A stretch of 64,000 bases of DNA from Paracamarosporium sp. OC-R06-R3 (Eukaryota > Ascomycota > Dothideomycetes > Pleosporales > Didymosphaeriaceae), in NCBI GenBank assembly GCA_019828545.1, contig JACVRA010000086.1:402503-466502 (forward strand), in the 5' to 3' direction. The notes beneath the pieces were generated by a model. It did not search any database. It saw only the letters and a list, made by a program, of their open reading frames with translations, and was not told where the DNA came from. Shown here piece by piece: positions 1 to 64,000 of the stretch (the stretch's first letter is position 1; each line of letters starts with the position of its first letter). A program made the translations under genes and the position numbers.

Positions 1-361
1 CTTTGTGTGATGACTAAGCAATTAGCGTTACAAGGACAAGCAAACGCGTACGTAGGGTAATAGTATAGTAAGCTAGGCAGATCGTCCAGCGCAAACGAGT
101 CATATGTGAGATAGGCCTTTGTCTAGCGACCCGAGCTAGGTTGCGTAGGTATGGGAAAAATTCGAGCGTCTAGCACAGCTACAAGCCTAATGAATACACT
201 GGAAAGCCGTAAGCTTGGTTTGCACTTTGATATCTATACTTGCACTAGCTAAGGTTGAAAAGTATTTCAATAAGTTTTACTATCTAAGGTGGTCTCGCAT
301 GAATTTGTGGGCCACAGCACACACAAAGCTTACAATAACTTCCTAGCCTAGTAGCAAGGCT
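1..361. other. No gene recognised at the left edge
   Basis: No open frame with family resemblance, RNA gene or clear repeat was recognised here. It lies downstream (3') of the broken F-box-like gene on the minus strand and may contain its former 3' region. Confidence 0.4.
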
Positions 362-1284
362 CTACGGCTTATGACTCCAAAGACGGTTGCATGTGAAATT
401 GTTTATGCGAAACTCGCCGAATTTCGTATCCTCCCATACAACCCAAGTGTACTCCCCGTCAGACCATACAGGTCCCAACGCCAGATTCTCAAGTAGATAA
501 CGCTGAGAATCCACTGACGCGTCAATCAGGTCACGGTTCAACGCGAGCCTCGTACAATCATGCTCAAAATCGTAGCAGAGTGCGTTTAACTTGCAGGGTG
601 TCTCTCGGAGCACCGCCAACCACTGCGCGCAGTCGTGTCGTAGAAGCCTATCAATCTTTGCCTTTGGATTCCCATAATTTCCGAAAACCGGTTGCGTGAG
701 GATGGGTCGACGCGGCGTCTGCTCAATCAAGCCAGTTTTGCATTGGAACTGGTCAGGAAATCGGGCTTTTGCTCGCAATATGGGAAGAATGTTAATCGCG
801 GATGTTTTCTCGTGACAAACTAGATGGCCATGAGAGTGTTTGTGGTAAATAGTGGGTACGCGAATTTCGAGATACACAACTAGAGCGAAGTTGAAGATTG
901 GAGGGCTATCTCCATCAATGAAATCTTTGATGAAGTCGTCAAGATCAGCAAAACGTACCGATACACGGCCATTATGCTGATATACTGTGATATTATCAGC
1001 TAGTGATTTAGGCTCTCTTTGAGAATTTACTGACTAGAGAGGTATTCCATCCGAATTCGATGGCACGTATGTGCCAAGCCGTTGTAAGTCTCCTCGTCAC
1101 CTTCCCTCCGGCGTTTGATCATGAGTGTCTCACTGTTGTCTAGAGCGTGGTAGTGGTAAATGCGGTTCCGGATCTCTATATGTTATTAGCATATTTTAAT
1201 GCAGCAGTGCACAAAGTACTACTTACCTCCTGGCAACTTCAAGAATCCCCAGTCTTCCACATTAGGTTCCTGTTTCGTGTCCAT
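362..1284 (-). pseudogene. F-box-like fungal hypothetical protein, probably frameshifted
   Basis: The ATG at 1284 opens a 58-nt exon (to 1227) with a GTAAGT donor. A TATAG acceptor leads to exon 2 at 1175, reading KLPGEIRNRIYHYHAL, then a basic stretch and AHTCHRIRMEYL. This is the layout of the large fungal F-box-like/2EXR hypothetical family (LPxEIRxxIY followed by TCRxIRxEY). The frame hits TAA at 1027-1029. Continuing similarity resumes in another frame from about 1023 (QREPKSLADN, then FADLDDFIKDF) and runs to the stop at 362. No intron was found that both keeps the TCHRIRMEY segment and restores frame, so a frameshift is the simplest reading. An intron from the GTGAGA near 1132 to the CACAG near 979 would keep frame but deletes conserved residues. 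The first two exons are duplicated about 1.7 kb away in the HeLo gene. Confidence 0.55.
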
Positions 1285-1620
1285 TGTCTCGCGTAATGAT
1301 TGTCAAATTACTAGTAGTTTCTTAGAAAGATAAAGATTAAGAGCAAGAGCTTCTAAGCTGTTTATTATGAAAGATATAGGCAAGTATAATATATATAGAG
1401 AAAGCACTCTCTTAACTAATGCTAAATTAGTAGTATATAGTGCTAGTGCAACTTGGAATTATAGAAGAAATATCAAAAGAGCAAGATTAAAGGAAAAAAG
1501 TCAAGAGAATAAACATAAAAATAGAATGTTTAGCTATAGCACTAAGCTTGCTGAGAAGACAAAGCAACAAGCCAATACTTCTAATGTAATTTAAGACAAT
1601 AGTTAGAGGTTAATAGTCAA
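1285..1620. repeat. AT-rich degenerate copy of the 2952-3200 segment
   Basis: This segment upstream of the broken F-box-like gene aligns by eye with about 2952-3185 upstream of the HeLo gene. It shares blocks such as TATATAG.GAAAGCA, AGCTAATxCTAA and GACAAAGCAACAAGCC (1558-1574 and 3169-3182). Where they differ, this copy often has T or A where the other has C or G, as expected from repeat-induced point mutation. A 75-codon frame at 1367-1594 is Lys/Asn-rich and looks like a by-product of AT enrichment. Confidence 0.55.
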
Positions 1621-1735
1621 ACTATAAAAGGAGCTTTGTTCCACTAAAAATAAGGCTGTTATAGGCGAGCCCTCGCCGAGTACGAGGGATGCACGTACTC
1701 ACCCTTTGCTTCCGTCCCAACTTTCACGGGCATAA

Positions 1736-1816
1736 TACCCCAGCTCTTTGATTGAAAATAGAAACCTTACTTACTACCCCAGCACAACCTTTTTTGATTA
1801 AAAATAGAAAACTTAC
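1736..1816. repeat. Two imperfect tandem copies of a ~40-bp unit
   Basis: Units at 1736-1774 and 1775-1816 both begin TACCCCAGC, contain TTTGATT followed by AAAATAGAAA, and end in CTTAC. They lie in a non-coding stretch (1621-2050) that also has two GGCGAGCCCT motifs flanking the pair, near 1663-1672 and 1819-1828. No gene is recognised in 1621-2050. Confidence 0.6.
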
Positions 1817-2050
1817 TGGGCGAGCCCTAAAGGAGTACTTGAATAGGTGCCGATGGAAGTTATAAATTCTAGCTACGGAGGTGTGACGGAGTAGAAAGGC
1901 TAGTTAAGGGACCCTTTTCTTGTTCTCTTGGTATACCTTACTTAGTCTAGGCTAGAGCATAGCCCTAGCCCTTTACAGAGGCTATCTATGCATTAGGCTC
2001 AAAGGCGACGATATGTAATGTAATCTTTAATTGTAAGGGGTTCTAGATAT

Positions 2051-2948
2051 CTAGAAAATAGCCAAAGTGTATAAATTAAAGAAGCTATACCAGATGTCGT
2101 TCTGGGCTGCAGCAATATCTTTCAATATAGAGATGCCTTCACCTTTACCTTCGCCTTCTCTAACAGCAGATACTTCTGCGTCGTAGAGCTCAGGCTGAGA
2201 CTGCTGAGCGGCGGGGAAAAGATCGACTAAGCTATCAACCAGCTTAGTAATATCCATGATTAGCTGTTGGGACTGCTTCTCCTGGTACAACATCCACTTT
2301 GCCTTTTGCCATATACCAGACTGGTTTGAGAGCTCAAGAGCCTGCTGTTGTATCCTCCCGTGCGGGTCGTATACAATAAGGCTGCTATTCCCAGGTGCTG
2401 TCCGACTTTTGTATTTGTTCAATACTCCTTCTGCATCCGCAAATAGTTCTATAAGCTGGCTAAGCAAGGCCTTCATATCTTTGACAGCTGCTTCGGACCC
2501 GAAATGTCCTTGGAGCAACACTGTATTTCCAACGTCTTCATCCGGCCTTAGAGGCTTGCCCCACCTTAACAAGCGAAGTCTTGCATTATCAAGTTTGAGC
2601 TGACTTGTTTGGAAGCTCTTCTTAAATGCTTTGGGCTTGTCCAATTTGGCCGTGCTTCTAAGTGCGTTGTTGAACAAGCCTGCGAGGGAGACTACACTAA
2701 CAACAAGACTGGCGTTTTGGAAAGTGCTGTGCTCAGTTGCCTTGTCGTCTTCCCGCCAGCGCTTGATCTTGGGCGGCTCGCTGCCGAGGATAGCGGTGAA
2801 GCGGTAGATGCGGTTTCGGTTTCGGTTTCGGATCTCTGTAGGAATCATTAGCATGTTCTCTAATGCAACAGTTCACAGATTGTTGCTCACCTTTTATTGA
2901 CTTCAACGATTCCTGCTCTTCCACACTGTATTCCTGGTTTACACCCAT
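2051..2948 (-). CDS. HeLo-domain protein with an F-box-like N-terminal module
   Basis: Exons 2948-2891 and 2835-2051 (GTGAGC donor, CTACAG acceptor) close in frame as 280 aa. Residues 1-60 (EIRNRNRNRIYRF, then KIKRWREDD) are a paralogue of the N-terminus of the broken F-box-like gene, with the same 58-nt first exon and the same intron phase. From about residue 75 the protein is a HeLo domain (prion-inhibition and propagation family): SLVVSVVSLAGLFNNAL, LRLLRWGK, then WMLYQEKQ and LVDSLVDLFP. HeLo domains act at membranes in fungal cell death and heterokaryon incompatibility (HET-S, HELLP). The end (AAAQNDIWYSFFNLYTLAIF) is short and shows no amyloid motif, so the protein may be truncated. Function in self/non-self recognition is inferred from the family only. 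Confidence 0.65.
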
Positions 2949-3164
2949 GATCTCGCGTAAGGATGAAGCTTCTGGATTGTTTGTTGTAGAAGCCGTAGGT
3001 GAGTATGAATTATATAGGGAAAGCAACCCCCCAGCTAATTCTAATCTGGCAATGCGCAAATGCTGGGAGTTATGACTTGCGGTTGTGGAAATAATGGCAA
3101 AGGAAAAAGCGGAGAGTACAATGCGAAGGATATAGTATCTGGACATGGCGCTAAGCGTGCCCTT

Positions 3165-3239
3165 GGAGACAAAGCAACAAGCCGATGCAGGAGACAAAGC
3201 AGCAAGCAGATGCGGGAGACAAAGCAGCAAACAGATTCT
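3165..3239. repeat. Three tandem copies of a 25-bp unit
   Basis: Units at 3165-3189, 3190-3214 and 3215-3239 follow the pattern GGAGACAAAGCARCAARCMGA. Copies 2 and 3 are closer to each other than to copy 1. They lie upstream of the HeLo gene, and only one copy is recognisable at the matching place near 1557. The rest of 2949-3576 shows no gene. Confidence 0.75.
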
Positions 3240-3576
3240 TCTGATTTGCGAGTTTTTAATTGTGCTGAATTATATGTCAGCTACTAGTACAATCCAATGT
3301 AGGTCAACTTGCTGGGATAAGATCCTAGCAATCTGAGCCGTAAATGCATTTCTGACAGGAAGCCATCTAACTCCGTGTTTGATGCACCCTGCCTCCACTC
3401 GACGTCCATCATGGAGCCTGCGCTACCTGTTAGGCCGCCTATTCTCCGATGTGGCAGGCAACTACTTTAGTCATCGCTAGAACAAATCGACGGCACCGAT
3501 GAGCCAAACGGCAGAGGACCAAGACCACGATCGACAATGTCTGCTGTGAAGATAGGCCAATATCGAAACCATTCCC

Positions 3577-4689
3577 CTAGATCGAGTCCTTCCATACCAC
3601 CTCCTCTTTCAAATCCGCCCAGAAGAAGCTACTCTCAGGTAAATACTTCTTCCACGTATCTCGAAGGCCTAGCGTCCTCGACGACAGATTCAATGGTATC
3701 TTTAGCCCCTTCTTTCTCGCAGCTGTAACAGCCTCATCCTGATCAAGCCCCAACTGCTTCAGTATCAACTGTTCAGCATAAGAGACGAATTCGAATTCTC
3801 TAGCACGAAATGTCAAACTGGTTTTCCATTCTCCAATCTTTTTGCTATCGAGAAACACGTTGTACCCGTAACCTCGCCTTCTTTGCTCAAACTTGTATCG
3901 CTCGAATTGGATAGTCTCGATGGCCGCGCTGCTCGGAGCCCATATGTCTTCTGGGTCATCTAGTGCACTGAGTATTGCTACAGTGAAGAGATAATCGTTT
4001 CTCGTCATTTGCTCGTGGAATTTCATCAAGGGTTGAGCAATCGAGGGCATGAGGAAGCGGAAGTCGGTGATATCGGTCATGCCTACTGTACTCCCCAGCA
4101 CGAGGACAGCAGTCTGGAAATACGTCGTTTCCCACGGTCGCGTCATCACATCTGTAAGTTCTTTCCAAGCGCTGAAATCGGTCGAGTGTCTGACGGAAAC
4201 GGCCCGGTGCGGTGACTGTTTAATTAACAGTTGCTCGTGGAAAATCCAGGGTCGTCGTGCCGTCGCGGAGATAGATTCTCCAATTTTGTCATAAGCTCTT
4301 ATAGCGGGCATGGTTGCGTATAGTTGTGAAAATGCGACGACTTCGTCGATCAGTTTTCCCTTCTCAAGACTTTGATCGATGGAGACGGTGTCGATGAAGA
4401 GATATTTCATGCCTGCATGTCTTGCATATAGGACAGCGGCATACAGATTGCGGGAAATCTCGCCTCGATGTACATCCCAGCGCCACGAAAGTACGGCCAT
4501 CTTCTTCACCTCTTGGGATGCCGAAACTCGAACAAGCTCAATCGGTAGGATACGAGTGTCAATACGGGTCGAACAGATGCGAACACGCTCAATAGGAAGA
4601 TTTCGAATGTCGATATGGCCGTCCTCGTTCCAACGCAACTGTTCCTTCTCGACTTTATCGACGACAAGCGCTGGCCACGAGCGGTCCAT
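3577..4689 (-). CDS. HET-domain-like protein
   Basis: Single open frame of 370 aa. Around residues 65-130 it reads VLSWRWD, later LFIDTVSIDQSL and then EVVAFSQLYATMPAIRAYD. This matches the layout of the fungal HET domain (ALSYVWGD, WIDAICINQ, then QVxxMxxIYxxA), though divergently. HET domains are TIR-related and act in heterokaryon incompatibility and programmed cell death. The rest has no recognised domain. The ATG at 4689 is the first in frame after a non-coding gap and is plausible. Its position next to a HeLo gene and F-box-like genes fits an accessory region, but co-function is only inferred. Confidence 0.55.
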   Translation of the reverse strand: MDRSWPALVVDKVEKEQLRWNEDGHIDIRNLPIERVRICSTRIDTRILPIELVRVSASQEVKKMAVLSWRWDVHRGEISRNLYAAVLYARHAGMKYLFIDTVSIDQSLEKGKLIDEVVAFSQLYATMPAIRAYDKIGESISATARRPWIFHEQLLIKQSPHRAVSVRHSTDFSAWKELTDVMTRPWETTYFQTAVLVLGSTVGMTDITDFRFLMPSIAQPLMKFHEQMTRNDYLFTVAILSALDDPEDIWAPSSAAIETIQFERYKFEQRRRGYGYNVFLDSKKIGEWKTSLTFRAREFEFVSYAEQLILKQLGLDQDEAVTAARKKGLKIPLNLSSRTLGLRDTWKKYLPESSFFWADLKEEVVWKDSI

Positions 4690-5410
4690 CTTGTCTCAGC
4701 CTGGTGGGAGGGATACAAGGTGCCTATTGCATGAGCGCGTGCTATAAACAGACTGTATGGATAACAGACTCTCTCTAAACAGACTAGCGTCTGTGTCTTG
4801 CTAACTCTTGTGATTAGGGAGTCCTGTGCTTCCGTTATACGATTCGAAGAATGACTTTGAGCGGCCGGAATGTTGCATATTATGGACTAACTCGAGCTAT
4901 AAGGCGTTGTCAGTTCAGTTTTGTAACATGGAACTTTATCGAATTCACTGGCTGCGATGGCTGCGATGGCTGCGGGGTGTCTTTTATTAACTCTGACCTT
5001 CGTAGATGACAGAGAATATGGCCATGTAGCCAGTTCTCGGGCTGTGCGAGGCTGAGGTTGGCGCCTTGCAGCACGGTGGCCAATCCCAGGACATGCCGTC
5101 CTGATCCTTGCCAATAATCGTTCAGTCTAACATGTAAACGAGAAATTGTACAACGTGAGCAGACGGAACCGGTGAGCCTGTGGCAAATTGAAATTGAGTT
5201 TATATTCAGAGCATGGCTCAATAGAGTCGTATTAACTTCGATCATTATCATGATCATGGTATGTCCTTCGTGAAGTTCTATACAATAGCAAACCAAGCCA
5301 TTTCCAATCGGAGGAAAGGCACCAAGAAACGCCGCCGCTGATGCTATACAAACCGAAGAAGAGAAAAGCGCGATGAAAGCTTCAAGAAAAAAGGCCCCGA
5401 TCTAACAAAT
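4690..5410. other. Intergenic region without recognised genes
   Basis: Short overlapping frames at 4887-5296 lack family resemblance and codon character. The 4749-4800 part repeats a short AACAGACT motif three times. The right part probably holds the 3' untranslated region of the Crh-like gene. Confidence 0.4.
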
Positions 5411-6855
5411 TTACAGGAGAACGGAAACGCCGCCGATAAATGCCGCTAGAAACACAGCTAGAGAGGAGCTGGCAGACAATCGGAACGCGCTCGAGGCTTC
5501 GGGAGCTGGTGATGCGCCCTTAGATTCGACAGCGTTATTGGCTATTGCGCTGCTAACACTATTTGATGTCGCAGCAGGAGAGGGTGCGGAGGTGATGAGA
5601 AAGCCCTTGGAGTCGAACGACTTGACTTCGGAAGATGTACCAGCGGTAGTTGTATAGGCAGTGCTGAAAGTGGTAACTTCCTTAGAGCCTCCAGATGAAG
5701 CCGAGTGCGAAGCTGGCGAAGACGGTGTAGAGGAAGCGGGATGGGACGTCGACTATAACAAAGTTAGTAAGGACGCAAACGCAGGAAGGGGAAGGGAAAA
5801 AGAAGGTCCTTACTGACAGGAGCTAAGCTTGGAGGAATGACTTTGCCGGAATCAGAAACAGACCATCCGCTCGGTAGCCCAGGATAGTTGCCATAAGTGG
5901 TAGTAGGAGCGGGTGCTGAGGAAGTCCCGGGTACCCAAGGATAAACGCTTGGCCTAGTGTACGGAGAAGTGGTGTGAGGGGTAAAGGGGAGAGGAGCTCC
6001 GGTAGCTGCGGATGTCACACCAGGAGCATCTTCTTCAACAGGCGTACCACCAGAGTTGATGGTGCCGCCATTGGATTTGATCGATTCCCAAGTCCCGCTC
6101 GTGTCGCCATAGACGTACTGGTTGCCTGTAGAGTAGTCTTGAACTTTCAAGCTCTTGACTTTCATGGTATAAGGACCCTTGCTGTAGTCAGTCAAACCAC
6201 CAGCCCAATCAATGGTACCCTGCTCGTTGTTTGGATCGCCACCGGCCCAAGCACCTATCTTGATGGCCATGGGCGTCTGAGGATATTGGCCATTGGCGTT
6301 GTCAGGAATCAAAGTGCGAACAGTCTGCCCGTTGATTTGCCAAGCAATCTGTTCAGAAGTCCAGATGATCGAGTACTTCTGGAATCCATCATGGTTTCCT
6401 GGGTTCGCGTGAAAGCCTCCTCGATCATTGCTTCCGGCATTCCCCTTGCCAAAGTAATTCGATTGCACCTGGGCGTTGTCTCCACCAAGCCATTCCCAGT
6501 CAATCTCGTCTAGGCAGTCGGATTGCAGGAAGAAGCTGCTAACAATGCCTTGGCCAGGTGCTGCTTGTAGCTCGACGTCAACCTGGCCAAACATGATGTA
6601 CCATTTCGAGGTAATCTTGGGATTGTCACCCTGCTGGGCCACGGTAAATGATGCGCCATCCGAGCCGTATGTAGGGTTGCCCTCGGCCGTGAAGCTGTCG
6701 GATGCAGAGGTAAAATCGATATTGACCGTCTTGCCCAACGCTGAATCAGGAGGGCAAGAAGTGCTTTCGGTGGGGTTACAATTGGTGTAGGTCTGGGCAA
6801 TTGCCGGAGCTGACAGAAGCGCGCAAGCGGCAACCGCTCTTAGAGTGCACCGCAT
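5411..6855 (-). CDS. Crh-like GPI-anchored GH16 transglycosylase
   Basis: Exons 6855-5818 and 5752-5411 give 459 aa. The protein has a signal peptide (residues 1-20, ending APAIAQ), then a GH16 Crh domain with the catalytic motif DEIDWEWLGGD. It also has WYIMFGQVDVELQAAPGQG and conserved Trp/Gly positions up to about residue 240. Family members Crh1/Utr2 link chitin to beta-1,6/1,3-glucan in the cell wall. From about residue 255 it becomes Ser/Thr/Pro-rich, and it ends in a hydrophobic tail (LAVFLAAFIGGVSVLL) after small residues, as expected for a GPI signal. Only the unusual donor GTCAGT keeps the Ser/Thr-rich tail in frame; the nearby GTAAGG donor leads to an early stop. Confidence 0.9.
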
Positions 6856-7703
6856 CGCGATGTAGTTTGTGAGTCAAGGATGTGGCGGAAAGGTATGGAA
6901 AGGGAGGAAGAGGTTCGGCGGACGCCGAGATGGATAGCGGCCAAGGACCAGGTAGCGACGGTGGTAGTGTATTGGTATGTTGGTGGGTGAGTGGAGGTCG
7001 GAGAGGTGAAGCTGAGTGTGTCACCGGAGAAGTCGAGCTGGAATGGATGCAAGACTAGTGGGACTGGATACGCTTATGATTTAAAAGCCAATGCCAGCCA
7101 TCTTATTAGCAGTCGTCTACGTGGACATGTTTGTCTGTGGCGCGTGTTCTCGACGCTCAGGTTGGATGATAAAGGCGAGGTTGGAGCCGAAACGAGCAGG
7201 GGGCTGGGGTCCAGCCACACAACCCAACACGAATCGAACGGACGTCATGGCGACTATCGAAGACCGGAGTATGATGGCTAAGGAGCATCCGTGCAGAACG
7301 AAACCTGCAATTGGAATCATGGATTGCGCAGCCAATATCCCACGGGCTGAGAGGGGGAAGGCGCGATGATGTGCAGGCCAAATGCAGGGCAGGCGCACGG
7401 CCACAGTTCCATCGAGCCTCGGCGACGCCACCAAAAGGCCCCTCAACACCAGAATCCATAAGCACGCCCCACGCAAAATCGGTCACGAGAGCCTATCTTT
7501 AGACGAAGCTCGTGCTCTCCATATTCGCTCCTTTGGCAGATTTGCTCGCAGAATACTCTGGTCCTGCGTATTGTCATTGTTCGTGAAGAGTTTGCGCGCA
7601 TTGAGGCGTATTGGTTGAGTCACACGCCCTGCACCGAACAAGAAGGTCGCTTTATCACGTCTCACCACCCTAACAATATATCCCACGCTCGGCACACCAC
7701 CTA
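6856..7703. promoter_or_regulatory. Divergent promoter region (Crh-like / proline gene)
   Basis: This 848-bp stretch separates two divergent genes. The side next to the Crh-like gene is pyrimidine-rich on its coding strand, typical of fungal promoters. Overlapping short frames in several phases show no family resemblance. No specific factor site is claimed. Confidence 0.45.
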
Positions 7704-9252
7704 ATGTCACTCACCAACGCAACGCCGCTGGAGGTAGCAAAAGCCGCCCAGGTCGGCTCGCGCAGACTTGCAGTGCTCTCAACAGACGAGCGCAATGCCG
7801 CACTAACTGCGATCCACCGGGCCCTGGCGGATGGGAAGGACGAGGTCCTTGCAGCCAATAAGCAGGATCTGGAAGATGCAAATAAGGCTGCAGCGGGTGG
7901 GACGCTAAGCCAGAGCTTGGTAAAGAGACTGGACCTGGGGAAGAAGGGCAAATACGAGGACATGCTGCAGGGCATACTCGATGTAAGAGACCTTGAAGAT
8001 CCAAGTATGTCAGCCCCGCCTGCCAATCGCTTCTTCCCGCCTATCAGCCAGCCTTTCGGTTGATGTCACTCTTCATCTTGTTCCAATGTTCGACTAGATG
8101 TATCGGAGCTGACCAGTTCAAGTCAACAAGACTACGGCGCGGACTCTATTAGACGACAACCTAGTTCTCTCCAGAGTAACATGCCCCATCGGCGTCCTCC
8201 TCATCATCTTTGAGGCCCGTCCGGAAGTAATCGCCAACATCTCCGCCCTTGCCATTAAATCCGGTAACGCAGCGATCCTCAAAGGAGGCAGAGAATCATC
8301 TCACAGCTTCGCGGCTATCGCATCTATCATCTCGCGAGCACTTTCCACCACAGCCGTCCCTTCAGATTGTCTACAGCTAGTTCAAACGCGCGATGTGATT
8401 GCCGACCTTTTGAAGCTAGACAAGTACATTGATCTATGCATCCCTAGAGGTGGCAATGAGCTCGTACGCTATGTCAAAACCACTGCCTCTATCCCGGTCC
8501 TAGGCCATGCAGACGGCATCTGCAGCACATACCTCTGCGCCGACTACCCAGCCGACAAAGCCACAAAGATCATAGTCGATGCCAAGGTATCCTACCCAGC
8601 TGGCTGCAATGCCCTCGAGCAACTACTCGTCAATTCCGCCGCGCTCACAACCACACTTCCCCCAATCGCAGAAGCCCTCCTCTCCAAAGGCGTCTCCCTC
8701 CGCTGCGACTCCGCCTCCCTCTCCGCTCTGAAATCCACCTTAGACGCCCACTCCGCGGCTCTCCTCCAAGAATCCTCAGACGCAGACTACGACACTGAGT
8801 TCCTAGATCTCATCCTCGCTATCAAGACCGTGTCCAACGTCGAGGAAGCAATATCCCACATCAACGCGCACTCAAGCCACCACACAGACGCCATACTCAC
8901 CCTTGACTCCGCAACGGCGCAGACCTTCCTCGCGGCCATCGATTCCTCCTCTGTCTACTGGAACACATCTACGCGGATGGCAGATGGCCAGCGCTACGGC
9001 TTCGGCACTGAAGTCGGCATCTCGACGAATAAGATTCACAGTCGCGGACCGGTAGGTCTGGAAGGGCTTTGCATATACAAGTGGACGATCGTGGGCGATG
9101 CACAGGTCAGTGCGGATTATGGGGCTGGGGGGAAGGCATGGAAGCATGAGAAGTTAGGTGTAGGGGAGGATGAGGCGGTAGCGAGGAACGAAGAGGAAAG
9201 GGAGATGTTGAGGAAATTCAGGGCTGGGAAGGGGGTGGTTAACGGCGTTTGA
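7704..9252 (+). CDS. PRO2: Gamma-glutamyl phosphate reductase
   Basis: Exons 7704-8004 and 8117-9252 join in frame to 478 aa. The donor is GTATGT and the acceptor GACCAG, giving DLEDPIQV across the junction. The enzyme reduces gamma-glutamyl phosphate to glutamate semialdehyde with NADPH, the second step of proline synthesis, in the cytosol. Visible ProA motifs are CPIGVLLIIFEARPEV, IKSGNAAILKGGRES, the catalytic cysteine in YPAGCNALEQLL, and the end FGTEVGISTNKIHSRGPVGL. Length fits ProA/Pro2 proteins plus a short fungal tail. Ade2 and Pro2 here are unlinked housekeeping genes. Confidence 0.95.
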
Positions 9253-9833
9253 GTGAATGAAAAGTTGCTGCGGTATAGATCTAGGCTCGTAAGACAGCGG
9301 TGGCCAGCGTCATCTGGATTGACCGGAAAACAAAAATGATAGACGTGTGCATGCATTGGGGTTTCGAAGACGTACGTGTCCTGTGCTGCAAAGATCCCTG
9401 GTCATGCAATATGTGCCGTTTTTTGGAAGTCATTCACAGCTAGACCGATACACACCGACCAGACCCGTCCATGTGCTATCGAACTACGAACCGCACAACC
9501 CGGCGTACAACCAGCCGTGGCACAAGCACCAATCACACACGCACACACACACACACACCCAGAAACAGGAAAGCAAGACCAAGATGGCGAATCTAATCTA
9601 ATTTCTACGACTATCATGTCACCAAATAGCTTTTGTGCAAGACGCCACCCGTCTAGTAGTGCAGACGAAGTAGTCGCGAGGACTCCAACCCCTAGCTCCA
9701 TACACCATTACATCAATCCGAGCGCTATCCATATCTGGTATCCTAAGTTTCATGCCGTTCATAACCCGTGTCCCGTTCGTCCCTGCCTGGGTCCCGATGC
9801 TCTGGACGTTTCCCCTCGTGCTACAAAAGAGGT
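9253..9833. other. Convergent intergenic region with a CA microsatellite
   Basis: This region between two convergent genes probably holds their 3' untranslated regions. A (CA)n run lies at about 9534-9558, interrupted once by a G. No RNA gene or further coding region was recognised. Confidence 0.6.
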
Positions 9834-11571
<1,738 letters not shown>

Positions 11572-12819
11572 GGCGCCGTGCAACAGTTCTTGGAAGCTGG
11601 GGACTCGTTTCAGCGTCTGGCGGGCGTAATTGAGCATGTACTCGCGACTGGGGGGCTCAATGAGTGTATCTGGAGGCGTGGGGAGGGGGTTGCTGGGGCC
11701 GTGGTGGTGTATAAAACTACTTCGGTATCTAGAGGCGCCAAGCCATGCGAGCTACACTTAGCGGGCAGGGCCTGAGTTCCTGGAATGCGCTCGATGCGGC
11801 AACATGGAAAAGGGGCACCGCACATCATCGCCCCGAGACGTGACGCATGCTGCGTGGGCGCCCGGATTGGCGTGGGCTGCTCTGTCGCCCTAGCGGATGT
11901 GCGCCTCTGAGCCGCAATCTCGACTTGCATGGCATCGCGAAGCACACGTCCTGCTTAGAGCAGGGGATGCACGACGCGGGACACTCTCAAGGCGACGGGT
12001 GTGCTGGCGCTCGAGCTGTGCGGGACGTGATACATGGACTGGCGCCCCGTCGACGATGCAGCTCGATCGAGCCCCGGAAGAGGGATCACGGCCTTGCCAT
12101 AGACTGGCAGAAGCACATTCCGCGGCATGCGGCCTTGTTGAACTGACAAGCACCGTCGCATGCGGCCTGGTTGAGCAGACGTGACAGGCGCGGCTGCTAT
12201 TTTAGGGCGTGTGCTTCGCGGCGTGGACTACGCGTAGTATAGCTCCAGCACGGCCGCAAAGCCCATCTGCTTGGTGCGGCTTCGACGCAGCGATTGCGCG
12301 TACAAAAGGAAGCGCCCCTCGGCCGCCCGTTTCACCTCGCCTCTGGACTGCAACGATCCGCCGCCCGTCCACCGCGTCGCCCACCCAAGCCTCGCCCGCC
12401 GCCGCCCTGCTCTTGCCGCAGAGACACTGTACGTTGACGAGCGCGCCCGTGCGACGCCTGACGATTCGCGTCGCTACTGCTGCCACCCCCCGACTCCCGC
12501 TCCACCCCCTAGCACTCATTTACCCGCATCTGTACTTTTCTCATCTGCCCTCCTTTCGGTCAGCCCCAGCGAGTCCTGTCCTACCTCGACTCTGTGTGTG
12601 CGCGCACCGTTCCTGTCCCACGCCGCCCGTCACCACCGCGTCCGCAGGAAATTTTCTGTGCAGCGAACCGTCCGTCGACTAGTCAGCTGCGCCAGTCAAG
12701 CTCCACTGCTAACGCCCCCGACGAAGCCGTCACTTCACTGCCTCCGCCTACCCCCTCGGACGCCACCTCGACAGCAGCTTCGCTGACCCTCGCCCTCACA
12801 CGCCCTGCACACCGCGACC
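11572..12819. promoter_or_regulatory. GC- and pyrimidine-rich divergent promoter region
   Basis: This 1.25-kb stretch lies between the divergent UGM and transporter genes. The right half (12240-12800) is strongly C/T-rich on the plus strand, typical of a fungal promoter and 5' leader. Open frames in it occur in all phases, as expected from composition. A 17-bp direct repeat (GCATGCGGCCTKGTTGA) lies at 12125-12141 and 12158-12174. No coding region is supported. Confidence 0.5.
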
Positions 12820-14228
12820 ATGTCAGACGAAAAGATTCGCGCCTCTCTCGACGCTGCCCGCGACCCCGCGCAGCCCGTCTTGCCTACCGTCAATCCAAAC
12901 CTCCAGAAGCGCTCCGACCCAGATTCCGCGTCCCTGCACCCTGCAGTCTACATCTCGACATGGATTGCTCTCAGTTCGAGCGTCATCATATTCAACAAGT
13001 ACATCCTGGACACGGCCAAGTTCCGTAAGTCACAACGGCCAATGCCAAGCTACCGCTGCTAACAATGTCACAGACTTCCGTACGTTCTTCGACATACCCT
13101 CGCACTTGCGCTCTTGACACTGATCTTTACAGCCATCTTCCTGACAACATGGCATCTTGTCTTCGCTACCATCATGACGCAGCTCCTCGCACGTTTCACA
13201 ACGATCCTCGACTCACGGAAAAAGGTGCCCATGACGGGCCATGTATACCTTCGCGCAATCGTTCCCATTGGCATCTTCTTTAGCTTGAGTTTGATCTGTG
13301 GTAACAAGGCATATCTGTACCTGAGTGTTGCTTTCATTCAGATGCTCAAGGTAGGTCAACCCCTGCGATGGAGATGCGCGTAGTAAATTGACAATGGTTA
13401 GGCAACCACACCTGTTGCCGTCCTGATTACCACTTGGACCCTTGGCTTGCACCCACCCAACATGAAAACTCTGGGCAATGTGTCCTTCATTGTACTTGGT
13501 GTCATTATTGCTTCCATTGGCGAGATCAAGTTTGTCATGGTTGGCTTCCTTTTCCAAGTTGGCGGTATCATCTTCGAGGCGATTCGCTTATCCATGGTCG
13601 AACGTCTGCTCAGCTCGGCTGAGTTCAAGATGGACCCCTTGGTCTCGCTTTACTACTATGCTCCGGCCTGCGCGATCATGAACGGTATGGTTTGCTTGTT
13701 CACCGAGCTGCCCGTCTTGACCATGGATGACATCAACCGTGTCGGTGGCTTCACTCTTTTCGCCAACGCCTCCATTGCTTTCATGCTCAACGTTTCAGTC
13801 GTCTTCTTGGTATGTCGAGCTCTTTACTACTGCAAACACTTGCTAACAGCTACAAGGTCGGCAAGACTTCTTCGCTTGTACTCACCTTGTCTGGTGTGCT
13901 CAAGGACATTCTTCTCGTTTTTGCATCGATCCTGTTGTTCCGCGACCCCGTCAGCTTGCTCCAAGCTTTTGGATACAGCATCGCCCTCTGTGGTTTGATC
14001 TACTACAAGCTTGGTGGCCAGAAGATGAAGGAGTACCTTGGCCAGGGCTCTCTGGCTTGGGCTGAACTTGGACAGACCCGTCCGATTCTGCGCAAGCTCA
14101 TGATCTTCGGCGGCGTGATCATCTCTTTTTTCCTTATCCTCGGGTCTCTTGGGCCAAGATACGCCCCAGATTCTACCGACAAACTTTACAACGGCATTGG
14201 CAACATGATCGGAGACAAGCAGATTTGA
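12820..14228 (+). CDS. TPT/DUF250-family sugar-phosphate transporter
   Basis: Exons 12820-13024, 13074-13079, 13133-13350, 13402-13809 and 13857-14228 total 1209 nt and code 402 aa. Exon 2 is only 6 nt (ACTTCC) and completes KFHFPIFLTTWHL, a motif typical of this family. The protein belongs to the drug/metabolite transporter superfamily and has about ten hydrophobic segments. Conserved stretches are LICGNKAYLYLSVAFIQMLK, FEAIRLSMVERLL and VGKTSSLVLTLSGVLKD. Such proteins usually move nucleotide sugars or phosphorylated sugars across Golgi, ER or organelle membranes. The substrate cannot be told from sequence. Confidence 0.92.
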
Positions 14229-14896
14229 GCGCTTCGATAGCGTCAACTATCCATAACATCCGAGGCCGGTCATGGCATCACCTTAAAACCGCAGAAACAA
14301 TTGGTTCCATGGGCGCGGAGGCGTTTGGATTACTTTCTACCCTGTCTTGTTATCCTCAATTGATGGCCTGGGGCGACGACGGGTTCATATTTCGTTAAGT
14401 GTTGCAATTATAGACGCATAGGTATTCACTGTGCCTAGCAGGCCATGCTTCAGAGAGGCCGCGACGAGGCGCTTTTCTTGGCTGGATCGATTCGACAGGC
14501 AATCACAGCATCCTAGTCGTCTTGTCACATACCTAGGGCAGCTATGATGGATGAAAAAACTACACATGGTGTTATAGATAGAGCTCGCAGCATCTGGATG
14601 AACTGCGCTGTACATGTACTAGCTTAATAATGGTAATCATCCGTTAAATCCATGAATTACTCTTCTCGGCATGCTTGTGCTTTTGCTTTGCTTGGGCTTG
14701 GACCTGCGTTCGTAAAGTCCGCTACCGTGTTCTCGCTTCAGGTCAGACTTTTCGACATTTCTGCCGAGGGCGGTGAGACTCGCCAAGCCGCTAAGCATCC
14801 GCGCCCACACGAATTTCGATGTGGTCGTCCCTGCTGCGAACTTCGATATACTAACCCAACAGCTCAACACCACCACGTCTTCAGTGTTCAGGCAAA
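14229..14896. other. Intergenic: 3' region of transporter, promoter of eL18
   Basis: No coding region recognised. The stretch 14836-14895 carries the expected 5' leader of eL18. Confidence 0.45.
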
Positions 14897-15720
14897 ATGG
14901 GCATTGACCTCGACCGCCATCATGTTCGAGACGGGCACCGCAGTATGTGTTCTTCCCCGTCGAGTCGGCGCATTGCTGCGCCGGCGAGCCGCTGTCCTCA
15001 GGACGCAACATGATCGAGAGCTTGCGAATTGACGAGTATACAGAGGTGCCCAAGTCCGACAACCCCTATGTCAAGTTGTTGGTGCGCCTTTACAAGTTCC
15101 TGTCCCGTAAGTCTATCCCACCGAGTTACATTTCGAGAGTGCTGACATCTCACCAGGCCGAACCGATGCGCCCTTCAACAAGGTTGTCCTACGCCGTCTC
15201 ATGATGTCCAAGATCAACCGCCCGCGTAAGACGACCTCGTTATCATGTTGAAAGCACAAATAGACTAACCACCGAACAGCGGTCAGCTTGTCCAAGATCG
15301 TTGCGACCGCTGCCAACAAGCACTCTGCCAAGACGCACGAGGGCAAGACCATTGTCATCGTAAGTGGTGGTTTCAACTGGAAAACAGCAAATTTCTGACA
15401 GACAAAAGATCGGTACCGTTACCGACGACAACCGCCTCTTGGAGCTCCCCAAGCTCTCCGTTGCCGCCCTCCGCTTCACCGCCTCCGCCCGTGCCCGCAT
15501 CGAGAAGGCCGGCGGTGAGATCCTCACCATCGACGAGGTTGCTACCCGCTTCCCCACCGGTGCCAACACCCTTCTCCTCCGTGGCCCCAAGAACTCCCGT
15601 GAGGCCGTCAAGCACTTCGGCATGGGCCCCCACAAGAACAAGAAGCCCTACGTCCAGAGCAAGGGACGCAAGTTCGAGCGTGCCCGCGGACGCAGACGGT
15701 CGCGTGGTTTCAAGGTCTAA
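14897..15720 (+). CDS. RPL18: 60S ribosomal protein eL18
   Basis: Exons 14897-14942, 15044-15106, 15157-15225, 15280-15359 and 15409-15720 sum to 570 nt, 189 aa. The start [16 protein letters not shown], the segment [16 protein letters not shown], and the C-terminus ending [15 protein letters not shown] are diagnostic of eL18. The mature length is close to yeast's 186 aa. The protein sits in the large ribosomal subunit. Four introns crowd the first 500 bp, common for ribosomal protein genes in this group. Confidence 0.96.
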
Positions 15721-16326
15721 GCGCCTTGTTGAGGTGGAGCTGTTTCCTTGGGTCGCCGGCGTGGACATGGTCATGGGTTATAGTCAATTTGGCGTGCATC
15801 ATGTCTGGCGAGGACTCTTTTACGGGTTTAAAAAAGATACTCATGCCTTTGCAATGAAAGTATACCATGGGCTCTCGAGGCTCATCGGATGATTCGATGA
15901 TTCTAGTCTGTATGTGATAATGTGAATTGGGGATTTGAGTCGTTCGCAGTGCCAGCCTGTGCAGTTTGTGTTGTCCCCGAATGCAGAAAATGAAAGCAGA
16001 CTGCATAGCAATGTATGCAACGTTGTGATCATAATTCTAGCATGTTCAACAGATTAGTATAATCAGTCCAGAAACCACACCCTATACACTAAATGCCCAT
16101 TCCGATTCCTTTGCAAATATAGTGGCTGCTATGGTTAGGTGACGTGCCGCCACTCGAATTTTTACTGCTGAAAACTTTCCCCACCACTCAACCCCAGCCA
16201 AAGTACTAGCGCCAGTCCGCAATCGGAACTACGACAACTTCACGTCTTCGGCAGCGCCGTGTCAAAACTTAAGTTCCCCGTGTTACGCCAGGAAAACCAA
16301 TATAAAGATCGACAATTACACAACAA
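15721..16326. other. Intergenic between eL18 and ADE2
   Basis: 3' region of eL18 followed by the ADE2 promoter. No gene recognised. Confidence 0.45.
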
Positions 16327-18030
16327 ATGGCTGATTCTAGGAAGGTGGGCGTGCTGGGTGGTGGCCAACTTGGCCGCATGCTCATTGAAGCCGCGAACCG
16401 ACTCAACGTTCAAGTCAATGTCCTCGACGCAGCAGCATCACCAGCGAAACAAATCTCAGCACACGATGGCCATATTGAGGGCTCCTTCAAAGATGCTTCA
16501 GCTGTGAAGAATCTCGCGCAAGCTTGCGATGTCGTCACTGTGGAGATTGAGCACGTGGATACGCACATGCTTGAGGAAGTCGCGGGCGAGGTCGCTGTCG
16601 AGCCTAGTTGGAAGACCTTGAGGACGATCAAGGACAAGTATGCTCAGAAAGAGTATCTGAAACAGCATGGAGTTGATGTAGCGGAGAGTGAAGACCTAGA
16701 AGGCAAGGGTGCGGAGGGGTTGATGGCCGTCGGGGAACGCTTTGGATATCCGTTTATGCTCAAGAGCAAGACAGAAGCTTACGATGGCCGTGGCAATTTT
16801 GTTGTCAAGACCAAGGACGATACAGATGCCGCAATCAAGGCTTTGGGTGACCGGCCGTTGTATGCGGAGCGCTGGGCCGACTTCAAGATGGAGCTTGCGG
16901 TCATGGTAGTCAAGACCAAGGACGGTGTTCTCACATTTCCTACCGTCGAGACAGTGCACGAGGATTCAATCTGCAAGCTCACCTACGCACCACCAAGGAA
17001 CGTCTCTAGGGCAACTACAGAGAGGGCACAACAGCTGGCGAAGAAGGCTATCGGCGCCTTCGAAGGAAAGGGTGTCTTTGGCGTGGAGATGTTCCTGCTC
17101 AAGGACGACACACTGCTCATTAATGAGATCGCGCCTCGACCGCACAACTCAGGTCATTACACCATCGAAGCATGCCCTCTATCACAATACGATGCCCATC
17201 TTCGTGCTATCCTCGATATCCCTATCCCACCATCAGCACTCCGTCTACGCGAGCCCGCAATCATGCTCAACATCCTCGGCGGCAAGAACCCGGACTCACA
17301 CATCCAGGTCGCACACAAGGCTTACGAATCGCCCAATGCATCCATCCATCTATACGGAAAGGGAGATGCCCGACCCGGTCGCAAGATGGGCCACATCACG
17401 GTCACAGCGCCCACCCTCTCTGAAGCCGAGAAAGAAATCGAACCCCTCATCGACTTCGTGGACGACCAGAAGGGCAAACCTCTCGGTCCTCGCACTGCCC
17501 AGACAGACGAGCCCCTCGTCGCCGTCATCATGGGTTCCGACTCCGATCTCCCCGTCCTAAAAGCCGGTCTCCAGATCCTAGAGAAGCTCCAAATTCCCTT
17601 CACAACGCGCATCACGTCCGCGCACCGCACGCCCGACTGGCTCCGCGAATTCTCAAAGTCCGCTGCTGACACGAGTCTCCGCGTCATCATCGGTGCTGCG
17701 GGTGGAGCCGCGCATCTGCCTGGTATGTGTGCGTCTTGGACCACGCTGCCTGTGATCGGGTTGCCCGTTAAGGCGACGCATATGGATGGGTGGGACAGCT
17801 TGGTGAGCATGACACAGATGCCGCGCGGTGAGCCCGTCGCTACTGTTGGCATCAACAATTCAACAAATGCGGCGTTGCTAGCGGTGCGGATCCTTGGTGC
17901 AACGGATCTGGCTGTTCGAGAGCGATTGCGCGTATGGATGGAGGGTAACGAGAAGGAGGTGTTGAGGAAGGATCAGGAACTGCTTGAGAAGGGGTTCGAG
18001 AGTTATCTGAAGGGTATGGGGAAGTGGTAA
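16327..18030 (+). CDS. ADE2: Phosphoribosylaminoimidazole carboxylase (PurK-PurE fusion)
   Basis: Intronless frame of 567 aa. Residues 1-390 are the PurK-like ATP-grasp half: VGVLGGGQLGRMLIEA at the start, then EIAPRPHNSGHYTIEAC. Residues about 400-567 are the PurE half: VIMGSDSDLPVLKAG, ITSAHRTPDWL and IGAAGGAAHLPGM. The fused enzyme carboxylates aminoimidazole ribotide in de novo purine synthesis; loss in fungi gives red, adenine-requiring cells. Start and length agree with fungal Ade2 (about 570 aa). Confidence 0.97.
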   Translation: MADSRKVGVLGGGQLGRMLIEAANRLNVQVNVLDAAASPAKQISAHDGHIEGSFKDASAVKNLAQACDVVTVEIEHVDTHMLEEVAGEVAVEPSWKTLRTIKDKYAQKEYLKQHGVDVAESEDLEGKGAEGLMAVGERFGYPFMLKSKTEAYDGRGNFVVKTKDDTDAAIKALGDRPLYAERWADFKMELAVMVVKTKDGVLTFPTVETVHEDSICKLTYAPPRNVSRATTERAQQLAKKAIGAFEGKGVFGVEMFLLKDDTLLINEIAPRPHNSGHYTIEACPLSQYDAHLRAILDIPIPPSALRLREPAIMLNILGGKNPDSHIQVAHKAYESPNASIHLYGKGDARPGRKMGHITVTAPTLSEAEKEIEPLIDFVDDQKGKPLGPRTAQTDEPLVAVIMGSDSDLPVLKAGLQILEKLQIPFTTRITSAHRTPDWLREFSKSAADTSLRVIIGAAGGAAHLPGMCASWTTLPVIGLPVKATHMDGWDSLVSMTQMPRGEPVATVGINNSTNAALLAVRILGATDLAVRERLRVWMEGNEKEVLRKDQELLEKGFESYLKGMGKW

Positions 18031-20214
18031 GGAAGCGCAATTTTGGCCGTCTGCGACGAGAAAACCTTGAAATTTTTGAACCTATGTAGTCGAGTACACA
18101 TGGATCCTGCTAGGTACGCGTACTATTATCTAAAAGCAAGCAATTATATAAACGATCTCTTGCCCTTGCTCGTGTGGCATTCCAATACTCACTTTGCATC
18201 ATCCGACACATTACTTCATACGATCTAGATACCTTCTCGTCGGCCTCAGTATCAGCCATCTGTGGTGGCCACAACTTTGCCACGCCAAAAAGATATGATC
18301 ATTTATGCATGGTGCTGCTACTCATCATCACCCCCAACACATTTGGAGCTCCCTTCCTCGCCTACCCACCAACTCCATTAACATCGTGGTGTGTTTCAAA
18401 TACATCCCCCCATCAGCAACAAGCATTGCAGAGTTCTGTGTGCGTTCCGACATCGATCTTCGATATCCTCAATTTAATTCCAACATCGAAGTATTGGAGA
18501 GCCTCCTCCATCTTTTCATTAATTCAAGACTTGCGCACTTCCGCAGAGCGCCATGTACCGTATCACGGAAAGTCTTGAAGACCACGACCGCCGCACATTG
18601 GCCCTTTTGCACGCAGATTTATCGAAAGCCGAGAGCATGTAGTGTGCATTAGTCTCATTTTGACGCATGGATTTGGGTTCAGAATGGTTTGTGTACGGCT
18701 GGAATTCGCGAACTAGGATTCGAATAGTAGGCTCTCTGCATGCTTTCGTGAAGTAGGGAATTAGGTGGTTCCGCACAACCCACATGAACTATTTCCGTGA
18801 GGTTTAGGAGAGCACGAGCGCCAGGCACATCGCACTTTTGTTGTTGATTTTGAGATAAGGGCGGGAAAATGAATGAGCCTGGCGGAAGGTTGTTTTCGAT
18901 CTGTGGTTGTAGGCCTACGCACTGGTTTGTGTGTGACGCTGAAGATCAGCAGACATGGAGACCAATCCAGCTTTGTTCTTCTTCTTGTTTTTTGACGTCC
19001 TAGATATCGTGTGTATGCAGTTGCAAGAGACATAGGTGTTGTGTGTCTTCGCTTGGGAACGGGGTGGTGCACAGTCGTGTAAAGAATGCAACCCTAGTTC
19101 TAGTGCCTTCTGGTGAGGTGTAGAGGCGTGAGGATCGAGTAGAATCACAGAGATTATTTATACAGGCCATAGGAACGGCTGAATGTGCGTCGTTTGGAAT
19201 ATCACGCCATGTTATTGCCCACGGCTATGCTTTTGGTCTCGAAAAAGCACATGTAAAGAGCTTGATTTCATTTTAGGAGCGCAGGAGGAACATGTAATAA
19301 TGGAAAAGTACATGTGGATGCTCTTGTGGGTTTATGTGGATTTTAGAACATTGCAAGAACATGTTGATCCTAATTATTTGGACTTTGAGACAAGGCCAGA
19401 GGAATGACGTCTTGCTGTTGTTTTTTGAGAGACGAAGGAAGATCTCCGGAAATCATCATCTTTTACCACGAGTTTATGTGCGGCCAGTTGGCAAGGGTTT
19501 AATGACTGAAAGCGTTTATCGTTCATGTATCATAGCTAGTGTGCTTGCTAGGGCTATATTGGGCCGGATCGTAGGCTTCACTATGCCGGGATTCCACATG
19601 ACCTTGGTGCTTGGCTTTTGTGACCAGAGATTAGGTTGATAGATTTTGGTACCCAAGTACACATGACCTGTTATTGTGGCGTTTTGAAGCGAAAACACAG
19701 CGAATGACCACTTTTTAAGTGGTTTAAGGACATGGAGGCTTACTAGGCGTGTTTTAAGAAAAGTGCAGTAGCAGCAATAAAAAGAGTTTTAGGCTTTCTT
19801 TAGAGACTCGAGCGGGAAATGTAGAAGAGCAAAGCGTGGAGTAAAGGTTGGGGCTTATATACCTGTAAGTGGTCTGGAAGAGGTCCGGATTCTTCGGATT
19901 GCAGGCAGGCGTCCGTGTAAGCTGGAAATGGACCACGTTCGAGTATGTTATATGATGTCATCGGCAACTGGACTGGGATCCTATAGCAATGTCGGCCATT
20001 CCATAGAATATCTAATCGTTTCACAGCATGCTGCTCATTGTTCCAAACGAGGGTTATTTTATATATTCTAGCCAACACTACGAACCCTCGAACTTCAGTG
20101 CTATGTGTACTCAATAAATATGACACAGATCTAAGTATGTACCCAGTAAAAGAATGACAGAAATACTACAAAAGAACGGAAGAGGTAAACGTAACAGAGA
20201 CATTACAAAACAGT
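18031..20214. other. 2.2-kb intergenic region without a recognised gene
   Basis: The small frames here (for example 18305-18652, 19334-19639, 19800-20126) are short, overlap in several phases and match no family known to me. No tRNA, repeat array or transposon end was seen. Poorly conserved genes with small exons or a non-coding RNA cannot be excluded. Confidence 0.4.
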
Positions 20215-22480
20215 CTAGAAATGACCCTTCAGGTCCTCATTCGCACACAGCAATTCCTTGACGTCGCCAGCCGGACGCGGAAACTCATCCATCGACATAG
20301 CAGGTTCGATCTCCTGCCACGTAACTGAGATCTGCAATCCTGGGGCCTCCTCAGTCTCGCAGTCGGTGAGGTCGATGTTGGACTGTACATCGTCAGCAGG
20401 TTCGCCGTTTGTCTTCACTTTCAGATGCACAGGAACCGACATACCTTGACGACCTTCCACGTTAGGTTCTTCCTCAAGTACGTTGCAACTTCGCCCTCAT
20501 TCAGACTTCTAAGTTCTCCGAGCCTAGCTTTAGTCTCCAGCGCAGGTGTCAGCGGGATGATACTATTCGCCTCCTGCGTTCCCTCCTTGCTCGCCCCCAA
20601 TATGCTCGTTACGCCCACGAACCCCGGCTCCTGCACCCACTCGTCCACTTTACCCTTCGCGGAGCCGAAAAAGGCGTAGACACTGAGACTTCCCGGGTCT
20701 CTGAACTCATGGACCTTGACGTCTAGGGTGTACTGACGCTTGCCCGAGAAGTGTGGTGCTCCGGTAGTAGCAACGCCACGCTTGGGGAAGGGATCGTGGG
20801 CACCAAGAGGGGATGCGTTGGGGCCATAGAGGGCATTCACACGGGCAATGAGTGTGGTAGAAACCCCGCGGGTGGCGAGCGTAGAGTTAGTTTGGTTTGC
20901 GAGACCCACGAGATCGGGGTACGTGTAGCCAAAGATTGTGTGATCACGGATGGAGTCGGAGGTCCAGAAGTTGCCTGAGTCGTCTTTGTGAAAGGGTTTG
21001 AGTGCTATTTTGGGTTATCAGTATGGTCGAGTTGGGGTTTGGAGGGCTTCATACGTGTGCTGCCATCGACGGTGACGTTCGCTGCCAAGACAAATGTTGG
21101 GCTTGGGCTGGTGAAGCTTCCTACCCATTCGTCTGGATTCTGTGCATGGTCGTGAGTTTAAACATGTTTCCAACCATGATCAAAGGTAAGATACTTACCA
21201 GTGCTTGCCACATGGCCAATAACCGGTCGACGTTACTACTGCCGTCAGTTCCAGTCTTATTACTCCCTTCGCATCACGTACCAGTGGTGTAGCCAGAAGA
21301 CCGGATCAAATGCAGAGTAGAATAACCAAGTCATCGATCCATCCTGGCCAACAGCATCATGGATCGTTCCGTGAATACTCTCCATGCTATCTCCTGGTAT
21401 CAATTTGGTGCTCATGTTCAAGTATTCGTGCTGCATGGCGAGCATGTTGTAGACACGCGCTTGCATACTCTTTCTGTTCTCCTGCAAAGCCACGGCAGCT
21501 TTGGTATTATTACTCTGAGCATTCGCATCTGCAGAGGTCGGGCCCCGCACCGTTGAAGGAAATTCTTTCCACCGTTCTTCCCCTTCTGCTTCCTACAAGA
21601 CATTAGCCTCCTGCGTAAACCCATGACTACTAGAACTCACCCAACTTGGTATCGGGTGAAATTTATAAGAGTGCAGAGGGTTAGGGATCGTCATTGTGCC
21701 GTTAGGCATGACTACGATAGCAGTATCACTTTGCACACTTTTGGGCATGGTTCCTTCTTCTGCCGGGGGTATAGCAGCCCAGTCCCAATACGGAAGTCTC
21801 AACGTGGATAAAGCCTTCCAATATCGGTCCTTGAGTTCTCCATCTGAGAATGCGGAAACGGCCTCACGGGCATTTAGATAGAGAACTTCCTCAAAAAGCG
21901 CAAGAAAAGGCCGGTGCCAGGGAGGAAACAGGTTGCTGTCGTGTACGCAGTAGCCGGAGTAGTGGCTCCAGTAATAATCATCGCCGTTCACGCCGTCCCA
22001 CGATACAAAGGGCCGACCATGAATTCCTAGTAGAGACCGAATGTTAGCCGTCAGCCGTTACTGGTTTTAAAGGCAATGGATTCCGATTTTGATCCACTCT
22101 GTAACGTCTAAATGCAATCCTCCACTGAAACGTAAAGAGACAGTGTCTGACGGTGAAAACTTACCCGCAATCTGGAAGTACGAAAGTTTGTCGTCCTGGC
22201 TAACAGCTTGAAACCTCTGTAAGCCGAGCAGGAAGACGTTCCATTGGTCTGGGTGGTTCTTTTCTAAGTCTCGTATTTCGAGCCGAGGGTGTACCGTAGG
22301 ATCACCCAATCCGGCGATTCCCAATACAGAGAAGATACCATCCTGTCGTTTCAGGAGGCTGGAGAGGTCTTCAATTATATGCGGTCCCGAATTGGAGTCG
22401 ATGGGTGTGCAGGTGCTCAGGGAGCAGAAATAAGCAATGGACAGGAGAAAGGGCGTGAAAAGGAGGAAGAAACGCTCCAT
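20215..22480 (-). CDS. Secreted tyrosinase (type-3 copper protein)
   Basis: Seven exons (22480-22165, 22026-21641, 21592-21282, 21235-21199, 21139-21055, 21004-20445, 20382-20215) join in frame to 620 aa. Residues 1-25 form a signal peptide. The CuA site is GIHGRPF, then YCVHDSNLFPPWHRPF, with the H-x8-H spacing and a Cys-x-His pair as in the thioether-bridged tyrosinases. The CuB site is IHGTIHDAVG and DPVFWLHHCNVDR. The latter spans an intron, and exon 4 is only 37 nt. Tyrosinases oxidise phenols to quinones and feed melanin or secondary-metabolite formation. No linked pigment genes are visible, so the substrate is unknown. Confidence 0.93.
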
Positions 22481-24223
22481 AACGAGGGGCTTTGAAAGTG
22501 TAAAGATATGTATAAGTTGTCAAGCAAATACTGAAAGATCGAACTGAAGCTGTAAATGGCTGCGAAGTTTAAAAGAGTGTGTTGTGAGGAAAGTAAATAC
22601 AAATGTACCAGCGCAGGACTGGAAGCACGACATACGTAGAGCCACAGGAACGTGCGGTGATGAAATAAAACATTGCCGCCGTGTTGTCGTGCAGCTGATC
22701 CGAACATTCGATCCAGCGTACAAGCAGTGCGGCCCTGTCCGATTCTTAATATGGGTCAACGAACCATTGTGTTATTTTCAGCTTTCCTCGTGTGGAAAAG
22801 CTTGAATGCAATAGCGTTGGGCGACCCGTTCCTGTGAGTGTCTCCGTATGCCAAATTGGGAGTAGGGCCCGAAAAGGGCTCACTGTTTGCCCGGTTAGGG
22901 AACCGTTGACGCGAATGAAGGTGCCCTTGAAATGGTTTGTCTGAATCATTTCTGATATCATTGCAGATGAGAAACTACCATGGGGACTAGAGCTTTGCCT
23001 CTCTTATTGGGAGGCTGTACTTTGGCAGTGACCCAGCCGGTTGGCGCAGCGTGCTCCTCCACGAGAACGGCGGTGTATCATGATTACGTCCTGATGCGCG
23101 GTCGATCCATTGAAGACAATTGAAGAGTTTTTCGGTTGTAACGGCAACGGTGAGTGATGCCGAAGCAATGGATATGCGAAGCTGTTGTGCTACGAACTAG
23201 TCGGACCTGGCCAGCTGCAGCGCACAACTGGACTGGCCGATTCCTGAACGTTCAGCTGCTTCCGATGCAAGCCAAAACTATCCTTCCCCTTAATCGTGTC
23301 CCTGTTGGTATGGAAATGTCAGCTCACAAGCAAATTAATGTTTGTCTTCACTATCGGTTTGCCTATATTCACAATCTCCACCGTTTCACAACCGCGCTTC
23401 TCTTCGGCAAGCGCTGGAACACGACCATTCTGCAGATTACGCTGCAAGACTACTCGAGGAATGTAACCCTCAAACCGGGTGACACTTGACAGGGGCGTCG
23501 GAATCAAGCGTTCTGTGCTACTCCTGGGCAACGGCTATCACACGTGTGTTTCCATTGTAATCTCCGTGAGACGCGATGCAAGGGCGGCTGACGGCGATAG
23601 GAATAATGAGTCGGTTTGAGATAATGAGGAAAAGATGTGAGACAACGAGAACGCAGTAGCCTTGGCGAGAATAGCTCTTCAATTCAATTGTCGCAGTCAA
23701 GGATACGCGTAATGTCGTAGCGGAGTCTGTCTTGCTTAGCACAAAATTTTGCCATATTAACCATGTCACACAGCAATCGACAAAAGAGATAGAACGATCA
23801 TAGTGAATATCTTAAAAGGCAAAATTTGCCAAAAACACGCAATAGTGGGTATCGATCTCGTAACCAAGATATATTATCTTCCACAGCCTCGGCCGTCGAC
23901 ACCTAAACGCCACAATGAACCTACTACATTCTTACGTCCAACGTTGAATCGTATCAAATATCTAGGAGTAACACAGTTCGCGTTGAACTTCCTTCCTTGT
24001 GAGCCGGCGCTGTAGAGATGAATGATCGAAGCGTTCATGACCCGATGTAACGACCATGATTCGTGCTGTCAAAACTTTTCTTACAACCTTCTCAGACCAC
24101 TTGAATCATTTCTTGCGCGGCGAATGGAATTTGGAGAAAATCGCCAGATGAATCAGAGTTTCCTGGAGGACGCGAAACAACGCGAAATTAAGCAGGTGGC
24201 AGACCCGGAGGAATGGGTGTGCC
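22481..24223. other. 1.7-kb intergenic region without a recognised gene
   Basis: It holds the tyrosinase promoter at its left side and the 3' region of SSR4 at its right. Frames are short and unsupported. No structural RNA or repeat recognised. Confidence 0.4.
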
Positions 24224-26384
24224 CTACGCATTGTTTTCCTCGCCCGTCTCGCCGTGATGCATCTCGGTCCCATGGAACGCATCCCCAAATGCTGAATCAT
24301 CCACCAGATCGAGTCCCATATTGTCATCACCCACATTCGTATAATCTGCTAGCGCATCCCCAGCCGTATCCAGGTTGTCAAAGCTCCCAAAGTCTGCCGT
24401 ATCAAACATGCCTCCCACTTCTGTGTCGACGCCGGACGCTGTCATTGCACTGGCATCCGCTGAGGCATCATTGCTAGTAGAAGGCTGAGCATTGTTAGCG
24501 GCAGATTGCTGCGCATTGCCTTGGTTCTCTACCATCACCCATCCTGCGTCTCCTTTGCTGTCTGCATTGGGCATTCCTGACATCTCAACGTCGAGATCGA
24601 GCAAATCGTTCGCAGCACTTGATGGATCCAGATTGACAGCCTGATCGATCAAGGATGAGTTTTGGGCTCCCTCACTAGCAGCAGCATTGGGAGTGGCCAC
24701 AGCGGACTGGGCTTGGCTCTGGGGCTGAGACAACGGTGGAAGCGATATGTTCCCGATAGGAGTTCCGCCCAGCGAGCCGGAACCAAATTGGTCTAGAAGG
24801 CTAGCAGCAGTGTTATCGCCTTCCATGTTTCCATCCTGCGCAGAGCCATTCGATGCTCCGTTCGCATTCGATGGCGTGGATCCGTTGCCGTTGACTTGCA
24901 ACCTCTCCGGTTGTGGTTGTTGTGCTTCAATGAAGCCGCCCTTGTCTACACAGACGACTAGCTTCTTTGTATCGAATTCAACCCCAAGCGACTTTTCGAG
25001 ATCTGCTACAACCGCATCGGCGGGGTCTGGACTATCACCATCGGTGTTGGCTGTACTTGGCGAATCTCGTAGTCGGCGCTCGGCCTTGATGTAAGTCCGT
25101 GACCGTTTCAGTGCTGCCATCTTATTGGCATGCGCTGATTTCATCCTTTCGATTTCAGCCTTCTCCTTGGCTTCATAATCTGAGACCCGTTTCTCAAATT
25201 CCTTGAGCTTATCTGGTGTCAGTTGCGTGTAGCTCTTGATCTTCTCACCGTAATCTGTGTTCAGTTCTCCATTATTGTCTATAGGCGCGTCCCCTGCTGC
25301 GGCATCGAGAATATCCGCGGTTAGTGGGGCCAGTTCACCCATGAGACCGATTCCGAGATCGATGGGCTTAATCTTAGGGAACGCATGTGGGGAAGAAAAG
25401 ATCTCCTCCATCCATTCATGGTGCTGCTTGTATCTGGAAAGGCTGATATCCCGGGGCGTCATAAAATCGAAGGTGTCCTGAGTCGCATTTTCTTCCTCAT
25501 CAAACATTGCATCACCAGCTGTAGCTCCGGCTATTCCGGGGCGCGCAGGTTGCGCCGTGCGTGCTCTTTTAGCTGGAGGCTGTTGTTGACCATACTGGGG
25601 GTATCTGTTCGTCATGGGATTCGCACCATACGGTGGTGCTTGTTGCCTGACGTTAGGCTGTGCGAATTCAACCTTGGGAAAGTTTGCAGTGTCGCCAAGC
25701 ATGAACTCTTTACGGACTAGTTGACCAGCAGATTGAAGTTGACCCCGTGTACCTAGTTGTTGCTGTATCTCCCTTGTCATGGGTATGTTCTGGGCGGGTA
25801 TTCTCATGGTAGGCTCCGCCATACTGTAATGAACCAGCCACAACTTGTCATCGAATGAGCGGGGTCCATTGGTGATCCTATAACGAAAGCGTGCATGTGC
25901 TGCAAAAGGCTCGTGTGGGTAGAAGTAACCGCTCTTGTGGACTAACACTTGAAGTTGCTACGGCGCGTTAACTTTGGTCATAGTTCCCTTGAGCCTCCAA
26001 TGACTTACGAAGCCATTTAAATTCATTTCGTAAGACAACTCAGCATCCGCCCAGATCAAACCATCGGAGGCAAAGTGCGTTCCCATGCGTGGGGGCTGCC
26101 ACATGAGCAGAGCGGTACCGTCGGGCGGCGGCTGGGCAAAGAACGTCCATGCGACGGGCGCAGCATTCCGGACTATCTCGGGTGCTTTGGTAAGGTATTC
26201 AAGCGCCTGCTGGGGCTGCAACGATGGGGCAGTTGGAAACCGGTACGACGAGACCAAGTGTATGTGGGGAAGCTGTAGGGTTAGCTACGTCGCGAAGTCG
26301 AAGCATGGGCGCGCTCACCAACTGGTTCGGCACCTGTACGCTGGGGTCTTGCGGAACATTGTAGGCTTGATTCATGCCGTACAT
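24224..26384 (-). CDS. SSR4: SWI/SNF and RSC complex subunit Ssr4
   Basis: Exons 26384-26319, 26272-26009 and 25957-24224 give 687 aa. The N-terminal 250 residues match the fungal DUF1750/Ssr4 family: VSSYRFPTAPSLQP, APVAWTFFAQPPPDGT, LVHKSGYFYPHEPFAAHARF and RYRITNGPRSFDDKLWLVHY. The middle has a charged coiled-coil-like stretch (about 310-370). The C-terminal third is Ala/Asn/Gln/Ser/Asp-rich and probably disordered. Ssr4 is an accessory subunit of nuclear chromatin remodellers, first described in fission yeast. The second intron was placed at CGTAG; the alternative acceptor four codons later creates a stop. Confidence 0.9.
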
Positions 26385-26948
26385 TGTGGCTTGTTTTCAG
26401 GCGACAGCAGCGCCGCGTCAAATGGCGTTGGCGGACGAGAGTGTGGCTGGCGCGAAGTTGACAATGAATGTCTTCAACCTTGCGATCGCGCGCAAACGCG
26501 ACCTCAGGGACGCTAAGAAGATCACGTGATTTTACACACGATTGAAACGCACAGACTACATCTTTACCAATACTATCGTCGATAGTACACAATCACTCCA
26601 ATATGTTTTCAATATTATTGAGCTTCTTCCCTGCAGAGCTATACTTAACATTTCCTAACCAGCTCTGTTCCTATAGCGCCGAAATAAAAATGTCAGTACT
26701 CTGTTACCCCAAACAGCAGTCCAAGAGTCGACAATGCCCAATTCCTCACCTGCTGTTTTGACCATGGGTATGGTCACTTCTAGACCTGCTATATTGTACA
26801 GAACGCTGATTCAAAAGGGGAACATGTGCTGTAAATGACATAACAAATATGCTTACCGTATTTTCTCTTTCCCGTTCAGTCAGTTGCCTACCGCCAAAGC
26901 ACGCGGCATTTAGTATTTCGTCAATATACACATTTCAAAAGACATCTC
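26385..26948. other. Intergenic between SSR4 and the RBM42-like gene
   Basis: SSR4 promoter plus 3' region of the RNA-binding protein gene. No other feature recognised. Confidence 0.4.
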
Positions 26949-27953
26949 TCAACCAAGCATCCTAGGCCCGTTGTTCTTGCCCTTCTTGTGTATACCACCA
27001 TTCATGAACTGGGCCGTGCCAGTGAAAGTAGTGTTGGCCCCGCTCTGCTGCTGCTGCTTCTTGTTATTATTGTTGCGATTTTTGCCGTACTTCCCGTGCT
27101 TGTCGTCGCGCTTAACTGTGGTTTTGATGTCTGAGGTAGAGCGTTTGACCAGGACAGGATGACTGCCAATGTACTTGCCCTGCATCTCTTTGGCAGCGCG
27201 AAAGTAATCTTCAGTATTGGCGAAGCTTACGAATCCGTAACTCTTGCTCTTCGTGCTACGCTTGTCTCGGACTACGCGTGCTTTCGACACGGAAGGATAC
27301 TTGGAAAAGGCCTTGAGGAGCGAATCGTCCGTGACTTCGCCGGCCAAGTTACCGATGAACAGGCGGGGATGTAGTTCATCCCATTCGAGGAGTGACGGGT
27401 CTTCCCAGGTCTTTCCACCCCCTTCTCGGACGACTGTCTTCCGCTTGCCGGTACCACTTGAACCAACTTCACCATCGGGCGTCGCATTCGCCTCGGCGCG
27501 CGCAGCGGCCGCGGTGTTGGCAGACTTTTTTGCGTTGGTGTCCTCCCTTGTGTATGCGCTGCTCCACTCAGCAACGCGCGCCTCCTCTTCCGGATCGTAG
27601 TTAGTCCGCAACTGGTTCACTGCTGTCGGGGCGGCGTATGCCGCGGCCGGTGCTTGTGCGCCATAGGCTTGATAGGTATTGTAGTAAGCATTGCTGGACG
27701 GATAAGCTGTAGCTTGGTATGGGGCGCTCACAGTCGGCTGAGAGTACACGGTCGGAGGCGCAGACACCTGGGAGGGAGGAGCGTGTGCGACCACTGACTG
27801 CGGCGTGAAGCCAGCAAAAGCAGCCGTGTTGGCTCCATAGGATCGCGCAGCGGGATTGTTGTTCCTCATGGGTGGCGCCGAGTATGTCGATGGCGGCGGG
27901 CGCGCAGGCAACGACGGGTGCGGCTGCAGGTTCTGGTTGTCTCTGCTGCTCAT
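26949..27953 (-). CDS. RBM42-like RNA-binding protein (one RRM)
   Basis: Single exon, 334 aa. The first 150 residues are Pro/Ala/Tyr/Ser-rich low complexity. One RRM follows at about residues 205-285, with RNP2 LFIGNL and RNP1 KSYGFVSF. The preceding WEDPSLLEWDELHPRLFIGNL and the basic tail (Asn/Lys/Gln-rich, ending GPRMLG) match the RBM42 family, implicated in mRNA processing. A longer frame opens at 28211, but the ATG at 27953 (MSSRDNQ) is preferred. The upstream part looks like 5' leader in composition and lacks family similarity. Confidence 0.88.
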   Translation of the reverse strand: MSSRDNQNLQPHPSLPARPPPSTYSAPPMRNNNPAARSYGANTAAFAGFTPQSVVAHAPPSQVSAPPTVYSQPTVSAPYQATAYPSSNAYYNTYQAYGAQAPAAAYAAPTAVNQLRTNYDPEEEARVAEWSSAYTREDTNAKKSANTAAAARAEANATPDGEVGSSGTGKRKTVVREGGGKTWEDPSLLEWDELHPRLFIGNLAGEVTDDSLLKAFSKYPSVSKARVVRDKRSTKSKSYGFVSFANTEDYFRAAKEMQGKYIGSHPVLVKRSTSDIKTTVKRDDKHGKYGKNRNNNNKKQQQQSGANTTFTGTAQFMNGGIHKKGKNNGPRMLG

Positions 27954-28794
27954 GGTGAGACGGACGCTAGGATGTCGTGAAAAGTGTTGTCCAACAAGTG
28001 GGTGCGCGTAATGACGTCGGCGGTGGGCGAGGCAGTAGAGTGGAGGCTGGATGGTGCTGCAAAGTATGACCTGCAGTTGTTCGGCCGCGGGGGAGATGCC
28101 GGTCCTGTGAAAAGAAGCGTGCAAATGCCGCACCGGTGTGTGGCCTGCCTCACTTGGAGCTGACCGAGCAAGCTGCCAAGGCGTGCCAGAGCAGTCGGCC
28201 TTTGAAAGCAAGGCGTGTGGATCTGCGGGCCGACCAAAGCGTCTGGCTTATTGTTGCGATGTGATAATCCGTTGGGCGAGGAAAAGTGCTTGGCCGGCCG
28301 TCGGAGTAATAAAGTGGCGCAGGCGGCGCGGCACGTGACCGGCCAGCCCTACGTTCGCCATGAACGACCGAGGAGGGGCAGCGTGGGCGCTGAGCAGCAA
28401 CTTGCGCCTGCGGCTCCCGCGGCCCTTCGGGGGTGGCCAGAGGTGGAAAAGTGCGTCCGGTAGACTCAGAGAATACAGCTATCGAATGATTTCTCCGCTG
28501 CTACCGCGGCCGCTGCGCCTGCGTGGGAGCGAAAGAACCTGTAGGGGTCAATTACGGGATGCAAGCAGGCCCCGCCCAACGCACGCCCGCGCTACCAGAC
28601 AGACTCCAAACTCTTCCGGTCGGAACGCGAGCAAACTCCTACTTATCTGCTGCCTCCCCACTTCCTGCACTCTCCATCTCACTCCCTCATCCCACCCCTC
28701 ATTGCCTTAAGCTTGCGCGCCTGGTCGCCGCAGAGATACCCCGCCATCAGCGTCGCTTTGCCCACACCAGCCCCGCCGCTCACCACCATCCATC
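27954..28794. promoter_or_regulatory. GC-rich divergent promoter (RBM42-like / 6PGD)
   Basis: 841 bp between two divergent housekeeping genes. The right part (28620-28790) is C/T-rich on the plus strand, as expected for the 5' leader of a highly expressed gene. No coding region supported. Confidence 0.5.
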
Positions 28795-30688
28795 ATGACT
28801 GAAGCCGTCGGTGACTTCGGCCTCATCGGCCTGGCCGTGAGTTCATCATGATCCCGAGCTGTGCTCTGCCTTGGACAGCTTCTCACGCAATGGACAGGTC
28901 ATGGGCCAGAACTTGATTCTCAATGCGTAAGCCATTACTCACTTCACATATTGTTCCATAAGCACAGCTAACACCGCCCAGCGCCGATCACGGATTCACC
29001 GTACGCTTCCCGTCCCCATGCCTCCAGCTCATTTACTAATTGCCTGCAGGTCGTAGCATTCAACCGAACGTAAGGAAAGCGCGCCCGGCGCCGGAGACCA
29101 AGGCTAACCAACTCGACAGCGTGGCCAAGGTCGACCGATTCTTGAACGATGGTAAGCCGCATGTCCATCGTTGCGGGCCGGAGCTAACGCACCCGCAGAG
29201 GCAAAGGGTAAGTCCATCGTTGGCGCCCACTCCATCAAGGAGTTCGTGCAGAAGCTCAAGAAGCCCCGCCGCATGATGATGCTGGTCATGGCCGGCAAGC
29301 CTGTGGACGACTTCATTGAGCTCCTCCTCAACGAGGGTGGCGTCGAAGAGGGCGACATCATCATTGACGGCGGTAACTCGCACTACCCCGACACCAACCG
29401 CCGAACACAGTACCTCGCTGGCAAGGGTATCCGCTTCGTCGGAACCGGAGTGTCCGGAGGAGAAGAGGGTGCCCGATATGGCCCCAGTATCATGCCTGGT
29501 GGTAACGAGGAGGCCTGGCCGTACATCAAGGACGTTCTCCAGTCCATCTCTGCCAAGTCTGATGGCGAGGCCTGCTGCCAGTGGGTTGGTGACGAGGGTG
29601 CCGGTCACTACGTCAAGATGGTTCACAACGGTATCGAGTATGGTGACATGCAGTTGATCTGCGAAGTGAGTGGAGAACCTTCTATTTATTGAATCAGTGC
29701 AACGTCTGACAATGACAGGCCTACGATATCATGAAGCGTGGTCTCGGAATGAAGGACAGCGAGATCGGTGATGTTTTCACCAAGTGGAACAAGGGCGTGC
29801 TTGACTCTTTCCTTATCGAGATCACCCGCGACATCATGTACAAGAATGACGAGGCTGATGGTGTGCCCATTGTTGAGAAGATTCTCGACTCTGCTGGCCA
29901 GAAGGGTACCGGCAAGTGGACCGCCATCAACGCTCTCGATCTCGGCATGCCCGTCACCTTGATCGGCGAGGCTGTCTTCGCTCGATGCCTCTCCTCGCTC
30001 AAGGCTGAGCGTGGCCGTGCTGCTGGCCTCCTTGACGGACCCACCCCTAGCTTCAGCGGCGACAAGCAGCAGTTCATCGACAACCTCGAGCAGGCTCTGT
30101 ACGCCTCCAAGATCATTTCGTACGCCCAGGGCTTCATGTTGATCCAGAACGCTGCCAAGGAGTACAAGTGGAAGCTCAACAAGCCCGAGATTGCGCTCAT
30201 GTGGCGTGGTGGCTGCATTATCCGATCCGTCTTCTTGAAGGACATCACCAAGGCGTTAGTATCCATCCTACCAATACTAGGATATGCACTCACAAAATCC
30301 TAGCTACCGTGCCAACCCTGACCTCGAGAATCTTCTCTTCGACGACTTTTTCAACAAGGCTATCCACAAGGCGCAGTCCGGCTGGAGAGAGTAAGTCCCG
30401 CAAATCAAAGCTTATCGACAACTGCTAATCCCCTTCAGCGTCGTCTCCAAGGGTGCTCTTTGGGGCATTCCCACCCCTGCTTTCAGCACTGCTCTGTCCT
30501 TCTACGACGGTTACCGAACCAAGGACCTTCCCGCCAACCTTCTCCAGGCCCAGCGTGACTACTTCGGTGCCCACACTTTCCGCGTCAAGCCCGAATTCGC
30601 TAGCGAGACATACCCCGAGGGCAAGGACATCCACGTCAACTGGACCGGAAGGGGAGGTAATGTGTCTGCCTCTACGTACAACGCGTAA
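28795..30688 (+). CDS. GND1: 6-phosphogluconate dehydrogenase, decarboxylating
   Basis: Nine exons (28795-28836, 28898-28926, 28982-29000, 29050-29069, 29120-29151, 29199-29665, 29719-30254, 30304-30390, 30439-30688) total 1482 nt, 493 aa. The start [23 protein letters not shown] is spread over three exons and is the NADP-binding Rossmann motif. Later motifs are [53 protein letters not shown] and [14 protein letters not shown]. The enzyme makes ribulose 5-phosphate, CO2 and NADPH in the cytosolic pentose phosphate pathway. Five of the exons are 19-42 nt, so automatic models are likely to lose the N-terminus. Confidence 0.96.
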
Positions 30689-32120
30689 GCAGCGGCAAGA
30701 TTGTACGTTATATAGACAAGTGCAAACTGTAATGGTCCGTTAGCAACGTATTAACAGCGTGCTTCGGGGAACGTCGCCAAATAAGATAAAAGAGATTGCT
30801 GATCAATATCACGAATCAAAAGGTTGTCAAAATCTGATCGTTTGCATTTGAACTCTTTAAATTGTGATAGTTTATCAACCATCCCACAATATATGCTTGT
30901 TCCAGTAATGTAACCCGCATTGGGTTTCTTGGGATGTAGCTGGTGCGATCGCCTCTACTATATCACGTTTTGTTGAAATTTCTTCAGAGGCAGATCACAC
31001 AAAAGTTGGTGCTAGGCCGCTTGTTGCCTTCTCACGCCTATCTGCAACTCTTCACTTTTCTGACCATTCATTCTGCCTTGTTTGGTTCCATGGCTTATCG
31101 AACTGAAAAGTCGGCCTCCATGTTCAATTCACCGGACAACAAAGGTTCGGACTTCAAAAACGCGCAGTTTTCAGGATTAAAGACAATAACCCGATCGCCG
31201 GGGTATTTCATGATAATGGTCCGCTAGAACCGCAAAACACATCGACCAGGTTCATCCCGAGATGCCTATTTGAGAAGCAAGGGAAGAGGTTATCAACATG
31301 CTGGCACTATCAATTGACCTTTGTCCGTAATACTGTTTGGCCTGCCTTCGATCGGCCTTGCATGGCTAATAAAGATAATCATTGGTGTCACTTGTTAAGC
31401 GTGTAAAGAGCATGTGCTGGGCGGCTAGTGTTAGGTCTGCCCTCTGGGTATTGCCCAGTAGATAGTGAAGGCTGACCGCTACTTGAAAAAACCTTTCGGG
31501 GTTTGCATAGATACACTGCAAGAGCCCTGTCGTTTGTTGTTCTAGAACTTGAAGCTGATGGACGCCGTGGTGTGGTTCATACAATGCCGGGACCGTATAC
31601 GCTAATACTTCCCAAGGTTAGCCTGTTGTGCGATTCGGACAGACGAGGCATATGCAGTGTGCGCAACAACAATTCCCGGATAAGCATCATTGGCATCTTA
31701 TCAATGAGCCAAGGGCATAGAGGATAGTAAATCCTGCTAACTGCTACCAGTGATCGGCCCGCACTTACGGCGGCACGGCTCGCAGACCACGGGCAGAAAG
31801 TCGCTCGGCATCCAAGCATTTCCTGGTACCGAAGCGACCGCGCGCGCAGGTACGACACCTCTCACCTGCATCCAAGCCGCCGTTTGTCCCGCGCGCACCC
31901 CCACAAGCTCCCCTTTGCGTGTGCTCTGCGCGTAGCTGCTTTCTTCTTGTCGCTCCTTTGCACTTCCAGGTGCTCTTTTCTTTTGCTTGCATGACGGCAG
32001 CCCTGGGCTACCGGCCTTTTGCGAGCGTCGCAAGCTGAGAAGCTGCGTGACAGCCGAAATACCTAACTGACAGTGCGCAACGCAGGCTCCGCAGCATACC
32101 GGGCGAAGCCACAGAGAAGC
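30689..32120. other. 1.4-kb intergenic region
   Basis: 3' region of 6PGD, then an unremarkable stretch, then the GC-rich promoter of the LSM12-like gene (about 31750-32120). A minus-strand frame through 31737-32477 contains a CxxCxxxC cluster but overlaps the LSM12 exons and has no family support. Confidence 0.4.
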
Positions 32121-32962
32121 ATGGCGGAGAGCAAGCGTCAAAGCATCGCCGGCAAGATTGCGACGCCCAAGGTTGGGCCCTCCAAGGATGGGATCGACGG
32201 AGATTCCATTCTGTACAAGGCCGTTGGCGCGCGGTAGGCCCCACCACTTCCTCTCTCTGTTCTTCGATGCATGTCCAAAGACAAAATTGCACCAGGCTGA
32301 TTTCAACGTAGCATCAAGATAACATGCGCGCCCCACAACAACGTGCTCGAGGGCACTCTCTTCACAACGTGCAACGTCACCAATGCCATTGCCATCAACA
32401 CCGCACCTGCCCCACCGAACCCTTCCGCCCCGCTTTCGAGTCAACCGGGTGACTACCACATCATTCCCTTTGCCCATATCCTCAACTTCGAGCTGATCGG
32501 GGGTGGGGAACGTGTTCCAGAGTCGGCTCCCGGTTTCGATGGCGCGCTACCGAGTATCTCCAAGGTGGATCTGGCAGCCATAAGGGCACGAGAGGAGCAG
32601 ACTATTCGCGAGATGAAGAAGAAGGATGCTCAAAAGGGCAAGGGTGTGAGCAAAGAGGCTCAGGAGATCTTCGATGCTGTCTCCAGGCTGTGAGCAAACT
32701 CATGATATCATAATGGTTTAGATACCATAGCTGACGACAAACGCATAGTCTCCCTACTCGCTGGGCGGACGCTCAGATCGTCGTCAACGACGCCGTTCTC
32801 ATCAATCCTCCCTACACCGTCGACAACCTAGCGGCACCGGCCGGCAAGGAGCAGAGCGTGTCTCAAGTCCGCAAGATTATGGAGAACTACTACCAGCGCA
32901 AGAAGAACGCAGGTACCCGTGCACCAGTCGCCACACCCATCGCGCCGCGAAAGGGAGGTTGA
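32121..32962 (+). CDS. LSM12-like protein (Sm-like fold plus AD domain)
   Basis: Exons 32121-32233, 32312-32689 and 32749-32962 join in frame to 234 aa. The N-terminal part (ILYKAVGARIKITCAPHNNVLEGTLF) resembles the LSM12 Sm-like domain. The C-terminal part (AQEIFDAVSRLLPTRWADAQIVVNDAVLINPPY, then VRKIMENYYQRKK) is the anticodon-binding-like AD domain of LSM12. LSM12 proteins associate with ataxin-2/Pbp1 and ribosomes in mRNA control; the fungal role is inferred from family. A disordered linker with Pro/Ala lies between. Confidence 0.88.
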
Positions 32963-34209
32963 ACAAAGGTCTACGAGAAGGCCCTGCCTTTAGCCTGGCT
33001 TGTGGGGATGTTGGAATGCCAAGGATGCAGAGATGTACAAAATGGCATGAGAAGTGTAATTATGGTAGTGGAAGACGAGAGGTTCGCTTGATTACAGGGA
33101 AGCGTAGAGAGTCACATGTTGGAATGTGTGCACAACAGGAAGCCTCATACAATCACATACTCACCTTTGTTCGGTCGCTGTCCCTTAACCCTTTTGACTC
33201 GAAGAATTACAATAAGCGCCACATGCATGTTCTACCCCTGAAATCTTTTCACTGCAATCACAAAATCATTTCACTACAATCACAAAATCCCAACTCTCGT
33301 GCTTTCGAACTGTACACCATCCACACACTCTGACACCCTAAGAACATCCCTTCACACTCGCCCAGCACGCTCCTCCCACTCAGATGCTACACCCTGCACC
33401 ATATGTACCCTCGCTATCATACCTCGATACAGTTGCATACAAGCTGCCCAGTCGCGTTCCAACTGCAGTTTCTCCCCTTAAATCTTGGGGAGGTTGTTGG
33501 TCTCAGGGAACAGTGGACTGACTTTGGTGAGTGAACCGTGTCAGTTCGGATTGAGTATTACTTAAGGTGCTGTGATAGGGTAGAACGATATTTAGGATTG
33601 AGTAGTCTATGAGTCATAGGGTGGTGGCTGTATGGATGGGGTTGTTGTTGATGATGAAGACGAGGGCGTATAAATGTCATGAGTGAAGGGTGGTTGGGAT
33701 GTGCCGAGTGACTAGGAGGAAAGCTTGAGTGGGTGGTTATGTTGTTACTAGTAATTGGAAGGCGTTCCAGGCATAGGGGTGGAGTTGGGTAGGTTGTGTT
33801 CTTTCGTATTGAGTGTAGTCTATGGTGTTACTTATCATATTACGGGTCTTTGGTAAGTCACGTCTTTGTCTTGCTTATCTTTGTCGATCTTGTCGTTTCT
33901 TGCAGATGCTTTAGTTACCGGTTGGTGAGAATGGTCGTTGAAGCAGTTGTCAGTGGCAAGGTTTTAGGTTTCAGTTAACATGAAAAATCAGTGGGTCAAG
34001 ATTGATCTACGTGGAAGTGCTTTAATCGAAAAAACCTACTTGTAGCAGTGGAGTTCAGTAACAGTAAGATCAATGAAGAGTTAAACCAACATTGGGCATA
34101 TTGCTAATCTAAGGAAAACGAAATGAAAACTAAAAAGAGTAAACCATTGGAAAGTCTATGAAGCGGGAGTCACCAATGTGAAGAAATGCTTGAGAGCAGA
34201 GTCAGTCGT
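32963..34209. other. Convergent intergenic region, no gene recognised
   Basis: Between the convergent LSM12-like and IMPase genes. The middle (33480-34000) is G/T-rich on the plus strand. No coding or RNA gene supported. Confidence 0.4.
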
Positions 34210-35295
34210 TCAGTAATCGAAAGTCCGGTCGCCCATATTCTCCCACACCTCCTTCACCACGCCTTCTTGTTCGACACGTTCAGCACCCCGTACAGCAAGA
34301 TACAAGCGACCCTCCAACGATGGATCCCAATCCCCAGGATTTGCGCTGGCAACGATGCCGCATGCCTCCTCTAGAATAATCCATCCAGCGCACACATCCC
34401 AGATCCAGCACCCGCCCTCCCAAAAAACATCAAGCCAGCCAGCAGCCACGTAACAGAAGTCCAAGGCAGCGGAACCGTTGGAGCGAATAGAATGGACCAT
34501 AGCACCGCCGGCTGCCTTGGATGTCATAAGTTGCTGTGCCATGGATGTACGCAGCTCCCAATTGGGCCCTTCGCGCTGAGAGCCCCATTCTATAGCCACA
34601 AGGCAGTCATTAAGGGAGCTCAACGGCTTTGGACGTGGTGGAGAAAACGGGGAAATGGGAAGACAGTGAAGGTCTCCTGTGGCGGTGGTCAGGAACGCGC
34701 CCTGTCCTTTGATTGCTGAGAACATTTCACCGCGGAAAGGGCTATAAACAACGCCAATAAACGGCTTCTTCTCGATTGTAAGAGCTAGGGAGACTGCAGT
34801 GTTGGGAAAGCCGTGAATGAAGTTCAGAGTGCCATCAATAGGGTCACAGACGAAGGTGGGCTTGTCTGCGAGCTTATCGCCTAGTTTGTATGTCTCCTCG
34901 CCCAGGAATCCGAAGTCAGGATACAATGCAGTGAGATGATCATGTACCATCTTCTCAATGGCCTTGTCAGTAGCCGTGACTCGGTCGGAGGAGTTCTTTT
35001 TCGTGTTAGATGTGTCGACTGATGGATCTGCATCGATCATCATCTGGCCAGCAGTATAAGCGATGATTACAAGATCGTTCTCGACCCTTTGAAGAGCTGC
35101 CTCATCCATGCCGTATTTTTCAAGGGAATTCACCCACTGCTGAATATGAGGAGTGGAAGGCTCCGAGTTAGGCGCAGTGGCCGGGGGCGTAGGAAGGGAG
35201 GCCGGGGGCGTAGGAGGGAAGCCCATTTCCTGGTTTGCTTGGGAGTGAAATGCATGGCACTCGTTGTCACAGGGAACCTGTCTGGATTGATCCAT
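34210..35295 (-). CDS. Inositol monophosphatase family protein
   Basis: 361 aa from the ATG at 35295, a single exon. The metal-binding phosphatase motifs are present: GEE at residues 132-134, DPIDGTLNFIHGFP from 151, and WIWDVCAGWIILEEACG near the C-terminus. The family hydrolyses inositol monophosphates with Mg2+; some fungal members (QutG-like) sit in quinate clusters, but no quinate genes are nearby. Residues 23-50 are Pro/Thr-rich and probably disordered. The frame stays open upstream to 35646, but that extension is unlike the family. Starts at Met24 or Met63 remain possible. Confidence 0.88.
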   Translation of the reverse strand: MDQSRQVPCDNECHAFHSQANQEMGFPPTPPASLPTPPATAPNSEPSTPHIQQWVNSLEKYGMDEAALQRVENDLVIIAYTAGQMMIDADPSVDTSNTKKNSSDRVTATDKAIEKMVHDHLTALYPDFGFLGEETYKLGDKLADKPTFVCDPIDGTLNFIHGFPNTAVSLALTIEKKPFIGVVYSPFRGEMFSAIKGQGAFLTTATGDLHCLPISPFSPPRPKPLSSLNDCLVAIEWGSQREGPNWELRTSMAQQLMTSKAAGGAMVHSIRSNGSAALDFCYVAAGWLDVFWEGGCWIWDVCAGWIILEEACGIVASANPGDWDPSLEGRLYLAVRGAERVEQEGVVKEVWENMGDRTFDY

Positions 35296-36585
35296 GTTGC
35301 GTTGGTGAATAGTTGTTTGGCACGTAGATGGCTTTGAGATGCGGTTCGAGACTGAACGTGTCGGCAAAGTTGTTGTTATAAAGCGGTTCTGCTCGATAGG
35401 TCTTGCCCTTAGCACACTACTTGTGTTTTTACTGCAATCTATGATGAAGGGAGTATGTGGTGGGTTGTGTTTTCTATATACACCCCGTGATGCATTGTGA
35501 ACAGTCGGGACATATATACCCTTAGGTCGAGGTCGACATAGTGTTTTTGGAAAACATTGTTCACGCTGGTATGAGGACACAAAGTGGGCGGCCTGAAACG
35601 GGAGTGACGTGGATTTCCTCATCATTTCCGGCTTCCTCAAACGCATGTATGACTGACCCAGGGATTGTTGAGAGCAAGTTAGACAAATCGGTTGTCTATG
35701 CTCGAATGCACCTGCGTTTGGTGTTGTTCAAAGGCCGCACGCAATGTTGCGATTGCGCCTGATAGCCTACAATGGAGATAGTTCGATTAGGGACCACCGC
35801 CTTTCAGCTACTGCCGTACTGCAGAACGGTGCGGGTCGTTGGGTGCTTAAGGCAATACTTCTGTGGAAAGTCACCACGTCTCATCTGCCATTCACACAGC
35901 AATGGCTAGGACCGCTCCCAGTAGTCTTGGTAAGTTTTGGGATCGAATGATTACTTTGGCCTCAAATACAAACGAAAAAGGGCGCCTAAGATTTCGCGGG
36001 CACACGAAAGGCGTTCCAGGCGGTCTTCCCACCATCGAGCACAATCACGAAACCCCCTTGATGTCCTTCCGAGATTGTAGCGATTGTAGAAGTTGCAAGC
36101 AATAAGCTTCAATGGAAGGATTTGTGAAGCACTCAATAGTCCATCTGTCGATTTCTCGCTAAATCGACTCTTGTGATTGTGTTGCGAACGAGTGTCAGTG
36201 CTCTAGTTGTTCCTTCTCGCATGCGGTGTGGGCCACGCTTGCTTACTAAGTCAACATAGCGTCATACGAAGCCAAGTCGGAGACCGGAATCGTGCATGCT
36301 ATTTCAATTGCTCTTTTCACACCGCTCAGAGACCGGCAGGCTCCGGCTCGTTACTGTACTTCTTTAAAAGCTACTTTGGAAGTTTTGCGCATCATTAATA
36401 ACAGTCCCTGCTTGACGTTGTACCTTACGATAGTCTTATAGTTCGACTAAATTAGAAGCACGTGACCGGTGTCCAACACTGGTATACCACAATCTGCATT
36501 GTCATCAAGGTCATTATGCACGATTGTTAAGACATGTACAAGGCATTAGTTCCCCGTTTTGATCTAATACTGAGCTAAGAAACAG
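35296..36585. other. Intergenic region between divergent genes
   Basis: No supported coding region. A short plus frame from 35902 (MARTAPSSLGKFWDRM) looks superficially like a small protein, but its continuation has no family resemblance. An upstream exon of the next gene, carrying its ATG, is expected in the right-hand part. Confidence 0.35.
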
Positions 36586-37540
36586 GATCCGACCAAACTT
36601 ATTACCCAAAAGAGAAGTTCGTTCTCTGAGGCGTTCACTCGCAGACATCACACCCGAAAACTCCAACCATCAGCTCCAGTCCCCTTTGTTCGCCATCCTC
36701 CCAAGCGAAGTCCGGAATCTCATCTTCGAACATGCCATCTGTCAAGGCATTGATCCCCGCACATCGAAACCTGAAACTCAAACTGCCCGTCTCCGGCCCG
36801 GCCACGAACGTCTTCCTGTGACAAACACAACTCTCCTACGCACATGCCGCTTAATCTACTACGAGACGCGCGCCATACCTTTGCGGAGCGCGACACACCA
36901 CCAATACGGCGACCAAGCAACAAGCTATGACGCGGACGACTGGGATCACTACCTGTTCCACCTATCCAGCCAATCAGGCCGGCATCTCCACCATCTGCAC
37001 ACGACGAGCTGGGGGATTCCAAAGTTTGGAATGCACTTGCAAAAGCATCTTCACTGGCGGAAGGTCACGTGGACGATCTGCGCGTCGAGCTGGGACTTTG
37101 ACAACGAATGGGAAACGAACTTCAGCTACGCGGACAAAATCTCCACACTCCTCACTCAGATCCTGTTCCCGGATACGTGTCGAGAAGTGACCTTGGAGTT
37201 CGAGACGCTGAGGAAGCATCCGAAGCATCGGAGGAAGCTACGTCAGGTGTCGGATGGGTTTCGAACGATACAGTTGGCGAGGCGCGACGGGTCGAAGATT
37301 TGGCTGGATGAAGATCACTGCATGGAGTACACGTGGGAGGGATCGACGTGGCAGCCTGGCGATTGGGAACACGGCCCTGGAGGCTATGTGAGCGCTACAT
37401 ACCATGTTATTCGTCTTTGTTGGAGGGCGCAGGAGCCTGAGAGAAAGTACATGCATTACGATCATTGGGATTGTTTGCGAAGTAGCAAGATGAAGCGAAT
37501 ATCTTCTGGGTATATGTCTGAGAAGGAAGAAAGTGGGTGA
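36586..37540 (+). CDS. F-box-like/2EXR-type hypothetical protein (5' exon not located)
   Basis: An open frame reads SPLFAILPSEVRNLIFEHAI, then LLRTCRLIYYETR, which is the N-terminal layout of the fungal F-box-like/2EXR family. The remaining ~200 residues are Trp/His/Arg-rich without a known domain. No ATG exists in frame before the upstream stop at 36560-36562, and translation from the TTG at 36686 is unlikely. An AACAG acceptor at 36581-36585 suggests a spliced 5' exon that I cannot place with confidence. Function unknown; the family is large and variable in Pleosporales. It belongs to the same superfamily as the broken gene near the left end. Confidence 0.6.
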
Positions 37541-39900
37541 GTGAAGCTACTGGGATGCACGACGCTATGGGCATTAATAATGTGGTCGAATTCCCTGAGA
37601 AACGCCTGCAAGACTGGAAAGTTCGGGGCCCAATACAAGTCATTCGATTTAGAATCCATGTACGATATTTCTCAAACTACGTTCCCAGATATGGAATAAG
37701 CCGACGGTTTCCATCGGTCTACTATTTACCGTTTCTCACTTCTTTCACCCCGCATGTTCATTGAAGCTGAGCACTCCTTCGTCTAGGACCCCCGCAGATA
37801 CTCAGCCTACTAGCGCTGCTTTAACAACAAGGCTAGCCTTGTTCTTGCTTTTCGGTTAAAAGAAGAGCTGGATGAGAAGCCGATAGTACGCTAGGAGATT
37901 TATAGTTTGGAATGAGCACTCTGCTCGAAGCGGACGTTTGGGAATTCTATTGACGGATCAATAGAGTGGTCGTAATACGAATGTATGAGGAGACTCTCGT
38001 AATTGCCATTGTGAGCTTCTCTAGTCTCCAGGGTGTAGTTCCTAGAGGCGAGATTAGTTACCCAGTATACGTGATGTGTGTAAGCATCAAGAATCATAAA
38101 GAATCAGCCTTTGTAAGGTACGCTCTGCATGACAAAGAGAAGACTTCATCTACAAGGCCGTATCTGCAGGTGAAAGTTCCCGGGGAACTTCTATTGCTCG
38201 GCGTGAGTAGCAAATCGACGACGACGGACGCATTCGAGGGCTCCCGTTGCATACTCTTAATTTGTTGAGATCTCACCAGCCGGGTACCACAGCATCCCCG
38301 AAGAAGGTTTTGCTCATCTCCTCATCTTCAATTTGATGAGGCGTCTAGCCACAGCTTCTCGCTTCCAGCATCGAGCGCTCGTCCTTGCACTCGATTTACG
38401 GTGAAGATGGGCACCGATCGGTCAACGAGACGAGAATTCAACGTCGGCAAGCTGCATTGGATCGGAAAAGCAAGCACACACCGATGTAGGCTGCCAATGG
38501 GGCAGGCTGCCGGCGGCCGTGATGCTAGTATAATGGTCAAACAAAGGGAGGCACAAGGAGTTTCCAAGGCTGACACTGCTCGAGCAGTGACCAGACCTGT
38601 CAAAGTCGGCCGAATCCTTGCTCGTTCAAGGGCGGTTGTGCAGGACGACACAGCTTGCACAGCATGGGCGGGCAGCGTGGCTGCAAGGCTCATGTGGCAC
38701 GGTTTGCGGGGATGTTTCGACCAAGGACGCCAGGGAGGGACAAGTTCCCCAGATCAGGCAGATGGGGAAACGCAGACGCCTCGCGTCTCGTTACGGGACG
38801 CGAGAGACGCCGTGCGGTACATGAGGAGATTAACGGCTGCGAGATGACACATGCAGACCCGTTTGGTGAAGCCGAGGGATGCGAATTCCTTTGCAGGGCG
38901 GGCTGGCGGCAAATAATGGCGCGCGCTTGCCCATGCAATGTAGCATCCCCAGGGCCAGGATGTCGGACCGACGGGTGTGAAGGTTATGCGTAGGGCCGAG
39001 TGGGTTTGGATGGATGGCTCACGGCATGGGGCTGGCGACATGGGCAGCGCCATCTGTTGCTTCATTCTGGCAGCGCTGGACGGCGGGTGGGCACAGGTGA
39101 CATTTCTTCCGGACAAGTGCCGGTTCGCTGATGCATCTGGGACGGGAAGGGCGGGCGGCACGTTTGGAGAGCAGGGCAGCGAGTCGTGGGCGCGCAGGAG
39201 GCCGTCCGAGCGGCTTCGAAGGGCTTCTGGAAGGCCTGGCTGAGTCGAGATAGCGCGGCATCAGCGATAGAGTTTGAGACGTCGGGCAGAGCGTAGCAGA
39301 CGCACATGGGCGCGGCAAGGGGCTCAGTTCCCCGACTCGACCATGCATCTGGGACGCTACCGCCGCGTGGGGAAGCGCAGTGCATGTGGTGGGCAGGGCG
39401 AAGGCGGTCAAGCTGCCTGTCCACCTCACCCTCCATGTTTCGACACGTCACAGCAGAGTAAGCCGGGCGTTGGCTTGCTTGCTGCCGTCCTGCGAGCAGC
39501 CGTCCGGCTCCGTGTGTCGAGCAACAGCGGCCTCGCATCGACGCCGCTGATGGCCCGGCGCTGGCACGGGCGGAGGGCGTGGGGTGCACTTTGCTCATTC
39601 ACTTTGGGCAAGCCGTCTCGCTCCGCTCCATGTGCAACACACGGGGATCCAGGACGCAAGGAGCCCGGCTGCCCGCTGCCCGCGTTGCTGCTTTTGATGG
39701 CACGCTTTCTTTTTCTCCATGCGTCGCCTGCTCGCCCACTCCCCCCGTGTATAAAGCAATGCCCTCCCCACACCGGCGCCCTCGTCCTCTGCTACACCTG
39801 CACCTGCACTTGCACACCAACCCACTCCTGCATCCTCGCCTCCGCCTCGCCGGATAATCCCCAGGCACCGTCCAATCTCGTCCGCCTCGCCTACGCCGTG
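37541..39900. other. Gene-poor GC-rich region
   Basis: The left part (37541-38300) is balanced in base composition with no gene. From about 38400 the DNA is GC-rich, and overlapping frames occur on both strands in most phases, which reflects composition rather than coding. The right end is C/T-rich and probably the promoter of the 75-aa ORF gene. Confidence 0.4.
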
Positions 39901-39919
39901 CATACCAGCCTTCTCGACA

Positions 39920-40041
39920 CCGTAAGTCAGCCCGCTCTGCCCTCCACCCTGCTGCCCTCTGCTTGGTCCTGCCTGCCAGATGCCAACGCATCCCCATCAG
40001 CCCTGCGCCGCTCATATTAAATCTGACTCACCGTATCCAGG
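39920..40041 (+). other. Probable intron in the 5' leader of the 75-aa ORF
   Basis: GTAAGT follows CTCGACACC at 39919, and a CTGAC branch-like site precedes the CCAG ending at 40041. A pyrimidine-rich leader surrounds it. Inferred from splice signals only. Confidence 0.45.
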
Positions 40042-40317
40042 CTCTTTTCGCATTGCATATCAGCCACCAGCTCCTCCCGCCATCCTGCCTCGGGACTTGG
40101 AATCAGCCATTCCGATTCTGCCAGCGAATTTATTACCTGTCTGAAGCCAACTCATACCGTCCTTCCTAGCGCCTCGATACAAGCCACCCTTCTCCAACCG
40201 AGAGACACGCACTGTTTGTGTCTTTGCCTACCCGCTCCACATATTTAGCCTTCCCCAGCTTTTTGCCCCGGCTTTTGCTCCACCCTCCGTCGCTCTACTC
40301 TACCTGCCAACGGCTAC

Positions 40318-40373
40318 CATCTTCCATCAAGCATCTTCCATCAAGCATCTTCCATCAAGCATCTTCCATCAAA
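40318..40373. repeat. Four tandem copies of a 14-bp unit in the 5' leader
   Basis: CATCTTCCATCAAG is repeated at 40318, 40332, 40346 and 40360; the last copy ends in A. It ends 33 bp before the ATG of the 75-aa ORF, so it lies in its transcribed leader. Confidence 0.85.
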
Positions 40374-40406
40374 TACCAACTCACTTCACCTCAACCTTCG
40401 CCCACA

Positions 40407-40634
40407 ATGCCTTCCCAGCAATCCACCAACGCTCAGCGCCAGCGCCTCTCCATCCTGACCAGCTCCAACCTCGGTCACGATATTAGCGTTGCTTTCAAGG
40501 CCTCTAGCAGCGCCTCTTCCCGATCAAGCCAGGAATTCACCGAGACGCCCGCCCCGCCTCCATCTCCGGTCGACTTCTCCTTCCCCTCGACACCCGCCGA
40601 GCATAGGAGTCGTGCTGGAAGCGAATCGAACTAG
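40407..40634 (+). CDS. Small Ser-rich hypothetical protein, 75 aa
   Basis: The frame starts MPSQQSTNAQRQRLSIL and continues with SNLGHDISVAFKASSS, a run of Ser, and a Pro-rich end (TPAPPPSPVDFSFPSTP). The ATG context (CCCACAATGCC) is good for fungi. Codon use is C-rich at third positions, like expressed genes nearby, and the leader carries splice signals. I do not recognise the family; the composition suggests a disordered, possibly stress-related protein, but that is a guess. Confidence rests on context and frame character, not homology. Confidence 0.6.
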   Translation: MPSQQSTNAQRQRLSILTSSNLGHDISVAFKASSSASSRSSQEFTETPAPPPSPVDFSFPSTPAEHRSRAGSESN

Positions 40635-43600
40635 GCCCCCACCGCAAGCCTCCAGCTGAGGGTCTTGGTTCGACGTTTGCTTTTATCATGATTGTGCATT
40701 TAGCGGGCAGGTTATTTGGCCATGACGGTCCGGAGCACGGTACGGGATTGGGATATATCAAGGGGTGGGTGGTCTTCATCACACCAGGATTTCTTTAGCA
40801 ACACACTGTATCGGCTTTCTTTCTTTCTTTGCGCGTTGACCGCTGCATTCACATTGGATTTTCAGGATTCCCCTTCTTGTTCATTGTATTTTGGTTCAAC
40901 ATAGATTTAGGACCATTGGCTCCTGTACGCTCGTGCGCGTTTGATATTCCCCTTTGATTTTTCTTTAGCTGCGCAGTCATGGATCAGAGAAATATAGTAT
41001 ATGGTAATCACAAACATCATCAACACCAACTCCCGTCACTCGAGATGCATATTACTGGTTGACATTGTGCTGTCAGACTCTGTGCAACTGTTCAGCTTCA
41101 AGAGCACGGGTGGTGTGAGGTCAGCACCCGCGCTTTGCGCAACACAAGGCCAACCCAACCACCACTCCTGCCGTCCTTCGTCTGCTCCTTCTCCCACCAA
41201 CGCCCTGCCTACCGCATAGAGAACGGCAGCAACTGTGACATTCCATCAGCTTACCTCGCACGCTACCCCGTGGCAGGGCCCTCCCCACGCGAAACCGGAC
41301 CGAGCTCCTCGTATAACGCCCGGCAGCCACGCCACTGCTCCCCATGGGATTTGGACTCGATTCTCTCACCGCCATCGCGATGATCACTCATATCGGGCCC
41401 CGCATCGAACCGCATCGCGCCGCTCCGCTCCCGCTTCGGAAACGCACATCTATCATCTGTCATCGGTGAGCGTCGCCTTCACGTCAGCCTGCCTGCCGCC
41501 CTTTTCACCCCTTTGCTACATCACCCATTTGTCATTTGTCAGGCGAGTACGCACAACGCCGCTCGAGTGCATCTGAGTCAGTCAAGGGCGAAGTGCTAAG
41601 AGCGAGGGTGGCCAGGAAGCGGTCTGGGGGTGGTGCGTGCCCCATGTATGCATGGAAGGTTGACAGAAGACAGGAAGCATCTGGAACAAATTGCTGGATG
41701 ACATGGTATTTTTGTCGCACGGCTATTGTTGGACCAGCGCGCTCTGGCCCGTCCTGGTTTCCGGGTAATAACACGTGGGCTGAATGCCTCCTCGCAGCCG
41801 TTGGCTTGTTCGCTTCGTCCACCGGCATATGCGGATGCTGACACCTTCCTTTTCGCGATCGCATACTTGTATGCTATCACCGCAGCTCCATCAACTCCGC
41901 GGCATGCATCATTCATCCATCTCGCGCGTCTCGAGCGACATGCTCGTGTGAAAAGGCACCGAGACAATTCGAGACCCCTCCCCTAGTGGATCCGCGACTC
42001 ATCCTTCCTGTTCCTGTCTCAGGCGTTGTGGATCCCCCTTCGCGTGGCCCAACGGCACTGCATCCGCCTCCCTGTGGGGTGCATGGATCGCGCTCTGGCG
42101 CAAATCTTCTGCATCGCTGATCGCCGCATCACCCAGAAAACTTAATTGCCGGCTTTATCTACCGCCGTCAATGCCTTTTCGCGAAAGTCCGCGGAAATCT
42201 TCCCCAATTCTGGTTCGGTCGCCGTTGCCTTTCGATGTGCAGAATTGAGTCCAAGGCCGGACGGGCGTCTACGCAACTGTGCCTCCTCAAGATAAGGCCT
42301 GCATATAGAGACTCTGGTTACGACTTCTGTCCGCGACCCTCGTCATCTGCAACGGACGTTGTACACCGGAGTATGCGACCATGTATTCTTTAGGGCCACT
42401 TCGTTTTCAGCCGCAACGTCATTACCACGCCTCAAAATACGGGGAAGCCTGTCCGTTCTCCATATCCATTCGCCTGGGCGAACAAGGATGCTAGGACTCA
42501 ATTGAGTTTACCCAAACTTTACCGTGCACCTACCTATAATATCAGGCTGCGCTGAAATCCGCAATTTGAGCCTATAGTATACGCCCGCTGTCAGACAACC
42601 TACTGCACCCCGCCTGCGGGTGAATCAACTGCGTTCCGCATCGAAAGAAGAAGGCCCGAATGTGTGCTTACAGTGAGGCTGGCCTAACGTTAGAGGATCT
42701 GCGTACGCACACCTTACAGGCATAGTCTACCGTCTCAATGGTACATGTACGCGTTCCTTGACGAAAGCGTACTCACCGTGTGCTGTGACTGGAGCCATCC
42801 ATGCACAGGAGCATCCTACGATGTGTCGGAGAACTATGTGAACATTGCAGTCACTAGATACCCTATCGAAACTCTAAGTCCACTTCCTTACCGCTGAATC
42901 AACCAACTACGTACGCAGCGTCCTCGGAACTTCCCTCGGATGTAGTCCATTTGCATTCCACGTCGTTAGAGTAGTAAAAACGCGCCAAAGCTACCCTACG
43001 GCAACGACAACGCCTCACCGATCACCATGATACTAGCGCCCACCATGCTCGCTGTGAGTTTTGCCCAGATGCATGTCGCTCACTCAACTGTTTCAGATAA
43101 CATTTGGTTTTCTGTTGGTTGTAGTCAAGGTTCGAGTTAGGTTCAGTTTTAATTCCAAATGCTGGGGTAGAGTTTGTTTTGTTAGCTTCGTGGTATAGTC
43201 GGTAAGTAGGTTGGGACGATGTGGGAGGAATGTCACGGGATACTAGGCATCGAGATTTGGGATCGAAGAGAGAGGGAGAGGGAGATGGCGTGGGTGGTTT
43301 TGGAGCCGCGTGTACGCTCGCATCACTGTGAGCCATGACGGGACGAATATGCTTTTTTAGTGCGTGCGTGCGTGTAGCTCCCAGAGTAGAACTATCTCTC
43401 GTACGGAACTGAACTGGATTGAACTGAACTGGATTGAACTGAACCGGATTGAACCGAACTGGATTGAACTGGACTGGACTGAACTGAACTGAATTGTACA
43501 TGCAATTCGAAACAGAATGCACACTTGCAGCATGTGTATATCATCTCATGTGCGACCGCCCTACCAGAAGAATGGCGCATCAACGCTCTTCATACTCATT

Positions 43601-43818
43601 TACACATACACACGTATTGTACAAGCAATGCGGTATTTACAAAATACTAGCGTCTACCTATCCTACACGCGTGGAGTTACAAGATACTCGTACCCATCCA
43701 TCCACCCCCTACCTATTTTACACGTCCCAATTACAAAATGCTGGTTTATTCATACATCCATTTATCCATCCATCTATCATACACACGCACGCACTCCGAA
43801 GAAAAAAAAGCCAGGGTA
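40635..43818. other. 3.2-kb region without a recognised gene
   Basis: It contains the 3' region of the 75-aa ORF gene and the 3' region of the PPR-like gene. Frames around 41100-41990 overlap on both strands and have no family resemblance. The stretch 42000-43000 contains almost no frame of note. A pentanucleotide-type minisatellite lies at 43406-43495. Confidence 0.4.
43406..43495. repeat. TGAAC/TGGAT minisatellite
   Basis: About 90 bp made of GAACT and GGATT/GGACT five-base units on the plus strand. Read on the minus strand it gives Asn-Pro-Val-Gln-Phe repeats in one frame and Ser-Val-Gln-Ser in another. That explains two apparent frames here; they are not genes. Confidence 0.85.
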
Positions 43819-46573
43819 TCAAGAAATATCGCTCTCATCCGACGACCTCGGCTCGGCAGCGCCGTCCTCGCCCTCGTCCTTTTCGCCGGCTCGTCGTGTA
43901 CTTGGGTTGTGCCCGGGTGTCTTCCGCGCACCCAGCGGTCTCCGTGTGAGCTTGCGGCGCGCGGGAGCATCGTGGTCGGACTTTAGGCTGACGTAATATT
44001 TGAGGGAGGGGAGCGGGGAGTTGTCGGAGAGCGATGGGTGGCGTCGGGATAGCGTTGGATTTAGCGTGGGAGAATCGGGTACAGGAGCAGGTGAAGCAGA
44101 CACATATTCGGGGGTGCTTGGGGGGTATGTGTGGTTGGCGAGTTGAGGATTATTGGCGGTGTCGAGGGGACGGGCGGAGAGTCTCGGTTTTGAAGTAGGG
44201 AATTCGGCTGTGGGTGAGAGGTTGGGCCTACGGTAGTAGACGTTTGCGCTGCCTTGTCTGTGGTATGTGATTTTTAGGGGCTTTGGCTCGGGTTTGGTCT
44301 GCAGCCTGGGTACGGATTGGTGCCCTTTCGATTCGAAGAACTGTTTAGTGATGTGGAAACCGCCAAGTGCTCTATGATCGTTAGGATGAACAACCATTTT
44401 CCGTTGAGTCTGTCCTACCGGTGCGTCTCGCAGACGCTTGATGTGTTCTCGGAGGTAGCTGAGGGCTAGTGGACCGGAATAGTCCATTTGAAGAGGGTTT
44501 TTCGCTTTGATTTGAGTCTCCTCCGATCCTGTGCGTCGGATCGCTTGTTGCCTCTTTGCATCGAGCATGTCGGCTTGGTCCATTAGCTCTACGACTGACA
44601 CCCAGTTCATGAAGCGCAACTCGTCAAGGGGAAGTCCTGTGGGACAAAGAGCTGCTGGTGCTACTGAGTCCTCCAGAGGCGGCTGATGTGGATCTATCGT
44701 GTATTCGTCGTAAATCTTCTGCATGTCCTCGAGTTTGGCTAAAGGTGGCTTCTCCGCGTCAAGCGACATATAGAACGGGGTATTGCGGATGTCCAACCGT
44801 TGGCCAGACATGACGATAGCCGATATATTCTTGATGTACTTGTTGAGTTCCGCGAGCTCGGCCTCGAACGCTTCTGAAGGCATGATTTTGATTGTTCCTT
44901 CGGTATGTGGTACTTCGTTGTCTAACGTTGCCATTATCATATCCTTGTGCGATGAAGGGATCGCATGTTCCTGTTCCGAAAGCTGGGCGTGGAAATAGTC
45001 CACGTGGTCTGCTTGCCTACATGCTCTGGAAAAACACGACCAATCCTTCCAGCTTATCTGCTTGCCTTCAGAAGCCGCATCGTGCGCAATCCGCGTCCAG
45101 AGTTCCTCGATGAGATCTTTTGTGCCGGTTCGGCCTGCTGAGGCTAACGCTGTCCGAAGACCAATGTTTCCTATTTTCACCCGAGCAGTTTCTGTGTCTT
45201 GCAGCGAGACGCGGAGAAGATCGGGGACGCGCAGTCTTCCAGCAAGCTGGATGAGAGCGATGAAGGCATGTGAAGAAGGGGGCATGCCGGCTTGAAGAAG
45301 TGACGATAGGGTTCCGTGAGCGAAAGTGATGATATGATTACGAAGCGATGCCATGTCTCCTGTGTAGTCTGTTCCAGGGGCGGGCTCGGGAAGAAGAGAA
45401 CCGAAAGAGGTAAGATATTGTCCCACGTGTACGGGCTCCAAGGAGCCACCAGCCTCCAAGTAAGCGTACATAGCGTTAGCGATAGCGCGAAGCAGTATTA
45501 TCCTGTCCCGTAAAGTACCACAGTCGTCCATAGTCTTCTTGATTCGGGTGATTAAATTAGTGAAATGGCCGGGCTTCAGAACACTTCCCGCACGACAAGC
45601 AATCAAGAACACAGTGTATGCTTCGCCCAATTGTCTACTAATGATGAATAACTCGAAAAAGCGCGTAGGCAATTGGGTCGGATATAGGCGTAATGCCGTG
45701 TCTAGGGCGAGATACGAGTTTTTCCAATCGTTATACAAGATACGGGCGGTCAAAATGCCTTGCAGAAGCGTGATTGGAAGGCTGGCGATTACGGTAGGCT
45801 GGCGGCGGTTGGGCACGATGGCGTCCGGAGAGAGGTGGTACTCGGCAAACGTGCCAGGAAAACGCTTGAGAGCTTCAGTGTAGAGATTCTCGAGCTCATG
45901 CAGGCGAAGCTTCTTGCCATAGGCTAGCAATTCGATAGCTGCGCCATAAACAGCTTGAGACACATGAGTCTCATCCTGCTGAACAAGCCACTGCCACAAA
46001 GCATATCCCTCATCATACTTTTTGCACTCCTTGTATATCCCTAGGATGTGCACAAATGCATATGGATGCGCCGTCAGGGTTCCTTTTTGGATGTCTTGGA
46101 TCACTTGCTCTACAAACGGCAGCAGATCTTGTGCAGAGATGCCCAGCGTATGCTGCAGACGCGCGCAAGTATGTAATGTTTGAGAAATCTTGCGGGTGTC
46201 ATCGCGGTTTAGGGCGCCTGCCGAAAGCATGCCAGGGTACAATTCTATCATGGCACGCAAGTTGCGCTCGTCACAGGCCTTGCGCATCTGCTGGAGCACC
46301 GTGGCACGGCCGTCAAGTATCTGCTGCTTTCGTGCTTGCTGCTGTTATAGAGTGAGCGTTGCCGGAACAAAGGCTATGATCGAGACATACCTGGCTGAGC
46401 TGCAGCCTTCGGAAAGCCTTCCCATCTGACTTGTATCGTCGGCCGGGTGCTGGTAGGAGACATGGCGACGGGAGCGCTGCGAACGGCGCATAGGTGCGGA
46501 GCAGACGAGGCGCGAGAAAGGGGGCCGAGGGGCATACGATCGAAGCCAGCGAGGTCCTGGGGAGTGCAGGCAT
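43819..46573 (-). CDS. PPR-like mitochondrial protein
   Basis: Exons 46573-46391 and 46341-43819 join in frame to 901 aa. The first ~45 residues (MPALPRTSLASIV, Arg-rich, no acidic residues until GRRYKSDG) look like a mitochondrial targeting sequence. Residues 80-450 are helical repeats with PPR-like spacing (YAFVHILGIYKECKKYDEGYALW is one example), then a charged region. The final 200 residues are Pro/Ser/Arg-rich and disordered. Such fungal proteins usually act in mitochondrial RNA processing or translation; the exact orthologue is not identified. It shares a 187-bp divergent promoter with coatomer zeta. Confidence 0.75.
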
Positions 46574-46760
46574 TTCCGAATGAATGTCACGGCACGCAGC
46601 ACAGTCGCGAGCGGGATGCACTTTTGGACGCGCCAAGCAGCGGCGACGAATTAGGCGAGCGCGGAGGAGACGACACCTTGTCCGCTCGTACCCAAAACCC
46701 CCGCGGCGACGACAACAGCTACGACAGCTACCCTCCCCTCCACAAACACCGTATATCACC
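46574..46760. promoter_or_regulatory. Compact 187-bp bidirectional promoter
   Basis: The start codons of the PPR-like gene and coatomer zeta are only 187 bp apart in divergent orientation, so both promoters must lie here or overlap the first exons. Confidence 0.7.
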
Positions 46761-47549
46761 ATGTCGCGGCCACTGTCCCTGTTCAGCGTGTCGGCCATCC
46801 TGATCCTGGCCATTGACGATGGCTCGCGCATCCTCACCAAATACTACTCCAACCCGCACCCACCCCAGGGCCAGACCGACTACCCCGGCCAGATAGCCTA
46901 CAAGACGGTCAAGGACCAGAAGTCGTTCGAGAAGGGCCTGCTCGGTGCGTGAAGGAATGTCGGAGAATACGGAGTTGGTCTGACACGCGCGCAGAGAAGA
47001 CAGCAAAGCAGACCACGGACATCATTCTCTACGACCAGAAGGTCATTGTCTTTAAGATGGAATCGGACGTCATGCTCTACGTGGTTGGCGGCCCAGAAGA
47101 GAATGAGGTGCTTCTGTACAGGTATGGAAAGCCAAGGCCGAGTTACATGATAGGAATACTAATTCAAGCGCAGTGTTGTCCTTGCGTTACGAGATTCACT
47201 CAACATCCTCCTCAAGTGAGTGCCACAACCACTTGACCGTATCTGAGCTGACACAATCAGAAACTCGGTTGACAAACGTACCGTGATCGAGAACTACGAC
47301 TTGGTGGTATGTGGTCTTGCCGTGTCAAGGAAGCCATGCTAACAACCGCAGTCCCTTGCTGTCGATGAATTGGTAGACGATGGTATCATTCTGGAGACGG
47401 ACCCAGTGACGGTAGCTTCCCGAGTTAGCAGACCACCGGCACAAGACATGACTTCGATGAAGAACATTGACCTCTCCGAGCAAGGATTCCTGAATGCGTG
47501 GGAGTTCGGAAAGAGGCAGCTAGCAGAGCGGATAAGACAAGGCTTGTGA
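46761..47549 (+). CDS. RET3: Coatomer subunit zeta
   Basis: Exons 46761-46944, 46995-47121, 47174-47215, 47261-47306 and 47352-47549 sum to 597 nt, 198 aa. The longin-type fold is evident from LFSVSAILILAIDDGSRILTKYY, IILYDQKVIVFKMESDVMLYVVG, ENEVLLYSVVLALRDSLNILL and SLAVDELVDDGIILETDP. Zeta pairs with gamma-COP in the COPI coat for Golgi-to-ER transport. Length fits (yeast Ret3 is 189 aa). Confidence 0.95.
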
Positions 47550-48072
47550 GGACGTGATCAGCGGTATGGCGTTGCAGGAGTTAAAATGGCAGTAGGGCGT
47601 AGTCGTGGCTGCATTGCATTCAAAGCTCATGCCATTTAAAAGGCGGGCTTGCGGTTTTTTCTCTAATCGATTGACCACGTGAACATAAGCGACAGATCCT
47701 ATCAGCAATCCTCGGTGACCGATCTGTTTATCTCACTCTACATATTCCACTCAGGTAACCTTTGAAGAACACCCTGCAACATACAAACAGAATAGTGAGG
47801 TTGCTACAAAAGTATTGCTCGCACACATCAGTCACAGCTTACCTGTTCTACCTTACGCAGGCATTTTGTTAAGGGGAGTCCTTCAATGGAGCTACGAAGT
47901 ATAGCAATGTTGCTTGCTCACATAGTAGTTGCGCAAGTGCCATAGACTAAACGATGATTCACTGCCGCTAGCTCAGCCCTACGCCACGCAGAAAGCGGCG
48001 TTCGCATCGTCATCACCCATCCCACCGAAACCCCACCAAAGCACGCGTGCCACACATTCTGCACACAACACC
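47550..48072. other. Intergenic between RET3 and RQC2
   Basis: 3' region of RET3 and promoter of the downstream gene; no other feature recognised. Confidence 0.45.
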
Positions 48073-51000
48073 ATGAAGCAGCGGTTCTCGTCCCTCGACG
48101 TCAAGGTATACACTCAGAAACTGTTTTGATGGCCCTTTCTGACGTTTGCAGGTCATTGCGCACGAACTCTCCAAGTCGCTGGTCCCGCTGCGAGTGACCA
48201 ATGTCTACGATCTTTCCTCGGTAACCAAGCTCTTAATGGTTCTTTGCGCACCCCCATGCTGACCAGAATTAGCGCATATTCTTGTTCAAATTCCACAAAC
48301 CCGACCATCGCGAGCAATTGATTATCGAGTCGGGCTTCCGCTGCCATCTTACATCTTACGCCCGCACCACTGCATCTGCTCCGTCCGCGTTCGTTGCTCG
48401 ATTGCGCAAATACCTCAAGACACGGAGAGTCACTTCCATCTCGCAAGTCGGCACCGACCGCATAATAGAACTACAGTTCTCGGATGGATTGTATCGGCTG
48501 TACTTTGAATTTTACGCGGGCGGCAACATTGTGCTCACAGATGGTGAGCTGAAGGTCCTAGCGCTGCTACGTAATGTGGAAGAGGGCGCCGAACATGAGC
48601 AACTGAGGGTTGGATTGCAATACAATCTATCACTTCGCCAAAATTATGGAGGCATTCCGGACCTCACTAAAGAGAGGGTTCGGGAGGGTCTGCAAAAGGC
48701 TGTAGATCGGCAGAAGGAGCAGCCTGCCGCGCCAGGCAAGAAGGCAAAGAAGCAGCAAAAAGATGCGCTAAGGAAAGCGCTTGCGGTCTCGATAACGGAA
48801 TGTTCGCCGTTACTAGTCGACCATGCGTTGCATATAGCGAACTTCGACTCTTCGTTGAAGCCAGAACAAGTTCTTACAGATGAGAGGCTACTAGAAGAGC
48901 TCCTAGGAGTACTACAGCAAGCTCGCAAGATTTCGGAAGACATCACGTCCACGGATCAGATCAAGGGTTACATATTGGCAAAACCTAACCCTGCGGCACC
49001 TACTGAAGAAGAGAAAGCAGAAGGAAACACATCGGAGAAGTCTAATCTTCTATACGATGATTTCCACCCTTTCCAGCCGCAACAGTTCAAGGAATCGGAA
49101 TACACTTTCTTGGAGTTTGATGGGTTCAATAAATGCGTAGACGAGTTCTTCTCCTCGATCGAGGGCCAAAAGCTGGAATCAAAGCTGCATGAGCGTGAGC
49201 TACATGCGAGAAAGAAGCTAGACCAAGCACGCAAAGAGCACGAAAGCCGCATTGGAGGATTGCAACAGACGCAAGAGCTCAATTTCCGGAAGGCAGAGGC
49301 TATCCTAGCCAACATTCACCGGGTAGAAGAAGCTACTGCAGCCGTCAATGGCCTCATTGGGCAAGGAATGGATTGGGGTGAGATTGCGCGTTTGATCGAA
49401 CGGGAACAAGAGCAGGGCAATGCAGTTGCGCAACTGATCAAGCTTCCTCTGAAATTGCATGAGAACACTGTGACGCTGCTCCTGGAAGAATCAAACGAAG
49501 ATGAAGGAGACCAGGCAGAGGATGAAGGCAACGATACCAGTTCTGTCGAAGAGTCTTCTGATGAGGACGAGGATGAGCCATCGCAGAACAGGAAGAAGAT
49601 CACTTCATCACCACCAATTGCGCAGCCAAAGTTGTCTATTGACATTGATCTTGGGTTGACCGCGTACAAGAACTCCAGTGAATACTTTGATCAGAAGAAG
49701 ACGGCCAAAGGAAAGGAGGCGCGTACAGTCGAAGCATCCGAGCGAGCAATGAAAGCTCACGAACGCAAAGTGGCGGAGGATCTAAAGAAGGGTCTCAAGC
49801 AAGAGAAAGAGGTTCTCAGACCTGTGCGCAGACAGCAGTGGTTCGAAAAGTTCATTTACTTTATCTCATCCGACGGATACCTCGTTCTCGGTGGCAAAGA
49901 TGGTCCACAGAATGAGATTATCTATCGCAGATACCTACGTAAGGGCGACGTTTATGTCCATGCTGATCTAAAAGGAGCAGTGCCTATGGTCATTAAGAAC
50001 AACCCCAACACACCGGATTCTCCGATACCCCCTTCGACTCTTTCACAGGCTGGGCATCTCTCGGTCTGCACATCAGAAGCGTGGGATTCGAAGGCTGTCA
50101 TGTCTGCATGGTGGGTCAAAGCTGATCAAGTCAGTAAGCTTGGCCATGCCGGAGAGTTCCTTGCGCCAGGCCTGTTCAACATCACGGGCAGGAAGGAATA
50201 TCTGCCGCCAGCTCAGCTTGTAGTTGGATTAGCTGTCATGTTCGAGATCAGTGAAGAAAGCAAAGCCCGCCATCGGAAGCATCGTGTCAACGATCCTATC
50301 CCGTCGGCTGAGACTCTGATCGAAAGCAAAGACGACGCAACAGCAGCAGGTGATGACAGAGACGCAAACAGTGATAGTGACGAGGATTTCCCAGACGCGA
50401 AGCCTGCATCTGACTCGGAAGACGACTTCCCTGATACTAGGTTCGAAGAATCGGACGATAGCGATGCAGAGTCGGAGGCTGCAACCCACGCCAATCCATT
50501 GCAGACGACCAATGGAGAGGTAGGAACTACGAATGAGACAGAGCCCCAGAAGCCGGCCTCGCAACTGGAGAAGGAGGCTACTCCGAAGCAAGTCTCACAT
50601 GAAGAGGCTGGTTCAGTCGCGGATTCCGAGCAGACGGAGAAGGCAGGTCACCGCCATCTATCAGCCCGAGAACGGAGGCTTTTAAGAAAAGGACAACCAC
50701 TCAACGATATATCAGTACCTAGTGACCCGGCTTCGGCCAATGACGCTGGCGCAGACAGCGATGATGCTTCTGCGGATAATGAGCCAACCTCTGCACCTAA
50801 ACCACCGGCAACCATCGCATCTCAAGCGTCCAAAGCGTCCAAAGGTCCCCTACCGCGTGGCAAACGAGCCAAAGCGAAGAAACTCGCCGCCAAATACGCT
50901 GACCAAGACGAAGAAGACCGCCAGCTCGCACTCCGCCTCCTGGGCGCGCAATCAGGACCTAGCGCCGCAGAGACTGTTGCGCAAGAAAAACGCTCAAAGG

Positions 51001-51566
51001 AAGAGGAAGCGGCTGCGAACAAGCAGCGCCGTCGCGAACAGCACCTCCGCGCCCAGGCTGTCGGTAAAGCAGCTGAGGAGGCGCGACGCGCTGCTAACGA
51101 AGGCACTACCCCCCAGGAAGAAGATGGAGGTGCTGATGACGAAGCTTTGATCGCCAACTTGGGTAATCTTGACGCCTTCATCGGTCGCCCCCTCCCAGAT
51201 GACGAAATTCTTTCCGCAATCCCCGTTTGCGCGCCGTGGTCCGCCCTTGCAACATACAAGTATAAAGCTAAGATGCAACCTGGGTCGCTCAAACGCGGTA
51301 AAGCCGTCAAAGACATTCTCTCTAAGTGGGATAATGCAGGTAAAGACGCAAAGGCGACGGACAGACACAGCAAGGACGTCGAGCGCATATGGCCAAAGGA
51401 GATGGAGTTGATTAGGGGTTGGAAAGAGACGGAGGTGGTCAGCGTAGTGTCGGTCTCTAAGGTTCGGGTGATGATGGCTGGTGGAAGGGATGGCGGGGGC
51501 TTGGGTGCGAATCCGAAGGGGAAGAAGAAGAGTGCGAGGGGTGGGAGAGGATCGAAGAAGAGGTGA
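48073..51566 (+). CDS. RQC2: Ribosome quality control complex subunit Rqc2/Tae2 (NEMF)
   Basis: Exons 48073-48105, 48152-48220 and 48273-51566 give 1131 aa. The NFACT-N domain starts at MKQRFSSLDVKVIAHEL and LRVTNVYDLSSRIFLFKFHKP. A charged coiled coil spans about 320-400. The NFACT-R (DUF814) domain is at about 540-700: WFEKFIYFISSDGYLVLGG, YVHADLKGA, TLSQAG and SAWWVKADQVSK. Acidic low-complexity stretches follow (700-900), then a Lys/Ala-rich coiled coil. NFACT-C is near 1010-1070: CAPWSALATYKYKAKMQPG. The protein binds stalled 60S-peptidyl-tRNA and adds C-terminal Ala/Thr tails. The short first two exons hold the conserved start. Confidence 0.96.
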
Positions 51567-51985
51567 AACGGTGTTAAGTAGGTCGAGAGGATTGGTTGGT
51601 TAAGTAATATGAATGCGGCCTCTTCCGTAAGGAAGAGACCTTGAAAAACAGTACGTCTATCGAGGTACACCTGTAACCAGATATAAATCATCTACAACGG
51701 ATGATTATCTTTACATGAAGCTGCTGTGTGGGATGACAAGACACGCTTACTATTCGCATGTCTTACGGCATACCTTCCAACCATACATATAAGGCGCCAA
51801 CATATAAATGCTAGCTTCGTTCCAAAGTCTGTTACTCAACATTCCCCTCACGTCCCATGCATATATAAATATTTGAAGTCTCTACCGTTACTCACAAAAA
51901 TAATCCACATTCTCTGTAGCAACTTTGCTGCTAGCTTCACCTCCCGTCATCGCACAGCTACGTACCTCTCTCATGCATCCGGCCT
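51567..51985. other. 3' region of RQC2 and spacer
   Basis: No gene recognised; the DNA becomes A/T-richer toward the repeat array next to the tRNA gene. Confidence 0.4.
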
Positions 51986-52250
51986 TTCAACCATCACCCT
52001 TAAGAGCAATACAAAAATAAAAAGAGCAAAAAGAATAGTCTACTGAGACAACCCAGGCCAAGAGATCAACACCTGTCTAGCTAGCCTTTTGACCATCACC
52101 CGCAGAGCGATGCAAAGACAAAAGAATCAAAAGAATAGTCCCCTGAGGCAACCCACGCTTCAAAAAGATGGGTTTTCAATTATCACCCGCAGAGTGATGC
52201 AAAGATAGAAAGGACAAAAAGAATAGTGTCTTGAGGCCTCAAAAAGATCG
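51985..52250. repeat. Three degenerate ~90-100-bp tandem repeats beside the tRNA gene
   Basis: Copies start near 51985, 52087 and 52174. Each has TTTYRAYYATCACCC, then GAGYRATRCAAAGA, GAATAGT and CTTGAGG/CTGAGRCAACCCA. The third copy runs into the 3' end of the tRNA gene (AAAAAGATCGACACCTGTGAG). The first copy ends in a similar block (AGAGATCAACACCTGTC at about 52060-52076), so the repeated unit seems to include the tRNA's 3' end and terminator. Confidence 0.65.
52241..52245 (-). terminator. RNA polymerase III terminator (T5)
   Basis: On the minus strand five T residues follow the tRNA 3' end after three bases, the expected place for Pol III termination. Confidence 0.75.
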
Positions 52251-52382
52251 ACACCTGTGAGATTCGAACTCACGCTCCCGAAGGAACGGGCTTAGCAGGC
52301 CCGCGCGTTAACCTGAGAACATTGTTAGTTATAGTAACACAAACTGTTGGATGTGTATTACATACCACTCCGCCAAAGTGCC
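52249..52382 (-). tRNA. tRNA-Ser(GCU) with a 53-nt intron in the D loop
   Basis: Exons 52382-52366 and 52312-52249 splice to 81 nt. The acceptor stem pairs GGCACTT with AGGTGTC (two G-U pairs). D stem is GCG/CGC. The anticodon arm is CGGGC-CTGCTAA-GCCCG with anticodon GCT. A long variable arm follows, and the T arm is GTGAG-TTCGAAT-CTCAC. The long variable arm and discriminator G fit serine. The interruption at 52313-52365 lies between the invariant G18 and G19. It starts GTATGT, has CTAAC with its branch A 12 nt before the end, and ends CAG: all spliceosomal signals. Because it begins with G, box A (TGGCGGAGTGG) reads intact in the DNA; box B is AGTTCGAATCT. No intron exists at 37/38. Within the intron GTAATACACA can pair with TGTGTTAC around one bulged base. 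Confidence 0.88.
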
Positions 52383-52872
52383 AGATGGTTGACTTGTACC
52401 CAACTTTGTAGGTCTTCGATGTACTTGATGGAAAGCTATCCATTTAGACAATATATATATCAATATGCATATGTGCAAAGCGCACAGAGGATACGGTAAA
52501 TCGGCAGCAACGATGAGGTGTAAGTGCGGGGCTGTGTGGATAGAGTGGGGTACAGCGTGGGTCTGGAATGTTGGAGTGGGACTCAGCGGGTGTGCATAGG
52601 TTTAGGCCGTGGATGGGGACTATTGAAAAGGGGAACAGGGGGATAAAGGAGGCGTTGTTCATTGATCCAGTTATGGTGGTTCTCTAGTGTTCGATTGAAC
52701 TGAATCGTGGGTTCCACGCGGCTCTACTCAATAGTACCCCTCGCATATACTTGCAACGGTGGGGTTAATGACTAGCCTGCACCAACGCTCTCAGGATTTG
52801 CACATCATAATTGACAGTTTTCCGTGTGAGGGCTGGGAATCGAAATCGGGGAACGTGATTTCTAGATTATCG
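52383..52872. other. Spacer between tRNA gene and transposon
   Basis: Upstream flank of the tRNA gene and left flank of the transposon. A short minus-strand frame at 52444-52662 has no support. Nothing else recognised. Confidence 0.4.
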
Positions 52873-52874
52873 TA

Positions 52875-52903
52875 ACGTGTCCGGCAAGCGAGCCGCGCAC
52901 CCC
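52875..52903 (+). repeat. Left terminal inverted repeat of the transposon
   Basis: Starts ACGTGTCCGGCAAGCGAGCC, matching the reverse complement of the right end at 54725 except C/T at position 11. Confidence 0.85.
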
Positions 52904-52937
52904 ACCAACTTTTCACGAAACGCACCTTTTTACTACA

Positions 52938-54587
52938 ATGGCTCAACCACCTACTATCCGTTCGCCCTATAAAGAGGCAGATATAATGCTTGCTATCTCT
53001 GCTATTAACCAAAATCAATTTCAAAGCGAAAGGCAGGCTGTACGAACCTATAATAGCCCCCAAACGACTCTACAACGACGACGCGCTGGAATCGCTGCGC
53101 GACGCGATTGCGAGCCTAACTCAAAGAAGCTTACCAAGCTAGAAGAGGAGGTGATTACTAGGCATATACTTGACCTAGATTCGCGAGGGTTTCCGCCTAC
53201 GCTAGGTGCTGTGCGAGATATGGCGGATAAGCTGCTTGCTGAGCGCGGCGCTGGCAAGGTGGGCGAGAAGTGGCCGCGCAACTTTGTCAAGCGAACAGAC
53301 AGCCTTACAACGCGTTTCAATCGGCCGTACGATCGACAGAGAGCCCTATGTGAGGATCCAGAGGCTATCAGGGCTTGGTTCGAGCTTATATCGCGCACGA
53401 AGGCCACCTATGGTATCTGTGATCAGGATACCTATAACTTTGACGAGACTGGCTTTATGATGGGCAAAATATCGGCTCAGCTTGTTGTTACAGGCTCAGA
53501 GAGACGCGGCAAGCCAAAAGCAATACAGCCAGGCAATCGCGAGTGGGTTACAACAATCCAGGCAATCAACGCTGCTGGGTGGGCGATCCCGCCCTTTATC
53601 ATCTTCGCTGGCCAGTATCACCTCTCTGCCTGGTACGAAGACAATAATATACCGCGCGACTGGGCTTTTGCAATAAGCGATAACGGCTGGACGACGAACG
53701 AGCTTGGGGTAGAGTGGCTAAAGCACTTTATTAAGCATACAGCAGAGCGTAGGGTAGGCGCGCGCCAGCTGCTTATACTTGACGGCCATGAGAGCCATAA
53801 CTCGCTCGAATTTCAGCAGCTTTGCAAGGATAACAATATCTATACGCTCTGTATGCCGCCGCATTCGTCGCACCTCCTGCAGCCGCTTGACGTTGGCTGC
53901 TTCTCGCCGTTGAAGCGCGCGTACAGTCGCCAGATTGAGAGCCTGATACGCGACCACATCAACCATATCACGAAGCTAGAGTTCCTACCAGCCTTCTACG
54001 CAGCCTATAATCAGTCAATTACAAAGGAGAATATCTGCGCAAGCTTTCGAGGCGCTGGCCTAGTCCCACACGATCCAGAGGCGGTGATATTAAAGCTTAA
54101 TGTGAAGCTTCGCACGCCAACGCCGCCTGCGCCAGAGGTCACCCTCTGGGAAGCCAAAACACCAAGCAACGCGCGCGAGTTGGAGGCTCAATCAACGTTA
54201 ATTCGCGATAGGGTTCGGAGGCATAAGAGCTCGTCGCCTGCTTCTATTATTGCAGCGATTAACCAGCTTGAAAAAGGCGCTGAGGTGATGCTTTATTCCG
54301 CTGCGTTACTTAAGGGTCGAGTCGCCAGCCTTGAGAAAGCAAATGAGGCCGCCACAATGCGTAGAAGACGTAAAAGGAAGAGGATTCAGCAGCAAGGCAC
54401 CTTAACAAAGGCAGAGGCAGAGGATATTATTGCTCAAAAAGACGTTGAGCAGCAACTAGAGGGGGAAATGCATCAGGGCAAGGCGCGATCAGGTGTGAGT
54501 CGGCAGGCTTCAGCGCGTTGCAGCCGCTGCAGAGAGACTGGCCACAATGCGCGAACATGTAAGAAGGATACTACAGATACTTCTTAA
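52938..54587 (+). CDS. Fot1/pogo DDE transposase
   Basis: 549 aa, uninterrupted. Order of domains: a psq-type helix-turn-helix (residues 10-55), a CENPB-type DNA-binding helix-turn-helix (60-130, with [12 protein letters not shown]), then the DDE superfamily endonuclease. Its acidic residues are in [22 protein letters not shown] and [18 protein letters not shown]. The C-terminus has a basic stretch (RRRRKRKR) and a CCHC zinc knuckle ([14 protein letters not shown]). No stop or frameshift is present, so the enzyme could be active. The ATG lies 63 bp inside the left end, as usual for compact elements. Confidence 0.95.
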
Positions 54588-54663
54588 CCTAGGATAACTA
54601 TTTTGTTTAATTATTTTATTGCGTTGTTGAGCTAGATTACTATAAAGGCGCGAAAAGCTAGTA

Positions 54664-54725
54664 GGGTGCGCGGCTCGCTTGCCTGCGCGGCTCGCTTGCC
54701 TGCGCGGCTCGCTTACCGGACACGT
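54664..54725 (-). repeat. Right terminal inverted repeat with triplicated subterminal unit
   Basis: Read on the minus strand from 54725 it matches the left end, then repeats CAGGCAAGCGAGCCGCG twice more before ending GCACCC as the left end does. Confidence 0.85.
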
Positions 54726-54727
54726 TA

Positions 54728-55790
54728 GTGGTACATTATAGTTTGCACGGGCTCTGGCGCACACGAATAAGTGGCAGAGAGCACGCCCCACAAAGCCAAG
54801 TAAGCCTTTCTGAACATCAATAATAATGTACTGAAGGCAGCGTGGAAGCTTCATACTAAGTTTTCTTCCTATTTAGAATGCTCCCGTAGAAGCCTACAGC
54901 CACGTGCGATTATTATAAAGTTAAAACTATCGAGTAATGTCAAGATAGGCTGTCAGCTGTTCGCAGTAGGCTTCTAGACCTGCAGCATCGCTTCAAACCA
55001 AACGCCGACGTAAGATTTCGTGAAAACATCACGTCGCCGTGAGCCCGATGAAGAGGGAGACAATCATCACTATACGATTGCCTGTGACGCTTGTGGCATA
55101 CACTTCAAGCATTCTGTTTGTCAAATAAAACAAGGACGATGCACCTCACAAACTACAACGATGTCGGTTCCTTCGAAATCACTCCCATTGGCGCAAAAAA
55201 GTTGTCCCCAATACTGCAGTTTTTAGCGCACGCGAGGAGCTATCCTTACTGGCCACTGGTGTGGCGCAGGGCTGGAACGTGGGATGCCCAGTTGCTGTCC
55301 AGATCATGCAGACGTAGATTGGGCAAGGGTTTCGACCAAAGAGAGCATGGGTAGAAAGCCTTATCGCTCCCGAGTACACGGAGCGCCTGCATCTCGGCTA
55401 TGCATTCAACAACGTTTTTGTAAGGACAATGTCAGACATACGTAAAGAGAAATTCCGAATGCAGCAGTTACAATCACGCAAGTTGCAGGAAATATGGAAC
55501 AATCTTACGAGAGCTGTATTCAGCTTCCCGCTATGTAACAAACAAAAACTAGATACAGACTTCAGCAGGGGTATAGATTGCCTAAGCAAAGCTCGTCTGT
55601 TCGTAGGGAGTTATCTCTGAAAAGAGGAAATCTAAGGGTCGAGAGACATTCACTTTGCTCGTCTAAGCATGTCCCATGCGCCAAAGTGCCATGCCATGCC
55701 ATGCAATGCTCCGCTCAAAAGGTAGTGAGGAGAAAGAAGCCCATATATACGCCGATCCGTTGCTCATGATACCGTTGCAACCCTGCGTAT
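54728..55790. other. Intergenic region with a small MITE-like inverted repeat
   Basis: TAGAAGCCTAC at 54887-54897 and its perfect inverse at 54966-54976 enclose 68 A/T-rich bases. The rest (55000-55790) shows no supported gene. Confidence 0.4.
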
Positions 55791-57560
55791 CTAAGAAGGG
55801 TTGACTACCAGGTCCTCATCTTGTTTCTGCTGAGGCACAGGAGTGCCGTTCTCCGCTGGGGCGGCTGCCTGCTTCTGGGTGGCCTCGGCATTGGTGGTGG
55901 GCTTGGGCTGGAAAGACGCCTGTCCTTCGGCTCGAGGTGCGAACTTTACCTTCCGATCGGCTTGCTCAGAGATCCTAGTGAGCTCCTGGACGAAAGACTG
56001 TCCCCACCAAGCACTGCATCTTGTCAGTTGAGGTCAGTTATAACAAATCGTGTCCCTTACCTAGTGTACTTGCGAATGTATCTGGAGAGCTTCTCGTAGT
56101 TCTGAGCCCGTTGCTCGTCACCCATAGTGACGGCGTCGTGAATCGAATCAGCCAACTCTTCGGTATTCCAGGGGTTGACAATCAAGCTGCCGTTCAAGCT
56201 CTGCGCAGCGCCGGTGAATTCGGAAAGGATCATAACACCGTGGCGCTTCTCCTGAGTTGCAATGTACTCGTACGATACGAGGTTCATGCCGTCGCGAGTG
56301 GATGAAACGAGACAAGCATCAGAGACGGAGTATAGCGCGATCAGCTCGTCGAAGGAGACAGACTTGTGCATGAAGTGGATAGGCATAAACTCAATGGTGC
56401 CGAATTTGCCGTTGATGCGGCCCACAAGCTCATTGACAACAGCTCGAAGGTTCTGGTACTCCTCAACGTCTTGTCGACTAGGAACGGCGACTTGCACGAG
56501 AACCACCTTGCCTATCCATTCAGGATGCTCCGTCAAGAAGACCTCCAGTGCGTGGAGTTTCTGAGGAACCCCCTTGATATAGTCCAAGCGATCCACTCCG
56601 ACGATCAGCTTCACACCTTCGAACTTCTTCTCCAAAGCCGCGATACGCTCCTGAACTTTAGGTTTCTTGAGACCCTCGTCGAATTTCTCCGGGTCGATAC
56701 CGATGGGGAACGCGCCGACGGTGATTAACTTGCCCTGGAAGTCTACGCCGTTCGGTGTTGTCGCAAGACCCCTTGTAGCTCATTAGCGCATGGCGCAGAT
56801 ATACAGGTTGCTAAACTTACAAGATACGGGAACAGCTGCTCAAGAAATGGCGTGCATAGTCGTAGGTGTGAAAGCCGATAAGATCGCAATGCAGAACGCC
56901 AAGAAGAATTTCGTTTCGTACAGGCAGAATGCGGTAGATCTCGGAGCTGGGGAAAGGTGTGTGAAGGAAGAAGCCCACCTTCACATTCTTCTTCGTGTTG
57001 CCGAGTTCCTCGCGAAGCATCGCAGGCAAGAGCATCAGGTGGTAGTCATGCACCCACACCATGTCGTTGTCCCGCACATCCTTCGCTATAGCCTTCGCGA
57101 AGAGGCGATTGGCTTCGGTATAAGCGTTCCATGCGGACTCGTCGAAGGTGATCTCGCCAGGATGGTAGTGGAACAAGGGCCAGAGGATAGAGTCTGTAGG
57201 TCAGTACTGGACTGCGACGCGCATGCTATGCGTAAGCTTACTTGAGAAGCCATTGTAGTGACGGTCGGCCAGTTGATCGTCAAGCATCACTGGAACTGCG
57301 TTGTACTCGTCCTTGAGCTGCTGCTTCAACGTGCCGATTTCGTTCTCGGGGATCTCGAGGCCGGGCCAGCCATACCACTGAAACGTGGTGGACTTGGAAA
57401 GGCCGCTCAATCCACTAACCAGGCCACCAGATGACATGGAAAAGTCGAATTTGCCCTCCTCTGAGCGTTTGATGGTGATAGGAAGCCGATTGGAGACGAG
57501 GAGCAGGCGCCCCTCGGTCGTTTGGCGCCGCACCAGTTTGGTCGGCGGAGGAGGAGCCAT
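55791..57560 (-). CDS. TPS1: Alpha,alpha-trehalose-phosphate synthase (UDP-forming)
   Basis: Exons 57560-57242, 57193-56821, 56771-56061 and 56013-55791 give 541 aa. GT20 motifs in order: LLVSNRLPITIKR, GGLVSGL, WYGWPGLEIPE, MVWVHDYHLMLLPAMLR, LHTPFPSSEIYRILP, GVDRLDYIKGVPQKL, RDGMNLVSYEYIA, ILSEFTGAAQSL and VNPWNTEELADSI. The enzyme joins UDP-glucose and glucose 6-phosphate to trehalose 6-phosphate, in stress protection and control of glycolysis. The last ~60 residues are a Gln/Ala/Pro-rich tail. No TPS2 phosphatase domain is fused. Confidence 0.96.
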
Positions 57561-58460
57561 ATTGAGGTGCTACTAGGTGATTTGTCCTAGGAATGAAAGA
57601 GTGTTATAGATAGAGGGGTGCTGCTGCGCAGCTTGCAGGGTGAGTAGGGAAGGGTTGTAGTGCTGAAGGGTTGGCACCTAGAACCTACCAAAAAAGCGAC
57701 GGGCCACGTTGAGTGCTATGACGGACAAAGCGTGCGGCGCCGGCACGATAAGACGTGCAGGGAATTCGCTCGGGGGCTTGGGTGACGACAGTATGATTTT
57801 GCACAGAGGTGACCCACCAGGATGCGGGCACACAGGTTGGGCGGTAGCGGGTTAGGGAGCGACGAAACCAAGGTTGCGGGAGCTAAAAAGATTGGGAGCA
57901 ATAAGCCGGGGCCACGCGGAGGCTGGGATGGGCGCACTGTCTTGCGTTGTCGCGGAAAACAGGTGAAGGCAGCTCGTCGCCAAACACAGGCACCCCAAAT
58001 TGCAATTCCATCGCGGCAGTGACGTAGCCGGTCGCTGTGGCGGGAGCACAAGCCACATCACTGCAGGCCGGCGACAGCAGGTTTCGGGGCTGACTTGAGT
58101 CTCGTCGAGCACAGAGTGCTTTGGCTGTGTGAAAGGGCGCCGGCCGGCGCAAGCTCGACTCCACGTCAGCCTGTGCCTGTTTCTTTTCTTGTCTGGCAGC
58201 GTTGATCTGCATGTGCATGCAACTCATTGGGCACCCCGCCCATGAATCACTTGCGGATGTGCAACCGACTGTGGTACGAGCTCAGGCTAAACCTTCTCGG
58301 CACCACCGCGGTCGGTCGCGCTTCTCCAACGCGCTCAACCGTTCTCCCAACGGGATTCTCTCACTAGTAGCTTGTTCCCCACCGAGTGCTTTACCCCAGA
58401 CATCAGACCCAGGGACTAGGACTCGGCACGTCTCGCCTCAGGTGCTGAGCCGCGCGCAGC
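57561..58460. promoter_or_regulatory. Divergent promoter region (TPS1 / HIRIP3-like)
   Basis: 900 bp between divergent genes, GC-rich, with no supported coding region. I did not find a clear stress-response element array (CCCCT/AGGGG) dense enough to claim. Confidence 0.45.
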
Positions 58461-59813
58461 ATGTCAGATTCCGAGACACACGTTCTTTCAGCGGCGGCCC
58501 TTTCGAGCGCGATTCGCGACGTCGTGGTCTCGATACACAAGTTAGGTCGTGATGATGACCTCACCGTCAATCACGTCCGTACCGGAGCCGAGCAGAAGCT
58601 TGGATTGCCTGCTGGCTTCCTCAAGAAGGACGACTGGAAGAATGAGAGCAAGAAATTGATCAAAGAGGCCGTGGTATGTTTGACTGTCGACACCGAAGCA
58701 CAATTGCGCGAGATTAGGGTGCTGTAAACTCTACAAACCCGCAATGTGTTTACCAACTGCTCTCCCAGCGCTGTAAATAGAGAAAACTAATGCGAGCCCC
58801 AGGACCGGTACTGCGCCGACGAAGCTGTGCCTACACCTAGTCCAAAGAAAGTTTCCAAACCGAAACCGAAACCAAAGCCTGAGCCGAAGAAGACCAAGTC
58901 AACGAACAATAGCGCGCCGCGCGGAGCAAAGAGAAAAGCAACTGCGCCTGCAAAAAAGTCGCAGAAGCGAAGGAAAACCGCGTCTTCCGACGAGGAATCG
59001 GACGCTGTGCTCTCAGAATCGCCTGTCGAGGATAACGGAGCGTTCGATGTTGGAAGCAAGCCAGCTAAGCAACCTGCACGTCGGCAGAAGGTGGTGGCAG
59101 AGGATTCAGATGACGAAGACGGCACTGCGCAGGAGGCTCAGGCCGTATCCTCCTTGAAGCATGCTGAAGGTTCGGGAACACCCCCTCCCGCTATCAGAGA
59201 TGGTGATGCGGAGAGCGACCTTTCGAGCGTGATCGATGAGTCTCCGGTTAAGAAACGAAGGCAACGTACCGAGAAGCCCGCAAAGGCAGTCAAGGGCGCA
59301 AAATCAAAACCAAAGGCCACCAAAACTGAAGACAACCCAGACCAAGCAGAAATAAAACGATTGCAAGGTTGGCTTGTGAAGTGTGGCATTCGCAAGGTTT
59401 GGGGAAAGGAGCTCGCGAAATGCGACAGCTCTAAAGAGAAGATCCGGCACCTCAAGGACATGCTGAAAGACGCCGGTATGGATGGCAAATACTCTGTTGA
59501 AAAAGCTGCTAGAATCAAAGAGCAACGGGAGTTTGCAAAAGATCTGGAAGAGATTCAGGCAGGTGCTGCAGCCTGGGGCGAAGTCTCCAATACCGGACGC
59601 CCGCGTCGTGCAGCAGCCCGGTCGGTCCAACCAGTTGTCCTTCCGCAAGACAGTGATGATGAGGATGAGGATGAGAAAGCCCAGAATGCGAAAGATGAAG
59701 GGGCAACTGACGATGAGGATGACGAGGACGATGAAGCTCATAGCGACTCTTCATCCAATGATAGTGAGGGCGGGAAAGACGACGACGACGATGACGATGA
59801 AGATTTGGACTAG
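58461..59813 (+). CDS. HIRIP3-like histone chaperone with DEK-C-like N-terminus
   Basis: Exons 58461-58673 and 58803-59813 give 407 aa. Residues 1-75 form a small helical domain (LSSAIRDVVVSIHKLG, LGLPAGFLKKDDWKNESKKLIKEAV) resembling DEK-C/ubiquitin-interacting helices seen at the start of such proteins. A basic Lys/Pro/Ser region follows. Residues about 245-310 (EIKRLQGWLVKCGIRKVWGKEL, then IRHLKDMLKDAGMDGKYS) match the conserved core of HIRA-interacting protein 3, an H2A-H2B chaperone. The C-terminus is a long Asp/Glu run, typical for histone binding. Nuclear localisation is inferred from the basic stretches. Confidence 0.8.
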
Positions 59814-60153
59814 GACAAAAGCCTGAGTACTGTCTGTCTGCATACTGCCTATTCCGATCTTGAAGAGCTTCTCTAGATACCCATACAGCAATCATGGTAA
59901 CATAATATTACATAGTTGTATAGTACATTACTCACTTTGACACTGGTTTGGAATAAGGGCCTGACTGGCTTGCCTGTGATTGCAGGTCTTTCCTCCTAAA
60001 ATGCACACCGTACAGTGATCAGGAGTAACATGATCTTCTGCAGCCTTGACCAGCTACCTGAAAGAGAGAGTGCGGAGCTGCAACGTAGCTCCAACGATAC
60101 CATGCTCAATGCAGGAAGCTTTATCAGTATTGGGACGTGATCGAATGATACAC
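59814..60153. other. Convergent intergenic region
   Basis: 3' regions of the HIRIP3-like gene and of the 57-aa microprotein gene. Nothing else recognised. Confidence 0.45.
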
Positions 60154-60446
60154 TCAGGTCCCAATAACCTTTCCTGAGGACATGCGTTGGGCAATCAAGC
60201 CAAATGCGGCGACCGAAGACATGAAAATGACGAGGTTGTAAAACTATGATGAACGTGTTAATACAGGTTCCTCCTTGCTGATCTTATTAGGAGAATAGAC
60301 ATACCGCATTCCTTGAGTATGCGCTTTCCTCGGCTTCAGTGCGAGCTTCGACGAATAGACGTCGAAGGTTCGGTAGATTTGATGGCTATTGTTTTTAGTC
60401 TTAGCTGATAATGGAATTAAAAGTTTATGGTAGGAAGCTTACCATC
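60154..60446 (-). CDS. 57-aa single-pass membrane microprotein
   Basis: Exons 60446-60444 (ATG only), 60385-60305 and 60243-60154 total 174 nt. Introns start GTAAGC and GTATGT and end AATAG and CATAG. The protein begins MPSNLPNLRRLFVEARTEAE, has one hydrophobic segment (FYNLVIFMSSVAAFGLIAQR) and ends MSSGKVIGT. The layout, a short amphipathic basic start and one membrane span, resembles small subunits or assembly factors of mitochondrial membrane complexes, but I do not recognise the family. The precise frame closure over two introns and the loss of any hydrophobic pattern in other frames support it. Confidence 0.6.
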
Positions 60447-60771
60447 GTATTTATCTCTTGTTTGGTCGTCGGAGTGTGAATGGATTTGCGGATGGGGTTC
60501 GACGTGATGGGCTGCGCACAGACCCTCGCCATTGTCAATGTGGCAGTCACTTTGGACGGAGCTGCAGGCTCACCGATTCGAGTCTCGATAATTCAATCCC
60601 CAACGCCAACCGCTCTTCGACACCTTGACCACCCTCCGAAGCGACTCCTTTCTATACACGATCACTGCGCCACGCTTTGGCTTCGCCCACAAGCATTCCC
60701 ACCGATATCGAGCTATAACGGTGTGTGAGGGGCCCGACCGCGGTCGTGGCCTACATCAATAAAACGTAGCC
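60447..60771. promoter_or_regulatory. Divergent promoter (microprotein / AP-1 beta)
   Basis: 325 bp between divergent start codons. A short plus frame at 60480-60728 is unsupported. Confidence 0.45.
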
Positions 60772-63355
60772 ATGGCGGTCAACAGGATACGAGGTGCTTT
60801 TGCGGTGCCTAGGAAGGGAGAGACATTTGAGCTGAGAGCAGGCTTAGTGTAAGATATGTTCGTGTGATTGTTTGGACGTATCTAAACTGACCGTTGCCTC
60901 CAGATCTCAGTATGCATATGAACGGTCAGCGCACCTCTGCGATACATACCTCCTGGAGATACTAAGATTATACTAGGAAGGAAGCCATCCAGAAGACTAT
61001 CATGTCTATGACCTTGGGCAAGGATGTGTCCGCGCTGTTCCCTGATGTGCTCAAGAACATTGCGACTGCGGATCTCGACCAGAAGAAGCTGGTGTATCTA
61101 TACCTCATGTAAATGCTATCAAGCGCAGCTTAGGAGTCGCCTACTTACACAAACTCTAGGAACTATGCCAAATCACATCCAGACCTTTGCATCCTCGCTG
61201 TGAACACGTTCGTCCAGGACTCGGAAGATCCAAATCCGCTGGTTCGCGCGCTCGCTATACGGACAATGGGTTGCATTAGAGTGGACAAGATGGTAGATTA
61301 CATGGAAGAACCGCTGAGGAAAACCCTCAGAGACGAATCACCGTATGTCCGGAAAACGGCAGCCCTTTGTGTCGCGAAGCTGTTCGATTTGAACTCCTCA
61401 ATGTGCATAGAAAATGGCTTTATCGAACAACTCCAAGAAATGGTGGGCGACCCAAACCCTATGGTGGTTGCAAACTCGGTCACAGCACTCGTTGAAATCC
61501 ACGAAACAAACCCTGACGTCAAGGCGTTTACAATCACTGCCGCAACGTTGAAGAAGATGTTGATGGCTCTTAATGAATGTACAGAATGGGGTCGCGTTAC
61601 CATCCTGACCACGCTCGCCGACTACAAGGCGCAAGACATTAAGGAGGCGGAGCACATCTGCGAAAGGGTGTCGCCTCAGTTTCAGCACGTCAACCCGAGT
61701 GTGGTGCTCGCTGCTGTAAAGGTCGTGTTCCTGCACATGAAAAACATCTCTCCGGAATTGATCAAGTCGTATACGAAGAAAATGGCACCCCCCCTAGGTA
61801 TGCGTACCTGTTGCACCATGATTCATCAGTATCTAACTGAAGGCAGTTACTCTCATCTCCTCTGCGCCTGAAGTACAATATGTTGCGCTTAGGAACATTG
61901 ATTTGATTCTTCAGAAGCAGCCTGACATCCTAAGTAAAGAGATGCGTGTGTTCTTCTGCAAATACAACGATCCACCCTACCTGAAATTGCAGAAACTCGA
62001 TATCATGGTACGGATAGCAAACGACAAGAACGTTGACCAGCTACTTGCGGAACTCAAGGAATATGCTATGGAAGTCGATATGGATTTTGTCCGGCGAGCA
62101 GTCAAGGCCATCGGTCAAGTGGCCATCAAGATCGAAAGCGCGAGCGAAAAGTGTGTAAACACTCTTCTGGACTTGATCAACACCAAAGTAAATTACGTCG
62201 TGCAAGAAGCAATAGTTGTGATTAAAGATATATTCCGAAAATACCCAGGATACGAAGGCATAATACCGACACTATGCCAGTGTATTGACGAGTTGGATGA
62301 GCCAAATGCCCGAGCATCGCTCATTTGGATAGTGGGCGAATACGCTGAGAAGATCAACAACGCTGGAGAAATACTCACTGGCTTCGTAGACACCTTTGGC
62401 GAAGAGTTTACACAAGTATGTGGATTTCTATTGTTCAATTTGAGGCTAACAATGGCTACAGGTACAACTACAGATCCTCACCGCGGTTGTTAAACTGTTC
62501 TTGAAGAAGCCGGACCAGTCCCAAGGTCTAGTGCAAAAAGTCCTGCAAGCAGCAACTGCAGAAAACGATAATCCTGATATTCGCGATCGAGCATACGTCT
62601 ACTGGCGACTATTGTCCAGCGACCCCCAAGTCGCAAAGGTACGCACCAGAGCGTTAGCACCAGAGGCTTTACTGATTCTCTGTAGAACATTGTCCTTTCC
62701 GACAAGCCTGCAATCACCACTACCATCCAATCTATGCCTCCTCAGTTACTAGAGCAGCTTCTTGCTGAGCTCTCAACACTCGCTTCAGTGTACCACAAAC
62801 CTCCGGAGGCGTTCCTTGGTCAGGGTCGATTTGGCGCGGAAGCCATGCAAAGAGCCGCCATCGAGTACGTATACAATCTTTCAACCGTTTAATGCCAACT
62901 AACAACATTGTAGGGAACAACAAGAGAATGCGCGCGAGAACCCGATTGCTGCCGACGCCGTCGCGGCGGCGGCTTCCGGAGGTCAAGCACCACCTCAATC
63001 GAACATTGAGAACCTCCTCGACATCGATTTTGACGGCTCCGCACCTGCATCATTACAGAAGCAGCCTGGTTCTGGTGAATCAGGACTGGAAGGTCTGGCT
63101 GGCACCCCTCAGCGTGTTGCCTCACCTGCGACAGGAAATGCTGCGCCTGCATCAACCATGGACGATCTGCTAGGCCTCTTTGGAGACGGCGGTGCTGGAG
63201 GGGCACCACCTGCGGCTCCCATGACCAACGACGACATCATGAACGGCTTTGCGAGCATGAACTTGTCTGGAAGCACTCAGCCTCCGCCGCCACAGCAGCA
63301 AACGAGCGGGCAATCCGCACCAAAGAGCAATCAAGAGCTGCTAGACTTGTTCTAA
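60772..63355 (+). CDS. APL2: AP-1 complex beta-adaptin
   Basis: Exons 60772-60848, 60904-60924, 60977-61108, 61160-61797, 61847-62415, 62462-62638, 62686-62864 and 62914-63355 sum to 2235 nt, 744 aa. The adaptin trunk runs from the start to about residue 580: [64 protein letters not shown] and [20 protein letters not shown] Pro/Ala/Gly-rich hinge follows, with clathrin-box-like motifs MDDLLGLFG and, at the very end, NQELLDLF. No ear domain follows the hinge, as in fungal AP-1 beta. It sorts cargo between trans-Golgi and endosomes. Exon 2 is only 21 nt. AP-2 beta is the alternative; the AP-1 call rests on the conserved start. Confidence 0.9.
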
Positions 63356-63739
63356 AAGTGTCTCGGGAGGCCATAATCATGGGTTTTTGTTGGGCGAAAA
63401 GCGGTCGATAGCATTTGAGGGCGCACTGTGGGCTGCAGGCTCCGTGTACGAGACTATGTAGAGAATGAAGAGGTAGTACTGTCCCTTGCTACCTAAGGTA
63501 GATATGTTATATAATACGTAGTGAAGTTGCAAGGGTGAACGTCGAGGCGCCATCGCGGGTGGCAAGCGAGACACGCTTGGCAACTGACGCAACCCAACCA
63601 GAAAGTGCTATCAAAGCTACTTGCTGCCTTGCAGGCTTCACCTCATATGGACCGCCCAAGCCGCGCGAAGCTTAAATAAGTTTCCCTTGCGAGCTTCTTA
63701 CCCTCTCCACTTGCTGCGCGTCGGTCCACTCAACCCGTC
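63356..63739. other. Intergenic between APL2 and VID27
   Basis: 3' region of APL2 and promoter of the next gene; no other feature recognised. Confidence 0.45.
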
Positions 63740-64000
63740 ATGTTTATGCTCCGGAACCGTATGTTTGTTGTTTGCCCCGCCCCCGCCGTTGCATCGCGAA
63801 GCCACTAACACCTCTTTTCTATATAGTTAGCAAGATTGTCTTTGGCGATGCTTCCAAGGAGTCACTTGTAGAGATCTCGCAGGGCCAGTTGTACCTCGTC
63901 CGCCCGCGCTCCGTTAAGGGCTATTCGGAGCTCATCTTCAAGGACGCGGCAGCTACCATCCGCCGCACCGGTCAGGAGTTCCAGTACCAGCTTGTCATAC
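63740..64000 (+). CDS. VID27: VID27-family protein, 5' end only
   Basis: Exon 1 is 63740-63758 (MFMLRN plus one base, GTATGT donor) and exon 2 starts at 63827 after ATATAG. The translation continues SKIVFGDASKESLVEISQG, LYLVRPRSVKGYSELIFKD and AATIRRTGQEFQYQLVI, the characteristic start of fungal Vid27, a cytoplasmic protein linked to vacuole import and degradation in yeast. The window ends inside the N-terminal domain. Confidence 0.85.

Follow-up and report, generated by a model that had tools for sequence, protein, structure and literature searches.

Can a nuclear tRNA gene be interrupted in its D loop by an intron of the mRNA type and still be a working gene, and, if so, which machinery would remove the intron? 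Introns of tRNA genes and introns of mRNA genes are taught as separate systems served by separate machines. The question is raised here by a tRNA-Ser(GCU) gene in a contig of the fungus Paracamarosporium sp. OC-R06-R3, within a stretch of 64,000 nucleotides that we refer to as the window. Its features are given in Table 1. By tRNA numbering, exon 1 presumably covers tRNA positions 1 to 18 and exon 2 positions 19 to 73, so that we take the intron to lie between G18 and G19. An ADE2-like protein encoded at window 16306-18027 is 94 to 95% identical to proteins of Paraphaeosphaeria sporulosa, Karstenula rhodostoma, and Bimuria novae-zelandiae and 96% identical to an unnamed protein, which places the DNA in Pleosporales, close to Paraphaeosphaeria, and, judging from the lineage of P. 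sporulosa, probably in Didymosphaeriaceae.

Table 1. Features of the interrupted tRNA-Ser(GCU) gene in the window
Feature	Position in window	Strand	Remarks
Interrupted tRNA-Ser(GCU) gene	52249-52382	minus	Joined exons called by ARAGORN; gene with insert aligned by a Ser covariance model
Exon 1, 17 nt	52366-52382	minus	Identical in second copy
Intron, mRNA-type, 53 nt	52313-52365	minus	GTATGT...CTAAC...CAG; diverged homologue in second copy
5' splice site GTATGT	52360-52365	minus	Same in second copy
Branch site CTAAC	52324-52328	minus	Branch A at 52325, 12 nt before intron end
3' splice site CAG	52313-52315	minus	Same in second copy
Exon 2, 64 nt	52249-52312	minus	100% identical in second copy
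Box A TGGCGGAGTGG	52365-52375	minus	Final G is the intron's first base
Anticodon GCT	52294-52296	minus	ARAGORN on joined exons
Box B GTTCGAATC	52261-52269	minus	95 nt beyond box A
T5 run, likely Pol III terminator	52241-52245	minus	3 nt past gene end

An earlier note on this DNA had claimed a serine cloverleaf of 81 nt that forms only without the segment 52313-52365, and the claim holds to the exact coordinates: ARAGORN calls the joined exons as tRNA-Ser(gct), and the gene folds only after removal of that segment. The joined sequence has the cloverleaf, GCU anticodon, long variable arm, and G73 of a functional tRNA-Ser(GCU). It aligns without gaps to the uninterrupted tRNA-Ser(AGA) and tRNA-Ser(TGA) of the same genome, and across these three tRNAs standard pairs occupy all 72 cells of the 24-pair cloverleaf, with two-sided changes at 10 of the 24 pairs. 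Neither the 72 cells nor the 10 two-sided pairs were matched by any of 500 shuffles (the number of pair types was matched by 6), and D-stem pair 12-23, which is one of these ten, can form only by joining bases from the two sides of the removed segment. Three identical tRNA-Ser(AGA) genes share the D arm GGCGGAGTGGTTA but have no insert, which makes the insertion point evident. A serine covariance model (R1) aligns the window gene over positions 1 to 81 of 81 with the insert left in place (87.2 bits) and aligns a second interrupted gene, described below, also with its insert, although this match is partly by construction because the joined sequence is among those from which R1 was built.

Such genes are easily missed, and standard scans did not call this one. 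General tRNA scans of the whole window called nothing; with its intron options on, ARAGORN called no tRNA in the unspliced window copy and only a tRNA-Pro(cgg) in the unspliced second copy; and neither GCU copy was among the 62 matches of a tRNA family search of the genome that scored 63 of 1,284 candidates. The 28 matches on contigs C26 and C300, which are taken to be mitochondrial from the clustering of their tRNA matches, were set aside. We surveyed 35 loci, comprising 33 of the remaining 34 matches (C333:16621 was left out), a gene on C47, and a place on C272, and ARAGORN called 34 tRNA genes among them (none at C272). Anticodon-region introns of 6 to 33 nt were present in 23 of these 34 genes, and a D-loop insert was called by ARAGORN in none of the 34; doubtful calls on intron-bearing genes (two SeC, one Tyr(ata), and an Asn with an odd anticodon position) were left uncorrected. 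These anticodon-loop introns, together with two loci in the genome that encode a tRNA endonuclease domain, suggest that the genome has the usual system for tRNA splicing. The tRNA-Ser(GCU) gene does not use the usual tRNA-intron site, its anticodon loop (CTGCTAA) being uninterrupted, as the earlier note had said of position 37/38. Among the other serine genes, a second and quite different tRNA-Ser(TGA) (L052, G000:C47:123550-123900) has a 15-nt anticodon-loop intron, and the tRNA-Ser(TGA) at L061 is intronless.

The arrangement of the gene appears compatible with transcription by Pol III. The intron provides the last G of TGGCGGAGTGG, which we take to be box A by the box consensus, and this promoter element thus stays unbroken; GTTCGAATC is presumably box B on the same grounds. 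Boxes A and B and a T-run terminator (within the common sequence TCTTTTT) are present, by sequence, in both copies of the gene. The distance between the boxes is long with the intron and shortens to 42 nt once the exons are joined. No run of more than three T's occurs inside the gene in either copy, so that no early termination by Pol III would be expected from the intron. In base composition, both tRNA introns are AT-rich, with a G+C content of 32% (window 52313-52365) and 29% (L002), compared with about 50% in the surrounding 2 kb.

The insert carries the signals of a U2-type spliceosomal intron, all of them where the earlier note had placed them, and they recur in the second copy. Both introns have GT...AG ends with an extended 5' splice site (GTATGT...CAG), and the branch site lies at a usual distance from the intron end, as ACTAAC at 12 nt in the window copy and as ACTAAT at 10 nt in the second copy, where CTAAT replaces CTAAC. 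The chance of finding GTATGT, a CTAAC near the end, and CAG in a segment with fixed ends is about 5e-8, as estimated from base composition for one segment, and the signals recur in a diverged second copy. The pattern GGTATGT...CTRA...AGGTTNANNC has two matches in the genome, both of them the tRNA-Ser(GCU) genes, compared with one in a backward control. Because GGT stands at both joints, four junction registers (-1 to +2) would give the same mature tRNA, and the GTATGT...CAG ends correspond to one of the four. A conserved pairing of the 5' splice-site region with the intron was noticed by eye in folds but dropped as a candidate, because shuffled sequences did as well in 430 of 500 and in 64 of 500 cases.

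Neighboring protein genes had been said to use the same signals, and six Pfam-backed introns of the window, from a set picked by motif, agree with this. A scan of the window with a loose motif (GTANGT...CTRAY...YAG, 45 to 75 nt, with a branch distance limit of 5 to 20 nt) gave 15 matches, including the tRNA intron, compared with 6 in a reversed control, and a strict motif (GTATGT...CTAAY...CAG) gave 4 compared with 2, so that the motif by itself has only moderate specificity. Branch-site distances of the window intron candidates ranged from 8 to 20 nt. Thirteen of the 14 other loose-motif matches were joined (42603 was left out), and seven of these were scanned against Pfam, with a match across the joint in six (Adaptin_N, Clat_adaptor_s, VID27_N, Amino_oxidase, Tyrosinase_C, and Tyrosinase) and none for the joined candidate 62865. 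Five of the six Pfam-backed introns start with GTATGT and all six carry RCTRAC. The same motifs and length range had served to choose the set, which makes the comparison partly circular; it establishes that such signals occur in real introns and not how frequently they occur.

Another candidate for removing the insert is the tRNA-splicing machinery itself, with cutting by the Sen endonuclease and joining by tRNA ligase, as for introns in the D arm of nuclear tRNAs of red algae and of nucleomorph tRNAs. The two endonuclease-domain loci and the 23 surveyed genes with anticodon-loop introns are in keeping with such a route, and the available text of a review describes introns in the D arm of eukaryotic tRNAs for which the endonuclease is held responsible (PMC4090602). 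The insert is not at the canonical Sen-type position 37/38, however, and the bulge-helix-bulge (BHB) structure, taken strictly as 3-nt bulges around a 4-bp helix, was tried in four registers and both orientations for each copy and reached at most three of four central pairs. The best case is register +2, in which the mature tRNA is unchanged and three of the four central pairs form in both copies, but a full central helix forms in no register, orientation, or copy, and this weakens the endonuclease alternative. Moreover, the intron positions that are conserved are the spliceosomal ones. We therefore regard endonuclease cleavage as improbable.

The second gene copy lies at C333:12027-12159 and is the only other match to the whole gene in the assembly searched (G000, 43.1 Mb, 337 contigs); this DNA search, matching only the two gene copies, likewise gave no origin of the intron elsewhere in the genome. 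The exons of the two copies are identical at 81 of 81 bases. The introns, in contrast, have diverged, the second being 52 nt long and showing 38 matches, 13 mismatches, and 3 gaps relative to the window intron (51 aligned positions). The difference between exon and intron change is unlikely to be due to chance (Fisher P = 1.5e-6), and at the whole-intron rate the chance of zero change in 81 exon bases would be 4e-11. Within the intron, the second copy retains GTATGT, ACTAAY, and TCAG while the rest diverges, with 17 of 18 signal positions (GTATGTA, AACTAAY, and TCAG) kept compared with 21 of 33 other positions (P = 0.02, from two sequences). Gene conversion would need to skip an internal intron to produce this contrast, and selection on the exons may thus be the simpler reading.

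The flanks of the two copies are unrelated. When 9.9 kb around the second copy was compared with the whole window, similarity in the flanks extended no more than 8 nt beyond the gene, as far as the T run, and the one other match at E < 1 was 53 nt long and far from the tRNA gene (window 59760-59812). Directly 3' of the window gene, 51982-52258 is a degenerate tandem repeat with a unit of about 100 nt and 71 to 73% identity between stretches; Tandem Repeats Finder did not report it, and one unit appears by eye to include a relic of the 3' end of the tRNA. An open reading frame on the plus strand (52866-54587), some 480 bp away from the tRNA gene, encodes DDE_1 and HTH_Tnp_Tc5 domains and is probably a pogo/Tc5-like transposase.

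If the interrupted genes were silent, another tRNA-Ser(GCU) gene would have to do their work. AGC and AGT make up 43 of the 192 serine codons in four large open reading frames, which is normal use, and tRNA-Ser(GCU) should therefore be indispensable. By the decoding rules, AGY codons are not known to be read by any other tRNA, so that there must be a working GCU gene, either one of those found here or one absent from the assembly. With the joined 81 nt as query, no uninterrupted tRNA-Ser(GCU) was found in the assembly; the seven matches were the two GCU genes in two pieces each and the three tRNA-Ser(AGA) genes (83%). The 3' exon matched only two places in the genome at E values up to 10. As a positive control, a tRNA-Ser(AGA) query recovered its three identical copies and tRNA-Ser(TGA) at 90%. 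A loose pattern for divergent GCU genes was uninformative, with at least 156 matches compared with 181 in a backward control, and a tighter pattern gave four, namely, the two genes and two sites without a tRNA, compared with one in the control. Scanned by pattern, viral contigs yielded one match and prokaryote contigs three, and these were taken as chance because none had tRNA flanks by eye.

These results bear on whether the locus is a pseudogene, with an insert that always stays in place and with AGY codons decoded by a tRNA that is missing from the assembly. An assembly of 337 contigs may indeed lack a tRNA gene, and the distance of 95 nt between boxes A and B is long. Against this, the copies show 0 changes in 81 exon bases compared with 13 in 51 aligned intron positions, the T run is kept in both, and neither the 3'-exon search nor the joined-sequence search revealed an intact gene. 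The earlier note had named intact GCU genes elsewhere and a decaying locus as the marks of a pseudogene; what was found instead, a second interrupted copy with identical exons and none intact, favors function, and we consider a pseudogene or silent locus decidedly unlikely. It is barely credible that the likeness to an mRNA intron arose by chance and that the insert is simply tolerated in the D loop of a functional tRNA. The serine covariance model does align both genes without removal of the insert, but this tRNA was among the sequences from which the model was built. Against such a reading, signals with so low a chance per segment are kept in both copies, and in the tertiary structure G18 and G19 would be held apart by 53 nt in the D loop.

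Overall, we consider it highly probable that this is a working nuclear tRNA-Ser(GCU) gene and that the intron in its D loop is truly spliceosomal, of the U2 type. This suggests that production of an essential tRNA may require the machinery that splices mRNA. Pol III would make a precursor from boxes A and B and stop at the T run. The spliceosome would then recognize GTATGT, the branch site ACTAAC, and CAG, remove 52 to 53 nt as a lariat, and join G18 to G19, after which the tRNA would be completed in the usual way. The proposed spliceosomal step draws on sequence anatomy and on conservation between two copies in one genome. The intron was presumably gained once, before the gene duplication, and may have originated by reverse splicing; since that gain, the tRNA would have been dependent on splicing.

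It is likely that this represents the first nuclear tRNA with spliceosome-dependent maturation, in which all AGC and AGU codons would be read by way of mRNA-type splicing of a Pol III transcript and decoding would be coupled to splicing capacity. Because the arrangement survived a gene duplication followed by marked intron divergence, the state would be old and may be common to a clade of Pleosporales. If this is true, an essential tRNA that is the only one of its kind would carry an mRNA-type intron and show that the spliceosome can serve tRNA genes. The locus would then allow splicing in the absence of Pol II to be tested in nature, and related genomes could be used to date the gain of a spliceosomal intron by a structured RNA.

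Canonical tRNA introns at 37/38 likewise interrupt nuclear tRNA genes, but they differ from this one in position, length, and signals. In the available text of a 2014 review of tRNA introns (PMC4090602), D- and T-arm insertions in eukaryotes are mostly supposed to be pseudogenes, with nucleomorphs and Cyanidioschyzon as exceptions, and the string "spliceosom" is absent from that text. It is also absent from the available text of the tRNAscan-SE 2.0 paper (PMC8450103), in which a search for noncanonical introns is described for archaea, and a 2026 review, as far as its available text goes, has tRNA splicing carried out by protein enzymes and not by the spliceosome (PMC13149111). Among the papers listed in searches of open-license literature other than bioRxiv, considered mostly by title and the start of the abstract, none described a nuclear tRNA gene that contains a spliceosomal intron. 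The introns of Cyanidioschyzon and nucleomorph tRNAs resemble the present one in being eukaryotic and outside 37/38, the D arm included, but the available portions of the sources (PMC4090602 and PMC3978253) ascribe them to the tRNA endonuclease and describe BHB motifs as important in Cyanidioschyzon. The tRNA-Ser(GCU) intron, unlike these, has spliceosomal signals and no full BHB.

Introns in U6 genes are known from Rhodosporidium. In the present genome, a U6 intron as a parallel case was absent from the one complete U6 copy found (L087, G000:C53:500300-500700) among the 47 of 2,435 candidates that were scored. A further locus (L088, G000:C302:51700-52300) has two inverted U6 copies that match the C53 U6 only from base 38 and base 8, with a B-box-like sequence, noted by eye, between them. 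The nearest precedents for the tRNA-Ser(GCU) intron, as far as the available parts of the sources show, are the mRNA-type introns in the U6 snRNA genes of Schizosaccharomyces pombe (Tani and Ohshima 1989, 1991, in PMC10484740) and in the nuclear rDNA of lichen fungi, where spliceosomal introns include a tested one of 57 bp (PMC8527467); an mRNA intron is also cited for deuteromycete 18S rDNA (PMC11782384, available text). Compared with S. pombe, the host here is a tRNA and not the catalytic RNA of the spliceosome, and the complete U6 copy of this genome is intronless. The lichen introns, as described in the portion of the source available, share with this one the setting of a short mRNA-type intron in a fungal structural RNA that is not made by Pol II, with the difference that the host there is a Pol I rRNA and here is a tRNA.
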